A stretch of 64,000 nt of DNA, from positions 4,278,001 through 4,342,000 of the forward strand of contig NZ_CP101466.1 of assembly GCF_024362385.1 (NCBI RefSeq). The letters run 5' to 3'. Shown piece by piece: positions 1 to 64,000 of the stretch; the first letter of the stretch is position 1; every line of letters starts with the position of its first letter. Below the pieces are notes generated by a model, which saw nothing but the letters and a program-made list of their open reading frames with translations, searched no databases and was not told the DNA's origin. The DNA is from Arthrobacter sp. DNA4. Lineage in GTDB: Bacteria > Actinomycetota > Actinomycetes > Actinomycetales > Micrococcaceae. The position numbers were made by a program, and so were the translations under genes.

Positions 1-2
1 CG

Positions 3-752
3 TCCCGGGTCACCAATGTCTCCATCGGGGACCCGCAGGAACGCCCGGGGAACCAGGTCATGGTGCCCATGGAATACACCATCGACGGCAGCCGGCTGCA
101 CACCGAATTCCTGCTGCAGAAGACCGGTACCGAGTGGCTGTTCTTCAACACATGGGCATTCGTCCCGTCACGGCTGCCCACCGTTGATATCACCGTGGTC
201 AACGGCAACGAGGCAGTGGTGAACGGCGTTCCCGTGAACATGCCCAACGGCCGCAATTCCTTCGCTGTGTTCTACCCCGGCGAGTATGAGGCCTCCCTGG
301 ATGGGCAGTACTTCTCGGCCCCCGCCACGCGCGCCACGGTCACCGCCAAGGACGCCCCGGTGGCGCCGCTGAACCTGCTGACCCAGGCCACGGACAAGCT
401 GAAGAACGATGTTGCCGCGAAGGTCAGGGAATTCCTGGACGGCTGCGCGGCCGAGGCCGTGAAGGAACAGAAGCTCCAGCCGGACTGCCCCTTCTATTAC
501 GCCAGCAACAACCGGGTCCAGGACGGCAGTATCCGCTGGACCGTCACCGAGTATCCGGGGGTATCAGTTGAGCCGTTCGACGGCCGGTGGGTAGTGTCGC
601 CGCTGGACGGCAAAGCCAAGGTTGAGGCACTCCAGCAGAACGCCTTCACCGGGGCCTGGTACCCGCTGGACGCCGAGGTGGACTTCAGCTTCACCACCCG
701 TCTGGACGTATCCGGTGACGCGGTCAAGGTCACACCTCAGCTGAGCTTCTAA
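3..752 (+). CDS. Hypothetical protein, C-terminal part (5' truncated by window edge)
   Basis: The reading frame is open from the first complete codon at base 3, so the true start lies outside the window; an internal ATG at 60 is not preceded by a clear ribosome-binding site. The visible 249 residues have no transmembrane segment and look beta-rich, with alternating short strands. Two cysteines (in DGCAAEAV and PDCPFYY) could form a disulfide, as expected of an extracytoplasmic domain. It resembles the C-terminal extracellular half of actinobacterial membrane-anchored hypothetical proteins, but that is inference and no function can be assigned. The gene ends at TAA 750-752 and faces the DUF559 gene convergently. 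Confidence 0.6.
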   Translation, partial: SRVTNVSIGDPQERPGNQVMVPMEYTIDGSRLHTEFLLQKTGTEWLFFNTWAFVPSRLPTVDITVVNGNEAVVNGVPVNMPNGRNSFAVFYPGEYEASLDGQYFSAPATRATVTAKDAPVAPLNLLTQATDKLKNDVAAKVREFLDGCAAEAVKEQKLQPDCPFYYASNNRVQDGSIRWTVTEYPGVSVEPFDGRWVVSPLDGKAKVEALQQNAFTGAWYPLDAEVDFSFTTRLDVSGDAVKVTPQLSF

Positions 753-776
753 CCCTGCCCCCCGCCGCGTGCTACA

Positions 777-791
777 GACTGGCCCAGTTTT
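777..791. repeat. Copy of a short ACTGGCCC[A/G]GTTTT repeat
   Basis: The sequence ACTGGCCCAGTTTTG lies between the two convergent genes ending at 752 and 822. Related copies occur on the other side of the DUF559 gene (about 1767-1780 and both arms of the 1794-1840 hairpin). GCCCAGTT at 782-789 is also repeated as its reverse complement AACTGGGC at 842-849, just inside the end of the DUF559 gene. The repeat may be a small palindromic intergenic element used as a terminator. Confidence 0.5.
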
Positions 792-821
792 GAAGCAATT
801 CCGGCCGTGTTCTTCACTGTC

Positions 822-1691
822 CTAGACCCAATCCAGCCGAGAACTGGGCTGGTTTGGCTGTGGCCACCGCAGTGAGCCCCGGGCCAGCACCTCCCGGACC
901 TGCGCCAGGACGGATTCAGGCGCATGAACCACGTCATCGTAAAAGAACCTGAGTACAGGCAGTCCGTGGCGCACCGCCTGGTTGTCCCTGCGGCGGTCCT
1001 TTTTGAATTGCCGGGGTTCCAGATGAAAAGCGAGCCCGTCGATTTCCACGATCAGGAAACCCTCCAGCAGGAAGTCGACCCGGCCGATGCCGTCAATCCA
1101 CACCTGCGTCTCGGTGGCTATGCCGGCTTCCCTGAACAGCACCCTGGCCAAGGTTTCCAGGAGGGAGTCCGCACCGCGTTCAACCTTGGACACAACGTTC
1201 CGTGCCTTGCCGGATCGGTTGCCGTTCAGATGGCGGAACAGGAAGGACGGCTCAATGTCCCCGCGGTTGTAGGCGCACTCCACCATGACCAGCGACTCGA
1301 GTTCAGGCAGGCACAGCAGCGCGTGAAGCAGGACGTCGGGCAGTGCGGCAAGGGTCCGATGACGAGGCTGCTGTGTCAACGGAAGTCGGTGGCTGACACA
1401 GCGGACTGCGCTCCTCCCGTTGGTCTGCCAGTAGTGGGGCCGCGGCGGGGGTTGAAGCTGCCAGAGACTGTACTGCCGGGCGGCGGATGCACATGTCAGG
1501 AGGCTCCGGGCTCGCCCTGCGGCCACTAGGTCCGTTTCAGCGCCCGCAACGGCCAGCAACCCTCGCTCCAGCCGCACCATGCGGCCACTGCGGATTGCCC
1601 GGCGAATGTCCGTATCCGTCCCACCGGCGGCAACCACATCACGCCGCAGCAGCACGCCTCCAGCCGATTTGAGGATTTCGGTGGGGTCCAT
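822..1691 (-). CDS. DUF559 domain protein (Vsr-like PD-(D/E)XK fold), AbiEi-like N-terminus
   Basis: A 289-residue protein. The first roughly 70 residues resemble the winged-helix, AbiEi-like N-terminus of many actinobacterial DUF559 proteins. The C-terminal domain (about 190-275) has the motif GRVDFLLEGFLIVEIDG, a D...E.DG arrangement typical of the DUF559/Vsr-like endonuclease fold, followed by a basic KKDRRRDN helix and LPVLRFFYDDV. The family is predicted to be nuclease-like, but its biological role is generally unknown; toxin, defence or repair roles have been proposed. The start is the ATG at 1691-1689. The gene stands alone, convergent with the upstream hypothetical and flanked on both sides by ACTGGCCC-type repeats, so it could be a small accessory insertion. 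Confidence 0.75.
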   Translation of the reverse strand: MDPTEILKSAGGVLLRRDVVAAGGTDTDIRRAIRSGRMVRLERGLLAVAGAETDLVAAGRARSLLTCASAARQYSLWQLQPPPRPHYWQTNGRSAVRCVSHRLPLTQQPRHRTLAALPDVLLHALLCLPELESLVMVECAYNRGDIEPSFLFRHLNGNRSGKARNVVSKVERGADSLLETLARVLFREAGIATETQVWIDGIGRVDFLLEGFLIVEIDGLAFHLEPRQFKKDRRRDNQAVRHGLPVLRFFYDDVVHAPESVLAQVREVLARGSLRWPQPNQPSSRLDWV

Positions 1692-1793
1692 CAGGCCACA
1701 ATGTCTGCTCCGCGTGGCTAGCGGCAGGGATCACCGGCGCCATGTGGACAAACGAGCTCTCAGAATGGCCCAGTTTTCGGGCTGCTGGAACAG

Positions 1794-1840
1794 AACTGGC
1801 CCGGTTTTCAGGCTTCAACAGTCTGAAAACCGGGCCAGTT
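1794..1840 (-). terminator. Perfect 18-bp inverted repeat, probable terminator of the thioredoxin-NHL operon
   Basis: AACTGGCCCGGTTTTCAG (1794-1811) and its exact reverse complement (1823-1840) form an 18-bp stem with an 11-nt loop. It begins 19 bases past the stop codon of the minus-strand thioredoxin-NHL gene. There is no long U-tract, as is usual for actinobacterial intrinsic terminators. A related half-copy (GGCCCAGTTTTCGGG) lies directly adjacent at about 1768-1782. Confidence 0.7.
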
Positions 1841-1859
1841 TGGCCGGACCTTCGCCGGG

Positions 1860-3878
1860 TCAGTCCATCCCGCGGAGGTCCAGGACCAGTTCGGTGTCGC
1901 CGTCGGCCTGCAGGACCACGGGGATGCCCCAGTCCTGCTGGTAGAGGTGGCAGGCGGCGTGGTCCGGGATCTCGCCGTCCTCGGTCTCGGGGCCGTCGCA
2001 GGCCGCGGCGCGGGCGGTAATGTGCAGCACGCCCTCGGGAACGTCCGCAGACAGCTCCAGGGTGCGGAGGAGGCCCACCGAGGTGCCGCCGCCGGCCACC
2101 AGCAGCTCGGGCGGCGTGGAGGAGATCTTCAGCTGCGTGGGATCGCCCCAGCGGTCATCGAGCTTCTGCCCGGTGGGAGCCGTGAAGCGCACGGTCAGGT
2201 CCAGCGTGCCGGGCGCCACGGGGCTCTTGGGCCGCTGGGTCTGGGACGCACCCTCATCCACCTGTTGCGCTTCCTTGGGGATGGGCACGTACACCAGCTG
2301 GTGCTTGTTGGCCTCGACCACCACCAGGAGGGGCTCGGAACCGGCGGACTGGGTGTGGTCCACAATCACGTCGGACGGCTCGGCAAGCCCACGGGCCAGC
2401 GTGGACACGGTACCGGTCGCGGGGTCGTAGCGGCGTACGGCTCCGTTGTAGGTGTCAGCGATCGCCACGGAGCCGTCGGGCAGGACGGTCACACCAAGCG
2501 GGTGCTGAAGGCGGGCTTCGGCGGCGGGTCCGTCGCGGAAGCCGAAGTCGAACAGGCCCTTGCCCACGGCGGACTCCACGGTGATGGAGGCATCGTCGGC
2601 AATGACCAGCTTGCGGAGCGCCGAGGTCTCGGAATCCGCCACCCAGATGTTGCCGTCCGCATCCTCGGCCAGGCCGGAGGACTGGGCGAACCAGGACTCG
2701 TGGGCGGGACCGTCGAGGAGCCCTTCCAAGCCGTTGCCGGCGATGATCGACACGGCGCCGGTGACGGGGTCGAAGCTGAAGATCTGGTGCGTGCCGGCCA
2801 TGGCCACCACCACCGCGTTGAGCTTGCGCGACCATACAACATCCCACGGCGAGCTCAGCGCAACATCCAGCGGGTCAGTGCCCAGCGAGCCACTGAAGCC
2901 GGCGCCTTCCTCGTCCACACGCGCCGGGCCGGTTTCCAGCAGGCGCTGGATGCCGTTGCCCGCCAGGGTGGAGGCCTTGCCGTCCGTGAGCGACAGTCCA
3001 CGCAGGCGGTGGTTGACCGAGTCGGCAATCACGACGTCGTACCCCGCCTTGGCTGCCACGTCTTCCGGGAGCAGGACCAGGCCCTGGGGCTCGTTGAACT
3101 GGGCGCTGGCGGTGTCCCCCGCGGCGGGTCCGTCAGCGTAGCCCTTGGTGCCCGAACCGAAGGTGGCCAGCACGGTTTCGAAGTCGGTGCCGAGTTCCAC
3201 CAGGCGGTGGTGGCCGGTGTCGGTGACCAGCCAGGAACCCTTCTCCGCAGCAACGGAAGCCGCGGCACCTGCCGACGTGCCGCCGTCGGCCGTTCCAGCC
3301 GTGGACCCGCGTCCCGGCGGGAGGAAGAGTGCCTTGCCGGGGAAACGCAACGTGCCGGACGTTGCCTCGGGTGCCACGTACGGGCCGGAGCCGCGGTGCA
3401 GGGTGCCCTTGGCCTCGTGCTCGGCGATCAGTTCGGGGAGCAGCACCGCGAGTCCGTCCGCGTGGCCTTCGCCGGAAAGGTGCGCCACGATGTAGCCCTC
3501 AGGGTCGATGACCACCAGGGTGGGCCAGGCACGGGCGGTGTACGCCTTCCAGGTGTCCAGCTCGGGGTCGTCCAGGACAGGGTGGTGGATCTCGTAGCGC
3601 TCCACGGCTGCCGCCAGCGCCACCGGGTCCGCCTCGTGTTCAAACTTGGGCGAGTGGACTCCCACGGTGACCAGCACGTCCGAGTACTGCTGCTCGAGCG
3701 GGCGCAGCTCATCGAGGACGTGCAGGCAGTTGATGCAGCAGAAGGTCCAGAAATCGAGGAGCACGATCTTGCCGCGCAGGGCTTCGAGGTCCAGGGACTT
3801 GCCACCGGTGTTCAGCCAGTTGCGGCCCACCAGTTCGGAGGCCCGGACCCGGGCATGGGTGCGTACGGTTTCGCTCAT
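1860..3878 (-). CDS. Thioredoxin-like domain / NHL-repeat protein (NHLRC2-like)
   Basis: A 672-residue protein. Residues about 20-160 form a TlpA/thioredoxin-like domain with the redox motif FWTFCCINC (C48-I-N-C51). A Thr/Gly/Ala-rich stretch near 200 leads to a long beta-propeller of NHL-type repeats (recurring patterns such as DVVIADSVNHRLR, NIWVADSETSALRKL, SVAIADTYNGAVRRY). A C-terminal beta domain follows. There is no signal peptide, so it is likely cytosolic. This architecture matches NHLRC2 of animals and its bacterial relatives, whose substrates are poorly known. The ATG overlaps the TGA of the upstream CopD-CtaG gene by one base (TGATG), so translation is coupled. The pairing suggests a role in redox or copper-related respiratory assembly, which is inference. 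Confidence 0.85.
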   Translation of the reverse strand: MSETVRTHARVRASELVGRNWLNTGGKSLDLEALRGKIVLLDFWTFCCINCLHVLDELRPLEQQYSDVLVTVGVHSPKFEHEADPVALAAAVERYEIHHPVLDDPELDTWKAYTARAWPTLVVIDPEGYIVAHLSGEGHADGLAVLLPELIAEHEAKGTLHRGSGPYVAPEATSGTLRFPGKALFLPPGRGSTAGTADGGTSAGAAASVAAEKGSWLVTDTGHHRLVELGTDFETVLATFGSGTKGYADGPAAGDTASAQFNEPQGLVLLPEDVAAKAGYDVVIADSVNHRLRGLSLTDGKASTLAGNGIQRLLETGPARVDEEGAGFSGSLGTDPLDVALSSPWDVVWSRKLNAVVVAMAGTHQIFSFDPVTGAVSIIAGNGLEGLLDGPAHESWFAQSSGLAEDADGNIWVADSETSALRKLVIADDASITVESAVGKGLFDFGFRDGPAAEARLQHPLGVTVLPDGSVAIADTYNGAVRRYDPATGTVSTLARGLAEPSDVIVDHTQSAGSEPLLVVVEANKHQLVYVPIPKEAQQVDEGASQTQRPKSPVAPGTLDLTVRFTAPTGQKLDDRWGDPTQLKISSTPPELLVAGGGTSVGLLRTLELSADVPEGVLHITARAAACDGPETEDGEIPDHAACHLYQQDWGIPVVLQADGDTELVLDLRGMD

Positions 3879-6049
3879 CAGCGTCCTTCCAGCTTGTTGC
3901 GTTCAGCCAGCTTGGCGTCGCGTTCGGCCAACTTGGCAAACATATCGTTGTAAGCGGTCAGATCGGCGTCGTTATTCCTGTCCGCCGCTCGGTCCACCCG
4001 TTTGGTCTCCCGCTGGTCCGACCTGGACCACATGACGGCGACGCCGATCGCCACCAGGAGCGTGGGCACCTCGCCGATGCCCCAGGCCACCGCGCCACCG
4101 GCCTGCTGGTCCAAAAGGGCCGACGGCCCCCAGGTACGGCCCAGGTTGCCGAAGTAGTCCGCTGCCATCAGGCCTGTGCCGCCCATGATGGACACACCGA
4201 AGAAGGCATGGAAGCCCATGGTGGCCAGGAGGAGCAGCAGCCGCATGGGGTACGGGGCCCGGCGCGGCAGCGGATCCGTGCCGATCATGCTTAGCACGAA
4301 GATGTATCCGGTGAGCAGGAAGTGCAGGTTCATCAGTTCGTGGCCCACGTGCTCGCGCATGGCGAAGCCGAACAGGTCCGAGTAGTAGAACAGGATGATG
4401 GAGCCGGCAAAGTTCGCAGCCGCGAACAGCGGGTGGGTGACCAGCTGCGAGAACTTCGAGTGCACGAAGACCAGGATCCACTCGCGGGAGCCGCGGGAGC
4501 CGTCCCCGCGGGCGGGCAGGGCACGCAGGGCCAGGGTCACCGGCGCGCCCAGCACCAGGAAGATCGGGGCCACCATGGTCAGCGCCATATGGTCCACCAT
4601 GTGCGCGGAGAACAGGATGCGGCCATAGACCGACGGCGGCCCGGACGTGATGTACGTCAGCACCACCAGGCCGATGACCCAGTTCACGGACCGGAACCAC
4701 TGCCAGGAGTCTCCGCGCCGGCGGACCTTGGCAACGCCCAGGAAGTAGGTGACCAGGCCGAAGAGGGCCACGCCGACCCAGATCCAGTCCAGGCGCCACT
4801 CGGTGAGCCAGCGTTCCGGGGTGAGCTCAGGCGGCAGCTCGTAACCGCTGAGGATGAAGGCCGGTGAGGCGTTGGGCGCCAGCTCCGTCGGCTGCGGCGG
4901 GGCTGAACGGCCCAGGGCCACGGCGATGCCGGACGTCGCGCCCATGATCAGCAGCTCCGCCAGGACCAATTGCCACAGCACCCGCCGTGAAGACATGGTG
5001 GCCCCCTTGCGGCCCAGCTGCGGGATGACCCACTGCCGGTGCATGAAGCCGATGCCGCCGAGGACCACTGCCGCTGCCGTCTTGGCCAGGATCAGCTGCC
5101 CGTAGGCGGAGCCGAAGAGATCCGACCAGCTGGTGACGCGGATGCTGGCGTTGATGATTCCGGAGGCGAAGACCAGGACAAAAGCGAAGCCGGCCAGGGT
5201 GGAGAAGCGGCGCAGCGTGGGCTCGGTGATGTCTGTTGTTGCCCCCGGCTTGCTGCCTGTCAGGATCCCGGACAGCAGGGCGAGGATGATGATGCCGCCC
5301 ACCCAGGTGCTGACCCCCACGAGGTGCAGGCCGAGGGAGTTGATGGCGCCCTCATGGTCCGACGAGCTGGAGGAGTGGCCGATCAGGGCCGTGGGCACCA
5401 GGCCGATGAGGGCCAGGATGAGGGTCAGGGCCAGGCCGCCGAGGGACCGGACGCCGAACAGGGCGGTTGTCACCACTGCGGCAATGATGGTGACGGCGAG
5501 CCAGGCCCGGCCCGTATCGATGTCCGTCATGAAATAGACCAGGGCCTGCGTGAAGGCGGGGTCGCCGGACAGCCCCTGACCGGCCACGTCGGCGTAGGTG
5601 AGCACCAGGACCGCGATGGCGGACAAGGTCCACACTGCGCCCGCAGCGGCAGCCACAGCCAGCGCGCGGGTGAACGCGGGATGTTCGGGCGCCTCGCTGC
5701 CGGCGGGAGTCTCCCGGTCCCGGCCACGTGCGTTTAGGTTCTTAAGGTTCTTCGGGAGGATGCCGACGGCGAAGATCAGGCCGCCAATAACAGTCGCCAG
5801 GGACACGTTGTGGATGGCCTTGCTGATGGGCAGCCCCCAGCGGACCAGGGCTCCCGGATCGGCGACGCTGCGGGCCGCTGCTGCACCGGAGAAGATCAGT
5901 GCTGCTGCGAGGCCCAGGAAGAGAGCCGCCAGGCCTGCCAGCTGCCAGGGCACCGGGATCCCCCGGTTTCCGGCGTCCCGGACCGCAGCTCCCTTGCCAG
6001 GACTGGTCTGGGGCGGGGTGGAACGTGGTTTTGCGGCAGAAGACACCAT
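3878..6049 (-). CDS. CopD-CtaG fusion: copper uptake / cytochrome c oxidase assembly membrane protein
   Basis: A 723-residue polytopic membrane protein. The N-terminal half (about 30-400) is a CopD-like copper transport domain with many hydrophobic helices and the NSLGLHLVGVSTWVGG histidine/tryptophan signature. The C-terminal half (about 420-690) is a CtaG-type (caa3_CtaG) domain with the ILFSAHMVDHMALTMVAPIFLVLGAP motif and LMNLHFLLTGYIF, whose conserved His residues are thought to bind copper. Such fusions are common in Actinobacteria and are implicated in copper delivery to the oxidase CuB site. The tail is charged and coiled-coil-like. It is the first gene of a two-gene operon with the thioredoxin-NHL protein. 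Confidence 0.88.
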   Translation of the reverse strand: MVSSAAKPRSTPPQTSPGKGAAVRDAGNRGIPVPWQLAGLAALFLGLAAALIFSGAAAARSVADPGALVRWGLPISKAIHNVSLATVIGGLIFAVGILPKNLKNLNARGRDRETPAGSEAPEHPAFTRALAVAAAAGAVWTLSAIAVLVLTYADVAGQGLSGDPAFTQALVYFMTDIDTGRAWLAVTIIAAVVTTALFGVRSLGGLALTLILALIGLVPTALIGHSSSSSDHEGAINSLGLHLVGVSTWVGGIIILALLSGILTGSKPGATTDITEPTLRRFSTLAGFAFVLVFASGIINASIRVTSWSDLFGSAYGQLILAKTAAAVVLGGIGFMHRQWVIPQLGRKGATMSSRRVLWQLVLAELLIMGATSGIAVALGRSAPPQPTELAPNASPAFILSGYELPPELTPERWLTEWRLDWIWVGVALFGLVTYFLGVAKVRRRGDSWQWFRSVNWVIGLVVLTYITSGPPSVYGRILFSAHMVDHMALTMVAPIFLVLGAPVTLALRALPARGDGSRGSREWILVFVHSKFSQLVTHPLFAAANFAGSIILFYYSDLFGFAMREHVGHELMNLHFLLTGYIFVLSMIGTDPLPRRAPYPMRLLLLLATMGFHAFFGVSIMGGTGLMAADYFGNLGRTWGPSALLDQQAGGAVAWGIGEVPTLLVAIGVAVMWSRSDQRETKRVDRAADRNNDADLTAYNDMFAKLAERDAKLAERNKLEGR

Positions 6050-6098
6050 TCCATTGTCCGCTACGCCTGCCCGGGCAGCGAATCCGGGTTAAACGCCA

Positions 6099-6129
6099 AG
6101 GAGCGGCAACCCGTGGGGTTGCCGCTCCT
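6099..6129. terminator. Hairpin terminator between hup and the CopD-CtaG gene
   Basis: AGGAGCGGCAACCC (6099-6112) pairs perfectly with GGGTTGCCGCTCCT (6116-6129) across a 3-nt loop. It lies 35 bases past the hup stop on the minus strand and upstream of the next minus-strand gene. It is the same GC-rich, loop-tight type as the terminator after rpsN. Confidence 0.8.
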
Positions 6130-6164
6130 GTTCCAGCCGGCTGCATGCCGGCCGGGAATAAGCT

Positions 6165-6449
6165 CTACTTCTTGGAGACTGCAGCCTTCAGCTTGGAGCC
6201 GGCGGTCAGCTTGACGCTGTGGCCTGCTGCAATCTGGATGGTTTCGCCGGTCTGCGGGTTGCGGCCGGTGCGGGCTGCACGGTCGGTACGCTCGACGGCG
6301 AGCCAGCCCGGGATGGTGATCTTCTCGCCGGCGGCGACAGAAGTCTCGAAAACCTCGAACAGTGCGTCGAGGACGGAGTTGACGGCAGCCTGGCTGGTGC
6401 CGGCCTTGCCAGCTACCTCTGCAACAAGTTCACTACGGTTCTTAGCCAT
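6165..6449 (-). CDS. hup: HU family DNA-binding protein
   Basis: A 94-residue HU-type histone-like protein that binds and bends DNA as a dimer and compacts the nucleoid. The N-terminus MAKNRSELVAEVAGKAG, the beta-arm region with GRNPQTGETIQIAA, and the basic C-terminal KLTAGSKLKAAVSKK are family hallmarks. The frame extends further upstream, but the ATG at 6449 is chosen because AGGAGG sits 6 bases before it and MAKNRSE is the canonical start. It is monocistronic, with a hairpin terminator downstream. Confidence 0.95.
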   Translation of the reverse strand: MAKNRSELVAEVAGKAGTSQAAVNSVLDALFEVFETSVAAGEKITIPGWLAVERTDRAARTGRNPQTGETIQIAAGHSVKLTAGSKLKAAVSKK

Positions 6450-6758
6450 TGATGTCCTCCTGGACGGTTCTGATTCTGGAGCCTGCACACGGCATGCGCG
6501 CAGGCCACTGTTCGAAAACTTACCAGCTTGGACGGTTCCGGGCCGCAAATTCCGCGTGTTTCCGCCATTTTTTGAGGTTAATCACCGATTCTTCGGGCCT
6601 TTTCACCCTCCTCAACCCATCACGGGCATGCCGCAGCCCCGCGGGCCACGCTTGGCTGACAGGTACGTACGACGGAGGCCGACACGTCCCAGCCACCGCC
6701 CGCCAGGGTGCATGGCCGGAAGGCCCGCAGCGCGTGTTGTTTTGTTTGTTAAATGTGG
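6450..6758. other. Intergenic region between rrn terminator and hup
   Basis: About 300 bases without a supported gene. The hup-proximal part (about 6460-6600) must hold the hup promoter on the minus strand; no convincing -35/-10 pair was picked out. The near-identical rrn repeat begins at about 6736. Confidence 0.5.
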
Positions 6759-6759
6759 G

Positions 6760-6787
6760 AGGCCCCAACCGTGTGTGGTTGGGGCCT
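6760..6787 (-). terminator. Terminator of rRNA operon 1
   Basis: AGGCCCCAACC (6760-6770) and GGTTGGGGCCT (6777-6787) form an 11-bp perfect stem with a 6-nt loop just past the 5S 3' end. In the transcript it is followed by ACAUUUAACAAAC rather than a U-tract. It is duplicated exactly in operon 2. Confidence 0.85.
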
Positions 6788-6800
6788 CGACCATGAATGA

Positions 6801-6920
6801 TGTTCCGGCGGTGACCTACTCTCCCACACCCTCCCGGGTGCAGTACCATCGGCGCTGTGGGTCTTAGCTTCCGGGTTCGGAATGGGACCGGGCGTTTCCC
6901 CCACGCTATGACCGCCGTAA
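6801..6920 (-). rRNA. rrf: 5S ribosomal RNA, copy 1
   Basis: The minus strand reads TTACGGCGGTCATAGCGTGG at the 5' end, contains CCCATTCCGAACCCGG and ends GGTCACCGCCGGAACA. The terminal ACGGCGGTC/GGTCACCGCC-type helix closes the molecule. The length of about 117-120 nt fits. It is identical to copy 2; ends are good to a few bases. Confidence 0.95.
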
Positions 6921-7019
6921 CCCTTGTACCCGAACCCCTGGGGGTTGGGAAATCTGTGGTTACAACATGTGGTGTTGTATTCAGTTGTGTTGGTTCCGTG
7001 TGCCAATGCCCCGTGTTGG

Positions 7020-7052
7020 GGGGTTGTTGGTTGGGAACCACATAGTGGACGC
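7020..7052 (-). other. 3' strand of the 23S precursor processing stem, operon 1
   Basis: This segment is the near-exact reverse complement of 10322-10354, on the far side of 23S: shared core CACATAGTGGACGC versus GCGTCCACTATGT, then AACAACCCC versus GGGGTTGTT. In the transcript the two flanks pair and close a long stalk around 23S, the normal RNase III-type processing site. It is conserved in operon 2 at 17307-17339. Confidence 0.7.
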
Positions 7053-7078
7053 AAGCAGAATTTTGTATGTATCTGTGT

Positions 7079-12235
<5,157 letters not shown>

Positions 12236-12468
12236 GTAAAACAGACACAACCAAAACCACCGGAAATAACGGCGACAAAGGCTGCACAAAATTTGAAACC
12301 AGCTAAAAACACCAAACCACACCACAGGGGCGGCACGATTCGGCAAATTCAACCAATTACATACATAATCGGTATCAACAAACTTGGCACACTATTGAGT
12401 TCTCAAACAACAGACACACCCGGCACCACCCAAACCAACGTTCAGGATCGCTCCGGAGCAACTTTCCA
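12236..12468 (-). promoter_or_regulatory. rRNA operon 1 leader with BoxA-like antitermination motif
   Basis: Minus-strand leader between promoter P2 and 16S. It contains TGTTGTTTGAGAACTCAATA (complement at about 12393-12412), the conserved actinobacterial BoxA/nut-type sequence seen in rrn leaders, and no coding frame. It is essentially identical in operon 2. Confidence 0.7.
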
Positions 12469-12497
12469 AACTTACCCGATCCCACAATCCGAGTCAA
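12469..12497 (-). promoter_or_regulatory. rrn operon 1 promoter P2
   Basis: On the minus strand, TTGACT (12497-12492) is separated by exactly 17 bases from TAAGTT (12474-12469). It lies in the conserved part of the leader about 235 bases upstream of 16S. The same elements occur at 22786-22758. Confidence 0.7.
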
Positions 12498-12636
12498 ATC
12501 CATCTTCCAGGACCCACACCGAATCGAAGACCGCCCCCACCCAGCAACAGCACGCATAAAAGCGAACCATTTTCCAGGCCGTTCAAAAAAGGGGGTTGGC
12601 CGCTATTTTTCCGCTTCAGCGGCGGCGACTCAGAAA

Positions 12637-12665
12637 ACAATACCCGCACACAACCCCCACCGCAA
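12637..12665 (-). promoter_or_regulatory. rrn operon 1 promoter P1
   Basis: On the minus strand, TTGCGG (12665-12660), 17 bases, then TATTGT (12642-12637). The surrounding sequence has diverged between the two operons, yet both hexamers, the 17-base spacing and the following TTTCT.AGTCGCC are kept, which supports function. Confidence 0.65.
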
Positions 12666-12733
12666 ATCGGGCTAAACCGGGCCGCACGGGCCACCCTAAA
12701 CCCCGGAATGACGCGGTTTTTCGCTGCCCAGGC

Positions 12734-12749
12734 AGGGGCTTTCGCCCCT
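12734..12749 (-). terminator. Hairpin downstream of beta-galactosidase gene
   Basis: AGGGGC-GAAA-GCCCCT on the minus strand: a perfect 6-bp stem with a GAAA tetraloop, 33 bases past the lacZ stop and upstream of rrn promoter P1. It is a plausible terminator keeping lac transcription out of rrn. Confidence 0.5.
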
Positions 12750-12781
12750 CTTGCGTCAGTTGGCCGCCTTTATGGAGTGGC

Positions 12782-15870
<3,089 letters not shown>

Positions 15871-15916
15871 GTGCTGCAGAAGAAGCCTAGCCTGTCCATT
15901 TCCATTTGAGTAGGGC

Positions 15917-16924
15917 TCAGGCGGACTGCCGGAGGACAAGCTGATGCCGGAGGGTCAGGAAGGCCTCGGCGCTGCGGTCCTTGATTGTGCCGGAAAGCAA
16001 GCCGTCCACGAGTCCGACGGCGGCGCGGCCCACCGCGCGAAGGTCAAGCGAGAGGGTGGTCAGCTCGGGGGTGAGCAGCTCACCGAGCGGTATCCCGTCC
16101 ATTCCGATGACCGGACAATCGTTCGGGGCAGACCTGCCAGCTTCCTGGAGCGCCTTCAGTGCGCCTGCTGCCATCAGGTCGTTGAAGGCGAGAATGCCGT
16201 CGACCCGGCTGCCGCCCGTTGGGAGGAGGGCGATGGCTGATTTGGCAGCGGCCGCGGACGGCTCCGCCGGCAGGCGGGTGAGGTGCACGCCTGCCTGTTC
16301 GGCCTCGGCCGCTGCTGCCGTACTCCGGCTGCTGGCGTTATTGCCTTGGTCAGAGTCAAGGAAGATGATGTTCCGGCAACCACGGGACGACAGGCGTGTC
16401 AGGGCGAGCCGGGCAGCGTGACGGTAGTCGAAGGAGATTCCTCCGGCAGTGTCCGTGCCCGGGTAGTCGATGGCGACGACAGGGCGCTGGCCCATCAGCG
16501 CCTGCGCTTCGTCAGGGTGCGGCGCAAGGTAGCCGATCAGTGCGTCCACTTGGGGCGCAAGCCGGACAGCGGCAGTTACGGCGCTGCCGGTGCCATGGCC
16601 GTAGTCGTCCATCACCACGTTCCAGCCGCGCTCGGTGGCGGCTTCAACCACGCTGGAGGCAAAGGCCGGAAAATAGGGGTTTGTCAGGTCCGGGATGGCG
16701 AGTCCTATCGAAGTCCGGGCGCCCTGCACCAGGCCCTTCGCAAAGCGGCTGGGGACGTACCCCATTTCCGATGCGAGTCCCTTGACCCGTTCCCTGGTTT
16801 CCTGGCTGATGCCGGCCATGTCATTCATGGCACGGGTCACGGTCTGGCGTGATACACCGGCTGCAGCTGCCACATCCAGGATGGTGGCCCGCTTGCCCCT
16901 GGGTCCTGGGATCTGGGGGGTCAT
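15917..16924 (-). CDS. LacI family transcriptional regulator
   Basis: A 335-residue repressor. The N-terminal helix-turn-helix (residues about 14-33, ATILDVAAAAGVSRQTVTRA) and hinge (YVPSRFAKGLVQGARTSIGLAIPD) are followed by a periplasmic-binding-protein-like effector domain to the end (DALIGYLAPHP, IDYPGTDTAGGISFDY, GILAFNDLMAAGALKALQ). It most likely controls the adjacent beta-galactosidase through the CGTGAACGTTCACG site. The ATG at 16924 has no Shine-Dalgarno. A TAGACT hexamer ends 8 bases before it, so the message could be leaderless. Confidence 0.92.
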   Translation of the reverse strand: MTPQIPGPRGKRATILDVAAAAGVSRQTVTRAMNDMAGISQETRERVKGLASEMGYVPSRFAKGLVQGARTSIGLAIPDLTNPYFPAFASSVVEAATERGWNVVMDDYGHGTGSAVTAAVRLAPQVDALIGYLAPHPDEAQALMGQRPVVAIDYPGTDTAGGISFDYRHAARLALTRLSSRGCRNIIFLDSDQGNNASSRSTAAAAEAEQAGVHLTRLPAEPSAAAAKSAIALLPTGGSRVDGILAFNDLMAAGALKALQEAGRSAPNDCPVIGMDGIPLGELLTPELTTLSLDLRAVGRAAVGLVDGLLSGTIKDRSAEAFLTLRHQLVLRQSA

Positions 16925-17042
16925 AGACGGTAAGTCTAGGCGGCTGGGCCAGATGCGCCATCAAATATGGCTGCTAACCGGGGGTTTTGGGGACCATACC
17001 TGATGGAGCAAGTCAGGGGTTGTTTTGTTTGTTAAATGTGGG

Positions 17043-17070
17043 AGGCCCCAACCGTGTGTGGTTGGGGCCT
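17043..17070 (-). terminator. Terminator of rRNA operon 2
   Basis: The same AGGCCCCAACC / GGTTGGGGCCT hairpin as operon 1, just past 5S copy 2. It insulates lacI from rrn read-through. Confidence 0.85.
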
Positions 17071-17083
17071 CGACCATGAATGA

Positions 17084-17203
17084 TGTTCCGGCGGTGACCT
17101 ACTCTCCCACACCCTCCCGGGTGCAGTACCATCGGCGCTGTGGGTCTTAGCTTCCGGGTTCGGAATGGGACCGGGCGTTTCCCCCACGCTATGACCGCCG
17201 TAA
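17084..17203 (-). rRNA. rrf: 5S ribosomal RNA, copy 2
   Basis: Same sequence as the 5S at 6801-6920, with the terminal helix TTACGGCGGTC / GGTCACCGCCGG. The spacer to 23S differs from operon 1 over about 50 bases. Confidence 0.95.
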
Positions 17204-17306
17204 CCCTTGTACCCGAACCCCCGGGGGGGGTTGGGAAATCTGTGGTTACAACATGTGGTGTTGTATGTAGTTGTGTTGGTTCCTACCAGTACCGTGCCCG
17301 TGTTGG

Positions 17307-17339
17307 GGGGTTGTTGGTTGGGAACCACATAGTGGACGC
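17307..17339 (-). other. 3' strand of the 23S precursor processing stem, operon 2
   Basis: Reverse complement, with few mismatches, of 20608-20640 in the spacer on the other side of 23S; same arrangement as operon 1. Confidence 0.65.
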
Positions 17340-17365
17340 AAGCAGAATTTTGTATGTATCTGTGT

Positions 17366-22524
<5,159 letters not shown>

Positions 22525-22757
22525 GTAAAACAGACACAACCAAAACCACCGGAAATAACGGCGACAAAGGCTGCACAAAATTTGAAACCAGCTAAAAACA
22601 CCAAACCACACCACAGGGGCGGCACGATTCGGCAAATTCAACCAATTACATACATAATCGGTATCAACAAACTTGGCACACTATTGAGTTCTCAAACAAC
22701 AGACACACCCGGCACCACCCAAACCAACGTTCAGGATCGCTCCGGAGCAACTTTTCA
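22525..22757 (-). promoter_or_regulatory. rRNA operon 2 leader with BoxA-like motif
   Basis: Leader between P2 and 16S, nearly identical to that of operon 1, with the same TGTTGTTTGAGAACTCAATA element on the minus strand. Confidence 0.7.
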
Positions 22758-22786
22758 AACTTACCCGATCCCACAATCCGAGTCAA
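22758..22786 (-). promoter_or_regulatory. rrn operon 2 promoter P2
   Basis: TTGACT (22786-22781), 17 bases, TAAGTT (22763-22758) on the minus strand, as in operon 1. Confidence 0.7.
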
Positions 22787-22934
22787 ATCCATCTTCCAGG
22801 ATTCACATCGAATTGAAGACCGCCCCATACCAATTTCAAGCGCCCTAAAGAGCAACCAGATTTTGGCTTTGATTTCGGGGTTTTGGCCACCCGGTGAACA
22901 GTTCTTCACTGTCTCCCCCGCGGCGACTTAGAAA

Positions 22935-22963
22935 ACAATACACGCACTCCGGGCCCACCGCAA
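22935..22963 (-). promoter_or_regulatory. rrn operon 2 promoter P1
   Basis: TTGCGG (22963-22958), 17 bases, TATTGT (22940-22935) on the minus strand. The spacer and flanks differ from operon 1, but the hexamers and spacing do not. Confidence 0.65.
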
Positions 22964-23109
22964 ACCGGGTCTCCGGGGGCCGGAAATCCGCGGTTTTGCG
23001 CGGCGAAACCCGGGATGGAGCACCCAAGCGGCCTGCCGGCGTCGTAATTCCGGCGTGTGGGCTGCCGCACAGCCCGCCGACCCGGCGCCCACCTGCCACG
23101 GCTTAACGC

Positions 23110-23145
23110 AGAAGGGCCGGCAACCCTAAGGTTGCCGGCCCTTCT
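23110..23145 (-). terminator. Terminator of the rpmB-rpmG-rpsN operon
   Basis: AGAAGGGCCGGCAACC pairs perfectly with GGTTGCCGGCCCTTCT around a CTAA loop, 28 bases past the rpsN stop and upstream of rrn promoter P1. Confidence 0.88.
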
Positions 23146-23172
23146 CAAGCAGCTGGAATCAGCGGTGCTGGA

Positions 23173-23478
23173 TTACCAGGAAGACTTGGTGATGCCCGGG
23201 AGCTCACCGCGGTGAGCCATGTCGCGGAAACGGACACGGGAGATACCGAACTTCTGGAAGGTGCCACGGGGGCGGCCGTCGATGATGTCGCGGTTGCGCA
23301 GACGGATCGGGGACGCGTTGCGGGGCAGCTTCTGCAGGCCCAGGCGGGCTGCTTCGCGTGCTTCGTCGGTTGCGTTTTCGTCAACCAGGGTCTTCTTCAG
23401 TTCGAGGCGCTTTGCAGCGTAACGCTCAACGATGACCTTGCGCTGCTCGTTGCGAGCAATCTTGGACTTCTTAGCCAT
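23173..23478 (-). CDS. rpsN: 30S ribosomal protein S14, zinc-independent type
   Basis: A 101-residue S14 with the family core [43 protein letters not shown]. It is the long form without the CxxC...CxxC zinc ribbon, and has no cysteine at all. Binds 16S rRNA in the 30S head. The ATG lies two bases after the rpmG stop, with GAGAGGAG overlapping the end of rpmG as ribosome-binding site. Third gene of the rpmB-rpmG-rpsN operon. Confidence 0.96.
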
Positions 23479-23480
23479 GT

Positions 23481-23648
23481 TTAGCGCTCCTCTCGGAATT
23501 CGACGTGCTGGCGGATCTTGGGGTCGTACTTCTTCAGGACCATGCGGTCCGGGTCGTTACGACGGTTCTTGCGGGTTACGTAGGTGTAACCCGTGCCCGC
23601 GGTCGACTTGAGCTTGATGATCGGACGTACGTCCTTGTCCTTAGCCAC
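23481..23648 (-). CDS. rpmG: 50S ribosomal protein L33, cysteine-free type
   Basis: A 55-residue protein beginning with GTG at 23648: [18 protein letters not shown]..., then [17 protein letters not shown] and a [17 protein letters not shown] end. The L33 fold is clear. Neither CxxC pair of the zinc-binding form is present, so this is the C-minus paralogue. Its first base is shared with the rpmB stop codon (TAGTG) and its TAA lies two bases before rpsN, so the three genes are translationally coupled. Confidence 0.95.
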
Positions 23649-23884
23649 TAGAGCTTCACCCCACGAGCCAGAACGTCGGCGACGACTGCGTCGATACCGC
23701 GCACGTCGATGGTCTTGATGCCACGTGCAGAAACCTGCAGCGTGACGTTACGGCGCAGGGACGGAACCCAGTAGCGCTTCTTCTGGATGTTCGGATCGAA
23801 CCGACGCTTGTTGCGGCGGTGCGAGTGCGAAATGCTGTGCCCAAAGCCCGGCTCGGCCCCGGTCACTTGGCAGTGTGCTGCCAT
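23648..23884 (-). CDS. rpmB: 50S ribosomal protein L28, zinc-independent type
   Basis: A 78-residue L28: [40 protein letters not shown], then a C-terminal region [14 protein letters not shown] where the zinc-binding form carries CxxC. Only one cysteine (C5) remains. AGGAG precedes the ATG. First gene of the operon. A degenerate AT-rich palindrome TGAAAGTAATGATCC at 23902-23916, just upstream, could be a Zur-like site, but the match is weak. Confidence 0.95.
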
Positions 23885-24198
23885 GACTTCTCCTCAAGAA
23901 TTGAAAGTAATGATCCGCATATCTGCTGCTGGACCATGCTGCCAAGTGCGACCCACAGAATGTACGGGCAACGGTTAGTTACGCAACTTGAGCCCCTAAC
24001 TACCGGCCACCCTGGAGAAAATTACCGGGCAACCGGAGCAATTGCGCACGCTCCGCGCACTTAGCGCCTACCAAGTCTACGAGTTGACGCAATTAAAGAC
24101 CAATCGGGTGTATAAGGGCTTGCCCCTGCTGAAAGGTCACAGCCGCCGCTGGTCCCTTTTCACAGCAGGGACATAGCTTCCCCACGCATGTTTGATTC
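23885..24198. other. Divergent intergenic region between rpmB and the ferric-reductase-like gene
   Basis: About 310 bases holding both promoters. Near rpmB is the degenerate palindrome at 23902-23916. Near the reductase gene, CCCTGCTG (24124-24131) pairs with CAGCAGGG (24163-24170), extended by AAAGG/CCTTT with a small bulge. This large hairpin lies in the probable 5' UTR of the reductase gene. No gene is supported here. Confidence 0.5.
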
Positions 24199-25665
24199 AT
24201 GAACACGCAGCTCCTGCCGGCGTCCCCGGCCGCAAGCAGCTCCGGCCGCCCGGAGCTTTCACCACCGAAGATACCCGCCCGCGGCTGGTTTGCCCGCCAG
24301 TACCGCCAGCGCATGCTGCGGACGGACCTGCTGACCGTCATTGCCTGGGCATCCGTTGCCGCGGCAATCTCCCTGTGGCTGGCCGACGGCGGGGCCACCA
24401 ACATCACTTCGCCCGCCCCACTGTTCACGGCTGCGGGGATCGTGGCCGGGCTGGCGGGCATGGACCTGGTCCTGCTCATGCTGCTCCTGGCCGCAAGGAT
24501 CCCGTTCATCGACCGCACCATCGGCCATGACCGGGCCCTGGAATTTCACGGCAAACTGGGAAAGCCGTCCCTCTACCTCCTGTTGGCGCACAGCCTCCTG
24601 CTCGCCGTCGGATACGGCATGGCCGAGGGACTGGACCCGGTCAGCGAGTCCATCAACCTGTGGGTGCAGGTGCCCGATATGTGGCTGGCGTTCGTCTCCA
24701 TGGCGCTGTTCATCGCCGTCGTCGTGACCTCCCTGGTGGCTGTGCGCCGGCGCTTCCCCTATGAGTTCTGGTACGTGGTCCACCTGCTGACCTACGCGGC
24801 GGTGGCAACGTCAATCCCGCACCAGTTCAGCGTGGGCGGCCTCTTCGCCGCCGGCACCTGGCAGCGGTGGTATTGGCTCGCCATCTGCATCTACACCGGC
24901 TCGGCGCTGGTGTACTTCCGCATCCTTGAGCCGGTGCTGGCCACCGTGCGCCACCAACTGACGGTGGCCCGTGTGGAAGCCGTGGCTCCGGGCGTGGTGA
25001 ACATCGTCATGCGGGGCCGGAAGCTGGACCAGCTGGCAGGAACGGGCGGACGCTTCTTCATCTGGCGCTTCCTGGCTCCGGGCATGTGGTGGCACCCCCA
25101 CCCGTTCAGCCTGTCCGCGGAGCCCGTGGTCAACGGCCGGGACGGCCAGGGGACGCTGCGGGTTACTGTCCGGAACCTTGGCGACGGTTCCGCCCGGCTG
25201 CTCCGGCTGCGGAAGGGCACCAAGGTGGCCCTGGAGGGCCCCTACGGAATGCTCAGCACGGCAGCCCGGACGAAGAACAAGGTGGTGATGATCGGCGCCG
25301 GCATCGGCATCACTCCCCTGCGCGCGCTGCTGGAGACCACCCCATTTGCTCCTGGCCAGGCCACGGTCCTCCTCCGCGGCCACACCGACAAGGAGCTTTA
25401 CCTGGGCAACGAAATCCTTGACCTCTGCCAGGCGCGCGGGGTCCGGCTCTTCCACCTCACCGGGCCGCGGGGCCACGGCCAGTCCACCTGGCTTCCCGAG
25501 GAGTCGGTGCGCAACGGCTACAGCCTTACCTCCTATGTGCCGGACATCAGGGATGCGGACGTCTACGTCTGCGGCCCGGCGGCGTGGGCGGCCAACGTCA
25601 TTGCGGATGCCGGGAAGGCCGGCGTCCCCGAGGAACAGATCCATCACGAAAGGTTTGACTGGTGA
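24199..25665 (+). CDS. Ferric-reductase-like membrane flavohaem oxidoreductase
   Basis: A 488-residue protein. The N-terminal half (about 40-245) has several membrane helices with His residues of the ferric-reductase-like haem domain (LEFHGKLGKPSLYLLLAHSLLL, FWYVVHLLTYAAV). The C-terminal half is a ferredoxin-NADP reductase module: FAD motif HPFSLSAEP (about 302-310), nucleotide-binding GAGIGITPLRALL (about 364-376) and VCGPAAWAANV (about 456). It should pass electrons from NAD(P)H through FAD and haem across the membrane. Its last four bases overlap the start of the FMN-binding protein gene (GTGA), and an ApbE gene follows, so it probably feeds an extracytoplasmic flavin carrier. Confidence 0.88.
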   Translation: MNTQLLPASPAASSSGRPELSPPKIPARGWFARQYRQRMLRTDLLTVIAWASVAAAISLWLADGGATNITSPAPLFTAAGIVAGLAGMDLVLLMLLLAARIPFIDRTIGHDRALEFHGKLGKPSLYLLLAHSLLLAVGYGMAEGLDPVSESINLWVQVPDMWLAFVSMALFIAVVVTSLVAVRRRFPYEFWYVVHLLTYAAVATSIPHQFSVGGLFAAGTWQRWYWLAICIYTGSALVYFRILEPVLATVRHQLTVARVEAVAPGVVNIVMRGRKLDQLAGTGGRFFIWRFLAPGMWWHPHPFSLSAEPVVNGRDGQGTLRVTVRNLGDGSARLLRLRKGTKVALEGPYGMLSTAARTKNKVVMIGAGIGITPLRALLETTPFAPGQATVLLRGHTDKELYLGNEILDLCQARGVRLFHLTGPRGHGQSTWLPEESVRNGYSLTSYVPDIRDADVYVCGPAAWAANVIADAGKAGVPEEQIHHERFDW

Positions 25666-26189
25666 AAATTCGCGGAACAGTCGCAGCAGCTTTGGCCTCC
25701 GCCGGGATCCTCCTGGCGGGCTGGCAGACAGGCACGCAGGCGGGCGGCATCAGCACCGTGGCATCAAGTACGACGGCGACAGGCACCACGGGTGCCACCG
25801 GCACGGGAGCGTCGGGCTCGTCGGGGTCCTCCAGCTCGTCGGGCACCACAGGTTCCTCCGGGTCCGCAAGCTCCTCCGGGTCCACGAGCTCCGGATCCTC
25901 CAGTTCCTCCACCTCCGGCACCTACAAAGGAAACACCGTCCAGACCCGGTTTGGCCCCGTGCAGGTCCAGATCACGGTGGCGAACGGGAAGATCACCGAT
26001 GTCACGGCGCTGCAGCTGACCAACACGGACGGCAAATCCATCCAGATCAGCAACCGCGCGGCGCCCCTGCTCCGCAGCAAGGTCCTGGCGGCACAATCTG
26101 CCAATGTCCAGACCGTCAGCGGCGCCACCATCACCAGCGACGCCTACCTCACCTCTCTCCAGGCAGCCATCGATGCAGCAAACCTCTAA
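25662..26189 (+). CDS. Secreted FMN-binding domain protein with Ser/Gly/Thr linker
   Basis: A 175-residue protein starting with GTG overlapping the upstream stop. It has a signal peptide (KIRGTVAAALASAGILLAGW), then about 60 residues of low-complexity Ser/Gly/Thr linker (24-86). The FMN_bind domain (about 88-175) contains YKGNTVQTRFGPVQVQITVANGKI and ends VQTVSGATITSDAYLTSLQ. T156 in SGAT is the expected site of covalent FMN attachment by ApbE. The acidic residue usually found three positions before the SGAT serine is Gln here. It likely sits outside the membrane on a flexible tether and accepts electrons from the upstream reductase. Confidence 0.85.
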   Translation: MKIRGTVAAALASAGILLAGWQTGTQAGGISTVASSTTATGTTGATGTGASGSSGSSSSSGTTGSSGSASSSGSTSSGSSSSSTSGTYKGNTVQTRFGPVQVQITVANGKITDVTALQLTNTDGKSIQISNRAAPLLRSKVLAAQSANVQTVSGATITSDAYLTSLQAAIDAANL

Positions 26190-27036
26190 CCCCATGCCGG
26201 CACCCGCCGGCACGGCTGGCATCACTCTAAAGGCCCGCACCTTTGAATGCATGGGAACGGTCATCGGCCTGACGATGCCGGTGGACTCCCCCGCGGAAGG
26301 GCAGCCGGGGCTCGACGTGCTCGCTGCCGCCACCGCCGTCGTCGAACGCCTGTTCCGGGACCTGGATGACACGTTTAGCCTGTACCGTCCCGAGTCGGAA
26401 GCCAGCCGGCTGGCGCGCGGTGAACTGAAGCTGCCCCACGCGTCGGCACAGATGCGGGAGCGTTACACCGAAGCCCATGAGTGGCGCCTGCGCACGGAAG
26501 GGGCCTTCACCCCTGAAAGGCCGGACGGGGTGCTGGATCTGTCCGGCATCATCAAGGGCCATGCCATCCGCGAGGCCGGGACGTCGCTCCTTGCCCTGGG
26601 CCGCCGGGACTGGTGCCTGAACGCCGGCGGCGACGTCCTGGTCAGCGGCTCGCCGCACCCCGGCAGCGCCGAGCCCTGGAAAGCCGGCGTGGTGGACCCT
26701 GCCGACCGCCAGACCCTCATCACCGGATATCCGCTGGGCGGCAACAGCCGGCACAGCGCGATGGCCACCTCCGGCTCCGCTGAACGCGGCGAGCACATCT
26801 GGCGGGTGGCGGGCGGGGCGCGTGACGCCGGGTTTGTCCAGGTCACCGTTGCCGCCGAGGATATTGTCACCGCCGACGTCCTGGCCACCGCCATCGTTGC
26901 CGGCGGGACACGGATGCTGGACCATGCCGCGGACAACTGGGACGTTGCCGTACTGGCCATCCGCGCGGACGGCTCAATGCTGGCGACTCCGGCGTTCCAG
27001 CCAGGGTCGGAAAGGCGCAGCCAGGACCCGCGCTAA
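26173..27036 (+). CDS. apbE: ApbE family FAD:protein FMN transferase
   Basis: A 287-residue ApbE-like enzyme, which transfers FMN from FAD to a Thr/Ser of target proteins in a Mg-dependent reaction. Family features: FECMGTVIGLTMP at the start, LDDTFSLYRPESEASRLARGE, LDLSGIIKGHAIREAG (the DxxGxxKG-type motif), WCLNAGGDVLVSG, and a C-terminal AEDIVTADVLATAIVAGG. The frame is open further upstream; ATG 26173, overlapping the FMN-binding protein gene by 17 bases, is preferred, with ATG 26194 as the alternative. It presumably flavinylates the neighbouring FMN-binding protein. Confidence 0.88.
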   Translation: MQQTSNPMPAPAGTAGITLKARTFECMGTVIGLTMPVDSPAEGQPGLDVLAAATAVVERLFRDLDDTFSLYRPESEASRLARGELKLPHASAQMRERYTEAHEWRLRTEGAFTPERPDGVLDLSGIIKGHAIREAGTSLLALGRRDWCLNAGGDVLVSGSPHPGSAEPWKAGVVDPADRQTLITGYPLGGNSRHSAMATSGSAERGEHIWRVAGGARDAGFVQVTVAAEDIVTADVLATAIVAGGTRMLDHAADNWDVAVLAIRADGSMLATPAFQPGSERRSQDPR

Positions 27037-27047
27037 CGGGACCCGCG

Positions 27048-27809
27048 CTACAGCCGCGTGAGCTGGGGGTACTTGGCCTGCAGGTTGTCCCCCGAGGATT
27101 TGCCGGTGACGCGGCGGACCACCCACGGCGCCGCGTACTCGCGGAACCACTGGGCGTTGGCACGGATGGCGTCGGCCCCGCTCAGTTCCGGGACCGGAGT
27201 CATGGGCGGGACATCAATGGAGTGGTCATACTTGAGGACCTCAAGCACGCGCTTGGCCATGTTCGCGTGGCCGGCGGCGGACATGTGCATCCGGTCGTGG
27301 GCCCACATGCCCCAGTCGTAGTACTCGCTGAAGCGCCAGTAGTCCACCAGCAGGGCGCCGTGGTCCCCGGCGATCCCGCGGACCAGTTCGTTGTAGATGG
27401 CAGTGCGGCCGCGCATGGTGCCGAACACCTTCGAGCCCCGGGCGTCGAAACCCGTGAACATCATCACGGTGGCACCGGTGGCAGCGAGCTTCCCCACGGC
27501 GTCGTTGTATTCCACGAGGAGGTCATCGATGTCCACGCGCGGGCGGAGAATGTCATTGGCACCGGCGTAGATGGTCACCAGGGTGGGGTTGAGCTCGACG
27601 GCGGCGTCCACCTGCTCAGCCAGGATCTGGCGGAGCTTCCTGCCACGGATGGCAAGGTTGGCGTAGCCGAAGTCCGGGTCCGCGGCGCAGAGTTGTTCCG
27701 CCACACGGTCGGCCCACCCGCGGACACCGTTGGGACGTGCCGGGTCGTCGTCACCGACGCCTTCGGTGAAAGAGTCGCCAAGTGCCACAAACCGGGAAGT
27801 GAAATCCAT
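27048..27809 (-). CDS. SGNH/GDSL hydrolase (first of two paralogues)
   Basis: A 253-residue esterase/lipase-like protein. Block I is FVALGDSFTEGVGD with the nucleophilic Ser; block III is IYAGANDIL; the C-terminal catalytic pair is in WAHDRMHMSAAGHANMAKR. There is no signal peptide, so it is cytosolic. The frame could start at 27845, but ATG 27809 (MDFTSRFVALGDSF) places the first block at the usual distance. Its stop lies 12 bases from the convergent apbE stop. It is clearly paralogous to the gene at 28714-29580, sharing GDSFTEGVGD and NGVRGWADRVAE. Substrate unknown. Confidence 0.85.
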   Translation of the reverse strand: MDFTSRFVALGDSFTEGVGDDDPARPNGVRGWADRVAEQLCAADPDFGYANLAIRGRKLRQILAEQVDAAVELNPTLVTIYAGANDILRPRVDIDDLLVEYNDAVGKLAATGATVMMFTGFDARGSKVFGTMRGRTAIYNELVRGIAGDHGALLVDYWRFSEYYDWGMWAHDRMHMSAAGHANMAKRVLEVLKYDHSIDVPPMTPVPELSGADAIRANAQWFREYAAPWVVRRVTGKSSGDNLQAKYPQLTRL

Positions 27810-27866
27810 GCGGTTAGTTTGCCACCCGTTGCCGGAAGCAACCAATCACCCGGGATGCTCCGCAGG

Positions 27867-28352
27867 TCAGCCCTGGGTTTCGCGCAGGATCCAGTGGTCC
27901 GAGTCCAGGCGTCCCACCACTTTTTCACCGATCCGCGCCAAGTCCAGCACGTCCTGTTCAGTCAGGGCATCGAGGAACAGGCCACGAACGTCCTCAACAT
28001 GCGCCGGGGCCAGGCCCACGATGGTGGCCATGCCTTCCTCGGTGAGGTGCGCGGTGGTCACCCTCGCGTCGTGGGGGTGCGGGCGGCGTTCCACCCAGCC
28101 GCGCTTCTGCAGTTTGGTCACCACGTGTGAGAGGCGGGAAAGGGAGGCACTGGTGCGGGCTGCGAGCTCGCTCATGGGCAGGAACCGGTCCTCGGCTTCG
28201 GACAGCATGGCCAGGACCGTGTAATCGAACAGGGACAGTTTTCCCGCAGCGTGCAGCTTGGTGTCCAGGGCGGCAGGCAGCAGCGTATTGATGCTTACCA
28301 GTGCCAGCCAGGCGCGGCGTTCGTCAGCGTTGAGCCAGCGGGGTTCGGTCAT
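27867..28352 (-). CDS. MarR family transcriptional regulator
   Basis: A 161-residue winged-helix regulator: LPMSELAARTSASLSRLSHVVTKLQKRGWVERRPHPHDARVTTAHLTEEG is the recognition helix and wing of the MarR family. Helices at both ends form the dimer. It lies between the two SGNH hydrolase genes and next to a divergent YciI gene, 59 bases away, a usual arrangement for local control, but the ligand is unknown. Confidence 0.9.
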   Translation of the reverse strand: MTEPRWLNADERRAWLALVSINTLLPAALDTKLHAAGKLSLFDYTVLAMLSEAEDRFLPMSELAARTSASLSRLSHVVTKLQKRGWVERRPHPHDARVTTAHLTEEGMATIVGLAPAHVEDVRGLFLDALTEQDVLDLARIGEKVVGRLDSDHWILRETQG

Positions 28353-28411
28353 GTTCCCTATTCTACGATTGATCCTTCAAGTAGCTGGTGCGCCGCCGGT
28401 AGGCTTGCCCC

Positions 28412-28717
28412 ATGTATGTTGTCTCCCTCACCTACCGCGTGCCCCAGGAGATCGTCGACTTCCACAACGACGCCCACATGGCCTGGCTGCAGAAGGCGTT
28501 CGACGACGGCGTGTTCATCGCCGCCGGGCGCAAGATTCCGCGCACCGGCGGGTTGCTGCTGTCGCAGGCCGAACGGGAGACCCTGGATGCGAGCCTGGCG
28601 CAGGATCCGTTCTATACCAATGGGGTTGCCGACTTCGAAGTCATGGAGTTCCATGCAGGACGGGTGGCCCCGGGCTACGAAATCCTGTTGGACACCCCTC
28701 CCCAGCCCGCGCCCTAG
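28412..28717 (+). CDS. YciI family protein
   Basis: A 101-residue ferredoxin-like-fold protein: MYVVSLTYRVPQEIVDFHNDAHMAWLQKAFDDGVFIAAGRKIPRTGG, then DPFYTNGVADFEVMEF. The YciI/DGPF fold and the HxxW near the first helix are recognisable. Biochemical role generally unknown. The ATG has no obvious Shine-Dalgarno. Its stop overlaps the convergent SGNH hydrolase stop by four bases (CTAG). Confidence 0.85.
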   Translation: MYVVSLTYRVPQEIVDFHNDAHMAWLQKAFDDGVFIAAGRKIPRTGGLLLSQAERETLDASLAQDPFYTNGVADFEVMEFHAGRVAPGYEILLDTPPQPAP

Positions 28718-29580
28718 GGCGTGCCGGCGCCGTAAGGTGTGCTGCCGCCGTCGTACGTTCCCGCGGCGAGCTTCTTCAACCCGCCCTTCCGCGGGACTTT
28801 GACCGGCTGGGGCCAGCGCGGGGTGAGGGTGTCCCCCAGCGTGACCCCACGGAGCTTGCGGCCGAAGAGCGGCAGGACCCAGTCGTGGACCCAGTGCCGC
28901 TGGCGCCGCTCCCACTCGCGCAGACTGGGCCGGGTGGGTGGTTCCCAGTCCTTGGGCTTGATCTTGTGCGGCACGCCCAGCTGGTCCAGCACCTGCCCTG
29001 CAAGGTATTTGTGCCCGGCTTTGGACATGTGGAGCCGGTCCGAGTCCCACATCCGCCGGTCGTGGAAGGCGTCCAGGGACCAGTAGTCCACCAGCACTGC
29101 ACCGTATTTATCCGCGATGTCCCGGACCCGCTGGTTGTAATAGGTGTTCCGCTTCTTCAGCGGCTCCAGCAACGCGGACACCTTGACGTCGAAACCCGTG
29201 AAGAGGACCAGCGTGGCCCCGGTGCCGGCCAGCCGGGCCACCAGCTGTTCGTAGTCCGCCATGAGCGCCGGCATGTCGGTCTTCAGGTCCAGGATGTCGT
29301 TGCCACCGGCGTAGAGCGTGACAAGCGTTGGCCGCATCCGCAGCGCCGGTTCCAGCTGCTCGTCGACGATGTGCCGCAGCCGTTTGCTCCTGATGGCCAG
29401 GTTCGCGTATTTCCACCCTGGCTGCGCTTTGGCGAGTTTCTCGGCCACCCGGTCGGCCCACCCCCGCACCCCGTTGGGCAGCCGCTCATCCCGGTCCCCC
29501 ACCCCTTCGGTAAAGGAATCCCCCAGGGCAACAAACACCCGCCGCCCGGAGTCAGGAAGCAAGGGATCAGAGGGCACCAC
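28714..29580 (-). CDS. SGNH/GDSL hydrolase (second paralogue)
   Basis: A 288-residue protein starting with GTG at 29580. Block I is VFVALGDSFTEGVGD, block III LYAGGNDILD, the catalytic C-terminal part WDSDRLHMSKAGHKYLAGQ. Compared with its paralogue at 27048-27809 it has an extra tail of about 40 residues, rich in basic residues and Gly/Pro (GTYDGGSTPYGAGTP). Cytosolic by lack of signal. Substrate unknown. Convergent and overlapping by four bases with the YciI gene. Confidence 0.85.
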   Translation of the reverse strand: MVPSDPLLPDSGRRVFVALGDSFTEGVGDRDERLPNGVRGWADRVAEKLAKAQPGWKYANLAIRSKRLRHIVDEQLEPALRMRPTLVTLYAGGNDILDLKTDMPALMADYEQLVARLAGTGATLVLFTGFDVKVSALLEPLKKRNTYYNQRVRDIADKYGAVLVDYWSLDAFHDRRMWDSDRLHMSKAGHKYLAGQVLDQLGVPHKIKPKDWEPPTRPSLREWERRQRHWVHDWVLPLFGRKLRGVTLGDTLTPRWPQPVKVPRKGGLKKLAAGTYDGGSTPYGAGTP

Positions 29581-29648
29581 GCTAACCTAGCCCCACAAAA
29601 GAAAGCGCAGGGAAAGCCGAGGTAAAGCAATGGTGACGAACCCTTGTA

Positions 29649-29765
29649 GCCGGAACCGGGGGCTTGCGTAGGAGCGCATCGCCGACAGGAGCGCAGTGAA
29701 GGCCGCCCGCGGCGGGAACGCAGCGGAAGGAGGTGTCTAAGCGACGGCAAGCCGCCGGTTCCGGC
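29649..29765. repeat. Intergenic 117-base multi-stem inverted element
   Basis: Outer arms GCCGGAACCGG (29649-29659) and CCGGTTCCGGC (29755-29765) are perfect complements. Nested inside, GGCTTGC (29661-29667) pairs with GCAAGCC (29747-29753). The interior has GGAGCGCA twice (about 29671-29678 and 29688-29695) and a central CCGCC/GGCGG stem, ending in CAGCGGAAGGAGGTGTCTAAG. No coding frame. It lies between the starts/ends of the SGNH hydrolase and siderophore-interacting genes. It could be a structured RNA or a REP-like mobile palindromic repeat. Confidence 0.55.
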
Positions 29766-29787
29766 GTAGCCAGCAACGGGGCCGGGG

Positions 29788-30828
29788 CTACCCTTCGGCT
29801 TTGCCCTGCCGCCAGTACCCCATGAACGCCACCTGTTTCCGGTCGATCCCCACGTCGCGGACGAGGTACCGCCGCAGTTCCTTGATGACCCCTGCTTCGC
29901 CCGCCATCCAGGCGTAGAAGGGCAGGGCACCGGCGGGCAGGTGCGGGTTCCTGGAGCCGCTGATGACGGAGGATTCCAGGCGCCCGGGCGTCTCCCACAG
30001 GATGTCTTCATCCACGTTGACGTCATCGGGCTCCGGCCCAGCGCCGCCGTCGTCCGCCGTGATGCCCACCCAGCCGGGCACGGGGACGGCCTTGCGCACG
30101 GCTTCCTCAAGCAGCTGCCCGTGCGGCCGGGACCGTCCGATGGCGGCGCCGCGGGCCAGCCAGGTGATTTCGATGTCCGCCGGGGAGCTGAGTTCCAGGA
30201 AGTCGCCGGCCTGCGGAACTTCCAGGAAGGCATGGCCACTCATGTACGACGGGAGGGTTTCCAGGATCGCGGAGATGGCGGGGACGGCGGTTTCGTCGCC
30301 GGCGAGCAGGACGCGCTGGGCCATGCCGGGGCGCCACTCGATGCCGGAATAGGTTTCGGCGGTGACACAGTGCGCGGCGCGGTTGTTCGGGCCGATGATG
30401 GTGAGCGGGTCGCCGGGTTTGGCCTTGGATGCCCAGTCCGCGGCCGGCCCGGCGTGTCCGTGGTCGTCGGCGTGCATCACTAAGTCGACGTCGATCTCGG
30501 GGTACACCGCATCCAGCCGCGCCTCCCGGACCGTATACGTGCGCATCGAGCCGCGCACGGCCGGGTCCATGGCCAGCCAGTCCCGGTACCAGCCTGCGTC
30601 GCCCGTGTCGAAGGCGGGGACCGGCAGCGGCGCGCCGTCCGGGGCCTGTGACGGGATGACCAGCTTGACCCGGAGGTCCAGGGTGTGGCCGTGGACGCCG
30701 AAGTCTCGCAGGGAGTAGCCGCCGAAGGTGATCCTGCGGAACGTGGGGCTCAGCTGCTGGACGGCGGAGACGGTCACCTCGAAGGCAAGGCTCATTGGCT
30801 GGGTGGCGGCGCTTTGCCGGATCTTCAT
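29788..30828 (-). CDS. Siderophore-interacting protein (FAD/NAD(P)H ferric-siderophore reductase)
   Basis: A 346-residue cytosolic flavoprotein that releases iron from imported ferric siderophores by reduction. FAD-binding region: RRITFGGYSLRDFG near residue 35 and RTYTVREARLDAVYPEIDVDLVMHAD near 100 (the R-x-Y-[TS] flavin motif). The C-terminal SIP domain has VLLAGDETAVPAISAILETLP, FYAWMAGEAGVIKELRRYLVRDVGI and GYWRQGKAEG. It overlaps the upstream ATPase gene by ATGA and is the last gene of the siderophore uptake operon. Confidence 0.92.
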   Translation of the reverse strand: MKIRQSAATQPMSLAFEVTVSAVQQLSPTFRRITFGGYSLRDFGVHGHTLDLRVKLVIPSQAPDGAPLPVPAFDTGDAGWYRDWLAMDPAVRGSMRTYTVREARLDAVYPEIDVDLVMHADDHGHAGPAADWASKAKPGDPLTIIGPNNRAAHCVTAETYSGIEWRPGMAQRVLLAGDETAVPAISAILETLPSYMSGHAFLEVPQAGDFLELSSPADIEITWLARGAAIGRSRPHGQLLEEAVRKAVPVPGWVGITADDGGAGPEPDDVNVDEDILWETPGRLESSVISGSRNPHLPAGALPFYAWMAGEAGVIKELRRYLVRDVGIDRKQVAFMGYWRQGKAEG

Positions 30829-31649
30829 GAAACGAGCTCCAGTTCGGTGGTTGTGGCGTGGTGGCGGCCGATGGGAAGGATCAGCGGGGTACCGGAGACA
30901 GGATCCGGGATGACCCGGCTCTCCAGGCCGAAGACGTCTTTGACCAGGTCCTCCGTCACCACGTCCCCCGGGGAGCCCAGGGCCGCAACAGCGCCGTCCT
31001 TCATGGCAATGACGTGGTCCGCGTAGCGTGCGGCCAGGTTGAGGTCGTGCAGGACGATGGCCACGGTGGTGTCCCGCGTGCGGTTCAGGTCCGTTACCAG
31101 GTCCAGGACCTCCACCTGGTGGGCCAGGTCCAGGTAGGTGGTGGGTTCGTCCAGCAGCAGGACGTCGGTTTCTTGGGCGAGGGCCATGGCGATCCAGGCC
31201 CGCTGCCGCTGGCCGCCGGACAGTTCGTCCACGTCCCGCCCGGCGAGCTCCAGCGTTCCGGTGGCTTCCAGCGCGCGCTGCACCGCGGCGTCGTCCCCTT
31301 CACTCCAGCTGCGGAAGAAGCCCTGGTGCGGGTAGCGTCCCCGCCCCACCAGGTCGCGGACGGTGATGCCGTCCGGGGCGCTGGGGTGCTGGGGAAGCAG
31401 GCCCAGGGTGCGGGCCAGTTCGCGTGCCGGACGGGAATGGATGTCCTTGCCGTCCAGGGTCACGGCGCCATCGGCGGGTTTCAGGAGCCGGGACAGGCCG
31501 CGCAGCAGGGTTGACTTTCCGCAGGCGTTGGCGCCCACGATCATGGTCACCCTGCCTTCGGGGATCCGGACGCTGAGCCCGTCCACCACGCAGCGCTGGT
31601 GGTAGGCGAGGGTCAGGTCCTTGGCTTGGAGAACTGCCACGTCAGGCAT
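30825..31649 (-). CDS. Fe-siderophore ABC transporter ATP-binding protein
   Basis: A 274-residue FepC-type ATPase. Walker A GANACGKSTLLRG, Q-loop LLPQHPSAPDGITV, signature ELSGGQRQRAW, Walker B DVLLLDEPTTYLDLAHQ. The frame is open further upstream inside the permease gene, but that extension is not protein-like. ATG 31649 is used; GTG 31640, directly after the permease TGA and 9 bases past AAAGG, is a credible alternative start. It powers the two FecCD permeases encoded upstream. Confidence 0.92.
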   Translation of the reverse strand: MPDVAVLQAKDLTLAYHQRCVVDGLSVRIPEGRVTMIVGANACGKSTLLRGLSRLLKPADGAVTLDGKDIHSRPARELARTLGLLPQHPSAPDGITVRDLVGRGRYPHQGFFRSWSEGDDAAVQRALEATGTLELAGRDVDELSGGQRQRAWIAMALAQETDVLLLDEPTTYLDLAHQVEVLDLVTDLNRTRDTTVAIVLHDLNLAARYADHVIAMKDGAVAALGSPGDVVTEDLVKDVFGLESRVIPDPVSGTPLILPIGRHHATTTELELVS

Positions 31650-32739
31650 CCTTTCGGTTGGCCGTGACCAGGAGCCACAGCAGGAACGGTGCGCCGAGCG
31701 CGCCGGTGACCACGCCCACCGGCAGCACGGTGCCGCCCAGGAGCAAGGGGGCCAGGTTGGCTGCGAAGTAGTCGGCCGCCAGGACAATCAGGGCGCCCAC
31801 CATGGCCGACGCCGGCAGGCTGGCTTTGCCGGTGAAGCGGTGGGCGATGGGACCGGCCAGGAAGGCGACGAACGAGACCGGTCCGGCAGCCGCCGTCGCC
31901 ACTGCTGCCAGCGATACCGCGACGACCACCAGTGCCAGGCGCGCGGTGTTGACCCGGACGCCCAGGCCGGCGGCTGCGTCATCCCCCAGTTCCAGGATGC
32001 GCAGCGGCCCGGCGATAAGCCCAGTGGCGGGAACCAGGGCGGCGAGCGCGAGGAAGAGGATGCCGGCGCGGTCCCAGTTGGCGGAGTTCAGGGATCCGTT
32101 CAGCCAGACCAGGGCGTCGGCCGCCGTGCGGATGTCGGCCCGGGTCATCAGGAAGCTGACCACGGCCTGGAGGGCTGCCGCGGTCCCCACACCGGCCAGG
32201 ACCAGCCTGTTTCCGGCAGCGGTTCCCCTGCCGGTTCGGCGGGCGCCGCGGGAGATCGCGTAAATCAGGGCTGCCACCGCCAGGGCACCCGCCAGCGCGG
32301 CCCCGGACACCGCGGCACCGGATGCGCCGAAAACAACGATCGCAACAACCGCCGCCGCGCTGGCCCCGGAACTGATGCCGATGACGTCCGGACTGGCGAG
32401 GGGGTTCCGCAGCATGGTCTGGAACAGGGCGCCGGCCAGGCCGAACGCGATCCCGATCAGGAGGCCGATGACCGCACGGGGAAGCTTGTTCTCCATCACG
32501 ATGAAGCTGGCGCCGGGAATCTTCACACCGCCGGTGAGGTGGTTGAAGACGATGGTGAAAAAATCCGGGATGGTCACCGTGTAGCTGCCCAGAAGGACGG
32601 ACGCAAAGAACAGGAGCACGACGGCGGCAGCCAGCACCGCGGTCCGGTGCAGTCGCCCCCGTCCCCCGCGTTGCTCCATCACTTTTGGTCCTTGAGGACC
32701 GGTTTTGGCAGCCATATCTGATAGCGCAACGCCGGTCAC
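31642..32739 (-). CDS. FecCD-type siderophore ABC transporter permease (second)
   Basis: A 365-residue multi-spanning permease with the FecCD pattern: PRAVIGLLIGIAFGLAGALFQTMLRNPLASPDVIGISSGAS, GDDAAAGLGVRVNTAR, and PVSFVAFLAGPIAHRFTG. The frame is open to 32772, but GTG 32739 is chosen because AAGGGG lies upstream and GTGA gives the usual 4-base overlap with the preceding permease stop. Pairs with the upstream permease to form the channel. Confidence 0.9.
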   Translation of the reverse strand: MTGVALSDMAAKTGPQGPKVMEQRGGRGRLHRTAVLAAAVVLLFFASVLLGSYTVTIPDFFTIVFNHLTGGVKIPGASFIVMENKLPRAVIGLLIGIAFGLAGALFQTMLRNPLASPDVIGISSGASAAAVVAIVVFGASGAAVSGAALAGALAVAALIYAISRGARRTGRGTAAGNRLVLAGVGTAAALQAVVSFLMTRADIRTAADALVWLNGSLNSANWDRAGILFLALAALVPATGLIAGPLRILELGDDAAAGLGVRVNTARLALVVVAVSLAAVATAAAGPVSFVAFLAGPIAHRFTGKASLPASAMVGALIVLAADYFAANLAPLLLGGTVLPVGVVTGALGAPFLLWLLVTANRKDA

Positions 32740-33818
32740 AGGCCTGCCCCTTTCCCGCGGCGGACCAACCACACGAACACGGGGGCGCCGATCAGGGCGG
32801 TCATGATGCCCGCCGGGATTTCACCGGGAAGCAGCACCACCCGGCCAACGATGTCCGCGCCCAGCAGCAGCGCCGGGGCGGCCACCAGGGACAACGGCAG
32901 GATCCAGCGGTAGTCCGGGCCGGTGAGGAAGCGGACGGCGTGCGGCACCACCAGGCCAACGAAACCGATGGGCCCCGCCAGCGCGGTGGCCGTGCCGCAC
33001 AGCAGGACCACCCCCAGGGCCGCCACAGCGCGGGACATGCCCACCCGTTGGCCCAGTCCGCGGGCAACGTCGTCCCCCAGGGCAAGGCTGTTGAGGGTCC
33101 GCCCGGCCAGCAGCACGACCAGCGCACCGGCCGCCAGGAACGGCAAACCCGGTAGGAGCACCGACCAGTCGCGGCCCGCGATGCCGCCCACCTGCCAAAA
33201 GCGGAACCGGTCAAGGGTGTCCTGGCTGGAGACCAGGATGACATTCATGAGCGATGCCAGCCCGGCACTCAATGCGGCTCCCGCCAGCGCGAGCTTCACC
33301 GGCGTGGCGCCCTCCCGGCCCAGCGAGGCGATGAGGTACACCACGACGGCCGCCGAGGCGGCCCCCGTGAACGCGAACCAGATGTAGCCGGAGAAGGTGG
33401 TCACGCCGAAGACGTAAATGCCCGTAACCACCGCCAGGGCAGCTCCGGCGTTGACTCCAATGATGCCGGGATCGGCCAGCGGATTATGGGCAACACCCTG
33501 CATCGCCGCACCGGCAAGGCCCAACGCACCGCCGGCCAGCAGGCCCAGGACGGTCCGCGGGATGCGGGCCTGCACCACTGCGTGGTCCCCGTTTGCGGGA
33601 TCGAACGCTGTGAGCGCCTGCCACACAGTGCCGAGGGGAACATCACGGGCGCCCACGGCCAGCGATGTGCCGGCCAGGAGCACCAGCACGACGACGGCGG
33701 CCAGCAGCCAGGCGGGCCGCCTCCTACCCGGAGCATCACCGCGGAGGGTGCCGGGGACTGCCATGGCCTGCACCTGGGTGCCGTTGTCCGCTGCCGGACG
33801 CGCCGTCGTCGTACTCAT
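32736..33818 (-). CDS. FecCD-type siderophore ABC transporter permease (first)
   Basis: A 360-residue permease: PRTVLGLLAGGALGLAGAAMQGVAHNPLADPGIIGVNAGAA, GDDVARGLGQRVGMSR, GPIGFVGLVVPHAVRFLTGPDYRWILPLS and a C-terminal GAPVFVWLVRRGKGAGL are classic FecCD/BtuC family motifs. ATG 33818 is used; the TTG one codon earlier is possible. Ten bases separate it from the substrate-binding protein gene. Confidence 0.91.
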   Translation of the reverse strand: MSTTTARPAADNGTQVQAMAVPGTLRGDAPGRRRPAWLLAAVVVLVLLAGTSLAVGARDVPLGTVWQALTAFDPANGDHAVVQARIPRTVLGLLAGGALGLAGAAMQGVAHNPLADPGIIGVNAGAALAVVTGIYVFGVTTFSGYIWFAFTGAASAAVVVYLIASLGREGATPVKLALAGAALSAGLASLMNVILVSSQDTLDRFRFWQVGGIAGRDWSVLLPGLPFLAAGALVVLLAGRTLNSLALGDDVARGLGQRVGMSRAVAALGVVLLCGTATALAGPIGFVGLVVPHAVRFLTGPDYRWILPLSLVAAPALLLGADIVGRVVLLPGEIPAGIMTALIGAPVFVWLVRRGKGAGL

Positions 33819-33828
33819 CAAAGGGTGC

Positions 33829-34917
33829 CTACTTCACTGCATCCGCTGCTTTAGCCAGCTGCGGCAGGAACGTGTCCACGGACCAGGGCAGGCTCAGCGG
33901 CGACGATGCCGAGATGGAAAGGGTCAGGGTGTTGTCCGAATCGGCCACCAGGGCACCATTCTTGATGGCCGGGATCTGGCCGAGCAGCGGGTCCGCCTTG
34001 ATGGCGTCGGTGGTGGAGGCATCGGGAACCCAGGTGACGAAGATGTCCGACTGCAGTTCATTGGCCTTCTCGGCGGACCACGGAATGTAGAACTCCTTGG
34101 AGCCCTTGGAGTTGTCCGCCACTACCGGGGCCAGGGTCATACCGATTTCGCTGAGGAAGCGGGGGCGGTTGTCGTTGGCGGTGTAGACGTTTACGCCGTC
34201 GCCCTTGGCGGGTTCCAGGTTGCCGTAGATGAAGCTCTTGCCTTGAATCTGCGGGTACTGGGCCACCTTGTCCTTGACCATCGACTCGGTGTCGGAAACC
34301 AGTTTGGTGGCTTCGGCTTCCTTGCCCAGGGCCTTGCCGATGATGGTGGTGGAGTCCTGCCAGGACGTTCCATAGGCCACCTCGGGGTGGGCCACGACGG
34401 GGGCGATTTCGCTGAGTTTCTTGTAGTCCTCTTCCGTGAGGCCGGAATAGGCAGCAAGGATCACGTCCGGGTTGAGCTTGGCGATCTCCGTGAAGTTGAC
34501 GCCGTCCGCCTCGGAGTACTGCACCGGGGCCTTTTCGGAACCGAAGCCCGCGCCCAGCTTTTCAAGCGCGGCATCCTTCCAGGGGGTGGAGCCCTTGTCA
34601 TTGCCGCCCCACTCGTTCCTGGGGACGCCAACCGGAACCACGCCAAGCGCGATGGCGACGTCGTCGTTTACCCAGGAGACGGTGGCAACCCGGGTGGGCT
34701 GCTTCTCGATGGTGGTACTGCCGTACACGTGCTCGATGGTGACGGGGAACGCGGTGCTGCTGCTGGAGCTGCCGGTATCCGCAACGGTGGTGGCAGGACC
34801 TGTGCTGCACGCAGACAGCGTGAGGGCCGCCGCGGCCAGCACTGTGCCGTCCTTAACGGCCGAGGAAAACAGCGTGCGGCGGGTGGGCGCCGGGCCGGGA
34901 AAGAGGGGGAACGTCAC
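33829..34917 (-). CDS. Iron-siderophore substrate-binding lipoprotein
   Basis: A 362-residue extracytoplasmic binding protein. The N-terminus has a twin-arginine motif (TRRTLFSSA) and a lipobox LSAC (Cys37), so it is probably a Tat-exported lipoprotein. The mature part has the FepB/PeriBP_2 pattern: PTRVATVSWVNDDVAIALGVVPVGVP, LNPDVILAAYSGLTEEDYKKLSEIAPVVAHP, and IFVTWVPDASTTDAIKADPLLGQIPAIKNG. Start is GTG 34917 with AAGGAG upstream. First gene of the operon, directly behind the iron box. Confidence 0.92.
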   Translation of the reverse strand: MTFPLFPGPAPTRRTLFSSAVKDGTVLAAAALTLSACSTGPATTVADTGSSSSSTAFPVTIEHVYGSTTIEKQPTRVATVSWVNDDVAIALGVVPVGVPRNEWGGNDKGSTPWKDAALEKLGAGFGSEKAPVQYSEADGVNFTEIAKLNPDVILAAYSGLTEEDYKKLSEIAPVVAHPEVAYGTSWQDSTTIIGKALGKEAEATKLVSDTESMVKDKVAQYPQIQGKSFIYGNLEPAKGDGVNVYTANDNRPRFLSEIGMTLAPVVADNSKGSKEFYIPWSAEKANELQSDIFVTWVPDASTTDAIKADPLLGQIPAIKNGALVADSDNTLTLSISASSPLSLPWSVDTFLPQLAKAADAVK

Positions 34918-34946
34918 GGGGCTCCTTGAATCGGGCTGATCAAAAC

Positions 34947-34965
34947 TTAAGTAAGGCTAACCTAT
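34947..34965 (-). promoter_or_regulatory. DtxR/IdeR (DmdR1)-type iron box
   Basis: TTAAGTAAGGCTAACCTAT matches 17 of 19 positions of the actinobacterial iron-box consensus TTAGGTWAGGCTAACCTAA. It lies about 30-48 bases upstream of the substrate-binding protein start, where bound Fe-regulator would block the promoter. It predicts induction of the whole operon on iron starvation. Confidence 0.85.
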
Positions 34966-35276
34966 ATAAATCACCATTACGCAACACTTTTATCACCTAA
35001 TCCATCAACGTGACGAAACCCACATTCTGCGGTTGGCTGCTTGGACAGGACCCGCATCGTTTGGCAGGATGGCCCTTGCTGGTCCGGCTCCAGAGACACC
35101 GGACGGCTGAACACGAAAAGGACAACGGGAACGATGCGCACGCAGAGGGCCAACTGGGCCGCCGCTGCCGTGGAGAGCGGGGTGGCCGCTCTGGCCTGCA
35201 CCGCGGAGACTGACTGACTCCCCCGTTATCCCTCGGCCCGGCTCCGGGACGCCCACCCTTCACGAAAGTTTCAGCC
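34966..35276. other. Divergent intergenic region, siderophore operon / FBP-domain gene
   Basis: About 310 bases. The left end is AT-rich (CTATATAAATCACC) and should contain the siderophore operon promoter on the minus strand. A 27-codon frame starts at ATG 35134 on the plus strand, but it has no strong ribosome-binding site and no recognisable product. I see nothing else. Confidence 0.45.
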
Positions 35277-35771
35277 ATGCAATCAGTCACGTCCCAGCAG
35301 ATCCGCTCATCCTTCATCAATGCCAGCCGCTCGGAAGCCGCAAAGCTGACCCTGCCCAAAAACTTCGACTCCCTCGACTGGGACAGCCTGGAGTTCCTCG
35401 GCTGGCGGGATGAAAAGATGCCGCTGCGCGGCTACCTCGTGGTCCCGGGACAAAAGGGCCTCACCGGCATCATGCTCCGGGCACCCGAGGGAGGGGCCAA
35501 AAAGAACCGGTCGGTGCTGTGTGAGCTCTGCCGGGATGTGTTGTCCAACGAGGACGTGTTGTTGTGGGTCGCCAAGCGGGCAGGCCAGTCCGGGCGGAAC
35601 GGCAATACCGTCGGCACCCTGATCTGCGCCGACTTCGTCTGCTGCGGCAACGTCCGCAGGGAGCCGCCCGTCAATGAGATCAATCCCGATCCCGCCGCCG
35701 TGGTGGAACGCCAGATCAAGGGCCTGCAGGACCGCACGGCGCTGTTCCTTGCGCGCGTTCAGGCCAAGTAG
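35277..35771 (+). CDS. FBP domain protein (treble-clef zinc finger, FusB/EF-G-binding-like)
   Basis: A 164-residue protein. The C-terminal part has a four-cysteine treble-clef zinc site: CELCRDVL (about 81-84) and the later ICADFVCCGNVRR (about 121-127). The N-terminal part is helical with LPKNFDSLDWDSLEFLGWRD. This matches the FBP family, named after fibronectin-binding but related to FusB/FusC, which bind elongation factor G and rescue it from fusidic acid or stalled ribosomes. Role here is inferred. It is monocistronic and convergent with a lipoprotein gene. Confidence 0.82.
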   Translation: MQSVTSQQIRSSFINASRSEAAKLTLPKNFDSLDWDSLEFLGWRDEKMPLRGYLVVPGQKGLTGIMLRAPEGGAKKNRSVLCELCRDVLSNEDVLLWVAKRAGQSGRNGNTVGTLICADFVCCGNVRREPPVNEINPDPAAVVERQIKGLQDRTALFLARVQAK

Positions 35772-35784
35772 AACGTCAGGAGAA

Positions 35785-35834
35785 GCAGGCGGGGGAAGTT
35801 CCGTTACGGCCGTGAACGGGACTTCCCCGCCTGC
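35785..35834. terminator. Bidirectional terminator
   Basis: GCAGGCGGGG(G)AAGT(T)CCGTT pairs with AACGG(G)ACTTCCCCGCCTGC around a 9-base loop: a stem of about 20 bp with small bulges filling the 66-base gap between two convergent genes. Confidence 0.85.
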
Positions 35835-35837
35835 CGG

Positions 35838-36488
35838 TCAGCGGTAGGAGAAGCTCATCAGCACCGCCTTCAGCGTCTGGCCTTCGGCGCCCCAGTACCA
35901 GGCCTTCGCCGCGTCATCGTTGGCGAACGGCTCTCCGGTGAACAGCACGTCTGCGGCCAGGATGCGGTCGCCAAGCATGATGGGGGCGGCCTGGATCTTG
36001 CCGTCAGGTGATACGGGAAGTCCCGCAGTGAGCCCCATGCGGTACTGGACCGCTCCGTTGACATGATCAACATAGAACGACGAATGGGGCGTGGGAACGG
36101 TCCGGCCCACCAGGCCCGGCACGGGGTCCACCTCCAGGAGAAACCTCGCGGCTGGTCCGGCCCCGGCGTCGCCAACCTGGCTGTAGTAGATGTTGATCTG
36201 CTGCTTGCCGGCATCATCCAGCACGGTGGCTGTTTCCACCGAGGGTGATGTGGAAACCTGGTCGTGCTCCACACGCCAGCCTGCCGGGTGGGTGAAGGAA
36301 AGCCGGTCATCGGGGAAGGTGAAAGTCACTGGCGCCGCTGGTGACTGGATTGCCGGCGGGGGCGTTGCCGTTGCGGTTGCTGTAGCCGGGCCGGCGGAAT
36401 TAGCCGCCACGCCGCCACTGGTCGAGCAGCCAGCAACGCAAAGCACGGCTGCGGTGAGGAGAAGCACGGCGCGCTGCGGGAGGCGCAT
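35838..36488 (-). CDS. Hypothetical lipoprotein
   Basis: A 216-residue protein with a lipoprotein signal (RAVLLLTAAVLCVAGC, lipidated Cys21) followed by an Ala/Thr/Pro-rich linker and a beta-rich domain (VTFTFPDDRLSFTHPAGWRVE onwards). The frame is open to 36503, but ATG 36488 is used because AAAGG lies 7 bases upstream and the signal peptide begins there. Function unknown. It occupies the position where jetD would be expected downstream of jetC. Confidence 0.75.
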   Translation of the reverse strand: MRLPQRAVLLLTAAVLCVAGCSTSGGVAANSAGPATATATATPPPAIQSPAAPVTFTFPDDRLSFTHPAGWRVEHDQVSTSPSVETATVLDDAGKQQINIYYSQVGDAGAGPAARFLLEVDPVPGLVGRTVPTPHSSFYVDHVNGAVQYRMGLTAGLPVSPDGKIQAAPIMLGDRILAADVLFTGEPFANDDAAKAWYWGAEGQTLKAVLMSFSYR

Positions 36489-36682
36489 GGGAATGCCTTT
36501 CAAGAGGACGCCATTGTTCTCTCGTGGAACAGCGCGGACCCAGCATCCCGCAGTACCTATGGGATTTATTCAGGCGAGGTGTGGTTGGTTATCCCAGATT
36601 GGCACAACGAAAACACCGGCCACCACTGCCGGGACAATAAATCCACCAATTTGTTATTCAGCGGATATTCCGCGGTGTCCGG
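36489..36682. other. Short AT-richer gap after jetC where jetD is expected
   Basis: About 190 bases, with a visibly more AT-rich stretch (about 36555-36675: TATGGGATTTATTCAGG, GACAATAAATCCACC, TTGTTATTCAGCGGATATTCCGC). No jetD or fragment of it is readable on either strand. It may be the junction of a deletion. Confidence 0.5.
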
Positions 36683-39600
36683 TTACCGCAGGACGATATC
36701 CACCGGGTTCGCCTCCGACCGCCACACGCCCTCCTCGCCGGCCCGGGGACGGATCACCGGCGCGGTGAGGACACCGGAGCGGTTGGTGCGCCGGTCCCGG
36801 AGGATTTCGGTGACGGAGCCCAGGTGCCGGGACAGGTCGATCACGTTTTCAGGCGCGGCCAGCAGCAGCTGGAAACCGAATTCGTGCAGTGCCTTGATCC
36901 CGGCGCCGGCGAACTCCTCGGACGCGAGCACAAAGGCCTCGTCCATCATCACGGTGCCGTAGGTGGTGAAGCCCTGCTCGGCGATGCCCAACTGGTAGCT
37001 CAGGGCCGCGGCCATGATGAACGCGGTGAACCGTTGCCGCTCGCCGCCGGACATGGACCCGGTGTCGGCGTGCATGAACACCTCGGTCTTCTTGCCGCCA
37101 CGCGGACCGGTGACTTCCCGGTGCTCCTTGCACTGGATGAACAGGTGCCCGCGCACGTCCAGCACCTCGGCCCGCCATCTTCGGTCCTCGGGCGCCTGGG
37201 AGCCAAGCCGCTTCACCAGCGTCTCCAGGGATTTGTAGCGGGCGGTGAGCTCGCCGTCGTCGTCCCCCTCAGCGCCGGATCCCTCCGCCCGGGCGGCCTC
37301 CGTTTTGGCGGCTGTGCCGGGCCTTCAGCGCGTTCTGGATGGCGTCCTTGAACTGCTTGGCCGTGGGCGGCAGTGTCTGTTTGATGTCCAGCTCCAGGTA
37401 GCTGCCTTCGTGGAAGTTCACCTGCGACAGGATGCCGTTCAGGGGCAGTATGCGGCTGGTGATGGAGCGGCGTTCCTCGTCCAGCAGGTGCAGCAGGGTG
37501 CTGAAGGACTCGTGCGTGCGCTGGTTGAAGAACTGGCGGAACTCCGCCTCCTGCGCGGGCAGGCCGTCGTTCACGATCGCGTGGTAGCGCGCCTCGAACT
37601 CGCTCGCCGCGCCGATGCTGGTGCCGTGGTCAGCAGAGATGGCGCTGCCCCACTCACGCACGAAGCCTTCGAAAATTCGGGTAAGCCGCTCCGCCGTCGA
37701 CTGCCCCCGCGACTCCGCGGTGTGCAGTTCACCCAGCAGCGCGGTCCGCACCCGGTTGGCCAGGTTGTCCAGCTCGTGCATTTCCGTGATCTCGCCGAAG
37801 TCGGCGAAGTAGGGTTCCAGGGCTTTAACGGTGGCGTCCGACGGCGGCGCCTCGGCCAGGCGGTCACGCGCGGCTTCCAGCAGGCTGTCGGCAGCCGTCA
37901 GCTGGCGGTCGAGTGCCTTGTATTCGCTTTGCAGGACCGCTGCGGACTCGGTACTGGACTGGTGCTTGTGCCGGACTTCCTCGATGGTGGCGCGGAGCGG
38001 TTCCAGGTCCGCCTGTGCCGCCAGGGCATCCTTGAGCCGCTGCTCGATCCGCGCCAGCTCATCGGCGGCCACCGCGGCAGACACCTGTTCCCAGGGACGG
38101 TCGTCTTCCGCGATCCGGCGCAGTGCGTCAAGCTGCCGGCTCATGCCCTGGTGCGAATCCTCCCGGCTCTGCGCCAGTTCGGCGGCCTTGGCCACGTCCT
38201 GCCGGAGGTCCTCCACCTGCCCGGCCACGAGCTCCAGCTTGGCCGCATTGTCAAAGCCCAGGACGTAATCCTGGCGGCTGGTGAACCGGTCATCCTTCTC
38301 CACCGTGTGCCGGTTGCGCTTGACCACGCCGCCCAGGCTGAGGCCCTTGTCCAGGGCGGCCAGTTCGTCCGGATCCTCCACGCAGGGGTAGGCGAAGTCC
38401 AGGGCGATCCGCTCGCGGACCCACTCGCCGGCCTCAGCAGCCGCACCCGAGGCGAGGATGTCCAGCTTGGTGAGCAGGTCGCCGTCGCGCGCGTCCTCCA
38501 CGGCGAGCGCACCGCCGGCCAGCGGCTTGGAGACATCCACTGCCCGCAGCGCGCCGCGGACGTTGTGGTCATTGAGGTAGCGGGTCACGGCGCCGAAGTG
38601 CTCGCCGGGAACCAGCAGGGTGGTGGCGAGGTTGCGGAGCGCACGTTCGGCAGCGGGGCGCCACCGTTCCTCCCCGTCGGCGAGGTCCATGAGCTCACCG
38701 GCGAAGGGCATGCGGTCCTCGGGGATGCCGGTTGCGGCGGCAATGGCGGCGCGGTTTTCGATGCTCGACGGCGGCAGCAGGGATTTGCGCGTCTTCAGCG
38801 AGATGAGTTCCTGCTCAGCCGCGGCCAGTTCGCGTTTCCGGGTGGCGTGCGCGTCGAACGCCTCGAACCGCAGCTCCTGCAGGGCCTGCGAATCATCCTT
38901 CAGCTCGGCGGACCGGACCGCCGCCTGCTCGTGTGCCTGCTCCCAGCCGGCGGCGCTCCACTCGAGCTGCAGGCCGGCGTCGGCCAGTGCCTGCTGGGCC
39001 GCCTCCTCCACCTGTTGCCTGAGTTTCAGGCCAACCCGGGCGTTCTCCAGCGACTGCTCGATGGCCGAGATCGCGTTGCCGCCCTGGTTGTTGTAGTCGG
39101 TTTCCAGCTGCCGCAGCTCCTTGGCCAGGCCGTCCCGGACCGCACGCTCGGCGCCGAGTTCCTTGGCCTTTGCCTGCGCCAGCTCGCGGAAACGGACCAG
39201 GGTCTTCTGGTGGACCGTGACGGCCAGCTGCTGCCGGTACGCCTCGAACTCCCCGCCCACCAGCTCACGGAGCCGGTTCGCGTCCAGCAGCGACTGCGCG
39301 TATTCCCGGTTCAGTCCCGGGACCGGAGCCAGCTGGTCCCGCTGCTGCCGGACGTCCTCGAGCCGCTGGCGGATCGACATCAGGTTGCTGAACTCCTCCA
39401 CCACATCGTCAGCGGCGGCCAGCGTTGCCGGCGCGTCGAGGACCTGGTCGCGGAAGAAGGTGTTGACGCTGCCGCCGAGGCCCTTGCCGGCCTGGATGAC
39501 GCGCAGCAGGGGCAGCGCCTGGTCCGAGCTGATCCCCAGCAGGCGCCGGAACCGCTCCGCGAACGCCTTGTGCACGTCGAACACCTGGGCGTGCGGGAAG

Positions 39601-40139
39601 AGCGCCTCCAGCGCGCCCTTGGTGAAGCGCTTGTCCGCGATGCCCTCCACCGCCTCAAGGTCCAGGGGCACGTTGTCGATCAGGTAGAACCGGCCGACGC
39701 TGGACTCGGTGCCGTTCTTGGGCAGGTCGAACAGCGCCGAGACCGTCACCCGCGTGCCGGCGGCGTTATCGAACGTCAGGGCGACGGCGGACCAGGTGGC
39801 ACCCGGGCGCTGGAACGCGCTCGCCGAGCCCTCGCCCACGGCCTTGTCCCCCACCTTGCCGCGCATGTACGTGAAAGTGGTCCGCTTGTCCTCCACGGCA
39901 CCCGAACGCTGCGCGGCGGCTTCGTTGGACCGTGGCCGGGCATCGAACACCCGCAGCATCGCATCGAAGAGCGTGGACTTGCCCACGCCGGAGTTGCCCG
40001 TCAGCAGGGTGCCGTTCCGGTCCACGTGCATCGTGTGCGCGCCGTGGAACGTCCCCCAGTTGACCACCTGCACCAAGGCAAGCCGCATCTGTCCCGGGTT
40101 GGTCACGTCCCCCAAGGGAAGCATGCTCGCGATTGTCAC
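36683..40139 (-). pseudogene. jetC: JetC (MksB/MukB-like SMC ATPase of Wadjet), split by a frameshift
   Basis: Two consecutive frames together give one JetC of about 1150 residues. The first (GTG 40139 to TGA 37269, 956 aa) holds the N-terminal ATPase lobe with Walker A GNSGVGKST (48-56), NWGTFHGAHTMHVDRNGTLLTG, and long coiled coils with a hinge. The second, in the +1 frame (to 36683), holds the signature SMSGGERQRFTAF and Walker B YGTVMMDEAF. The shift must lie between 37272 and 37324: the first frame stops at 37271-37269 and the second has a TGA at 37327-37325. The region encodes a hydrophilic linker (AEGSGAEGDDDGELTARYKSLE in the restored frame). One extra base explains it. JetC would be the DNA-translocating motor. 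Either a real mutation or an assembly error; if real, the ATPase is broken unless the halves associate. Confidence 0.85.
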
Positions 40140-41089
40140 TGTCCTGCCTCCTTAGCTGTGGTTGGGAACGACGACAGCGCTGCTGCCCCCGCCCCTTCGC
40201 CGGGCAGCATTGGTCCCGCGGACCATGCGCCCCGCTCCGACAGGCCCGATGCCACTCCCGGGGCGGCAGCGCCGTCGTCGTCATTCTCGTCCCCACCTTG
40301 GGCGTCAAACTCCAACAGTGCTTCCGTGCCTGTGGGGTCCGCCGAGGCTGCTACCAGGGCCTCGATGTGGGCCGGGATGTCGCCGATGTTTTCGAACGGG
40401 AGGGCCAGGGGCAAGGCGTTGGAGATGGTGTAGACGTCATCCAGTCCGGTGGGGAGCAGGAGCTGGCGGGCCAGGAGCTTGGTGATGGCGCGGGTGACCA
40501 CGTCGGAGTCGCGGAGGGCGTCCTGCTGGCCGGCGGGCTGGTAGTGCGCCACCAGGTCCGTGATTTCCTCGCGGGTGATGGTGGGGTCCGTCTGGGCCGT
40601 GACGTGCCGGTCCAGCAGCAGGCGCAGCCGGAGCAGCACGATGGTTTCCACCCGGCTGAGGGCGCGCTGCTGGCGCAGGATGCTGGACCGGGTGCTGCCG
40701 CCGATCACCTCCGGATCCACGGGGCGCAGGACGGCGATTTTCCGCTCATGGTCCAGCTGCAGGGTCAGGAACAGCTCGGAAAGGCGGCTGCGCAGGATCA
40801 CCTGGTTGTCCAGCAGCACTGTCCAGAGCTTTTCGTCCCGGCCGCCGTCAATGTAGGGGCCCTTGAGGAGCTTCACCAGGGCCTGCCGCACCTTCATCGA
40901 CAGGACTCCGGTGTCGCCGGGGAACAAGGCGGCTCCGTCGACGAAGGTGTCGCGGGGTGAAACAGGTCCGGGGTACCCAGCGCCCGGTGCCGTCCTGGTT
41001 TCAACCTGCTCAACCAACGACTCATCCAGGTGTTCTCCAGCCGGGGTTTCCGCGGACTCAACTACCGGCGTCGTGCTTTCCTCAGTCAT
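40136..41089 (-). CDS. jetB: JetB (DUF4194, MksE/MukE-like subunit of Wadjet)
   Basis: A 317-residue protein of the DUF4194 family, the KITE-type winged-helix subunit that links kleisin and SMC in Wadjet/MksBEF condensins. Conserved core: [58 protein letters not shown], then [18 protein letters not shown]. The acidic N-terminus and Gly/Ala-rich C-terminus are variable tails. It overlaps jetA by 8 bases and jetC by GTGA, so all three are one transcript. Confidence 0.9.
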
Positions 41090-42539
41090 CTGAATCCTTT
41101 GCGAGCGTGACCACCGGCAGGTAGGCCCTGCGGGTGGAGCCGTCTATCTGTTCGAAGTCCAGGCCATCCCAGGCGCGGCGGTCGAAGTCCGCCCCTGCGT
41201 GCAGGGCTTCCGAGAGGAGGGCGCGGATGGTGTTGATGTGCTGCTCTTCGGGCGGCAGCTGGTGCCAGGCATCGGCAAGGGTTGCAGCTCCTGCCATGGC
41301 CGCCCGGACTACCGCCGGTTTGGCCTTGCCGGTCCGCGGCGAGCGCACTCGGTCCGAGTCCGTGAAGGCGATGGGATCGGCCAGGCGGGGCGGTGCCGCG
41401 AACTCGTCGGGATCGAAAAGCTTCACCATGGACAGGGACTCGAAGCCGGCGTTGTAAAGGACCGGCCCGGGTACCAGGCCGGGGCGTTCCCGCTCGTACG
41501 GGAGGGAACGGATGGCCTGCTCCGCTTCCCGCAGGACCTGCCGCAGCCGGACCGACTGGCGGAAGTCGTCGCTCTGGACGTAGGTGTTGAGGCTTTCGCT
41601 GAGCTTGCCGTAGATGCGCTGGATCTGGCTGTGCTGCTGGCGGAGCTCGGCCACCAGGTTCTTCAACGTTTCCCGGTCGTCGGGCGAGAGGTCGTCGGCG
41701 AACTGGCGGCTCAGCACCTCGCCGATGGCCGACCGGAACCTCAGCTGCTGCTGCGGATCCTCCAGGAATGCCGTGAAGGACCGGAACGTCCTGCCCTCGG
41801 GACTTTGCCGAAGCCGCTTGTCGGCCTCCAGGACCTGCGCCATGGTGGCGCCCTTGGTCAGGGACTCCTCGATGATCTGGTTGCGGAGGCCGCCCACCAA
41901 TTCCTCGATGCGGTCACGCATCTTCTTGTAGTCCGCGGGCAGGCTGGCCGCCAGGTCCAGGATGTTTCCGGCGGCCTCCACCGCTTCATCGTCATCCAGC
42001 AGGCCGTCAAACTCGCCCGTACTGATGTCCTGGATGAGCTGCTGCCGCTCTTCGATTTCCTCTTCCAGGGCCTCAAGCCGGGCGCTCTGGTCCGGGTTCG
42101 TTTCGTTGGCGAGCTTCTCCACGTCGCCCAGCAGGGTGCCCAGGCGGGAGCCGTTCAGGGTGGAACGTTCGCTGGAGAGGCTGTCCAGGAAGGCGAGCAC
42201 GCGCGCTGCCGGCTCGGTTGCCTCATAAACGATCTGGCCTGACTGGTTGCGGCGGGTCAGGAACTGCCGCCGGGTCCATTCGTCGCCGAAAGCCTTTCCG
42301 TTGGCCCCTCCCCCCAGCCCGGGATCCTGGCGGCGGAGCTCCTCAAGGAAGGAGTCGACGTCGGCATGGAATTCCTCGAGCGGAACCTGCGGCCGGGTGC
42401 GGGTGAAGGAAGCCTGGAGCACCGCAATCACCCACGGCGCCGAACGGGTCAGGGCCCAGGCAGGCCCCTTGGTGAGGAGTTCGAGGTCCCGGAGCCGGGC
42501 GCTGATGGCGTCAGCGGATGACCTGGCGGAGCGGGGCAC
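41082..42539 (-). CDS. jetA: JetA (DUF3375, MksF/kleisin-like subunit of Wadjet)
   Basis: A 485-residue DUF3375 protein, the kleisin-like (MukF/MksF) subunit. N-terminal winged-helix part: [45 protein letters not shown]. The middle is strongly helical (coiled coils about 130-330). The C-terminal part has [22 protein letters not shown]. The frame is open to 42611; GTG 42539 is taken because AAGGAG sits just upstream and the extension is unlike the family. First gene of the operon jetA-jetB-jetC; no jetD follows. Confidence 0.9.
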
Positions 42540-42650
42540 ACACTCTCCTTGGGCTGGTGGGCGGGGGCTGGGCAGGGGGTGCCCGAAGTGGACGGACCGG
42601 AAAACTGCCAACTACAAGGTTAACGCAGGCCGCCGCGACCGCTTCGTGAC

Positions 42651-42664
42651 CTACCTGCGGGTAG
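42651..42664. promoter_or_regulatory. Palindromic site CTACCTGCGGGTAG
   Basis: Inverted repeat CTACC-TGCG-GGTAG in the gap between jetA (minus) and the small membrane protein gene (plus). A variant with the same ends, TACCCGCGGGTA, lies at 43072-43083 before the acyl-CoA dehydrogenase gene. Probable operator of a TetR-type or similar regulator (inference). Confidence 0.5.
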
Positions 42665-42798
42665 TGTTTCAATCCCGTATCAACAGTCACATCAGCCCCA
42701 TCCAGCACTGGCTGGGGAGGCATCCGTCCCCCTACGCTTCTGCTACTGGTCTTCGCCACCGCAGTCTTATGCACAGCAACGTCGCAGCAGGGGGATTC

Positions 42799-43101
42799 AT
42801 GCAGTTCGATCTAAGCTCAGTGGAAACGTCAACTTTGGTCTTCATTGGGACACTGGTATTTGGTGCATTATTGGCCGCCTTCGTCCTCACGGCCGGGCTG
42901 GTTGCCCTGGTAGTGCTGGGGGCAGGGAAGCTCACCTGGATGGTGGTGGCCAATACCCTGATGGCGGTGGTCCACGGAATCAACTCCGCCTGGGACAGGC
43001 TGGTCCACCGCGCCTCGGCCGTCGAGCTTCCCGGCGATTTCCAGCCCCAGCCATCCCCTAGCACCGGAACCTACCCGCGGGTAATCTTGAGGGACAGCTG
43101 A
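42799..43101 (+). CDS. Small membrane protein, unknown function
   Basis: A 100-residue protein with GGGGG four bases before ATG 42799. Residues about 12-58 are hydrophobic (LVFIGTLVFGALLAAFVLTAGLVALVVLGAGKLTWMVVANTLMAVV), probably one long or two membrane segments, followed by a polar tail (PGDFQPQPSPSTGTYPRVILRDS). No family recognised. It is 61 bases upstream of the acyl-CoA dehydrogenase gene and may share its transcript. Confidence 0.7.
   Translation: MQFDLSSVETSTLVFIGTLVFGALLAAFVLTAGLVALVVLGAGKLTWMVVANTLMAVVHGINSAWDRLVHRASAVELPGDFQPQPSPSTGTYPRVILRDS
43072..43083. promoter_or_regulatory. Perfect palindrome TACCCGCGGGTA
   Basis: Twelve-base perfect palindrome overlapping the 3' end of the small membrane protein gene, 80-91 bases upstream of the acyl-CoA dehydrogenase ATG. 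This class of palindrome precedes fatty-acid degradation genes in several actinobacteria. Operator role is inferred. Confidence 0.5.
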
Positions 43102-43162
43102 AGGGTTCTCCAACCCGGCGGATCCATGGCTACACCGGCCAATCCGGCCAAGGAGATAACCC

Positions 43163-45163
43163 ATGACCTCCGCAACTGACAGCCAGGCCAAAGACGCCCC
43201 GGCTGAAGAAACCCCCGTCCCCGCCGGAAACATCGGCGCCGGTGCTACCGCCGAAGATGCCCGGGCCGTCGCCGAGGCCGCCCGGGAAACAGGCTGGGAC
43301 CGCCCCAGCTTCGCCAAGGGCCTCTATCTGGGCAATTTCGACCTGGACCTGGTCCACCCGTGGCCCGCCGCGGACCCCGCCTCCGTGGACCGGGGCGAGG
43401 CGTTCATGTCCCGCCTCACCGAGTTCGCAAAAACCATGTCCGGCCGCGTCATCGAACGGGATGCGAAGATTCCGGACGAGTACATCAAGGGCCTGGCGGA
43501 CCTGGGTGTCTTCGGGATGAAGATCCCGGAGGAGTACGGGGGGCTGGGCCTCTCCCTGGTGTACTACGGCCGGGCCCTCGCCCTGCTGGGCAGCGTGCAC
43601 CCCAGCCTTGGTGCCCTCATCTCCGCCCACCAGTCCATCGGCGTGCCGGAGCCCGTCAAAGTCTTCGGCACGCCCGAACAGAAGCGCGAGTACCTGCCGC
43701 GGTGTGCCGCAGGCGCCGTCACGGCCTTCCTCCTCACCGAACCGGACGTGGGGAGCGACCCTGCCCGCCTGGGCAGCACCGCAACGCCAACGGACGACGG
43801 CGACGCGTACCTTTTGGACGGCGTGAAACTTTGGACCACCAACGGCGTAATCGCCGAACTGGTGGTGGTCATGGCGGTGGTCCCGGCGCACACCGATCCT
43901 GACGGCACCCGGCACAAGGGCGGTATCAGCGCCTTCGTGGTGGAGATGGATTCTCCCGGCATCACGGTGGAGAACCGCAACGCGTTCATGGGCCTGCGCG
44001 GCATCGAGAACGGCGTGACCCGCTTCCACCAGGTCCGGGTGCCCGCCGCCAACCGGCTGGGCCGCGAGGGCCAGGGCCTGAAGATCGCGCTCACCACGCT
44101 CAACACCGGCCGCCTTGCGCTGCCCGCGCTGTGCGTGGCGTCCGGGCGATGGAGCCTGAAAATCGCCCGGGAATGGTCCAATGCGCGCACCCAGTGGGGC
44201 AGACCCGTGGGCGAACACGAGGCCGTGGGCAAGAAAATTGCCTTCATCGCGGCCTCGGCCTTTGCCCTGGACGCCGTATTTGAACTGTCCGCCGAACTTG
44301 CCGATGCCGGGCAGAAGGACGTCCGCATCGAAGCGGCGCTCGCAAAGCTTTGGGCCACGGAGATCAGCTGCCGGATCGCCGACGAGCTGGTCCAGATCCG
44401 GGGCGGGCGGGGATTCGAAACGGCCGAGTCACTGGCCGCCCGCGGGGAACGTGCAGTGCCGGCGGAGCAACAGCTGCGGGACCTCCGCATCAACAGGATC
44501 TTCGAAGGTTCCTCCGAAATCATGCGGCTGCTGATTGCACGGGAAGCCGTGGACGCGCACCTTGCCGCCGCGGGCGATCTTGCCTCCCTGGATGCGAGCC
44601 TGGCCGACAAGGCAAAGGCCGCCGTCGGCGCTTCCGGCTTCTACGCCAAGTGGCTGCCCAAGCTGGTGGCGGGGGCCGGCATGGACCCCCGCTCGTATGG
44701 TGAGTTCGGCAGGCTGGCCAGACACCTTCGCTTCGTTGAACGCTCGTCGCGGCGGCTGGCGCGGCAAACCTTCTACGGCATGGGCCGGTGGCAGGCCAAG
44801 CTCGAACGCAAGCAGGCGTTCCTGGGCCGCGTCGTGGACATCGGCGCGGAACTGTTTGCCATGACAGCGTGCTGTTCCCGGGCCGAGATGCTCCTCAAGA
44901 CCTCCCCTGACAAGGCCGCCGGCGCCTATGAGCTCGCCGACGCTTATTGCGAGCAGGCGAGGGTGCGCGTGGACGAATACTTCGACCAGCTGTGGCGCAA
45001 CACGGACGACGCCGACCAAACACTGACGCGCAAGGTCCTCGCCGGCGATTATGAATGGCTGGAAGTGGGGGTCCTGGACCAGTCCGAAGGCACCGGTCCC
45101 TGGATCGCAGATGCTTCCCCGGGACCTTCCGCCAAAGAGGACCTTCACCGGAAGTACCGGTAA
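43163..45163 (+). CDS. Acyl-CoA dehydrogenase family protein
   Basis: A 666-residue FAD-dependent dehydrogenase, longer than the usual 380-residue form and resembling the ACAD9/VLCAD-type layout. After a roughly 80-residue lead, the N-terminal helical domain (LGVFGMKIPEEYGGLGLSLVYYGRALALLGSVHPSLGALISAHQSIG) precedes the beta domain with AFLLTEPDVGSDPAR (FAD motif). The C-terminal helical domain has QIRGGRGFETAESLAARGERAVPAEQQLRDLRINRIFEGSSEIMRLLIARE. An extra helical region of about 190 residues follows. Catalyses alpha,beta-dehydrogenation of acyl-CoA, substrate unknown. AAGGAG is 8 bases before the ATG. Confidence 0.92.
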   Translation: MTSATDSQAKDAPAEETPVPAGNIGAGATAEDARAVAEAARETGWDRPSFAKGLYLGNFDLDLVHPWPAADPASVDRGEAFMSRLTEFAKTMSGRVIERDAKIPDEYIKGLADLGVFGMKIPEEYGGLGLSLVYYGRALALLGSVHPSLGALISAHQSIGVPEPVKVFGTPEQKREYLPRCAAGAVTAFLLTEPDVGSDPARLGSTATPTDDGDAYLLDGVKLWTTNGVIAELVVVMAVVPAHTDPDGTRHKGGISAFVVEMDSPGITVENRNAFMGLRGIENGVTRFHQVRVPAANRLGREGQGLKIALTTLNTGRLALPALCVASGRWSLKIAREWSNARTQWGRPVGEHEAVGKKIAFIAASAFALDAVFELSAELADAGQKDVRIEAALAKLWATEISCRIADELVQIRGGRGFETAESLAARGERAVPAEQQLRDLRINRIFEGSSEIMRLLIAREAVDAHLAAAGDLASLDASLADKAKAAVGASGFYAKWLPKLVAGAGMDPRSYGEFGRLARHLRFVERSSRRLARQTFYGMGRWQAKLERKQAFLGRVVDIGAELFAMTACCSRAEMLLKTSPDKAAGAYELADAYCEQARVRVDEYFDQLWRNTDDADQTLTRKVLAGDYEWLEVGVLDQSEGTGPWIADASPGPSAKEDLHRKYR

Positions 45164-45180
45164 AACCGCAGGTCACAAAA

Positions 45181-45198
45181 TAGTAAGCACGCTTGCTA
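45181..45198. promoter_or_regulatory. Imperfect palindrome TAGTAAGCACGCTTGCTA
   Basis: An 18-base inverted repeat (14 of 18 positions symmetric; arms TAG.AAGC / GCTT.CTA) 30-47 bases before the ATG of the four-helix membrane protein. Position and shape suggest an operator or activator site for that gene; the regulator is unknown. Confidence 0.45.
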
Positions 45199-45227
45199 TC
45201 ACCCGGGGCGGGTGGTTGAGTTGAGCC

Positions 45228-46076
45228 ATGAGCAGCTCAACGGACCCAGAGAACCTGCCTCCCCGCCGTGCCCGGGAGGATGAAACCACCCGGGGCGGAA
45301 GCCACCGGGAAGCAGCCGCGGATGATGCCGCCACGCGTTCGATGGACCAGGCACCGGTTCGCCCAAGGGACCGCGACCGGGACGTGGACCGGGACTACGT
45401 GGCGCCGACGGCGGAGCGGACGTATGAACCCGCCCCGACTACGGCGACACCTGGGGTGGCGCCCGTGGCGGACCCAACGCTGGCAAACCGGGAAACCGCC
45501 GTGGCGCGCCAGAAGGAGCGGTTCGGGGGCATCAAGGTTGGCTCTGCCTTCTTTGGCTGGCTGACCGCCACCGGCATGGCCGTCCTGCTGACCGCACTGG
45601 TGGCAGCAGCCGGGACCGCCGTGGGCCTTGCCAGCAACACGGACGTCAACCAGGCCGTGAACCAGGCGGCGCAGAACAGCGGCACCGTTGGACTGGTGGG
45701 AATCATTGTTCTACTGGTGATCCTGTTCCTCTCCTATTACTGCGGCGGCTACGTGGCAGGCCGGATGGCGCGCTTCAACGGCGCCAAGCAGGGGCTCATG
45801 GTGTGGGTGTGGGCGTTGATCGCGGCCATCGTGGTGGCCGTGCTGGGACTCGTGGCGGGGCAGCAGTTCAACGTCCTGGCCAACCTGAACAGCTTTCCGC
45901 GCATCCCGATCAATGAGGGACAGCTCACCACCACCAGCATCATCGCCGCGGTCGTCGTTGCCGTGGTGGCCCTCGTGGGTGCGGTGCTGGGTGGCCTGGC
46001 GGGCATGCGGTTCCACCGGAAGGTTGACCGTGCCGGGTTCACCCCGGACAGCGAGTTTTACGACGACGAGGAGTAG
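45228..46076 (+). CDS. Membrane protein with four predicted helices and charged N-terminal tail
   Basis: A 282-residue protein. Residues 1-105 are polar and highly charged (REDETTRGGSHREAAADD, RPRDRDRDVDRDY) and predicted disordered. Then come four membrane helices at about 113-133, 150-172, 182-208 and 234-256 (GMAVLLTALVAAAGTAVGL, VGLVGIIVLLVILFLSYYCGGYVAG, GLMVWVWALIAAIVVAVLGLVAG, SIIAAVVVAVVALVGAVLGGLAG). The pattern resembles TIGR04086/YrzE-like actinobacterial membrane proteins. Function unknown. The palindrome at 45181-45198 is directly upstream. Confidence 0.75.
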   Translation: MSSSTDPENLPPRRAREDETTRGGSHREAAADDAATRSMDQAPVRPRDRDRDVDRDYVAPTAERTYEPAPTTATPGVAPVADPTLANRETAVARQKERFGGIKVGSAFFGWLTATGMAVLLTALVAAAGTAVGLASNTDVNQAVNQAAQNSGTVGLVGIIVLLVILFLSYYCGGYVAGRMARFNGAKQGLMVWVWALIAAIVVAVLGLVAGQQFNVLANLNSFPRIPINEGQLTTTSIIAAVVVAVVALVGAVLGGLAGMRFHRKVDRAGFTPDSEFYDDEE

Positions 46077-46475
46077 TCAGGCGAGGATGTCGCCGTCCAC
46101 GTACAGCCAGTGTCCGCCCTCCCGGACGAACCGGCTGTTCTCATGAAGGACGCCGCGCTCCTTGCCGTGCCGGTAGAACGCCTTGAATTCCACGGTCCCT
46201 TCCGCGTCGAAGGGGCCGCCGTTCCCGGTGGCCACGATGTCCAGGCGGCGCCATTCCATGGCAGGGTCCAGGTCCAGGGCTGCCGGCGCGGTGGACGGAT
46301 GGTGTGTGCGCAGCAGGTAGGCCTCGTCCAGCAAGGCAAAGGCGCTGTACCGGGACCGCATCAGCTGTTCCGCCGTTGCGGCCTCCGCCCTGCCGGAATG
46401 GAACCGGCCACAGCACGCCGCGTAGGGATCTCCGGACAGACATATGCAGTTTGCGGAATCTATTGATGCGGTCAC
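46077..46475 (-). CDS. YchJ family (UPF0225) SEC-C-like protein
   Basis: A 132-residue protein. The N-terminal SEC-C-like metal site CICLSGDPYAACCGRFHSG is followed by the YchJ core EQLMRSRYSAFALLDEAYLLRTHHPSTAP and VEFKAFYRHGKERGVLHENSRFVREGGHWLYVDGD. Starts with GTG 46475. The function of the family is not established. Convergent with the upstream membrane protein, with no gap between the stops. Confidence 0.9.
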   Translation of the reverse strand: MTASIDSANCICLSGDPYAACCGRFHSGRAEAATAEQLMRSRYSAFALLDEAYLLRTHHPSTAPAALDLDPAMEWRRLDIVATGNGGPFDAEGTVEFKAFYRHGKERGVLHENSRFVREGGHWLYVDGDILA

Positions 46476-46644
46476 CCGGCGATGCTGTCACATCGGGTAA
46501 CAGCTTCGCTACAACCTGGCACCGCGCCCTGCCCACCCGGGCACGGCCGGACAAAAATCCGTATGGTGGAGAAGGAACTTTGCGCCCGGCCCTGTGCGCC
46601 GGACGCAGGCCCAGGATGTGGATGTTGGCCAGAGAGGAGAAGAC

Positions 46645-47295
46645 GTGGAGAACCCGGACACCCTCGTCCTCAACCTGACCTTCCTGGGCACGATGGGCGT
46701 GGCTCTCCTGATGTTCCTGGTCCTCTTCCTGCTCGGAGTTATTACCCTGGTCCTCGCGGGTTTGGGGCGCCTCACGGCCGTCGTGCTGATGACGCTGCTC
46801 GGGCGGGCGCCAGGCAAACGGGATTCCGCCGGTTTCGTAAGCACACCCGCCCAGCAGGTGCACCCCCGGATGACGTTCCGGGAACGTGCCGCCGCGCTGA
46901 AGCCGGACCGCCTGAAAGACTCGCTGCGCACCGCCGTCGTACGCCATCCGAAACTTGCCGCAGCCCGCCCTGAACCGCAGGTCCTCGCCGAAGACTGGGC
47001 CTCCGCTGTGGCGGAGGCTGACAAGCGCGCCCAGGCCAGGGCGCGCGCGGCTGCGCCGGAAATCAAACTGTCCGTGCGGGATCTTCCGGATCCGGCCGTG
47101 CCTGCGGACAAGGTCTCCGAGGTAGCACCGCTGGTGGAATCCGCCCTGCACAACCACCGGCCGCCGCACGAGATGCCGCGGTCCTTCAAGAAGCCCCAGC
47201 CGCTGCATCCGATGCCGCCGCTGGACACCGGGTCCCTCGTTTCCCTGGTAAGCCCGCAGCAGGTGCTCAAGGAGCAGGCCAAGGAGAATGGCTAA
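46645..47295 (+). CDS. Hypothetical single-pass membrane protein
   Basis: A 216-residue protein starting at GTG 46645, chosen over the in-frame ATG 46594 because GAGAGGAG lies 6 bases before it. Residues about 10-45 form a membrane segment (FLGTMGVALLMFLVLFLLGVITLVLAGLG). The rest is cytosolic, charged, Ala/Pro-rich with a helical stretch (AVAEADKRAQARARAAAPE). No family recognised. Forty bases upstream of the aldo/keto reductase gene. Confidence 0.7.
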   Translation: MENPDTLVLNLTFLGTMGVALLMFLVLFLLGVITLVLAGLGRLTAVVLMTLLGRAPGKRDSAGFVSTPAQQVHPRMTFRERAAALKPDRLKDSLRTAVVRHPKLAAARPEPQVLAEDWASAVAEADKRAQARARAAAPEIKLSVRDLPDPAVPADKVSEVAPLVESALHNHRPPHEMPRSFKKPQPLHPMPPLDTGSLVSLVSPQQVLKEQAKENG

Positions 47296-47334
47296 GCCCT
47301 TACCTCGGGCAACCATGTGGGTTAGCGTGAACAC

Positions 47335-48339
47335 ATGGAATTCAGATACCTCGGAAACAGCGGCTTCAAAGTCTCGGAAATTACGTTCGGCAACTGGCTG
47401 ACCCACGGCTCCCAGGTGGAAAACGACGTCGCAACCCAGTGCGTGCGCGCGGCCCTCGATGCCGGCATCAGCACCTTCGACACGGCGGACGTCTACGCCA
47501 ACACGGCCGCGGAAACCGTCCTGGGCCAGGCCCTGAAGGATGAGCGCCGCGAGTCCCTGGAAATATTCACCAAGGTTTTTGGCCCCACCGGCCCCAAGGG
47601 CAAGAACGATCTTGGCCTGTCCCGCAAGCACATCATGGAATCCATCAACGGTTCGCTGCGCCGGCTGCAGACCGACTACGTGGACCTCTACCAGGCCCAC
47701 CGCTACGACTTCGAAACACCGCTGGAAGAAACCATGCAGGCGTTCGCGGACATCGTCCGGCAGGGCAAGGCGCTGTACATCGGCGTGAGTGAATGGACCG
47801 CGGAACAGCTCCGCGAGGGCCACAGGCTGTCCAGGGAACTGGGCTTCCAGCTCATCTCCAACCAGCCGCAGTACTCCATGCTCTGGCGCGTGATCGAGGC
47901 CGAGGTGGTCCCGGCGTCGGAAGAGCTGGGCGTGTCCCAGATTGTCTGGTCGCCCATGGCCCAGGGTGTCCTCAGCGGCAAGTATTTGCCCGGCCAGCCC
48001 GCCCCCGAAGGCAGCCGCGCCACGGATGAAAAGGGCGGCGCCAAAATGATCCAGCGGTGGATGCGCGACGACGTCCTGGCAGCCGTGCAGGAACTGAAGC
48101 CGATTGCCCAGGAAGCCGGGCTCACCATGCCGCAGCTCGCTGTGGCATGGGTGCTGCAGAACCCCAACGTGGCGTCCGCCATCGTGGGCGCCTCCCGTCC
48201 CGAGCAGATTGCCGACAGCGTGGGCGCGGCCGGCGTGAAGCTGGAGGCGGAGGTCCTCAAGCGGATCGACGACGCCGTCGGTGGCCTCGCCGAACGCGAC
48301 CCCGCACAGACCAAGTCGCCGGCCACCCGGGAAGCCTAA
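47335..48339 (+). CDS. Aldo/keto reductase
   Basis: A 334-residue AKR of the Kv-beta/YghZ-like group. TIM-barrel motifs: MEFRYLGNSGFKVSEITFGNWL, GISTFDTADVYANTAAETVLGQAL (catalytic Asp/Tyr), RLQTDYVDLYQAHRYD (catalytic His), ISNQPQYSMLWR, QIVWSPMAQGVLSGKY and the NADPH-binding NPNVASAIVGASRPEQIADSV. NADPH-dependent reduction of aldehydes or ketones; substrate unknown. Immediately followed by the NmrA-type oxidoreductase gene. Confidence 0.93.
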   Translation: MEFRYLGNSGFKVSEITFGNWLTHGSQVENDVATQCVRAALDAGISTFDTADVYANTAAETVLGQALKDERRESLEIFTKVFGPTGPKGKNDLGLSRKHIMESINGSLRRLQTDYVDLYQAHRYDFETPLEETMQAFADIVRQGKALYIGVSEWTAEQLREGHRLSRELGFQLISNQPQYSMLWRVIEAEVVPASEELGVSQIVWSPMAQGVLSGKYLPGQPAPEGSRATDEKGGAKMIQRWMRDDVLAAVQELKPIAQEAGLTMPQLAVAWVLQNPNVASAIVGASRPEQIADSVGAAGVKLEAEVLKRIDDAVGGLAERDPAQTKSPATREA

Positions 48340-49209
48340 GTGGCGTCCCCGACGGAACTGCCGGACCTGCCGGACCTCGCTGTCACCGGATCCACCGGAG
48401 GCCTGGGCGGAATGGTGGCACGGCAACTTGCCGCGTCCGGTTTCGCCCAGCGCCTGCTGGTGCGCGACGCCGCACGAGCCCCGCAGCTGGATGATGCGCA
48501 TCCGGTGGTGTGTTCCTACGGGGACGGCGCCGCCTCCCGCCAGGCGCTGGACGGCGCGAAAGTCCTGTTCATGGTGTCCGCCGCCGAGGCCGAAGACCGG
48601 CTGCAGCAGCACTACGCATTCGTGGACGCTGCTGCGGCTGCCGAGGTGGAGCACGTGGTGTACACCTCCTTCTACGGGGCGGCACCGGATGCCACCTTCA
48701 CCCTGGCCAGGGACCACTACGCCACGGAGGAGCGGATCAAGGCGTCCGGGATGGCGTACACCTTCCTGCGCGACAACTTTTACCTCGACTTCCTGCCGTT
48801 GATGACCGGCGACGACGGCGTGATCCGGGGTCCTGCCGGGGATGGCGTTTTCTCCGGGGTAGCCCGGGAGGACGTTGCCCGCAGCGCCCACGCCGTGCTG
48901 CGGGATCCTGCCATCCACAAGGGCAAGACCTACCACCTGACCGGCCCGGAGGAACTGAGCATGGCGCAGGCCGCCGAGGTGCTGAGCGCCGGCACGGGGC
49001 GGACGGTGCGCTACCAGCCGGAGACGGTGGAGGAAGCCTACGCGTCCCGGGCTTCCTACGGCGCCCCGCAGTGGCAGCTGGACGCGTGGGTCAGCACCTA
49101 TACGGCGATGGCGGCGGGCGAGATGGCAGGGCTTTCGCCGGATGTGCATGGACTGACCGGGCAGGACCCCATCAGCCTGGCCGAGTTCCTGACCCGGCCG
49201 GTGCTGTAG
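48340..49209 (+). CDS. NmrA/SDR-type NAD(P)-binding oxidoreductase (QorB-like)
   Basis: A 289-residue atypical SDR. N-terminal Rossmann motif AVTGSTGGLGGMVARQLAASG, then VLFMVSAAEAEDRLQQHYAFVDAAAAAEVEHVVYTSFYGA. It ends with a substrate domain (MAQAAEVLSAGTGRTVRYQPETVEEAY). Resembles quinone reductase QorB and NmrA-like sensors. Starts with GTG directly after the TAA of the aldo/keto reductase, so the two are co-translated. Confidence 0.88.
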   Translation: MASPTELPDLPDLAVTGSTGGLGGMVARQLAASGFAQRLLVRDAARAPQLDDAHPVVCSYGDGAASRQALDGAKVLFMVSAAEAEDRLQQHYAFVDAAAAAEVEHVVYTSFYGAAPDATFTLARDHYATEERIKASGMAYTFLRDNFYLDFLPLMTGDDGVIRGPAGDGVFSGVAREDVARSAHAVLRDPAIHKGKTYHLTGPEELSMAQAAEVLSAGTGRTVRYQPETVEEAYASRASYGAPQWQLDAWVSTYTAMAAGEMAGLSPDVHGLTGQDPISLAEFLTRPVL

Positions 49210-49418
49210 CCCGGTTAATTTCATTGACGGGCGGGTTGGCCCGGCGTAGACCTGTGGCGGGGGGCCTTTAGTCCGCCGAGCAGAATCGCACCGCCATGAA
49301 TCCCAGCAACCAACAGTCCACCCGGCAGGAGTAAGCACACGCTCCGGCGCCGGCTGCAGAGCCTTCCTCCGGCCCGCTCACCCAGGAGGAACTGCAGCTC
49401 GCCGCCCGCAACCATTCC

Positions 49419-50411
49419 ATGCCGCTGGAGGCACTGCGCCGCGAGGTCACGCCGCCCGGACTCCATTACGTCCTCACGCACTTCGACATTCCCGACCTGG
49501 ACGTTTCCTCCTGGCACCTGCGGATCGGCGGTGCGGTGGAACGTGCCCTTGAGCTGAGCATGGCCGCGCTTCGCCGCGACCCGGCCATCACTGTGCCCGT
49601 CACCCTTGAGTGCGCGGGCAATGGCAGGTCGCTCCTTGAGCCGCGGCCCCTCAGCCAACCCTGGGTCCTGGAGGCGGTGGGGACCGCACAGTGGACCGGT
49701 GTGCCGCTTGCCTATCTCCTGGGCAAGGCCGGTGTGCTGCCGGACGCGGCGGAGGTGGTGTTCACCGGGGCCGATGCCGGGGTGCAGGGCGGCGTCCCCC
49801 AGCGCTACGCACGCAGCCTGCCGATTCGCGAGGCCCTGCGTCCCGACGTCGTCCTTGCCTACAAAATGAACGGAGCCGTTCTGCCGCCGCAGCATGGTTA
49901 CCCGCTGCGGCTGGTGGTCCCGGGCTGGTACGGGATGGCCAGCGTCAAGTGGCTGGAGTCCATCGAGGTGGCCAGGGCGCCGTTCACCGGGTTCCAGCAA
50001 CAGGTTGCCTACCGCTACCAGAGCTCCGCGGACGACGGCGGGAGCCCGGTTTCGCGGATCAGGGTGCGTTCGTTGATGGTCCCGCCCGGTGTCCCGGACT
50101 TCTTCACCCGGCGGCGTTTCCTCCGTGCGGGCCCGGTGATGCTGGAGGGCCGGGCATGGTCCGGGGAAGGTGCCGTGACCGCTGTCGAGGTGGGGATTGA
50201 CGGCACCTGGTTGCCAGCCCACCTGGATAAGCCTGCAGGTGGTTTCGCGTGGCGGAGGTGGAGCCTGCCCTGGGTCGCGGACCCGGGCGAACACGTCCTG
50301 GCCTGCCGCGCCACGGACATTACCGGTGCCACCCAGCCGCTGGAGCAGAACTGGAACTACCAGGGAATGGGCAACAACGTGGTGCAGCGGGTCAACGTGA
50401 CGGTGGAATGA
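49419..50411 (+). CDS. Sulfite-oxidase-like molybdopterin oxidoreductase (N-terminus interrupted)
   Basis: A 330-residue protein from ATG 49419. The Moco domain has VTPPGLHYVLTHFDIPD, VTLECAGNGRSLLEP (the Cys ligand to Mo), WTGVPLAYLLGKAGV, and AYKMNGAVLPPQHGYPLRLVVPGWYGMASVKWLESIEV. A Mo-co dimerisation domain follows, ending EQNWNYQGMGNNVVQRVNVTVE. Upstream in the same frame from ATG 49296 comes MNPSNQQSTRQE, then TAA (49332-49334), then PSSGPLTQEELQLAARNHS leading straight into M1. That segment looks like the genuine N-terminus, so a nonsense codon separates it. ATG 49419 lacks a ribosome-binding site. Possibly a pseudogene, possibly a shortened active form. Confidence 0.85.
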   Translation: MPLEALRREVTPPGLHYVLTHFDIPDLDVSSWHLRIGGAVERALELSMAALRRDPAITVPVTLECAGNGRSLLEPRPLSQPWVLEAVGTAQWTGVPLAYLLGKAGVLPDAAEVVFTGADAGVQGGVPQRYARSLPIREALRPDVVLAYKMNGAVLPPQHGYPLRLVVPGWYGMASVKWLESIEVARAPFTGFQQQVAYRYQSSADDGGSPVSRIRVRSLMVPPGVPDFFTRRRFLRAGPVMLEGRAWSGEGAVTAVEVGIDGTWLPAHLDKPAGGFAWRRWSLPWVADPGEHVLACRATDITGATQPLEQNWNYQGMGNNVVQRVNVTVE

Positions 50412-50420
50412 AGGCGGTCT

Positions 50421-50849
50421 TCACAACATGCTTGCCGGCAGCATGACGAGCACCACCAGGGCCAGGATGGACAACCCGACAACAGCGGGGCTTACCACAA
50501 GCATCCACGAAGTGGCCGGGTACCCGCGGTAACCCCTGCCGCGCAATGTACTCATCCAAAGCGCCCCGTAGATGATGCTGGCAATCACGTAGGGAAGGCC
50601 CAGAGCGGGAAGTGCCAATCCAACCCAGACGATCCCCTGCAGGAAGGCCACAGTGCTGTCATGGTACAGATCGCCTCCGACCCTCGATGTGGCCATCGTC
50701 AGCAGAAGCAACAGGAGCAGGAGCAGGATGCCGGCCAGGACCAGCAGGGTTGTGCGGAAGGCCCGGGCCCAGCCCGGCAATGGCGGCTTCTGCATGGAGC
50801 CTTGCCGGGAAAGGACATAGTCGTGCTGGTACGGGCTGTGGGGCTCCAC
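50421..50849 (-). CDS. Hypothetical membrane protein
   Basis: A 142-residue protein from GTG 50849 (AGGAAGAG upstream; the frame is open to 50936 but the extension is not protein-like). Membrane segments at about 34-54 (TTLLVLAGILLLLLLLLLTMA), about 70-100 (VAFLQGIVWVGLALPALGLPYVIASIIYGALW) and about 115-140. No family recognised. Convergent with the molybdoenzyme gene. Confidence 0.7.
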   Translation of the reverse strand: MEPHSPYQHDYVLSRQGSMQKPPLPGWARAFRTTLLVLAGILLLLLLLLLTMATSRVGGDLYHDSTVAFLQGIVWVGLALPALGLPYVIASIIYGALWMSTLRGRGYRGYPATSWMLVVSPAVVGLSILALVVLVMLPASML

Positions 50850-50934
50850 GGTGCTCTCTTCCTGGCGGGTCTTCACAGTTTTGCATGAAGAGCGGCATGG
50901 GGTGACGCCTGCGGGGCTATACTCGGTGCCAATC

Positions 50935-51318
50935 ATGACCAGCCTCCCATCCGCTCCCGCCAGTGTCCGAATCGATGCGTGGCTGTGGGCCGTCCGCGCC
51001 TACAAGACCCGGTCTGCCGCCACTGCAGCCTGCCGCGCAGGGCATGTCCGGCTGAACGGCAACCCCTCCAAGGCTTCGGCAACGCTGGTGACCGGTGATA
51101 CCGTCACGGTCCGCATGCCAGGGTACGAGCGCATCCTTGAGGTGCGGCGGCTCATTGCCAAACGCGTGGGGGCCGAGGCTGCGTCGCACTGCTTCACCGA
51201 CCACACTCCCCCGCGGCCCGTCCTTCCGGCGCTTGGGTTGCCGCAGCGCGACCGGGGCGCCGGACGGCCCACCAAGAAGGACCGCCGCGAGATGGAGCGG
51301 TTGCGGGGCCCTGCCTAG
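50935..51318 (+). CDS. S4 RNA-binding domain protein (Hsp15-like)
   Basis: A 127-residue protein. The S4 domain (about 10-60) is RIDAWLWAVRAYKTRSAATAACRAGHVRLNGNPSKASATLVTGDTVTV; the basic tail PQRDRGAGRPTKKDRREMERL is typical of Hsp15 (HslR), which binds stalled 50S subunits carrying nascent chains. ATG 50935 is chosen because the frame upstream is not conserved-looking. Confidence 0.88.
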   Translation: MTSLPSAPASVRIDAWLWAVRAYKTRSAATAACRAGHVRLNGNPSKASATLVTGDTVTVRMPGYERILEVRRLIAKRVGAEAASHCFTDHTPPRPVLPALGLPQRDRGAGRPTKKDRREMERLRGPA

Positions 51319-51334
51319 CGGACGTGCTGCCGCG

Positions 51335-51847
51335 TCAGGCACCCGCCTTGGTGCGTGCCTGCACCAGGTTGGCGAACGGCAACCGGCCATATTCCTCCAC
51401 GAAGGCAGCGTGGTAACCCGCTTCCGTGCTGCTCAGCTGGCCGTCCGGAAGTTCCTTCCACGCAACGGCCAGTGATCCCGCGTCGGCGAGCTGCCAGATA
51501 AGCCGCCCGTCCCAGTGGCCGGGCGGCTTTCCTTGCCCAAAGTCAACGAACTCCTGGATCTGGCGCCTAAGCCCCCGGTTACCCTTGCTTCCGGGTCCGG
51601 CCTTTCCCACGTAGAGAACGACCGCGGCGTCCACCCATTCGGTGGCCAACACGGCTTCGGGGAGGGAAGGGTCCTTCTTCTTGAAGACTCCGGCGGTGCT
51701 TTTCGTGAGAAAGCGCGCCTGGAAATCTTCCGGCGCAATGACGGCGAAGAGGCCTGTGCCCTGCGGAATCCTCATGGTTTCGAGGTTTCGGATAGGCCGG
51801 AATCCGGCGAAGCCTTCGACCTTCAGGCCCTTCCTGGTGAACTGCAT
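51335..51847 (-). CDS. GIY-YIG-like nuclease domain protein
   Basis: A 170-residue protein. VVLYVGKAGPGSKGNRGLRRQIQEFVDFGQG (about 76-105) looks like the YIG...RxxL part of a GIY-YIG fold, followed by HWDGRLIWQLADAGSLAVAWKELPD and a Glu-containing helix SSTEAGYHAAFVEEYGRLPFANL. The first GIY strand is replaced by AAVVLYVGK. Such small proteins are common in actinobacteria with no established role. Convergent with the S4-domain gene. Confidence 0.65.
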   Translation of the reverse strand: MQFTRKGLKVEGFAGFRPIRNLETMRIPQGTGLFAVIAPEDFQARFLTKSTAGVFKKKDPSLPEAVLATEWVDAAVVLYVGKAGPGSKGNRGLRRQIQEFVDFGQGKPPGHWDGRLIWQLADAGSLAVAWKELPDGQLSSTEAGYHAAFVEEYGRLPFANLVQARTKAGA

Positions 51848-51949
51848 AATTCATTGAACAGCATGGCCCGGGCCGTTGCTGCGTTTGCGTTTTCCACATA
51901 GGGACTTTGGGTGGCCGGGATTGTCACACCCCGGTGGAAGACTTTGGTC

Positions 51950-53341
51950 ATGGAAGCGGTTTTGGAATCGGCGTCAGTACAGCAGGGGGTGCGGTGCGCC
52001 GAACCTTCCGCTGTTGGTGCCACGCCATACCCGCCCGCCGCACCTTCCATAGGGGATGTCCTGATCCTGCTCGCGCGCGTTCCGGTCCCTGCGGATGGTG
52101 CGGAAATGATCGATCAGATTCGTGGGTTGGAGGACCTGAAGTCGCTGGCGGGTGCCCGGCAGGCTGATACTGCTGTTGCGTTTGATTTATCCCAGCGGCG
52201 GGAGCAGGCCGATGCCGGGGTCCCGGCCGACGGGCAGGGCGCCGGGGTCGCGGCGCAGATCGCGTTGGCCCGGCGTGAATCCCCGGCCCGGGGTTCCCGG
52301 CTGCTGGGCCTGGCCAAAACGTTGGTAAGCATGCCGCACACGTTCGAGGCGTTCCGGGCCGGTTTGTTGAATGAGTGGCGGGCCACCCTGATCGTGAAGG
52401 ACACCATCTGCCTGTCGGCCCAGGACCGGGCCGCGGTGGATGAAGAACTCGCCGCCGACACCGGAGCCCTGGACGGCCTGGGAGACCGCGCCGTCATCGC
52501 CGCGGTCCGCGCCGCCGCGTACCGGCGGGACCCCGCCTCGGTCGCGAAGCTCGCCAGCCGGGCCGTGGCCGAGCGGTGCGTGAGCCTGCGCCCGGCCCCG
52601 GACACCATGACCTACCTGACCGCGCTGCTCCCCGCCGCCCAGGGCGTCGCCGCCTACGCCGCATTATGCCGGGACGCCGACACCGCCCGAAGCGGCGGGG
52701 ATGATCGGTCCCGGGGGCAGGTCATGGCGGACACCCTCGTCGAACGCGTCACCGGCACCCCCGGCGGAATCAGCGGGGTTCAGATCCAGCTCGTCATGAC
52801 CGACCGCACCCTCCTCCACGCCGACACCGAACCCGCACGGCTGCCCGGCTACGGCACCATCCCCGCCGAACAGGCACGAAACATCGCCCTCACAGCTCCC
52901 GGTGACAACGACCTCAACCTCTGGGTGCGCCGGCTATACACCGCCCCCGGCGCCGGTGAGCTGGTGGCGATGGACTCCACAGCCCGGCTCTTCCCCGCAG
53001 CACTGAAACGCTTCCTGCAGATCCGGGACAACACCTGCCGGACCCCCTACTGCGACGCCCCCATCAGGCACCACGACCATGTCACCGCCTGGCACCACCG
53101 CGGACCCACCACCATCGGAAACGGCCAAGGCCTCTGCGAAGCCTGCAACCACACCAAAGAAACACCAGGATGGGCCGCACGAACCATCCCCGGCCCACGC
53201 CACACCGTGGCAACCACCACCCCAACCGGCCACACCTACCACTCCACAGCACCACCACTCCCCGGCACCCCACCTGCAGGAATCGCACGGTCATGCAGCT
53301 CTCAGGAACGGCGGCTAGCCTTGGCGCGTGCCACCCCTTGA
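51950..53341 (+). CDS. DUF222 / HNH endonuclease domain protein
   Basis: A 463-residue protein of the actinobacterial DUF222 (13E12-repeat-like) family. The N-terminal helical DUF222 region includes RAGLLNEWRATLIVKDTICLSAQDRAAVDEEL; the C-terminal HNH has DNTCRTPYCDAPIRHHDHVTAWHHRGPTTIGNGQGLCEACNHTKE with the two Cys pairs and His residues. It ends in a Thr/Pro/His-rich tail. ATG 51950 is used; GTG 51911 in the same frame is possible. These proteins are multi-copy in related genomes and often taken to be mobile-element associated; activity unproven. The 3' end overlaps the CtaG gene by 14 bases. Confidence 0.88.
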   Translation: MEAVLESASVQQGVRCAEPSAVGATPYPPAAPSIGDVLILLARVPVPADGAEMIDQIRGLEDLKSLAGARQADTAVAFDLSQRREQADAGVPADGQGAGVAAQIALARRESPARGSRLLGLAKTLVSMPHTFEAFRAGLLNEWRATLIVKDTICLSAQDRAAVDEELAADTGALDGLGDRAVIAAVRAAAYRRDPASVAKLASRAVAERCVSLRPAPDTMTYLTALLPAAQGVAAYAALCRDADTARSGGDDRSRGQVMADTLVERVTGTPGGISGVQIQLVMTDRTLLHADTEPARLPGYGTIPAEQARNIALTAPGDNDLNLWVRRLYTAPGAGELVAMDSTARLFPAALKRFLQIRDNTCRTPYCDAPIRHHDHVTAWHHRGPTTIGNGQGLCEACNHTKETPGWAARTIPGPRHTVATTTPTGHTYHSTAPPLPGTPPAGIARSCSSQERRLALARATP

Positions 53342-54209
53342 GATCCTTGTTTCTTCCTGGCAGTTCGACTGGGCCGCCGCGGCTTTCGCCGCCGTGGCCG
53401 GCGTTCTGTACGGGTGGGGAATGCGGTCAGCCGCGCGCCGGGGCCGGGGCTGGCCGGTGTGGCGGGCGGTGGCGTTTTACGTCCTTGGCCTGGGCTCATT
53501 CATTGTCCTCACCTGTGGGTTCACCGGGGTTTACGGGGGGCAGCAACGGTGGGCCTTCACCATCAAAATATCCCTGCTGCTCTTTGTCGTCCCGCTGCTG
53601 ATCGGCCTGGGCAAACCCCTAACCCTGGCGCGGGCAGCACTGCCGGCCATGGGCACAGCAGGCTTGGACAAGGTCCTGTCCAGCAGGCCCGTACGGTTCG
53701 TCAGCAATTCATTTGGCGCACCCCTGCTGGGTCTGGCCCTCTTCTCCACGTTCCTCACGCCGGCCTTCTTCACGCTGCGGACCGACCCCCTGGCAGGCGC
53801 CCTCCTCACGGTTGGCGTACCGCTGCTGGGCATGCTGATGGCACTGCCGATCATCGAAGAGTCCGACTTCCAGCGCTCCAGCGCCTACCTGACCCTTGAA
53901 TTCATGTTCGTGTTCATCGAGTTGCTGATCGACGCGGTCCCCGGCATCCTGCTGAGCCTCAACGGCCAGGTGCTCGATCACGTGATGTCCGTTCCCAATC
54001 CTCAATGGTGGTTCCGGGATGCTCTCCAGGACCAGCAGTTCGCAGGAAATTTACTGTGGTTCATCTGCGAGGTACTGGATCTGCCGTTGATCATCCTCAT
54101 GTTCGTCCGCTTCTCACGCAGCGACAAGCGGGAAGCAGGCGCCTTCGACGAACTGACCGACGAGCAGTTCGACGAACTTCAAAACCAGCACCTGCGTGGG
54201 CGGCAGTAA
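53328..54209 (+). CDS. CtaG-type cytochrome c oxidase assembly protein
   Basis: A 293-residue membrane protein with about seven helices, starting at GTG 53328 inside the preceding gene. Family-like features: FVVPLLIGLGKPLTLARAALP, LGLALFSTFLTPAFFTL, YLTLEFMFVFIELLIDAVPGILL and a final helix WFICEVLDLPLIILMFVRFSRSDKRE. It belongs to the caa3_CtaG family, as does the C-terminal half of the protein at 3878-6049, but is more divergent and lacks that protein's conspicuous His motif. Likely helps copper-centre assembly. Confidence 0.75.
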   Translation: MPPLEILVSSWQFDWAAAAFAAVAGVLYGWGMRSAARRGRGWPVWRAVAFYVLGLGSFIVLTCGFTGVYGGQQRWAFTIKISLLLFVVPLLIGLGKPLTLARAALPAMGTAGLDKVLSSRPVRFVSNSFGAPLLGLALFSTFLTPAFFTLRTDPLAGALLTVGVPLLGMLMALPIIEESDFQRSSAYLTLEFMFVFIELLIDAVPGILLSLNGQVLDHVMSVPNPQWWFRDALQDQQFAGNLLWFICEVLDLPLIILMFVRFSRSDKREAGAFDELTDEQFDELQNQHLRGRQ

Positions 54210-54231
54210 CCAGCCCACGCCCGCTGCCCGG

Positions 54232-54279
54232 CCCCGGGAAGGGTAGTGCGAAATTCGGTGTGCCCACCCTTTCCCGGGG
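54232..54279 (+). terminator. Hairpin terminator after CtaG gene
   Basis: CCCCGGGAAGGGT (from 54232) pairs with ACCCTT(T)CCCGGGG (to 54279) with one bulged base and a loop of about 20 bases, 23 bases past the stop. Confidence 0.7.
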
Positions 54280-54337
54280 AAGCGTAGAGTGACATAGGAC
54301 GCCTGATTCTGGACGCCTCGCTGCCAAGGGAGAAATC

Positions 54338-54955
54338 GTGACGATTGATTGGGACGAAAAAAAGGCCCTGCTACAGGAACCGAATATCGCGAAGGTAACC
54401 CAACTTTGCGATGAGCTGATGGAAAAAAAGCCCGGTTCCACTGTCCCCTATATCGACCCCGTCCACGACGAGGACGAATGCAGGATCATCAGCCTCCAGG
54501 CCAGCCCCGGCAAAGGGACCGAGTCCGGATTTGTCTCCCACAACAACGACGACGAAGCTGCCCGTCGCGCCACGCAGATCTATGAGCTGGCCGAGCTGGA
54601 CCCCCGCTACGTCATGCCCTGGAATGCATACCCCTGGGTGCGTGAGAGCGGCAGCCCCTCTGCGCTGAGTGTCCAGGAAAAGACCGATGGGCTCCGCCCG
54701 TTCCGCCAGTTCCTGAAGATCAATTCCCGTGTTTCGGCCATCATCGCGCACGGCACGGACGCGTCCACGTTCCTGACGCTCTTTGAGAAGACCTATCACT
54801 CATCGCTGAAGAACAGCGGCATCAAAATCTACAAGGCCTCCGCCCTCGGCGGCAGGGCCTTTGCTGTTTCCGAGGCCAAGCAGGAAGAGCTTCTCGCCAA
54901 GAGCGTCGAAACCTACCGTGATGCGATGCAGCGGGCGGGCATCCAGCACCTGTAG
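54338..54955 (+). CDS. Uracil-DNA-glycosylase-superfamily-like protein
   Basis: A 205-residue protein with AAGGGAGAAATC before GTG 54338. The stretch YIDPVHDEDECRIISLQASPGKG followed by SGFVSHNNDDEAARRATQIYELAELDPRYVMPWNAYPW is laid out like the core of actinobacterial UDG-fold proteins, where a loop of the form LLxxPGP precedes SGFVSxxNxDxTA and a WNxxPW strand. Here the glycosylase loop is altered (QASPGKG). A later VSAIIAHGTDASTF could be the second active-site loop region. DNA-repair role is inferred; it may be catalytically inactive. Confidence 0.55.
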   Translation: MTIDWDEKKALLQEPNIAKVTQLCDELMEKKPGSTVPYIDPVHDEDECRIISLQASPGKGTESGFVSHNNDDEAARRATQIYELAELDPRYVMPWNAYPWVRESGSPSALSVQEKTDGLRPFRQFLKINSRVSAIIAHGTDASTFLTLFEKTYHSSLKNSGIKIYKASALGGRAFAVSEAKQEELLAKSVETYRDAMQRAGIQHL

Positions 54956-55113
54956 ACCGCGCTTTACTGTATGAACGAAAAACTGCGCGCACCTTGAGCC
55001 TCTCTTGATGAGTCCTTGCTTCTCCATCTCCAGCATTAGTGGAGTAAACACTCAGGATTCTCCGAGGTAGAGCATTCGATCGGCCTCGTTTCCTGAAACT
55101 GGGGGAACTTGGC

Positions 55114-56226
55114 ATGAAGAAACTGATAATTGCATCGCTGGCGGCCACTGGCCTGGTCGCAGGATCATTCGCTGCGGGTGCAGCTGCCAACGCCGGCACC
55201 GGCACCGTGGTGCGCGTGGTCGACGGGGATACGGTGGTGGTTTCCATCAACAATGGCGATCACACCATTCGGTTGCTGAATATTGACACCCCTGAAACCA
55301 AGGATCCGAACCAACCCGTCGAATGCCTCGGACCGGAGGCCTCAAAGTACCTTGAGGGCCTGCTCCCGAAGGGAACCCAGGTCAGACTCGAGTTCGACGC
55401 CGAGCGCCACGACAAGTACGGCAGGACTCTCGCAGGAGTCTTCACAGCCGACGGGTCCCTGGTCAATGCCAAAATTGCGCAGCAGGGACTGGGGATCCCG
55501 GTCGAGTACGGCGGCAACAGAAAATTCCTCCCGCCTGTAACAGCCGCATACGAAGAGGCCAGAGCGGCTAAGGCCGGGCTCTTCTCCGAGAGCATTGGCT
55601 GTACCCTTCCGGCTCAGTTGGCTGACACAACGAAGGGGCTGGAAACCGCCACCGCGGCTTCACCAGCAACAACATCTGCCGCGGCGGGTACGGCCGCAGG
55701 CGTACTCGCAGCCAAGGTGGCCGCGGCGAAGGCACTGCGAAAGGTCCTCAACGGGGACAAAGCAACGGAGCGCGCCCTTCTGTGGGCAGGGCTTTCAACT
55801 GCCGTGTTGGCCAAGCACGTATCAAATCTGGATAAGAAAATCACCGCCGCAGAAACGAAGGCGGAAGATACGAAGGCCCTGAAAGCCACCTTGGCCGCGG
55901 CAGAGAAGAAAGCCGAGGAGGAGCGTGTGGCGGCTGAAGCAAGGGCGGCTGCCGACCGCAAGGCAGCAGAGGAACGGGCTGCGGCAGAGAAGAAGGCAGC
56001 AGACGAGGCTGCTGCGGCCGCGGCTGCAGCAAAAGCTGAAGCCGATGAAGCAGCCCGGAAAGCGGCAGCTGAGGCAGAACGTCTACGCAATCTGCCCGTG
56101 CCAGCACCAAACCCGGCACCATACGTTGCGCCAGCCCCGCAAACGTACGTTCCGCCTGCACCCTCCACCAAGTACACTGGGCCGCGCTGCTACGCGCCCG
56201 GCGGCAAAACGTGGAGGCCCTGCTGA
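55114..56226 (+). CDS. Secreted thermonuclease (SNase) with Ala-rich coiled coil
   Basis: A 370-residue exported protein. Signal peptide (KKLIIASLAATGLVAGSFAAGAAANA), then an SNase-like nuclease domain (about 30-165): VVRVVDGDTVVVSI, IRLLNIDTPE, LEFDAERHDKYGRTLAGVF (Asp, Arg and Glu catalytic positions), AKIAQQGLGIPVEYGG. Next a long Ala/Lys/Glu-rich helical segment (about 230-325) and a Pro-rich linker. A short tail GPRCYAPGGKTWRPC with two cysteines closes the protein; such tails may bind the cell wall. GGGGG lies 9 bases before the ATG. Likely degrades extracellular nucleic acids. Confidence 0.9.
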   Translation: MKKLIIASLAATGLVAGSFAAGAAANAGTGTVVRVVDGDTVVVSINNGDHTIRLLNIDTPETKDPNQPVECLGPEASKYLEGLLPKGTQVRLEFDAERHDKYGRTLAGVFTADGSLVNAKIAQQGLGIPVEYGGNRKFLPPVTAAYEEARAAKAGLFSESIGCTLPAQLADTTKGLETATAASPATTSAAAGTAAGVLAAKVAAAKALRKVLNGDKATERALLWAGLSTAVLAKHVSNLDKKITAAETKAEDTKALKATLAAAEKKAEEERVAAEARAAADRKAAEERAAAEKKAADEAAAAAAAAKAEADEAARKAAAEAERLRNLPVPAPNPAPYVAPAPQTYVPPAPSTKYTGPRCYAPGGKTWRPC

Positions 56227-56336
56227 CCATGGCGGACCGCTTCGGTGAGAACCGAGAGCCGGACTGTCAGGGATTTTTCAGGAGCACGTGGGCATACTCG
56301 TAGGTACCCTGACCGGCGAAAGAACCAGGCTGAACC

Positions 56337-57095
56337 TTGACGTCCCACACCCACCGTTCCCCCGAGGCGGCATCCCCAGCAGAGGCTGCGGCCGTACGTA
56401 TGGCGGCCCTCCCCCAGCTCCGGCACTGGATTGCCGTGCCGGTCACGGCGGCTGTCCTGATCGTGGCTGCCGGCCTGGCGCTGCGGTTTATTCCCGCGCT
56501 GACATCCGCAGATATGTCCGTGGATGCCGAGCTGAGCCATGATCACACGGCGCCGCTGACGGGTGTGGCCATGTTCATCAATGTGGTGTTCAGCCCGGCA
56601 GGCGGCGTGCTGATGATCGCCGCCCTGTGCCTGTACCTGCTGCTGGTACGCCGCAGCCCCGTGAATGCGGTGGCCACGGGCTTAGTGGCGGCCGGTGGCT
56701 GGGTCAGCAGCGAACTGTTCAAAGTACTCGTGGCCAGGCACCGGCCGGACTCCACCGCCCTGTTCAACCCGCTGATCCCCGAACCGGGAACGGACAGCTT
56801 CCCGAGCGGACATGTGGCGCTGGCCTCCGCGCTGGCCATCGCCGTCTTCCTGCTGGCCCGCGGCACCAAGTGGCAGCGGCCCGCGGCCATCCTCGGGATC
56901 GTCGTGGCGGTTGCCGTCGCATTCTCCCGCGTCTACCTCGGCGTGCACTATCCAACAGATGTCACGGCGTCCTTCCTCACCGCAGCAACCGGTGCGGCGT
57001 TCCTGACGGGCTTGTGGAACCGGTTCGGCCTGGCGCTGCTGGCCCGCATACCCTTCCTGGCGAAGCTCGGCCCCGTCCCGGCGCCCCGAGCCTGA
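56337..57095 (+). CDS. PAP2 family phosphatase
   Basis: A 252-residue membrane protein carrying the three phosphatase motifs: KVLVARHRPD (KxxxxxxRP), PSGH in DSFPSGHVALAS, and SRVYLGVHYPTDV (SRxxxxxHxxxD). About six helices surround them. Hydrolyses lipid phosphates such as phosphatidate or undecaprenyl diphosphate. The start is uncertain: TTG 56337 gives the full frame, ATG 56400 (MAALPQLRHW) is also possible. Nine bases upstream of the DedA gene, so probably co-transcribed. Confidence 0.9.
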   Translation: MTSHTHRSPEAASPAEAAAVRMAALPQLRHWIAVPVTAAVLIVAAGLALRFIPALTSADMSVDAELSHDHTAPLTGVAMFINVVFSPAGGVLMIAALCLYLLLVRRSPVNAVATGLVAAGGWVSSELFKVLVARHRPDSTALFNPLIPEPGTDSFPSGHVALASALAIAVFLLARGTKWQRPAAILGIVVAVAVAFSRVYLGVHYPTDVTASFLTAATGAAFLTGLWNRFGLALLARIPFLAKLGPVPAPRA

Positions 57096-57104
57096 TCCAC
57101 TGCC

Positions 57105-57755
57105 ATGACGGGCTTCATTGACGGACTCCTGAACGTCAGCCCGCTCGTGGCGTACATCGCCGTCTTTTGCCTGGTGTTCGCGGAGGACGCCTTGTTCGTA
57201 GGCTTCGTCATCCCCGGCGAAACCGCTGCCGTCCTCGGCGGAGTGGTGGCCAGCCGGGGCGAAGTGCAGCTGGGCACCATGATGGCCTTGGTGGTGGCCG
57301 CGGCCGTCATTGGCGACAGCGTGGGATACGAGGTGGGCAAGCACCTGGGCGCCCGGCTCATGAAGACAAGGCTGCTGGCCCGCCACTCCGGCAGGCTGGA
57401 AAACGCGCAGGACTTCCTCCGGCGCAGAGGCGGGTCCGCCGTGTTCCTGGGCCGCTTCACCGCCTTCTTCCGCGCCGTCATGCCCGCCCTGGTAAGCACG
57501 TCCCGGATGCCCTACGGCCGCTTCATCGCCTACAACGCTGCGGGCGGCGTGGCCTGGGGCGTCGGCTTCGTCCTGCTGGGCTTCCTCGCAGGCAACTCCT
57601 ACGAGACCGTGGCCCAGGCAGTGGGCCGGGACCTCGCCGTCGTGATCGCCTTAGTGGCAGTGGCGGCACTCATCGCCTGGCATGTCCGTTCACGACGGCG
57701 GCAGCAACGGCGGCGCACGGCCAACCAGCGGCAGGACAATGCCCCGAATTCATAG
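57105..57755 (+). CDS. DedA family membrane protein
   Basis: A 216-residue DedA/SNARE-associated protein: FAEDALFVGFVIPGETAAVLGGVVASRGEV, GDSVGYEVGKHLGARLMKTRLLARHSGRL, and the family signature FLGRFTAFFRAVMPALVSTSRMPYGRFIAYNAAGGVAWG. Recent work identifies members as undecaprenyl-phosphate or phospholipid flippases. Next to a PAP2 phosphatase, a role in carrier-lipid recycling is reasonable (inference). Confidence 0.92.
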   Translation: MTGFIDGLLNVSPLVAYIAVFCLVFAEDALFVGFVIPGETAAVLGGVVASRGEVQLGTMMALVVAAAVIGDSVGYEVGKHLGARLMKTRLLARHSGRLENAQDFLRRRGGSAVFLGRFTAFFRAVMPALVSTSRMPYGRFIAYNAAGGVAWGVGFVLLGFLAGNSYETVAQAVGRDLAVVIALVAVAALIAWHVRSRRRQQRRRTANQRQDNAPNS

Positions 57756-57761
57756 GAGGGT

Positions 57762-57790
57762 TTGACAGCAACTGTGACCAGTGCCATATT
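57762..57790 (+). promoter_or_regulatory. Promoter of the asparagine utilisation operon, apparently leaderless
   Basis: TTGACA (57762-57767), 17 bases, CATATT (57785-57790). The expected transcription start, six to seven bases later, coincides with the GTG start codon at 57797, so the regulator mRNA should be leaderless. No Shine-Dalgarno is present. Confidence 0.65.
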
Positions 57791-57796
57791 TAAGGC

Positions 57797-58507
57797 GTGA
57801 ACCTGTCAGACAGCCGGACAGCAGGACAGCCTGCATCGTTCCGTCCCCTTGCCCGGCTGAGCGCTGCCGAGGCGGTGTTCAACGCCATCCGCCAGGACAT
57901 CGAATCGGGCAGCATCCCGGTGGGGAGCAAACTCAGCTCGGAGGCCACCCTTTCGCAGCAGTACGGAGTAAGCCGCTCGGTGATCCGGGAAGCCCTCCGC
58001 TCCTGCACCGCCCTGGGCCTGACGGTAACCCGGACCGGCAAGGGCACCTTTGTCATTGCCAGCAAGGTGGCCAACGACCTCACCTTGGGCCAGTACTCCG
58101 CCCGTGACCTTACCGAAGCCCGCCCCCACATCGAAATTCCCGCCGCCGGACTTGCCGCAGAGCGTCGAACGGAGGAGGAACTGGACACCCTCCGCCACAT
58201 CATGGGTGCCATGGCCACCGAAACGGATCCCGAATCCTGGGTAGCCATGGACTCCAGCTTCCACGCCACCATCGCCCGTGCCAGCGGCAACAAAGTGTTC
58301 GCAAGCGTCGTGGCTGACATTCGGGACGCGCTGGCGCATCAATCCGAGACGCTGAACATGGTGGCGGACCGCCAGCATGCCTCCGATATTGAACACCAGC
58401 AGATCCTTGCCGCCATCGAGACCGGTTCCGCGGAGGAGGCCCGCGCTGCCATGGCCCACCACCTGGAAGCCGTGGGCGTGGCCCTGGACTCCATCCTCAA
58501 CAGCTAA
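57797..58507 (+). CDS. FadR-type (GntR/FCD) transcriptional regulator
   Basis: A 236-residue regulator. N-terminal GntR winged helix: EAVFNAIRQDIESGSIPVGSKLSSEATLSQQYGVSRSVIREALRSCTALGLTVTRTGKGTFV. The C-terminal FCD ligand domain has ARDLTEARPHIEIPAAGLAAERRTEEEL, the metal-type His in DSSFHATIARASGNK, and IEHQQILAAIETGSAEEARAAMAHHLE. It is the first gene of an operon with asparaginase, aspartate ammonia-lyase and asparagine permease and probably controls it in response to asparagine or aspartate. Confidence 0.93.
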   Translation: MNLSDSRTAGQPASFRPLARLSAAEAVFNAIRQDIESGSIPVGSKLSSEATLSQQYGVSRSVIREALRSCTALGLTVTRTGKGTFVIASKVANDLTLGQYSARDLTEARPHIEIPAAGLAAERRTEEELDTLRHIMGAMATETDPESWVAMDSSFHATIARASGNKVFASVVADIRDALAHQSETLNMVADRQHASDIEHQQILAAIETGSAEEARAAMAHHLEAVGVALDSILNS

Positions 58508-58536
58508 CAAGATCCAACCAACCTTTCAAGGACCCC

Positions 58537-59583
58537 ATGCCATCCCCCGTGTTTTCTGCTGCCCACACTGCTGCCCCGGCGGGGTTGTCCCTGCCGCAGC
58601 ACACCCCACTGGTCGCCGCCATCCGTGACGGCCTCGTGGAGAGCGTCCACTACGGCTCCGCGCTTGCCCTCGCGGCTGACGGCTCAGTGGCGGCATCGGC
58701 AGGGGACCATCTGGCACCGTTCTACCCCCGGTCAGCGCTCAAGCCCCTCCAGGCAGTGGCCATGGTCCGCGCCGGCCTTGAACTTCCCGCCGACCTCCTG
58801 GCACTGGCCGCGGCAAGCCATTCAGGTGCGGCAGCGCACCGCGACGGCGCGCTGCGCATCCTCGAACTGCACGGGCTCGCCCCCACGGACCTGGAGAACA
58901 GCACCGACCTGCCCTACGGCACGGCCGAGCAGGAGGACTGGCTCCGCACCGGCGGCAGCGCTACCCAAATCACCCAGAACTGCTCCGGAAAGCACGCTGC
59001 CATGGTGGCCACCTGCGTGATCAACGGGTGGCCCGTCCAGGGTTACCTCGATCCCTCCCACCCGCTGCAGCAGCTGGCGGCCCGGACCGTCACCGACCTC
59101 ACCGGGGAGGAGCCGGCCGCCGTCAGCACGGACGGCTGCGGCACTCCCTTGTTCGCCCTCACGCTGCGCGGCATGGCCCGCGCCTTCGGCCGGATCGCCC
59201 AGGCCGCCGCGGACGACGACGGCAGCCCCGAAGCCACCGTCGGCCTCGCCATGCAGCAGCACCCCGGGATGGTGGCCGGTGACGGCCGCGACGTCACCGG
59301 GCTGATGCGCCTGCTGCCCGGCGCCGTGGCCAAGGACGGCTTTGAAGGCGTGCAGCTGGTAGGCCTGCCCGACGGCAGCGCCGTGGCCGTCAAGATTTCC
59401 GACGGCGGCGACCGCGCCCGGATGCCCGCCACCGTCCGCCTGCTCGAGGCGCTGGGCGTGGATACGGAGCCGCTCGCCGGCATCGCCACGGCCCCGGTGA
59501 TGGGCGGCGGCCATGAGGTGGGCCGGCTGCTGGCCACCGACTTCCTGAATCACCTGTCCGCACCCGTCAACGAAGCCCTGTAA
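58537..59583 (+). CDS. L-asparaginase (PF06089 type)
   Basis: A 348-residue enzyme of the actinobacterial/Rhizobium-type asparaginase family: PLVAAIRDGLVESVHYGSALALAADGSVAASAGD, FYPRSALKPLQAVAMVRAGLEL, AAASHSGAAAHRDGALRILE, ITQNCSGKHAAMVATCVINGWP and STDGCGTPLFALTLRGMARAFG. The SALKP (Ser-Lys) and NCSGKH motifs form the active site, so it is unlike the classical type I/II asparaginases. Converts asparagine to aspartate and ammonia for the AspA encoded next, seven bases downstream. Confidence 0.92.
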   Translation: MPSPVFSAAHTAAPAGLSLPQHTPLVAAIRDGLVESVHYGSALALAADGSVAASAGDHLAPFYPRSALKPLQAVAMVRAGLELPADLLALAAASHSGAAAHRDGALRILELHGLAPTDLENSTDLPYGTAEQEDWLRTGGSATQITQNCSGKHAAMVATCVINGWPVQGYLDPSHPLQQLAARTVTDLTGEEPAAVSTDGCGTPLFALTLRGMARAFGRIAQAAADDDGSPEATVGLAMQQHPGMVAGDGRDVTGLMRLLPGAVAKDGFEGVQLVGLPDGSAVAVKISDGGDRARMPATVRLLEALGVDTEPLAGIATAPVMGGGHEVGRLLATDFLNHLSAPVNEAL

Positions 59584-59590
59584 GGACACC

Positions 59591-61012
59591 ATGACAACCA
59601 TCGAAACCGCCGCACCCGCACAGGTCCGGTCCGAGCACGACCTCCTCGGCGACCGGGACGTGCCAGTGCACGCCTACTGGGGCGTTCACACGCTCCGCGC
59701 CGTGGAGAACTTCCCCATCACCGGCCAGAAGCTGTCCTCCAACATGCACCTGGTCCGCGGGCTTGCCGCCGTGAAACTGGCCGCCGCCCGCACCAACCGC
59801 GAGCTTGGCCTGCTGGACGCCGAACGCGCCGACGCCATCGAGCAGGCATGCCAGGACGTGATGGCCGGTCGCCTGGCCGACCAGTTCGTGGTGGACGTCG
59901 TCCAGGGCGGTGCCGGGACGTCGTCGAACATGAACGCCAACGAGGTCATCGCCAACCGGGCGCTGGAAATCCTGGGACACCCCAAGGGCGACTACGCGCG
60001 GCTGCACCCCAACGACCACGTCAACCTCAGCCAGTCCACCAACGACGTGTACCCCACGGCCGTGAAGCTCGGCACCATCTTCGCCGCCCGGGAACTGCTG
60101 GCAGCACTCGAAGAACTCGAGGACGCCTGCGCTGCCAAGGCCCTGGAATTCCGCACCGTGGTGAAGATGGGCCGCACCCAGCTCCAGGACGCCGTGCCCA
60201 TGACCCTCGGCCAGGAGTTCGGCAGCTACGCCGTGACCATCGGCGAGGACCGGCTGCGCCTGGCGGAGGCCGAGCTGCTGATCCACGAGATCAATCTCGG
60301 CGCCACCGCCATCGGCACGGGCCTGAACGCCCCTGCCGGCTACGCCGCAACAGCCTGCCGGCACTTGGCGGAGATTACCGGGCTGCCGCTGGTGACCGCC
60401 GTGGACCTCATTGAAGCCACCCAGGACGTGGGCGCCTTCGTGCACCTGTCCGGCGTGCTCAAGCGCGTGGCCGTCAAGCTGTCCAAGATCTGCAACGACC
60501 TGCGCCTGCTCTCCTCCGGCCCGCGTGCCGGCTTCGGCGAAATCAACCTGCCGGCCGTGCAGTCCGGGTCCTCCATCATGCCCGGCAAGATCAACCCGGT
60601 CATCCCGGAGGTGGTCTCCCAGGTGGCCTACGAGGTGATCGGCAACGACGTCACCATCACCATGGCCGCCGAGGCCGGACAGCTGCAGCTCAACGCCTTC
60701 GAACCGATCATTGTCCACAGCCTCCACAAGAGCATTTCCCACCTCGAGGCAGCCTGCCGCACCCTTACGGCGCGCTGCATCCGTGGAATCACCGCCAACA
60801 CCGACCACCTGCGCCGCACCGTGGAGCAGTCCATCGGCCTGGTCACCGCATTGAATCCCCACCTCGGTTACGCCACTGCCACCGCCATCGCGCAGGAAGC
60901 ACTTGCCACAGGCAAGGGCGTGGCCGAGCTCGTCCTCGAACACGGACTTCTCACCGACGCCCAGCTCCAGGAACTCCTGAGCCCCGAACGCCTGGCCAAC
61001 CTCAGCAAGTAG
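59591..61012 (+). CDS. aspA: Aspartate ammonia-lyase
   Basis: A 473-residue aspartase of the fumarase/aspartase superfamily, forming fumarate and ammonia from aspartate. Signatures: GAGTSSNMNANEVIANRALE, HPNDHVNLSQSTNDVYPTA, GRTQLQDAVPMTLGQEF, and the flexible active-site loop GSSIMPGKINPVIPEV containing the catalytic Ser. Full length for the family. AAGGACACC precedes the ATG. Feeds the TCA cycle from asparaginase product. Confidence 0.97.
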   Translation: MTTIETAAPAQVRSEHDLLGDRDVPVHAYWGVHTLRAVENFPITGQKLSSNMHLVRGLAAVKLAAARTNRELGLLDAERADAIEQACQDVMAGRLADQFVVDVVQGGAGTSSNMNANEVIANRALEILGHPKGDYARLHPNDHVNLSQSTNDVYPTAVKLGTIFAARELLAALEELEDACAAKALEFRTVVKMGRTQLQDAVPMTLGQEFGSYAVTIGEDRLRLAEAELLIHEINLGATAIGTGLNAPAGYAATACRHLAEITGLPLVTAVDLIEATQDVGAFVHLSGVLKRVAVKLSKICNDLRLLSSGPRAGFGEINLPAVQSGSSIMPGKINPVIPEVVSQVAYEVIGNDVTITMAAEAGQLQLNAFEPIIVHSLHKSISHLEAACRTLTARCIRGITANTDHLRRTVEQSIGLVTALNPHLGYATATAIAQEALATGKGVAELVLEHGLLTDAQLQELLSPERLANLSK

Positions 61013-61039
61013 TCCCCACCTCCCCCAAAGGACACCCCC

Positions 61040-62554
61040 ATGACAAATACTCCCCTTCCAGACCACTTGATTGATGGTGGTCACGCGCATGCGTCCGAGA
61101 CCTCCCTGCACGCGGAGGACAAGGGTTACCACAAGAACCTCAAGCCGCGGCAGATCCAGATGATCGCGATCGGCGGTGCGATCGGTACCGGCCTGTTCCT
61201 CGGTGCCGGCGGCCGGCTCAACGCGGCGGGCCCGTCCCTGGTCATCGCGTACGCGGTGTGCGGGTTCTTCGCGTTCCTGATCCTGCGCGCCTTGGGCGAA
61301 CTGGTCCTGCACCGGCCCTCCTCGGGCTCGTTCGTTTCCTACGCCCGTGAATTCTTCGGGGAAAAGGCCGCGTTCGTCTCCGGCTGGTTCTACTGGATCA
61401 ACTGGGCCACCACCACCATCGTGGACATCACCGCCGCCGCCCTCTACATGCACTTCTTCGGCAACTACATCCCCTGGATGGCCGAGGTCCCGCAATGGGC
61501 CTGGGCACTGACCGCCCTCGTCGTGGTCCTGGCCCTGAACCTGGTCTCCGTGAAGGTCTTCGGCGAAATGGAATTCTGGTTCGCCCTGATCAAGGTCGCC
61601 GCCCTCGTCGCGTTCCTCATCATCGGCACCTACTTCGTCATCTTCGGCACCCCCGTGGACGGCCAGCAGGTCGGCATCAGCCTCCTGTCCGATAACGGCG
61701 GGATCTTCCCCAACGGCCTGCTGCCCATGATCATCCTCATGCAGGGCGTCCTGTTCGCCTACGCCTCCATCGAACTGGTCGGCACCGCCGCCGGCGAAAC
61801 CGAGAACCCCGAAAAGATCATGCCCAAGGCCATCAACTCCGTGGTCTTCCGCATCGCCGTGTTCTACGTCGGCTCCGTGATCCTGCTGGCCCTGCTGCTG
61901 CCCTTCACCTCCTACCAGAAGGGCGTCAGCCCCTTCGTGACGTTCTTCGGCTCCATCGGCGTCCAGGGCGTGGACGTGATCATGAACCTCGTGGTCCTCA
62001 CCGCCGCCCTGTCCTCGCTGAACGCCGGGCTCTACTCCACCGGCCGGATCCTGCGCTCCATGTCCGTGAACGGTTCGGCCCCCAAGTTCGCCTCCCGCAT
62101 GAACAAGGCAGGCGTCCCCTACGGCGGCATCGCCATCACCGCCGTCGTCTCCCTCCTCGGCGTCCCGCTGAACTACCTCGTCCCGGCCGACGCCTTCGAG
62201 ATCGTGCTGAACATCGCCTCCGTGGGCATCATTATGACCTGGGCCACCATCGTCCTCTGCCAGATCCAGCTCAAACGCTGGGCGGACAAGGGCTGGGTGG
62301 AGCGCCCCTCCTTCCGGATGTTCGGCGCCCCCTACACCGGCTACCTGTCGCTGGTCTTCCTCGTCGGCGTCCTGGTCATGGTCTTCATCGACTCACCCCT
62401 GACCATGCTCGTCACCGCCATCGCGTCCGTGCTCATGGTCATCGGCTGGTACGCCTGCCGCCACCGCATCCGCCAAATCGCCGAAACCCGCGAAGGCTTC
62501 ACCGGGACGTCCCCGGTAGTCGCCAATGCGGCGGCTGACACCTTCAAGAAGTAA
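61040..62554 (+). CDS. ansP: L-asparagine / amino acid permease (APC family)
   Basis: A 504-residue transporter with 12 membrane helices. APC-family marks: [149 protein letters not shown] precedes the ATG. Last gene of the operon; it should bring asparagine in with protons. Exact substrate is inferred from neighbours. Confidence 0.93.
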
Positions 62555-62567
62555 CTGCCTTAAACGT

Positions 62568-62619
62568 CCGACGGCGGCACCTGGGTTCTGGAAGTCCGGA
62601 ACCCAAGTGCCGCCGTCGG
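62568..62619. terminator. Strong bidirectional terminator
   Basis: CCGACGGCGGCACCTGGGTTC pairs with GAACCCAAGTGCCGCCGTCGG: a 21-bp stem with one wobble around a 10-base loop, followed by GGGTTTTAAAG. It separates the asparagine operon from convergent ggt. Confidence 0.9.
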
Positions 62620-62642
62620 GGTTTTAAAGGTGCCTCAGCCCG

Positions 62643-64000
62643 TCACTTGGACGGCTTGACCACCATGGCCGATCCGCCGCCGCGCCTGACCGGCTCGGCT
62701 GCGGCCAGGGTCCGTCCGTCGTCGAGGAACTCGATGGCGGTGGCGGCCCCGATCTCCGAGGCGGACGTGAACGAGTCACCCGACGGCGTCAGGATGTGGC
62801 CGAACCGGGACGTCAGGGCCGGCCCGTACTTGTCGATGAACGCCGGCTCTGCGGTCACCTTCTCGGTGTTCCGCTGGGAAGCCCGGGGGGCCGCAATGGC
62901 ATCCGGGATGCTCATGCCCAGGTCAATGCGGTTGACGATCGTCTGCAGGACGGTGGTGATGATGGTGGAGCCGCCCGGGGAACCCAGTGCCAGGAACGGC
63001 TTGCCGTCCTCCAGCAGGATGGTGGGCGACATGGACGACCGCGGCCGCTTGCCCGGCTCAATCCGGTTGGGGTCCTCGGCGCTGTAAACCGTGGAGAAGT
63101 CGGTGAGCTCGTTGTTCAGCAGGAACCCGCGGCCGGGAACAACCATGCCGGAGCCGCCGGTCTGTTCGATGGTCAGCGTGTACTCCACCACGTTGCCCCA
63201 CTTGTCCGAGACGGTCATGTTGGTGGTGGAGATGTTCTCCGTGTCCTTCTCATCGGCGAGCGCCGCCGGTTCCGCCGGGCAGGTTCCGTCGTAGGAGGTG
63301 ACGTTGCCGGGCTTCACGGGTTTGGGTGCCGCGTGGTTGGGGTCGAGCTCGCAGGCGCGTTCCTTGCCGAAGACGGGATCGGTCAGCGCTTCGGTGGGCA
63401 CGTCCACGAAAGCGGGGTCACCCACGTATTTCCCCCTGTCCGCGAAGGCCAGGGCGCTGGCCTCGAGGTAGTGGTGCAGCACAGCCGGCTGGTCTGCCTT
63501 GAGGCCGGGCAGGTCGAACACGTCCAGGATGTTCAGCGACTCCCCTACCGTGGTGCCGCCGCTGCTTGAAGGTGCCATGCCGTAAACGTCATAGCCGCGG
63601 TAGTTCACGTGCGTGGGGTCCTGGTCCAGGGCCTCGTAGTAAGCCAGGTCATCGGTGGTCATGGAACCCACCGGGACGGGGAGCTTGGTGTCCGGGGACT
63701 TGGGCGGATTCTGCACCGTCTTGGCGATCTCCTCGGCGAGCGGGCCGGTGTAGAACGCGCTCATGCCCTTGCGGGCCAGCAGGCGATAGGTGTCCGCGAG
63801 GTCGTGGTTCTGGAAGACCGAACCCACTTCGGGCAGCTTGCCACCCTGCAGATACAGGTCCTTGGTGGAGGTGAAGGCCTCGAACCTCGCCTGGTTGTCT
63901 GCGGTTTGGCTGCGGAACGTCTCATCCACCACGAACCCGCGGTCTGCCACCTTGATGGCAGGTTTCAGTGCATCCCCCAGGCTGATGCTGCCCCAGCGTT
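62643..64000 (-). CDS. ggt: Gamma-glutamyltransferase, 5' truncated by window edge
   Basis: The frame is open to the last base of the window: upstream of the GTG at 63950 it continues as RWGSISLGDALKPAIKVADRGF, the usual Ggt sequence, so the start lies outside. Visible are SSGGTTVGESLNIL, the autoprocessing site ENISTTNMTVSDKWGN (nucleophilic Thr before the small subunit), GSGMVVPGRGFLLNNELTDFS, RPRSSMSPTILLEDGKPFLALGSPGGS. The enzyme cleaves gamma-glutamyl bonds of glutathione outside the membrane. It is convergent with the asparagine operon. Confidence 0.95.
   Translation of the reverse strand, partial: RWGSISLGDALKPAIKVADRGFVVDETFRSQTADNQARFEAFTSTKDLYLQGGKLPEVGSVFQNHDLADTYRLLARKGMSAFYTGPLAEEIAKTVQNPPKSPDTKLPVPVGSMTTDDLAYYEALDQDPTHVNYRGYDVYGMAPSSSGGTTVGESLNILDVFDLPGLKADQPAVLHHYLEASALAFADRGKYVGDPAFVDVPTEALTDPVFGKERACELDPNHAAPKPVKPGNVTSYDGTCPAEPAALADEKDTENISTTNMTVSDKWGNVVEYTLTIEQTGGSGMVVPGRGFLLNNELTDFSTVYSAEDPNRIEPGKRPRSSMSPTILLEDGKPFLALGSPGGSTIITTVLQTIVNRIDLGMSIPDAIAAPRASQRNTEKVTAEPAFIDKYGPALTSRFGHILTPSGDSFTSASEIGAATAIEFLDDGRTLAAAEPVRRGGGSAMVVKPSK

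Follow-up and report, generated by a model that had tools for sequence, protein, structure and literature searches.

Our analysis showed that a 64,000 nt stretch of Arthrobacter sp. DNA4 (hereafter the window; contig NZ_CP101466.1, 4,278,001–4,342,000, assembly GCF_024362385.1, a single-contig genome) carries a type I JetABC (MksFEB-like) gene set in which no JetD/MksG could be found. With a probability of roughly 70%, this state is long established and the set serves as an additional condensin next to Smc. Its products would then form a vertically inherited, disarmed complex of the MksBEF kind acting on the chromosome. The near-universal occurrence of this nuclease-less machine among the Arthrobacter-type bacteria studied suggests that a former anti-plasmid weapon now tends the chromosome.

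Gene content and layout of the locus

The ORF list and profile searches of the window revealed jetA, jetB and jetC in the canonical order, all on the minus strand. jetA (41082–42539, 485 aa; frame open to 42611) encodes an MksF-like kleisin of the DUF3375 family (PF11855, E = 3.7e-88) that matches the PADLOC profile JetA1 (PDLC00447, 1.2e-263), and its nearest PDB sequences are the solved JetA chains 8q72 and 8dk1 (about 1e-23). jetB (40136–41089, 317 aa) encodes an MksE-like KITE subunit with DUF4194 (PF13835, 9e-29; PADLOC JetB1 PDLC00476, 6.2e-156), which scores 25.3 bits with the MksE family PF21980, below the family cut-off of 27. The 5′ part of jetC (37269–40139, 956 aa) contains the Walker A motif (GNSGVGKS) and the coiled-coil region. 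It matches AAA_29 (PF13555, 7.9e-20) and PADLOC JetC1 (PDLC00518, 3.4e-281), and the solved JetC 8dk2 is its nearest PDB sequence (7.4e-51). The 3′ part (36683–37216, minus strand, first listed start codon GTG at 37216) lies in another frame and contains the ABC signature SGGERQR and Walker B (PF13558 SbcC_Walker_B, 1.4e-18). All three JetC motifs are therefore present, though spread over two frames.

jetA and jetB overlap by 8 nt, and jetB and jetC by 4 nt; kleisin, KITE and SMC genes share a single operon, as expected of an MksBEF. The place of jetD in Wadjet operons is taken by a non-coding gap (36489–36682) without any detected trace of JetD, and a lipoprotein gene follows. An initial annotation of this DNA had described the same three overlapping genes, which the Pfam and PADLOC profiles confirmed, and a gap of 190 bases before the lipoprotein gene, which we measured as 179–194 bases depending on the choice of lipoprotein start. 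Its span of 36489–42539 covers jetABC and also takes in the non-coding gap. Terminator-like hairpins in 36400–43200 were not more frequent than in shuffled sequences.

jetC is split in the sequenced strain

The initial annotation had overlooked the division of jetC between two frames. The 5′ part meets a stop at 37269 soon after the frame change, while the 3′ frame runs on to 36683. Alignment with four relatives placed a short out-of-frame gap near 37.31 kb, in the linker of jetC. A programmed frameshift was rejected because nearly all relatives fetched have jetC in a single frame. Barring a sequence error, the JetABC copy of the sequenced strain is probably non-functional, as its jetC is broken; either the complex is dispensable in this strain or the assembly contains an error. 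A mistake in assembly or base calling would leave the JetABC of the strain intact and concerns only the state of this copy. It would fit the sister genome (G034), in which jetC is intact and its product 99% identical over the 5′ part, and the position of the change in a GC-rich, poorly conserved linker. But the gap exceeds one base and shows no homopolymer step, and the genome is 99.98% complete, so that we regard such an error as somewhat unlikely. A comparison of the window with the sister marked 7 of 67 ORFs as divided between the two: jetC, its antisense shadow and five others.

Search for JetD in the genome

Neither PF09983 nor PF11795 gave a match in the single-contig genome, and both matched in the C. 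glutamicum control. A search of the same genome with 20 aligned JetD proteins, run without a positive control, gave nothing at E ≤ 1, and tblastn of 40 JetD proteins, which did match three positive-control loci, gave no hit in the window at E ≤ 0.01. The lack of jetD at the locus, already noted in the initial annotation, thus extends to the whole genome in the profile search. Behind jetC there is no JetD (DUF3322/JetD_C), which a type I Wadjet should have and an MksBEF should not. The label of a Wadjet defence operon is unsupported because the effector that defines this activity is absent. The earlier suggestion that the nuclease acts from elsewhere is unsupported: no JetD was found in the genome itself, and 60 of the 100 DUF3375-bearing genomes of the genus lack a JetD_C match. 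Among 49 JetD_C places of the genus, 11 had no DUF3375 place within 10 kb; several of these are fragments, but at least three are near full length (G027, G095 and G031), so that in a small number of genomes JetD might act in trans.

Distribution of JetD-less loci

DUF3375 was found in 100 of 101 genus genomes, the remaining one being only 68% complete. The genus count used 138 of the 146 listed DUF3375 places; the eight below 140 bits were omitted, including two genomes' fragments (G093 and G056), neither near JetD. With 140 bits as the minimum, every one of the 100 genomes had one place, and no more, that lacked JetD within 10 kb; the other 38 places at this threshold all had JetD within that distance. 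According to a hand count, 34 of the 100 genomes possess the JetD-less JetA locus plus a second JetA locus with an adjoining JetD. The same cells can therefore hold armed and unarmed versions, which offers a direct test bed. JetD accompanied four genus places below 365 bits (G086, G042, G090 and G029); the first three (L083–L085) fell outside the clade of the window and the last was omitted from the trees.

In the family, 67 of 103 places (of 104) lacked JetD, and none below 365 bits had it. Two JetD-less family places exceeded 365 bits, one in G607 and one in G577, where the place lies close to the end of its contig and JetD is on a different one. JetD-less loci also recur in other families (85 of 87 places used), including f11, in which jetA, jetB and jetC lie kilobases apart. 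JetA relatives were present in only 6 of 72,556 plasmid records, two of them from Arthrobacter, a rarity that favours the second-condensin reading.

Phylogeny

The window falls within a clade composed of JetD-less members only (26 rows, 11 genera), with a support of 100 in both the JetC and the JetA trees, and the subclades largely follow genera. Two JetD-bearing loci (L134 and L136) are nested in another, mostly JetD-less clade. We take JetD to have been lost, and neither gained nor originally absent, a direction that the unrooted trees leave to assumption. A first tree held 12 of the 42 genus core loci, with L086 omitted. The trees with clade support held 7 of the 42, with L086, L087 and L135 omitted; the JetC tree was also made without L129 and the incomplete f11 rows, and the duplicate f11 rows (L088–L096) were in neither.

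Tentatively, and at slightly less than even odds, the disarming of Wadjet may be a recurrent transition in Actinomycetes. Type I JetABC would have parted repeatedly from JetD and turned into a condensin of the chromosome that is passed on vertically. This form is found almost throughout the Arthrobacter genus and occurs in ten related genera, and it would have arisen independently in other families such as f11.

Conservation and selection

jetC is a single full-length ORF at 41 of the 42 genus loci (the exception is L038), at all 20 loci of other family genera, three of which (genus g220) lie outside the clade, and at 78 of 80 named loci, which are the best 80 of 151 and overlap the 42 genus loci; Paenarthrobacter aurescens TC1 is among those with a full-length frame. 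All 59 JetCs longer than 900 aa retain Walker A and Walker B, and 58 of 60 have the ABC signature.

dN/dS of jetA and jetC, computed with the five closest relatives used, was 0.02–0.04, the same as for the neighbouring acyl-CoA dehydrogenase gene and lower than for the neighbouring siderophore genes (0.09–0.22). jetB was looser (0.13–0.27). Against four more distant relatives, jetA and jetC reached 0.06–0.10. Five pairs of JetD-bearing Wadjets of the genus gave 0.06–0.08 for jetA and 0.07–0.16 for jetC. The values from distant relatives overlap with these, so that tighter constraint than in armed loci is seen only in the comparison with close relatives. Both genes are thus under purifying selection and, in that same comparison, constrained like a neighbouring metabolic gene.

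The initial annotation had also offered a decaying locus, in which jetD is gone and jetC is now degrading. The frameshifted jetC of this strain, which its reader had not noticed, agrees with this, as does the lack of a full-length frame at L038 and at two of the best 80 of 151 named loci. For the lineage, decay is wrong: jetC is intact in nearly all relatives fetched, and dN/dS is far below 1 in nine of nine comparisons. Decay can apply to single strains only, and as an account of the locus it is highly improbable. The proposal of a lost nuclease that leaves a housekeeping-like MksBEF finds support at the level of the lineage in the single JetD-less place per genome, the 11-genus clade and the purifying selection; the housekeeping function is putative.

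JetA and JetB residues kept with JetD but lost without it were scattered, and no clear docking patch was seen to have disappeared in parallel from JetD-less lineages. The JetD-contact motif IFDR of JetB is uninformative as a docking test because it is often absent from JetD-bearing JetBs too (crude ORFs).

Neighbourhood and genome position

An acyl-CoA dehydrogenase gene adjoins 40 of the 42 genus loci and 78 of the best 80 of 151 named loci. After jetC, the lipoprotein gene occurs at 15 of the 42 and 23 of the 80, and siderophore-uptake genes come next; their binding protein is encoded at 38 of the 42 and 57 of the 80. In f11, where the jet genes are scattered, siderophore genes are interspersed with them at 5 of 12 loci. 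Ancestral synteny with the siderophore genes is not claimed, since none was found there in the own family outside the genus (21 loci).

JetABC might instead be partnered by a different nuclease, encoded elsewhere and unrelated in sequence to JetD. Such a protein would be beyond the reach of homology searches, and a 483-aa ORF without a Pfam match lies 4 nt behind jetC, the usual position of jetD, in one genome (G286, locus L110). However, the genes after jetC in the genus are not nuclease-like, and a search for five genus neighbours in 21 loci of other genera gave a single weak match. We consider this partner improbable.

A motif at the contig start, which we take to be DnaA-like, was present in 14 of 20 genomes, and JetA lies 4.1–8.8% of the genome away from it there. 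This distance may be only synteny, with no special link to the origin. An ordinary Smc was found in the own genome (894 bits), and coexistence with Smc-ScpAB was judged on Smc.

Possible function and comparison with known systems

In the second-condensin reading, a JetC dimer would be bridged by the JetA kleisin with its JetB KITE subunits, and the complex would bind DNA and extrude loops, powered by ATP. If JetD is lacking, finished or stalled extrusion could not cut DNA, and the complex could therefore be free to act on chromosomal DNA, like the MksBEF of P. aeruginosa.

Alternatively, JetABC might restrict plasmids without cutting, using loop extrusion to sense small circular DNA and silencing, sequestering or mis-segregating it. 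Smc5/6, which acts on viral episomes, is a loose parallel. The three core subunits and ATPase motifs are all kept, and the shape and size sensing of Wadjet comes from JetABC, not JetD, according to the parts of PMC10586767 available to us. The same parts state, however, that plasmid suppression in B. subtilis needs all four subunits, and in the available parts of PMC10123090 C. glutamicum deletions of mksB, mksF and mksG had similar effects on plasmid copy number. The single JetD-less place per genome is also unlike the patchy JetD-bearing loci. Non-cutting restriction is thus unlikely.

Wadjet type I, or MksBEFG (JetABCD; EptABCD), shares with the window its gene order, DUF3375, DUF4194, JetC1 and the nearest PDB JetA and JetC structures. 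It differs in possessing JetD, found here in neither locus nor genome, and in its patchy distribution, in contrast to the single JetD-less place in each DUF3375-bearing genome. According to one survey, 42% of actinobacterial genomes contain Wadjet (PMC10482375, in the part available). For Paenarthrobacter lasiusi S21, a PADLOC Wadjet entry of JetA, JetB and JetC is listed in addition to a complete type I system of its own (PMC11719660, Table 6). The entry is counted there as defence, and the passages available pass over the missing JetD and its conservation; judging from them, this set is very probably of the same locus type as that of the window. Our literature searches brought up no account of a type I set that lacks JetD and is conserved among relatives of Arthrobacter. 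If the second-condensin reading is true, catalogues that list JetD-less loci as Wadjet defence overstate defence.

MukBEF replaces Smc-ScpAB in its host, whereas Smc is present here. Nuclease-free MksBEF is already known in Pseudomonas. Compared with that of P. aeruginosa, the set in the window belongs to another phylum, is type I JetA/JetB/JetC by profile with a JetB below the MksE threshold, and has a putative function; the two are alike in that genes for an SMC protein, a kleisin and a KITE subunit occur with none for a nuclease, alongside Smc.

Operon structure and absence of jetD

Profile analysis of the minus-strand operon identified jetA (42539-41082) as DUF3375 and jetB (41089-40136) as DUF4194, and jetC starts at 40139. 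The top PADLOC models for the three proteins were JetA1, JetB1 and JetC1, and the closest solved chains were Wadjet JetA and JetC. The family assignments of the initial annotation were confirmed.

The jetD gene, which the same annotation had reported missing, was found neither in the locus nor elsewhere in the genome. Searches of the single contig (4.56 Mb) with the JetD_C and DUF3322 profiles gave no match; run on Corynebacterium glutamicum as a control, they were positive. An alignment of 20 JetD proteins used as a query, in a search that had no positive control, returned nothing at E≤1. When the window and 63 related loci were searched by tblastn with 40 JetD proteins, no trace appeared; the three positive controls were all detected.

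In another genome (G286), which has no JetD_C match, a 483-aa ORF without a Pfam match (L110:9639-11087) lies directly behind jetC; it may represent a divergent JetD or a different effector.

The jetC gene of the sequenced strain

The order and family of jetC as the canonical third gene held, but it is not a single reading frame. The 5′ part (956 aa) ends at a stop at 37269, and the ABC signature and Walker B lie in another frame reaching down to 36683. Alignment with four relatives shows a five-column gap in the window jetC, within the poorly conserved linker that joins the coiled coil to the C-terminal head. SMC proteins need this head for ATP hydrolysis. A headless JetC should not hydrolyse ATP. 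Unless the gap is an error in the sequence, the JetABC complex of this strain is therefore probably non-functional.

Intact jetC was present in 39 of the first 40 loci of the genus (41/42 with two more added), in all 20 loci examined from other genera in the family, and in 78 of 80 named loci, a set overlapping the unnamed genus set. The break is a strain-level event, a side story to a conserved locus. Three further genus loci (L038, L194 and L227) had no full-length jetC frame; the many fragments of L194 suggest an assembly of low quality. A 1062-aa open frame antisense to jetC (37245-40433, plus strand) had no Pfam match and is very likely a high-GC shadow frame.

Distribution and genomic setting

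DUF3375 was found in 100 of 101 genomes of the genus, the exception being 68% complete, and JetD_C in 40. Of 138 DUF3375 places scoring at least 140 bits, 38 had JetD within 10 kb and 100 had none. Each of the 100 genomes had exactly one of these JetD-less places, and in 60 of them JetD_C had no match at all. Eleven of the 49 JetD_C places had no DUF3375 place nearby, several being fragments. Three near full-length matches without DUF3375 within 10 kb (G027:C5:6956, G095:C1:4574880 and G031:C165:34188) may be orphan JetD genes, effects of contig ends, or parts of a different Wadjet type.

In the family (149 genomes), JetD accompanied 36 of 103 DUF3375 places and was absent from 67; none of these 103 scoring below 365 bits had JetD. 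In the order (198 genomes), JetD was present at 37 of 85 places and absent from 48 (34 and 41, respectively, outside the genus). DUF3375 was rare in the phylum (7/197 genomes; JetD_C, 12/197). The nearest named record was Pseudarthrobacter sp. C4D7 (JetA 99% identical), and the best 80 of 151 named loci were all titled Arthrobacter, Pseudarthrobacter or Paenarthrobacter. The JetD-less locus is real and conserved across genera.

A divergent 100-aa gene beside jetA (42799-43101, plus strand), membrane-like by eye and without a Pfam match, was found at 42/42 and 80/80 genus loci; 21 loci from other genera gave a single weak match. Acyl-CoA dehydrogenase adjoins at 40/42 and 78/80. On the 3′ side of jetC, a lipoprotein gene was present at 15/42 and 23/80, and siderophore-uptake genes follow in most (binding protein at 38/42 and 57/80). 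In 14 of 20 genomes a DnaA-like motif lies at the contig start, and in these 14 the distance from that start to the locus is 4.1-8.8% of the genome. Among 72,556 plasmid records, six contained JetA relatives; two of the six are Arthrobacter replicons, of 1.35 and 0.75 Mb.

Phylogeny

Two trees were built, one from 97 JetC rows with FastTree and one from 107 JetA rows with a quick IQ-TREE run. In both, with support of 100, the window falls into a clade that comprises 26 rows and 11 genera of its family, none of the rows having JetD; its subclades largely follow genera. On either tree the JetD label requires 12 changes, of which well supported branches force at least nine. The JetD state has therefore changed repeatedly elsewhere: in families f11, f13 and f21, as well as in a large group drawn from f8, f12, f14, f18 and f21. 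As the trees are unrooted, JetD may have been gained in some of these changes. That type I JetABC repeatedly parted from JetD in Actinomycetes and became a vertically inherited chromosomal condensin is a tentative generalization, to which we give slightly less than even odds.

Two JetD-bearing loci (L134 and L136) are nested in a mostly JetD-less clade, possibly by regaining JetD or through several losses nearby. Two divergent JetD-less JetABC loci (L162 and L164; family f21, genus g73) share a long branch, and a full JetABCD (L165) is present as well in one of the two genomes.

In family f11 (loci L097, L098 and L152-L161), jetA, jetB and jetC are kilobases apart, separated by transporter genes, with sulphur transporter or siderophore genes in some; no JetD was found in these loci. 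Among the 12, jetA was seen in 12, jetB in 10 and jetC in six, the stretches fetched for the others ending before jetC. Such spacing would be expected of genes kept for themselves, not of a transferable cassette.

Selection

By simple pairwise estimates, dN/dS against the five closest relatives used was 0.02-0.04 for jetA and the jetC 5′ part, 0.02-0.04 for the acyl-CoA dehydrogenase neighbour and 0.09-0.22 for four siderophore-uptake genes. With four relatives at a greater distance, the values for jetA and jetC were 0.06-0.10; jetB was looser (0.13-0.27). Constraint on jetA and jetC is strong, and among close relatives is like that on the metabolic neighbour. Five pairs of armed Wadjets (those with JetD) of the genus gave 0.06-0.08 for jetA, 0.07-0.16 for jetC and 0.13-0.22 for jetD; the jetA and jetC ranges overlap those from the more distant relatives. 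Constraint at the JetD-less locus may thus be stronger than at armed loci, as the comparison with close relatives suggests. Walker A and B were kept in 59/59 clade JetCs longer than 900 aa, and the ABC signature in 58/60.

Comparison with known systems

An ordinary Smc (894 bits) is present in the genome, and JetABC is therefore a second condensin by type. We consider the window locus a disarmed, vertically inherited, MksBEF-like second condensin, with a probability of about 0.7. For Paenarthrobacter lasiusi, a published PADLOC table gives 'JetA, JetB, JetC' (PMC11719660); apart from this, the parts of the open-access literature covered yielded no paper on JetD-less JetABC in Arthrobacter or its relatives.

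JetABC has been described as an SMC motor that extrudes loops as a dimer, and JetD as a nuclease fired on complete extrusion of a small circle (PMC10586767, PMC12647877). Without JetD, JetABC would cut no DNA, and we infer that at this locus it acts on the chromosome. MksBEFG of C. glutamicum, with its nuclease, is reported to act on plasmids (PMC10123090, PMC7083940), and the nuclease-free MksBEF of P. aeruginosa to work on the chromosome (PMC7485682). In anatomy and evolution, the window locus fits the P. aeruginosa case, not that of C. glutamicum.
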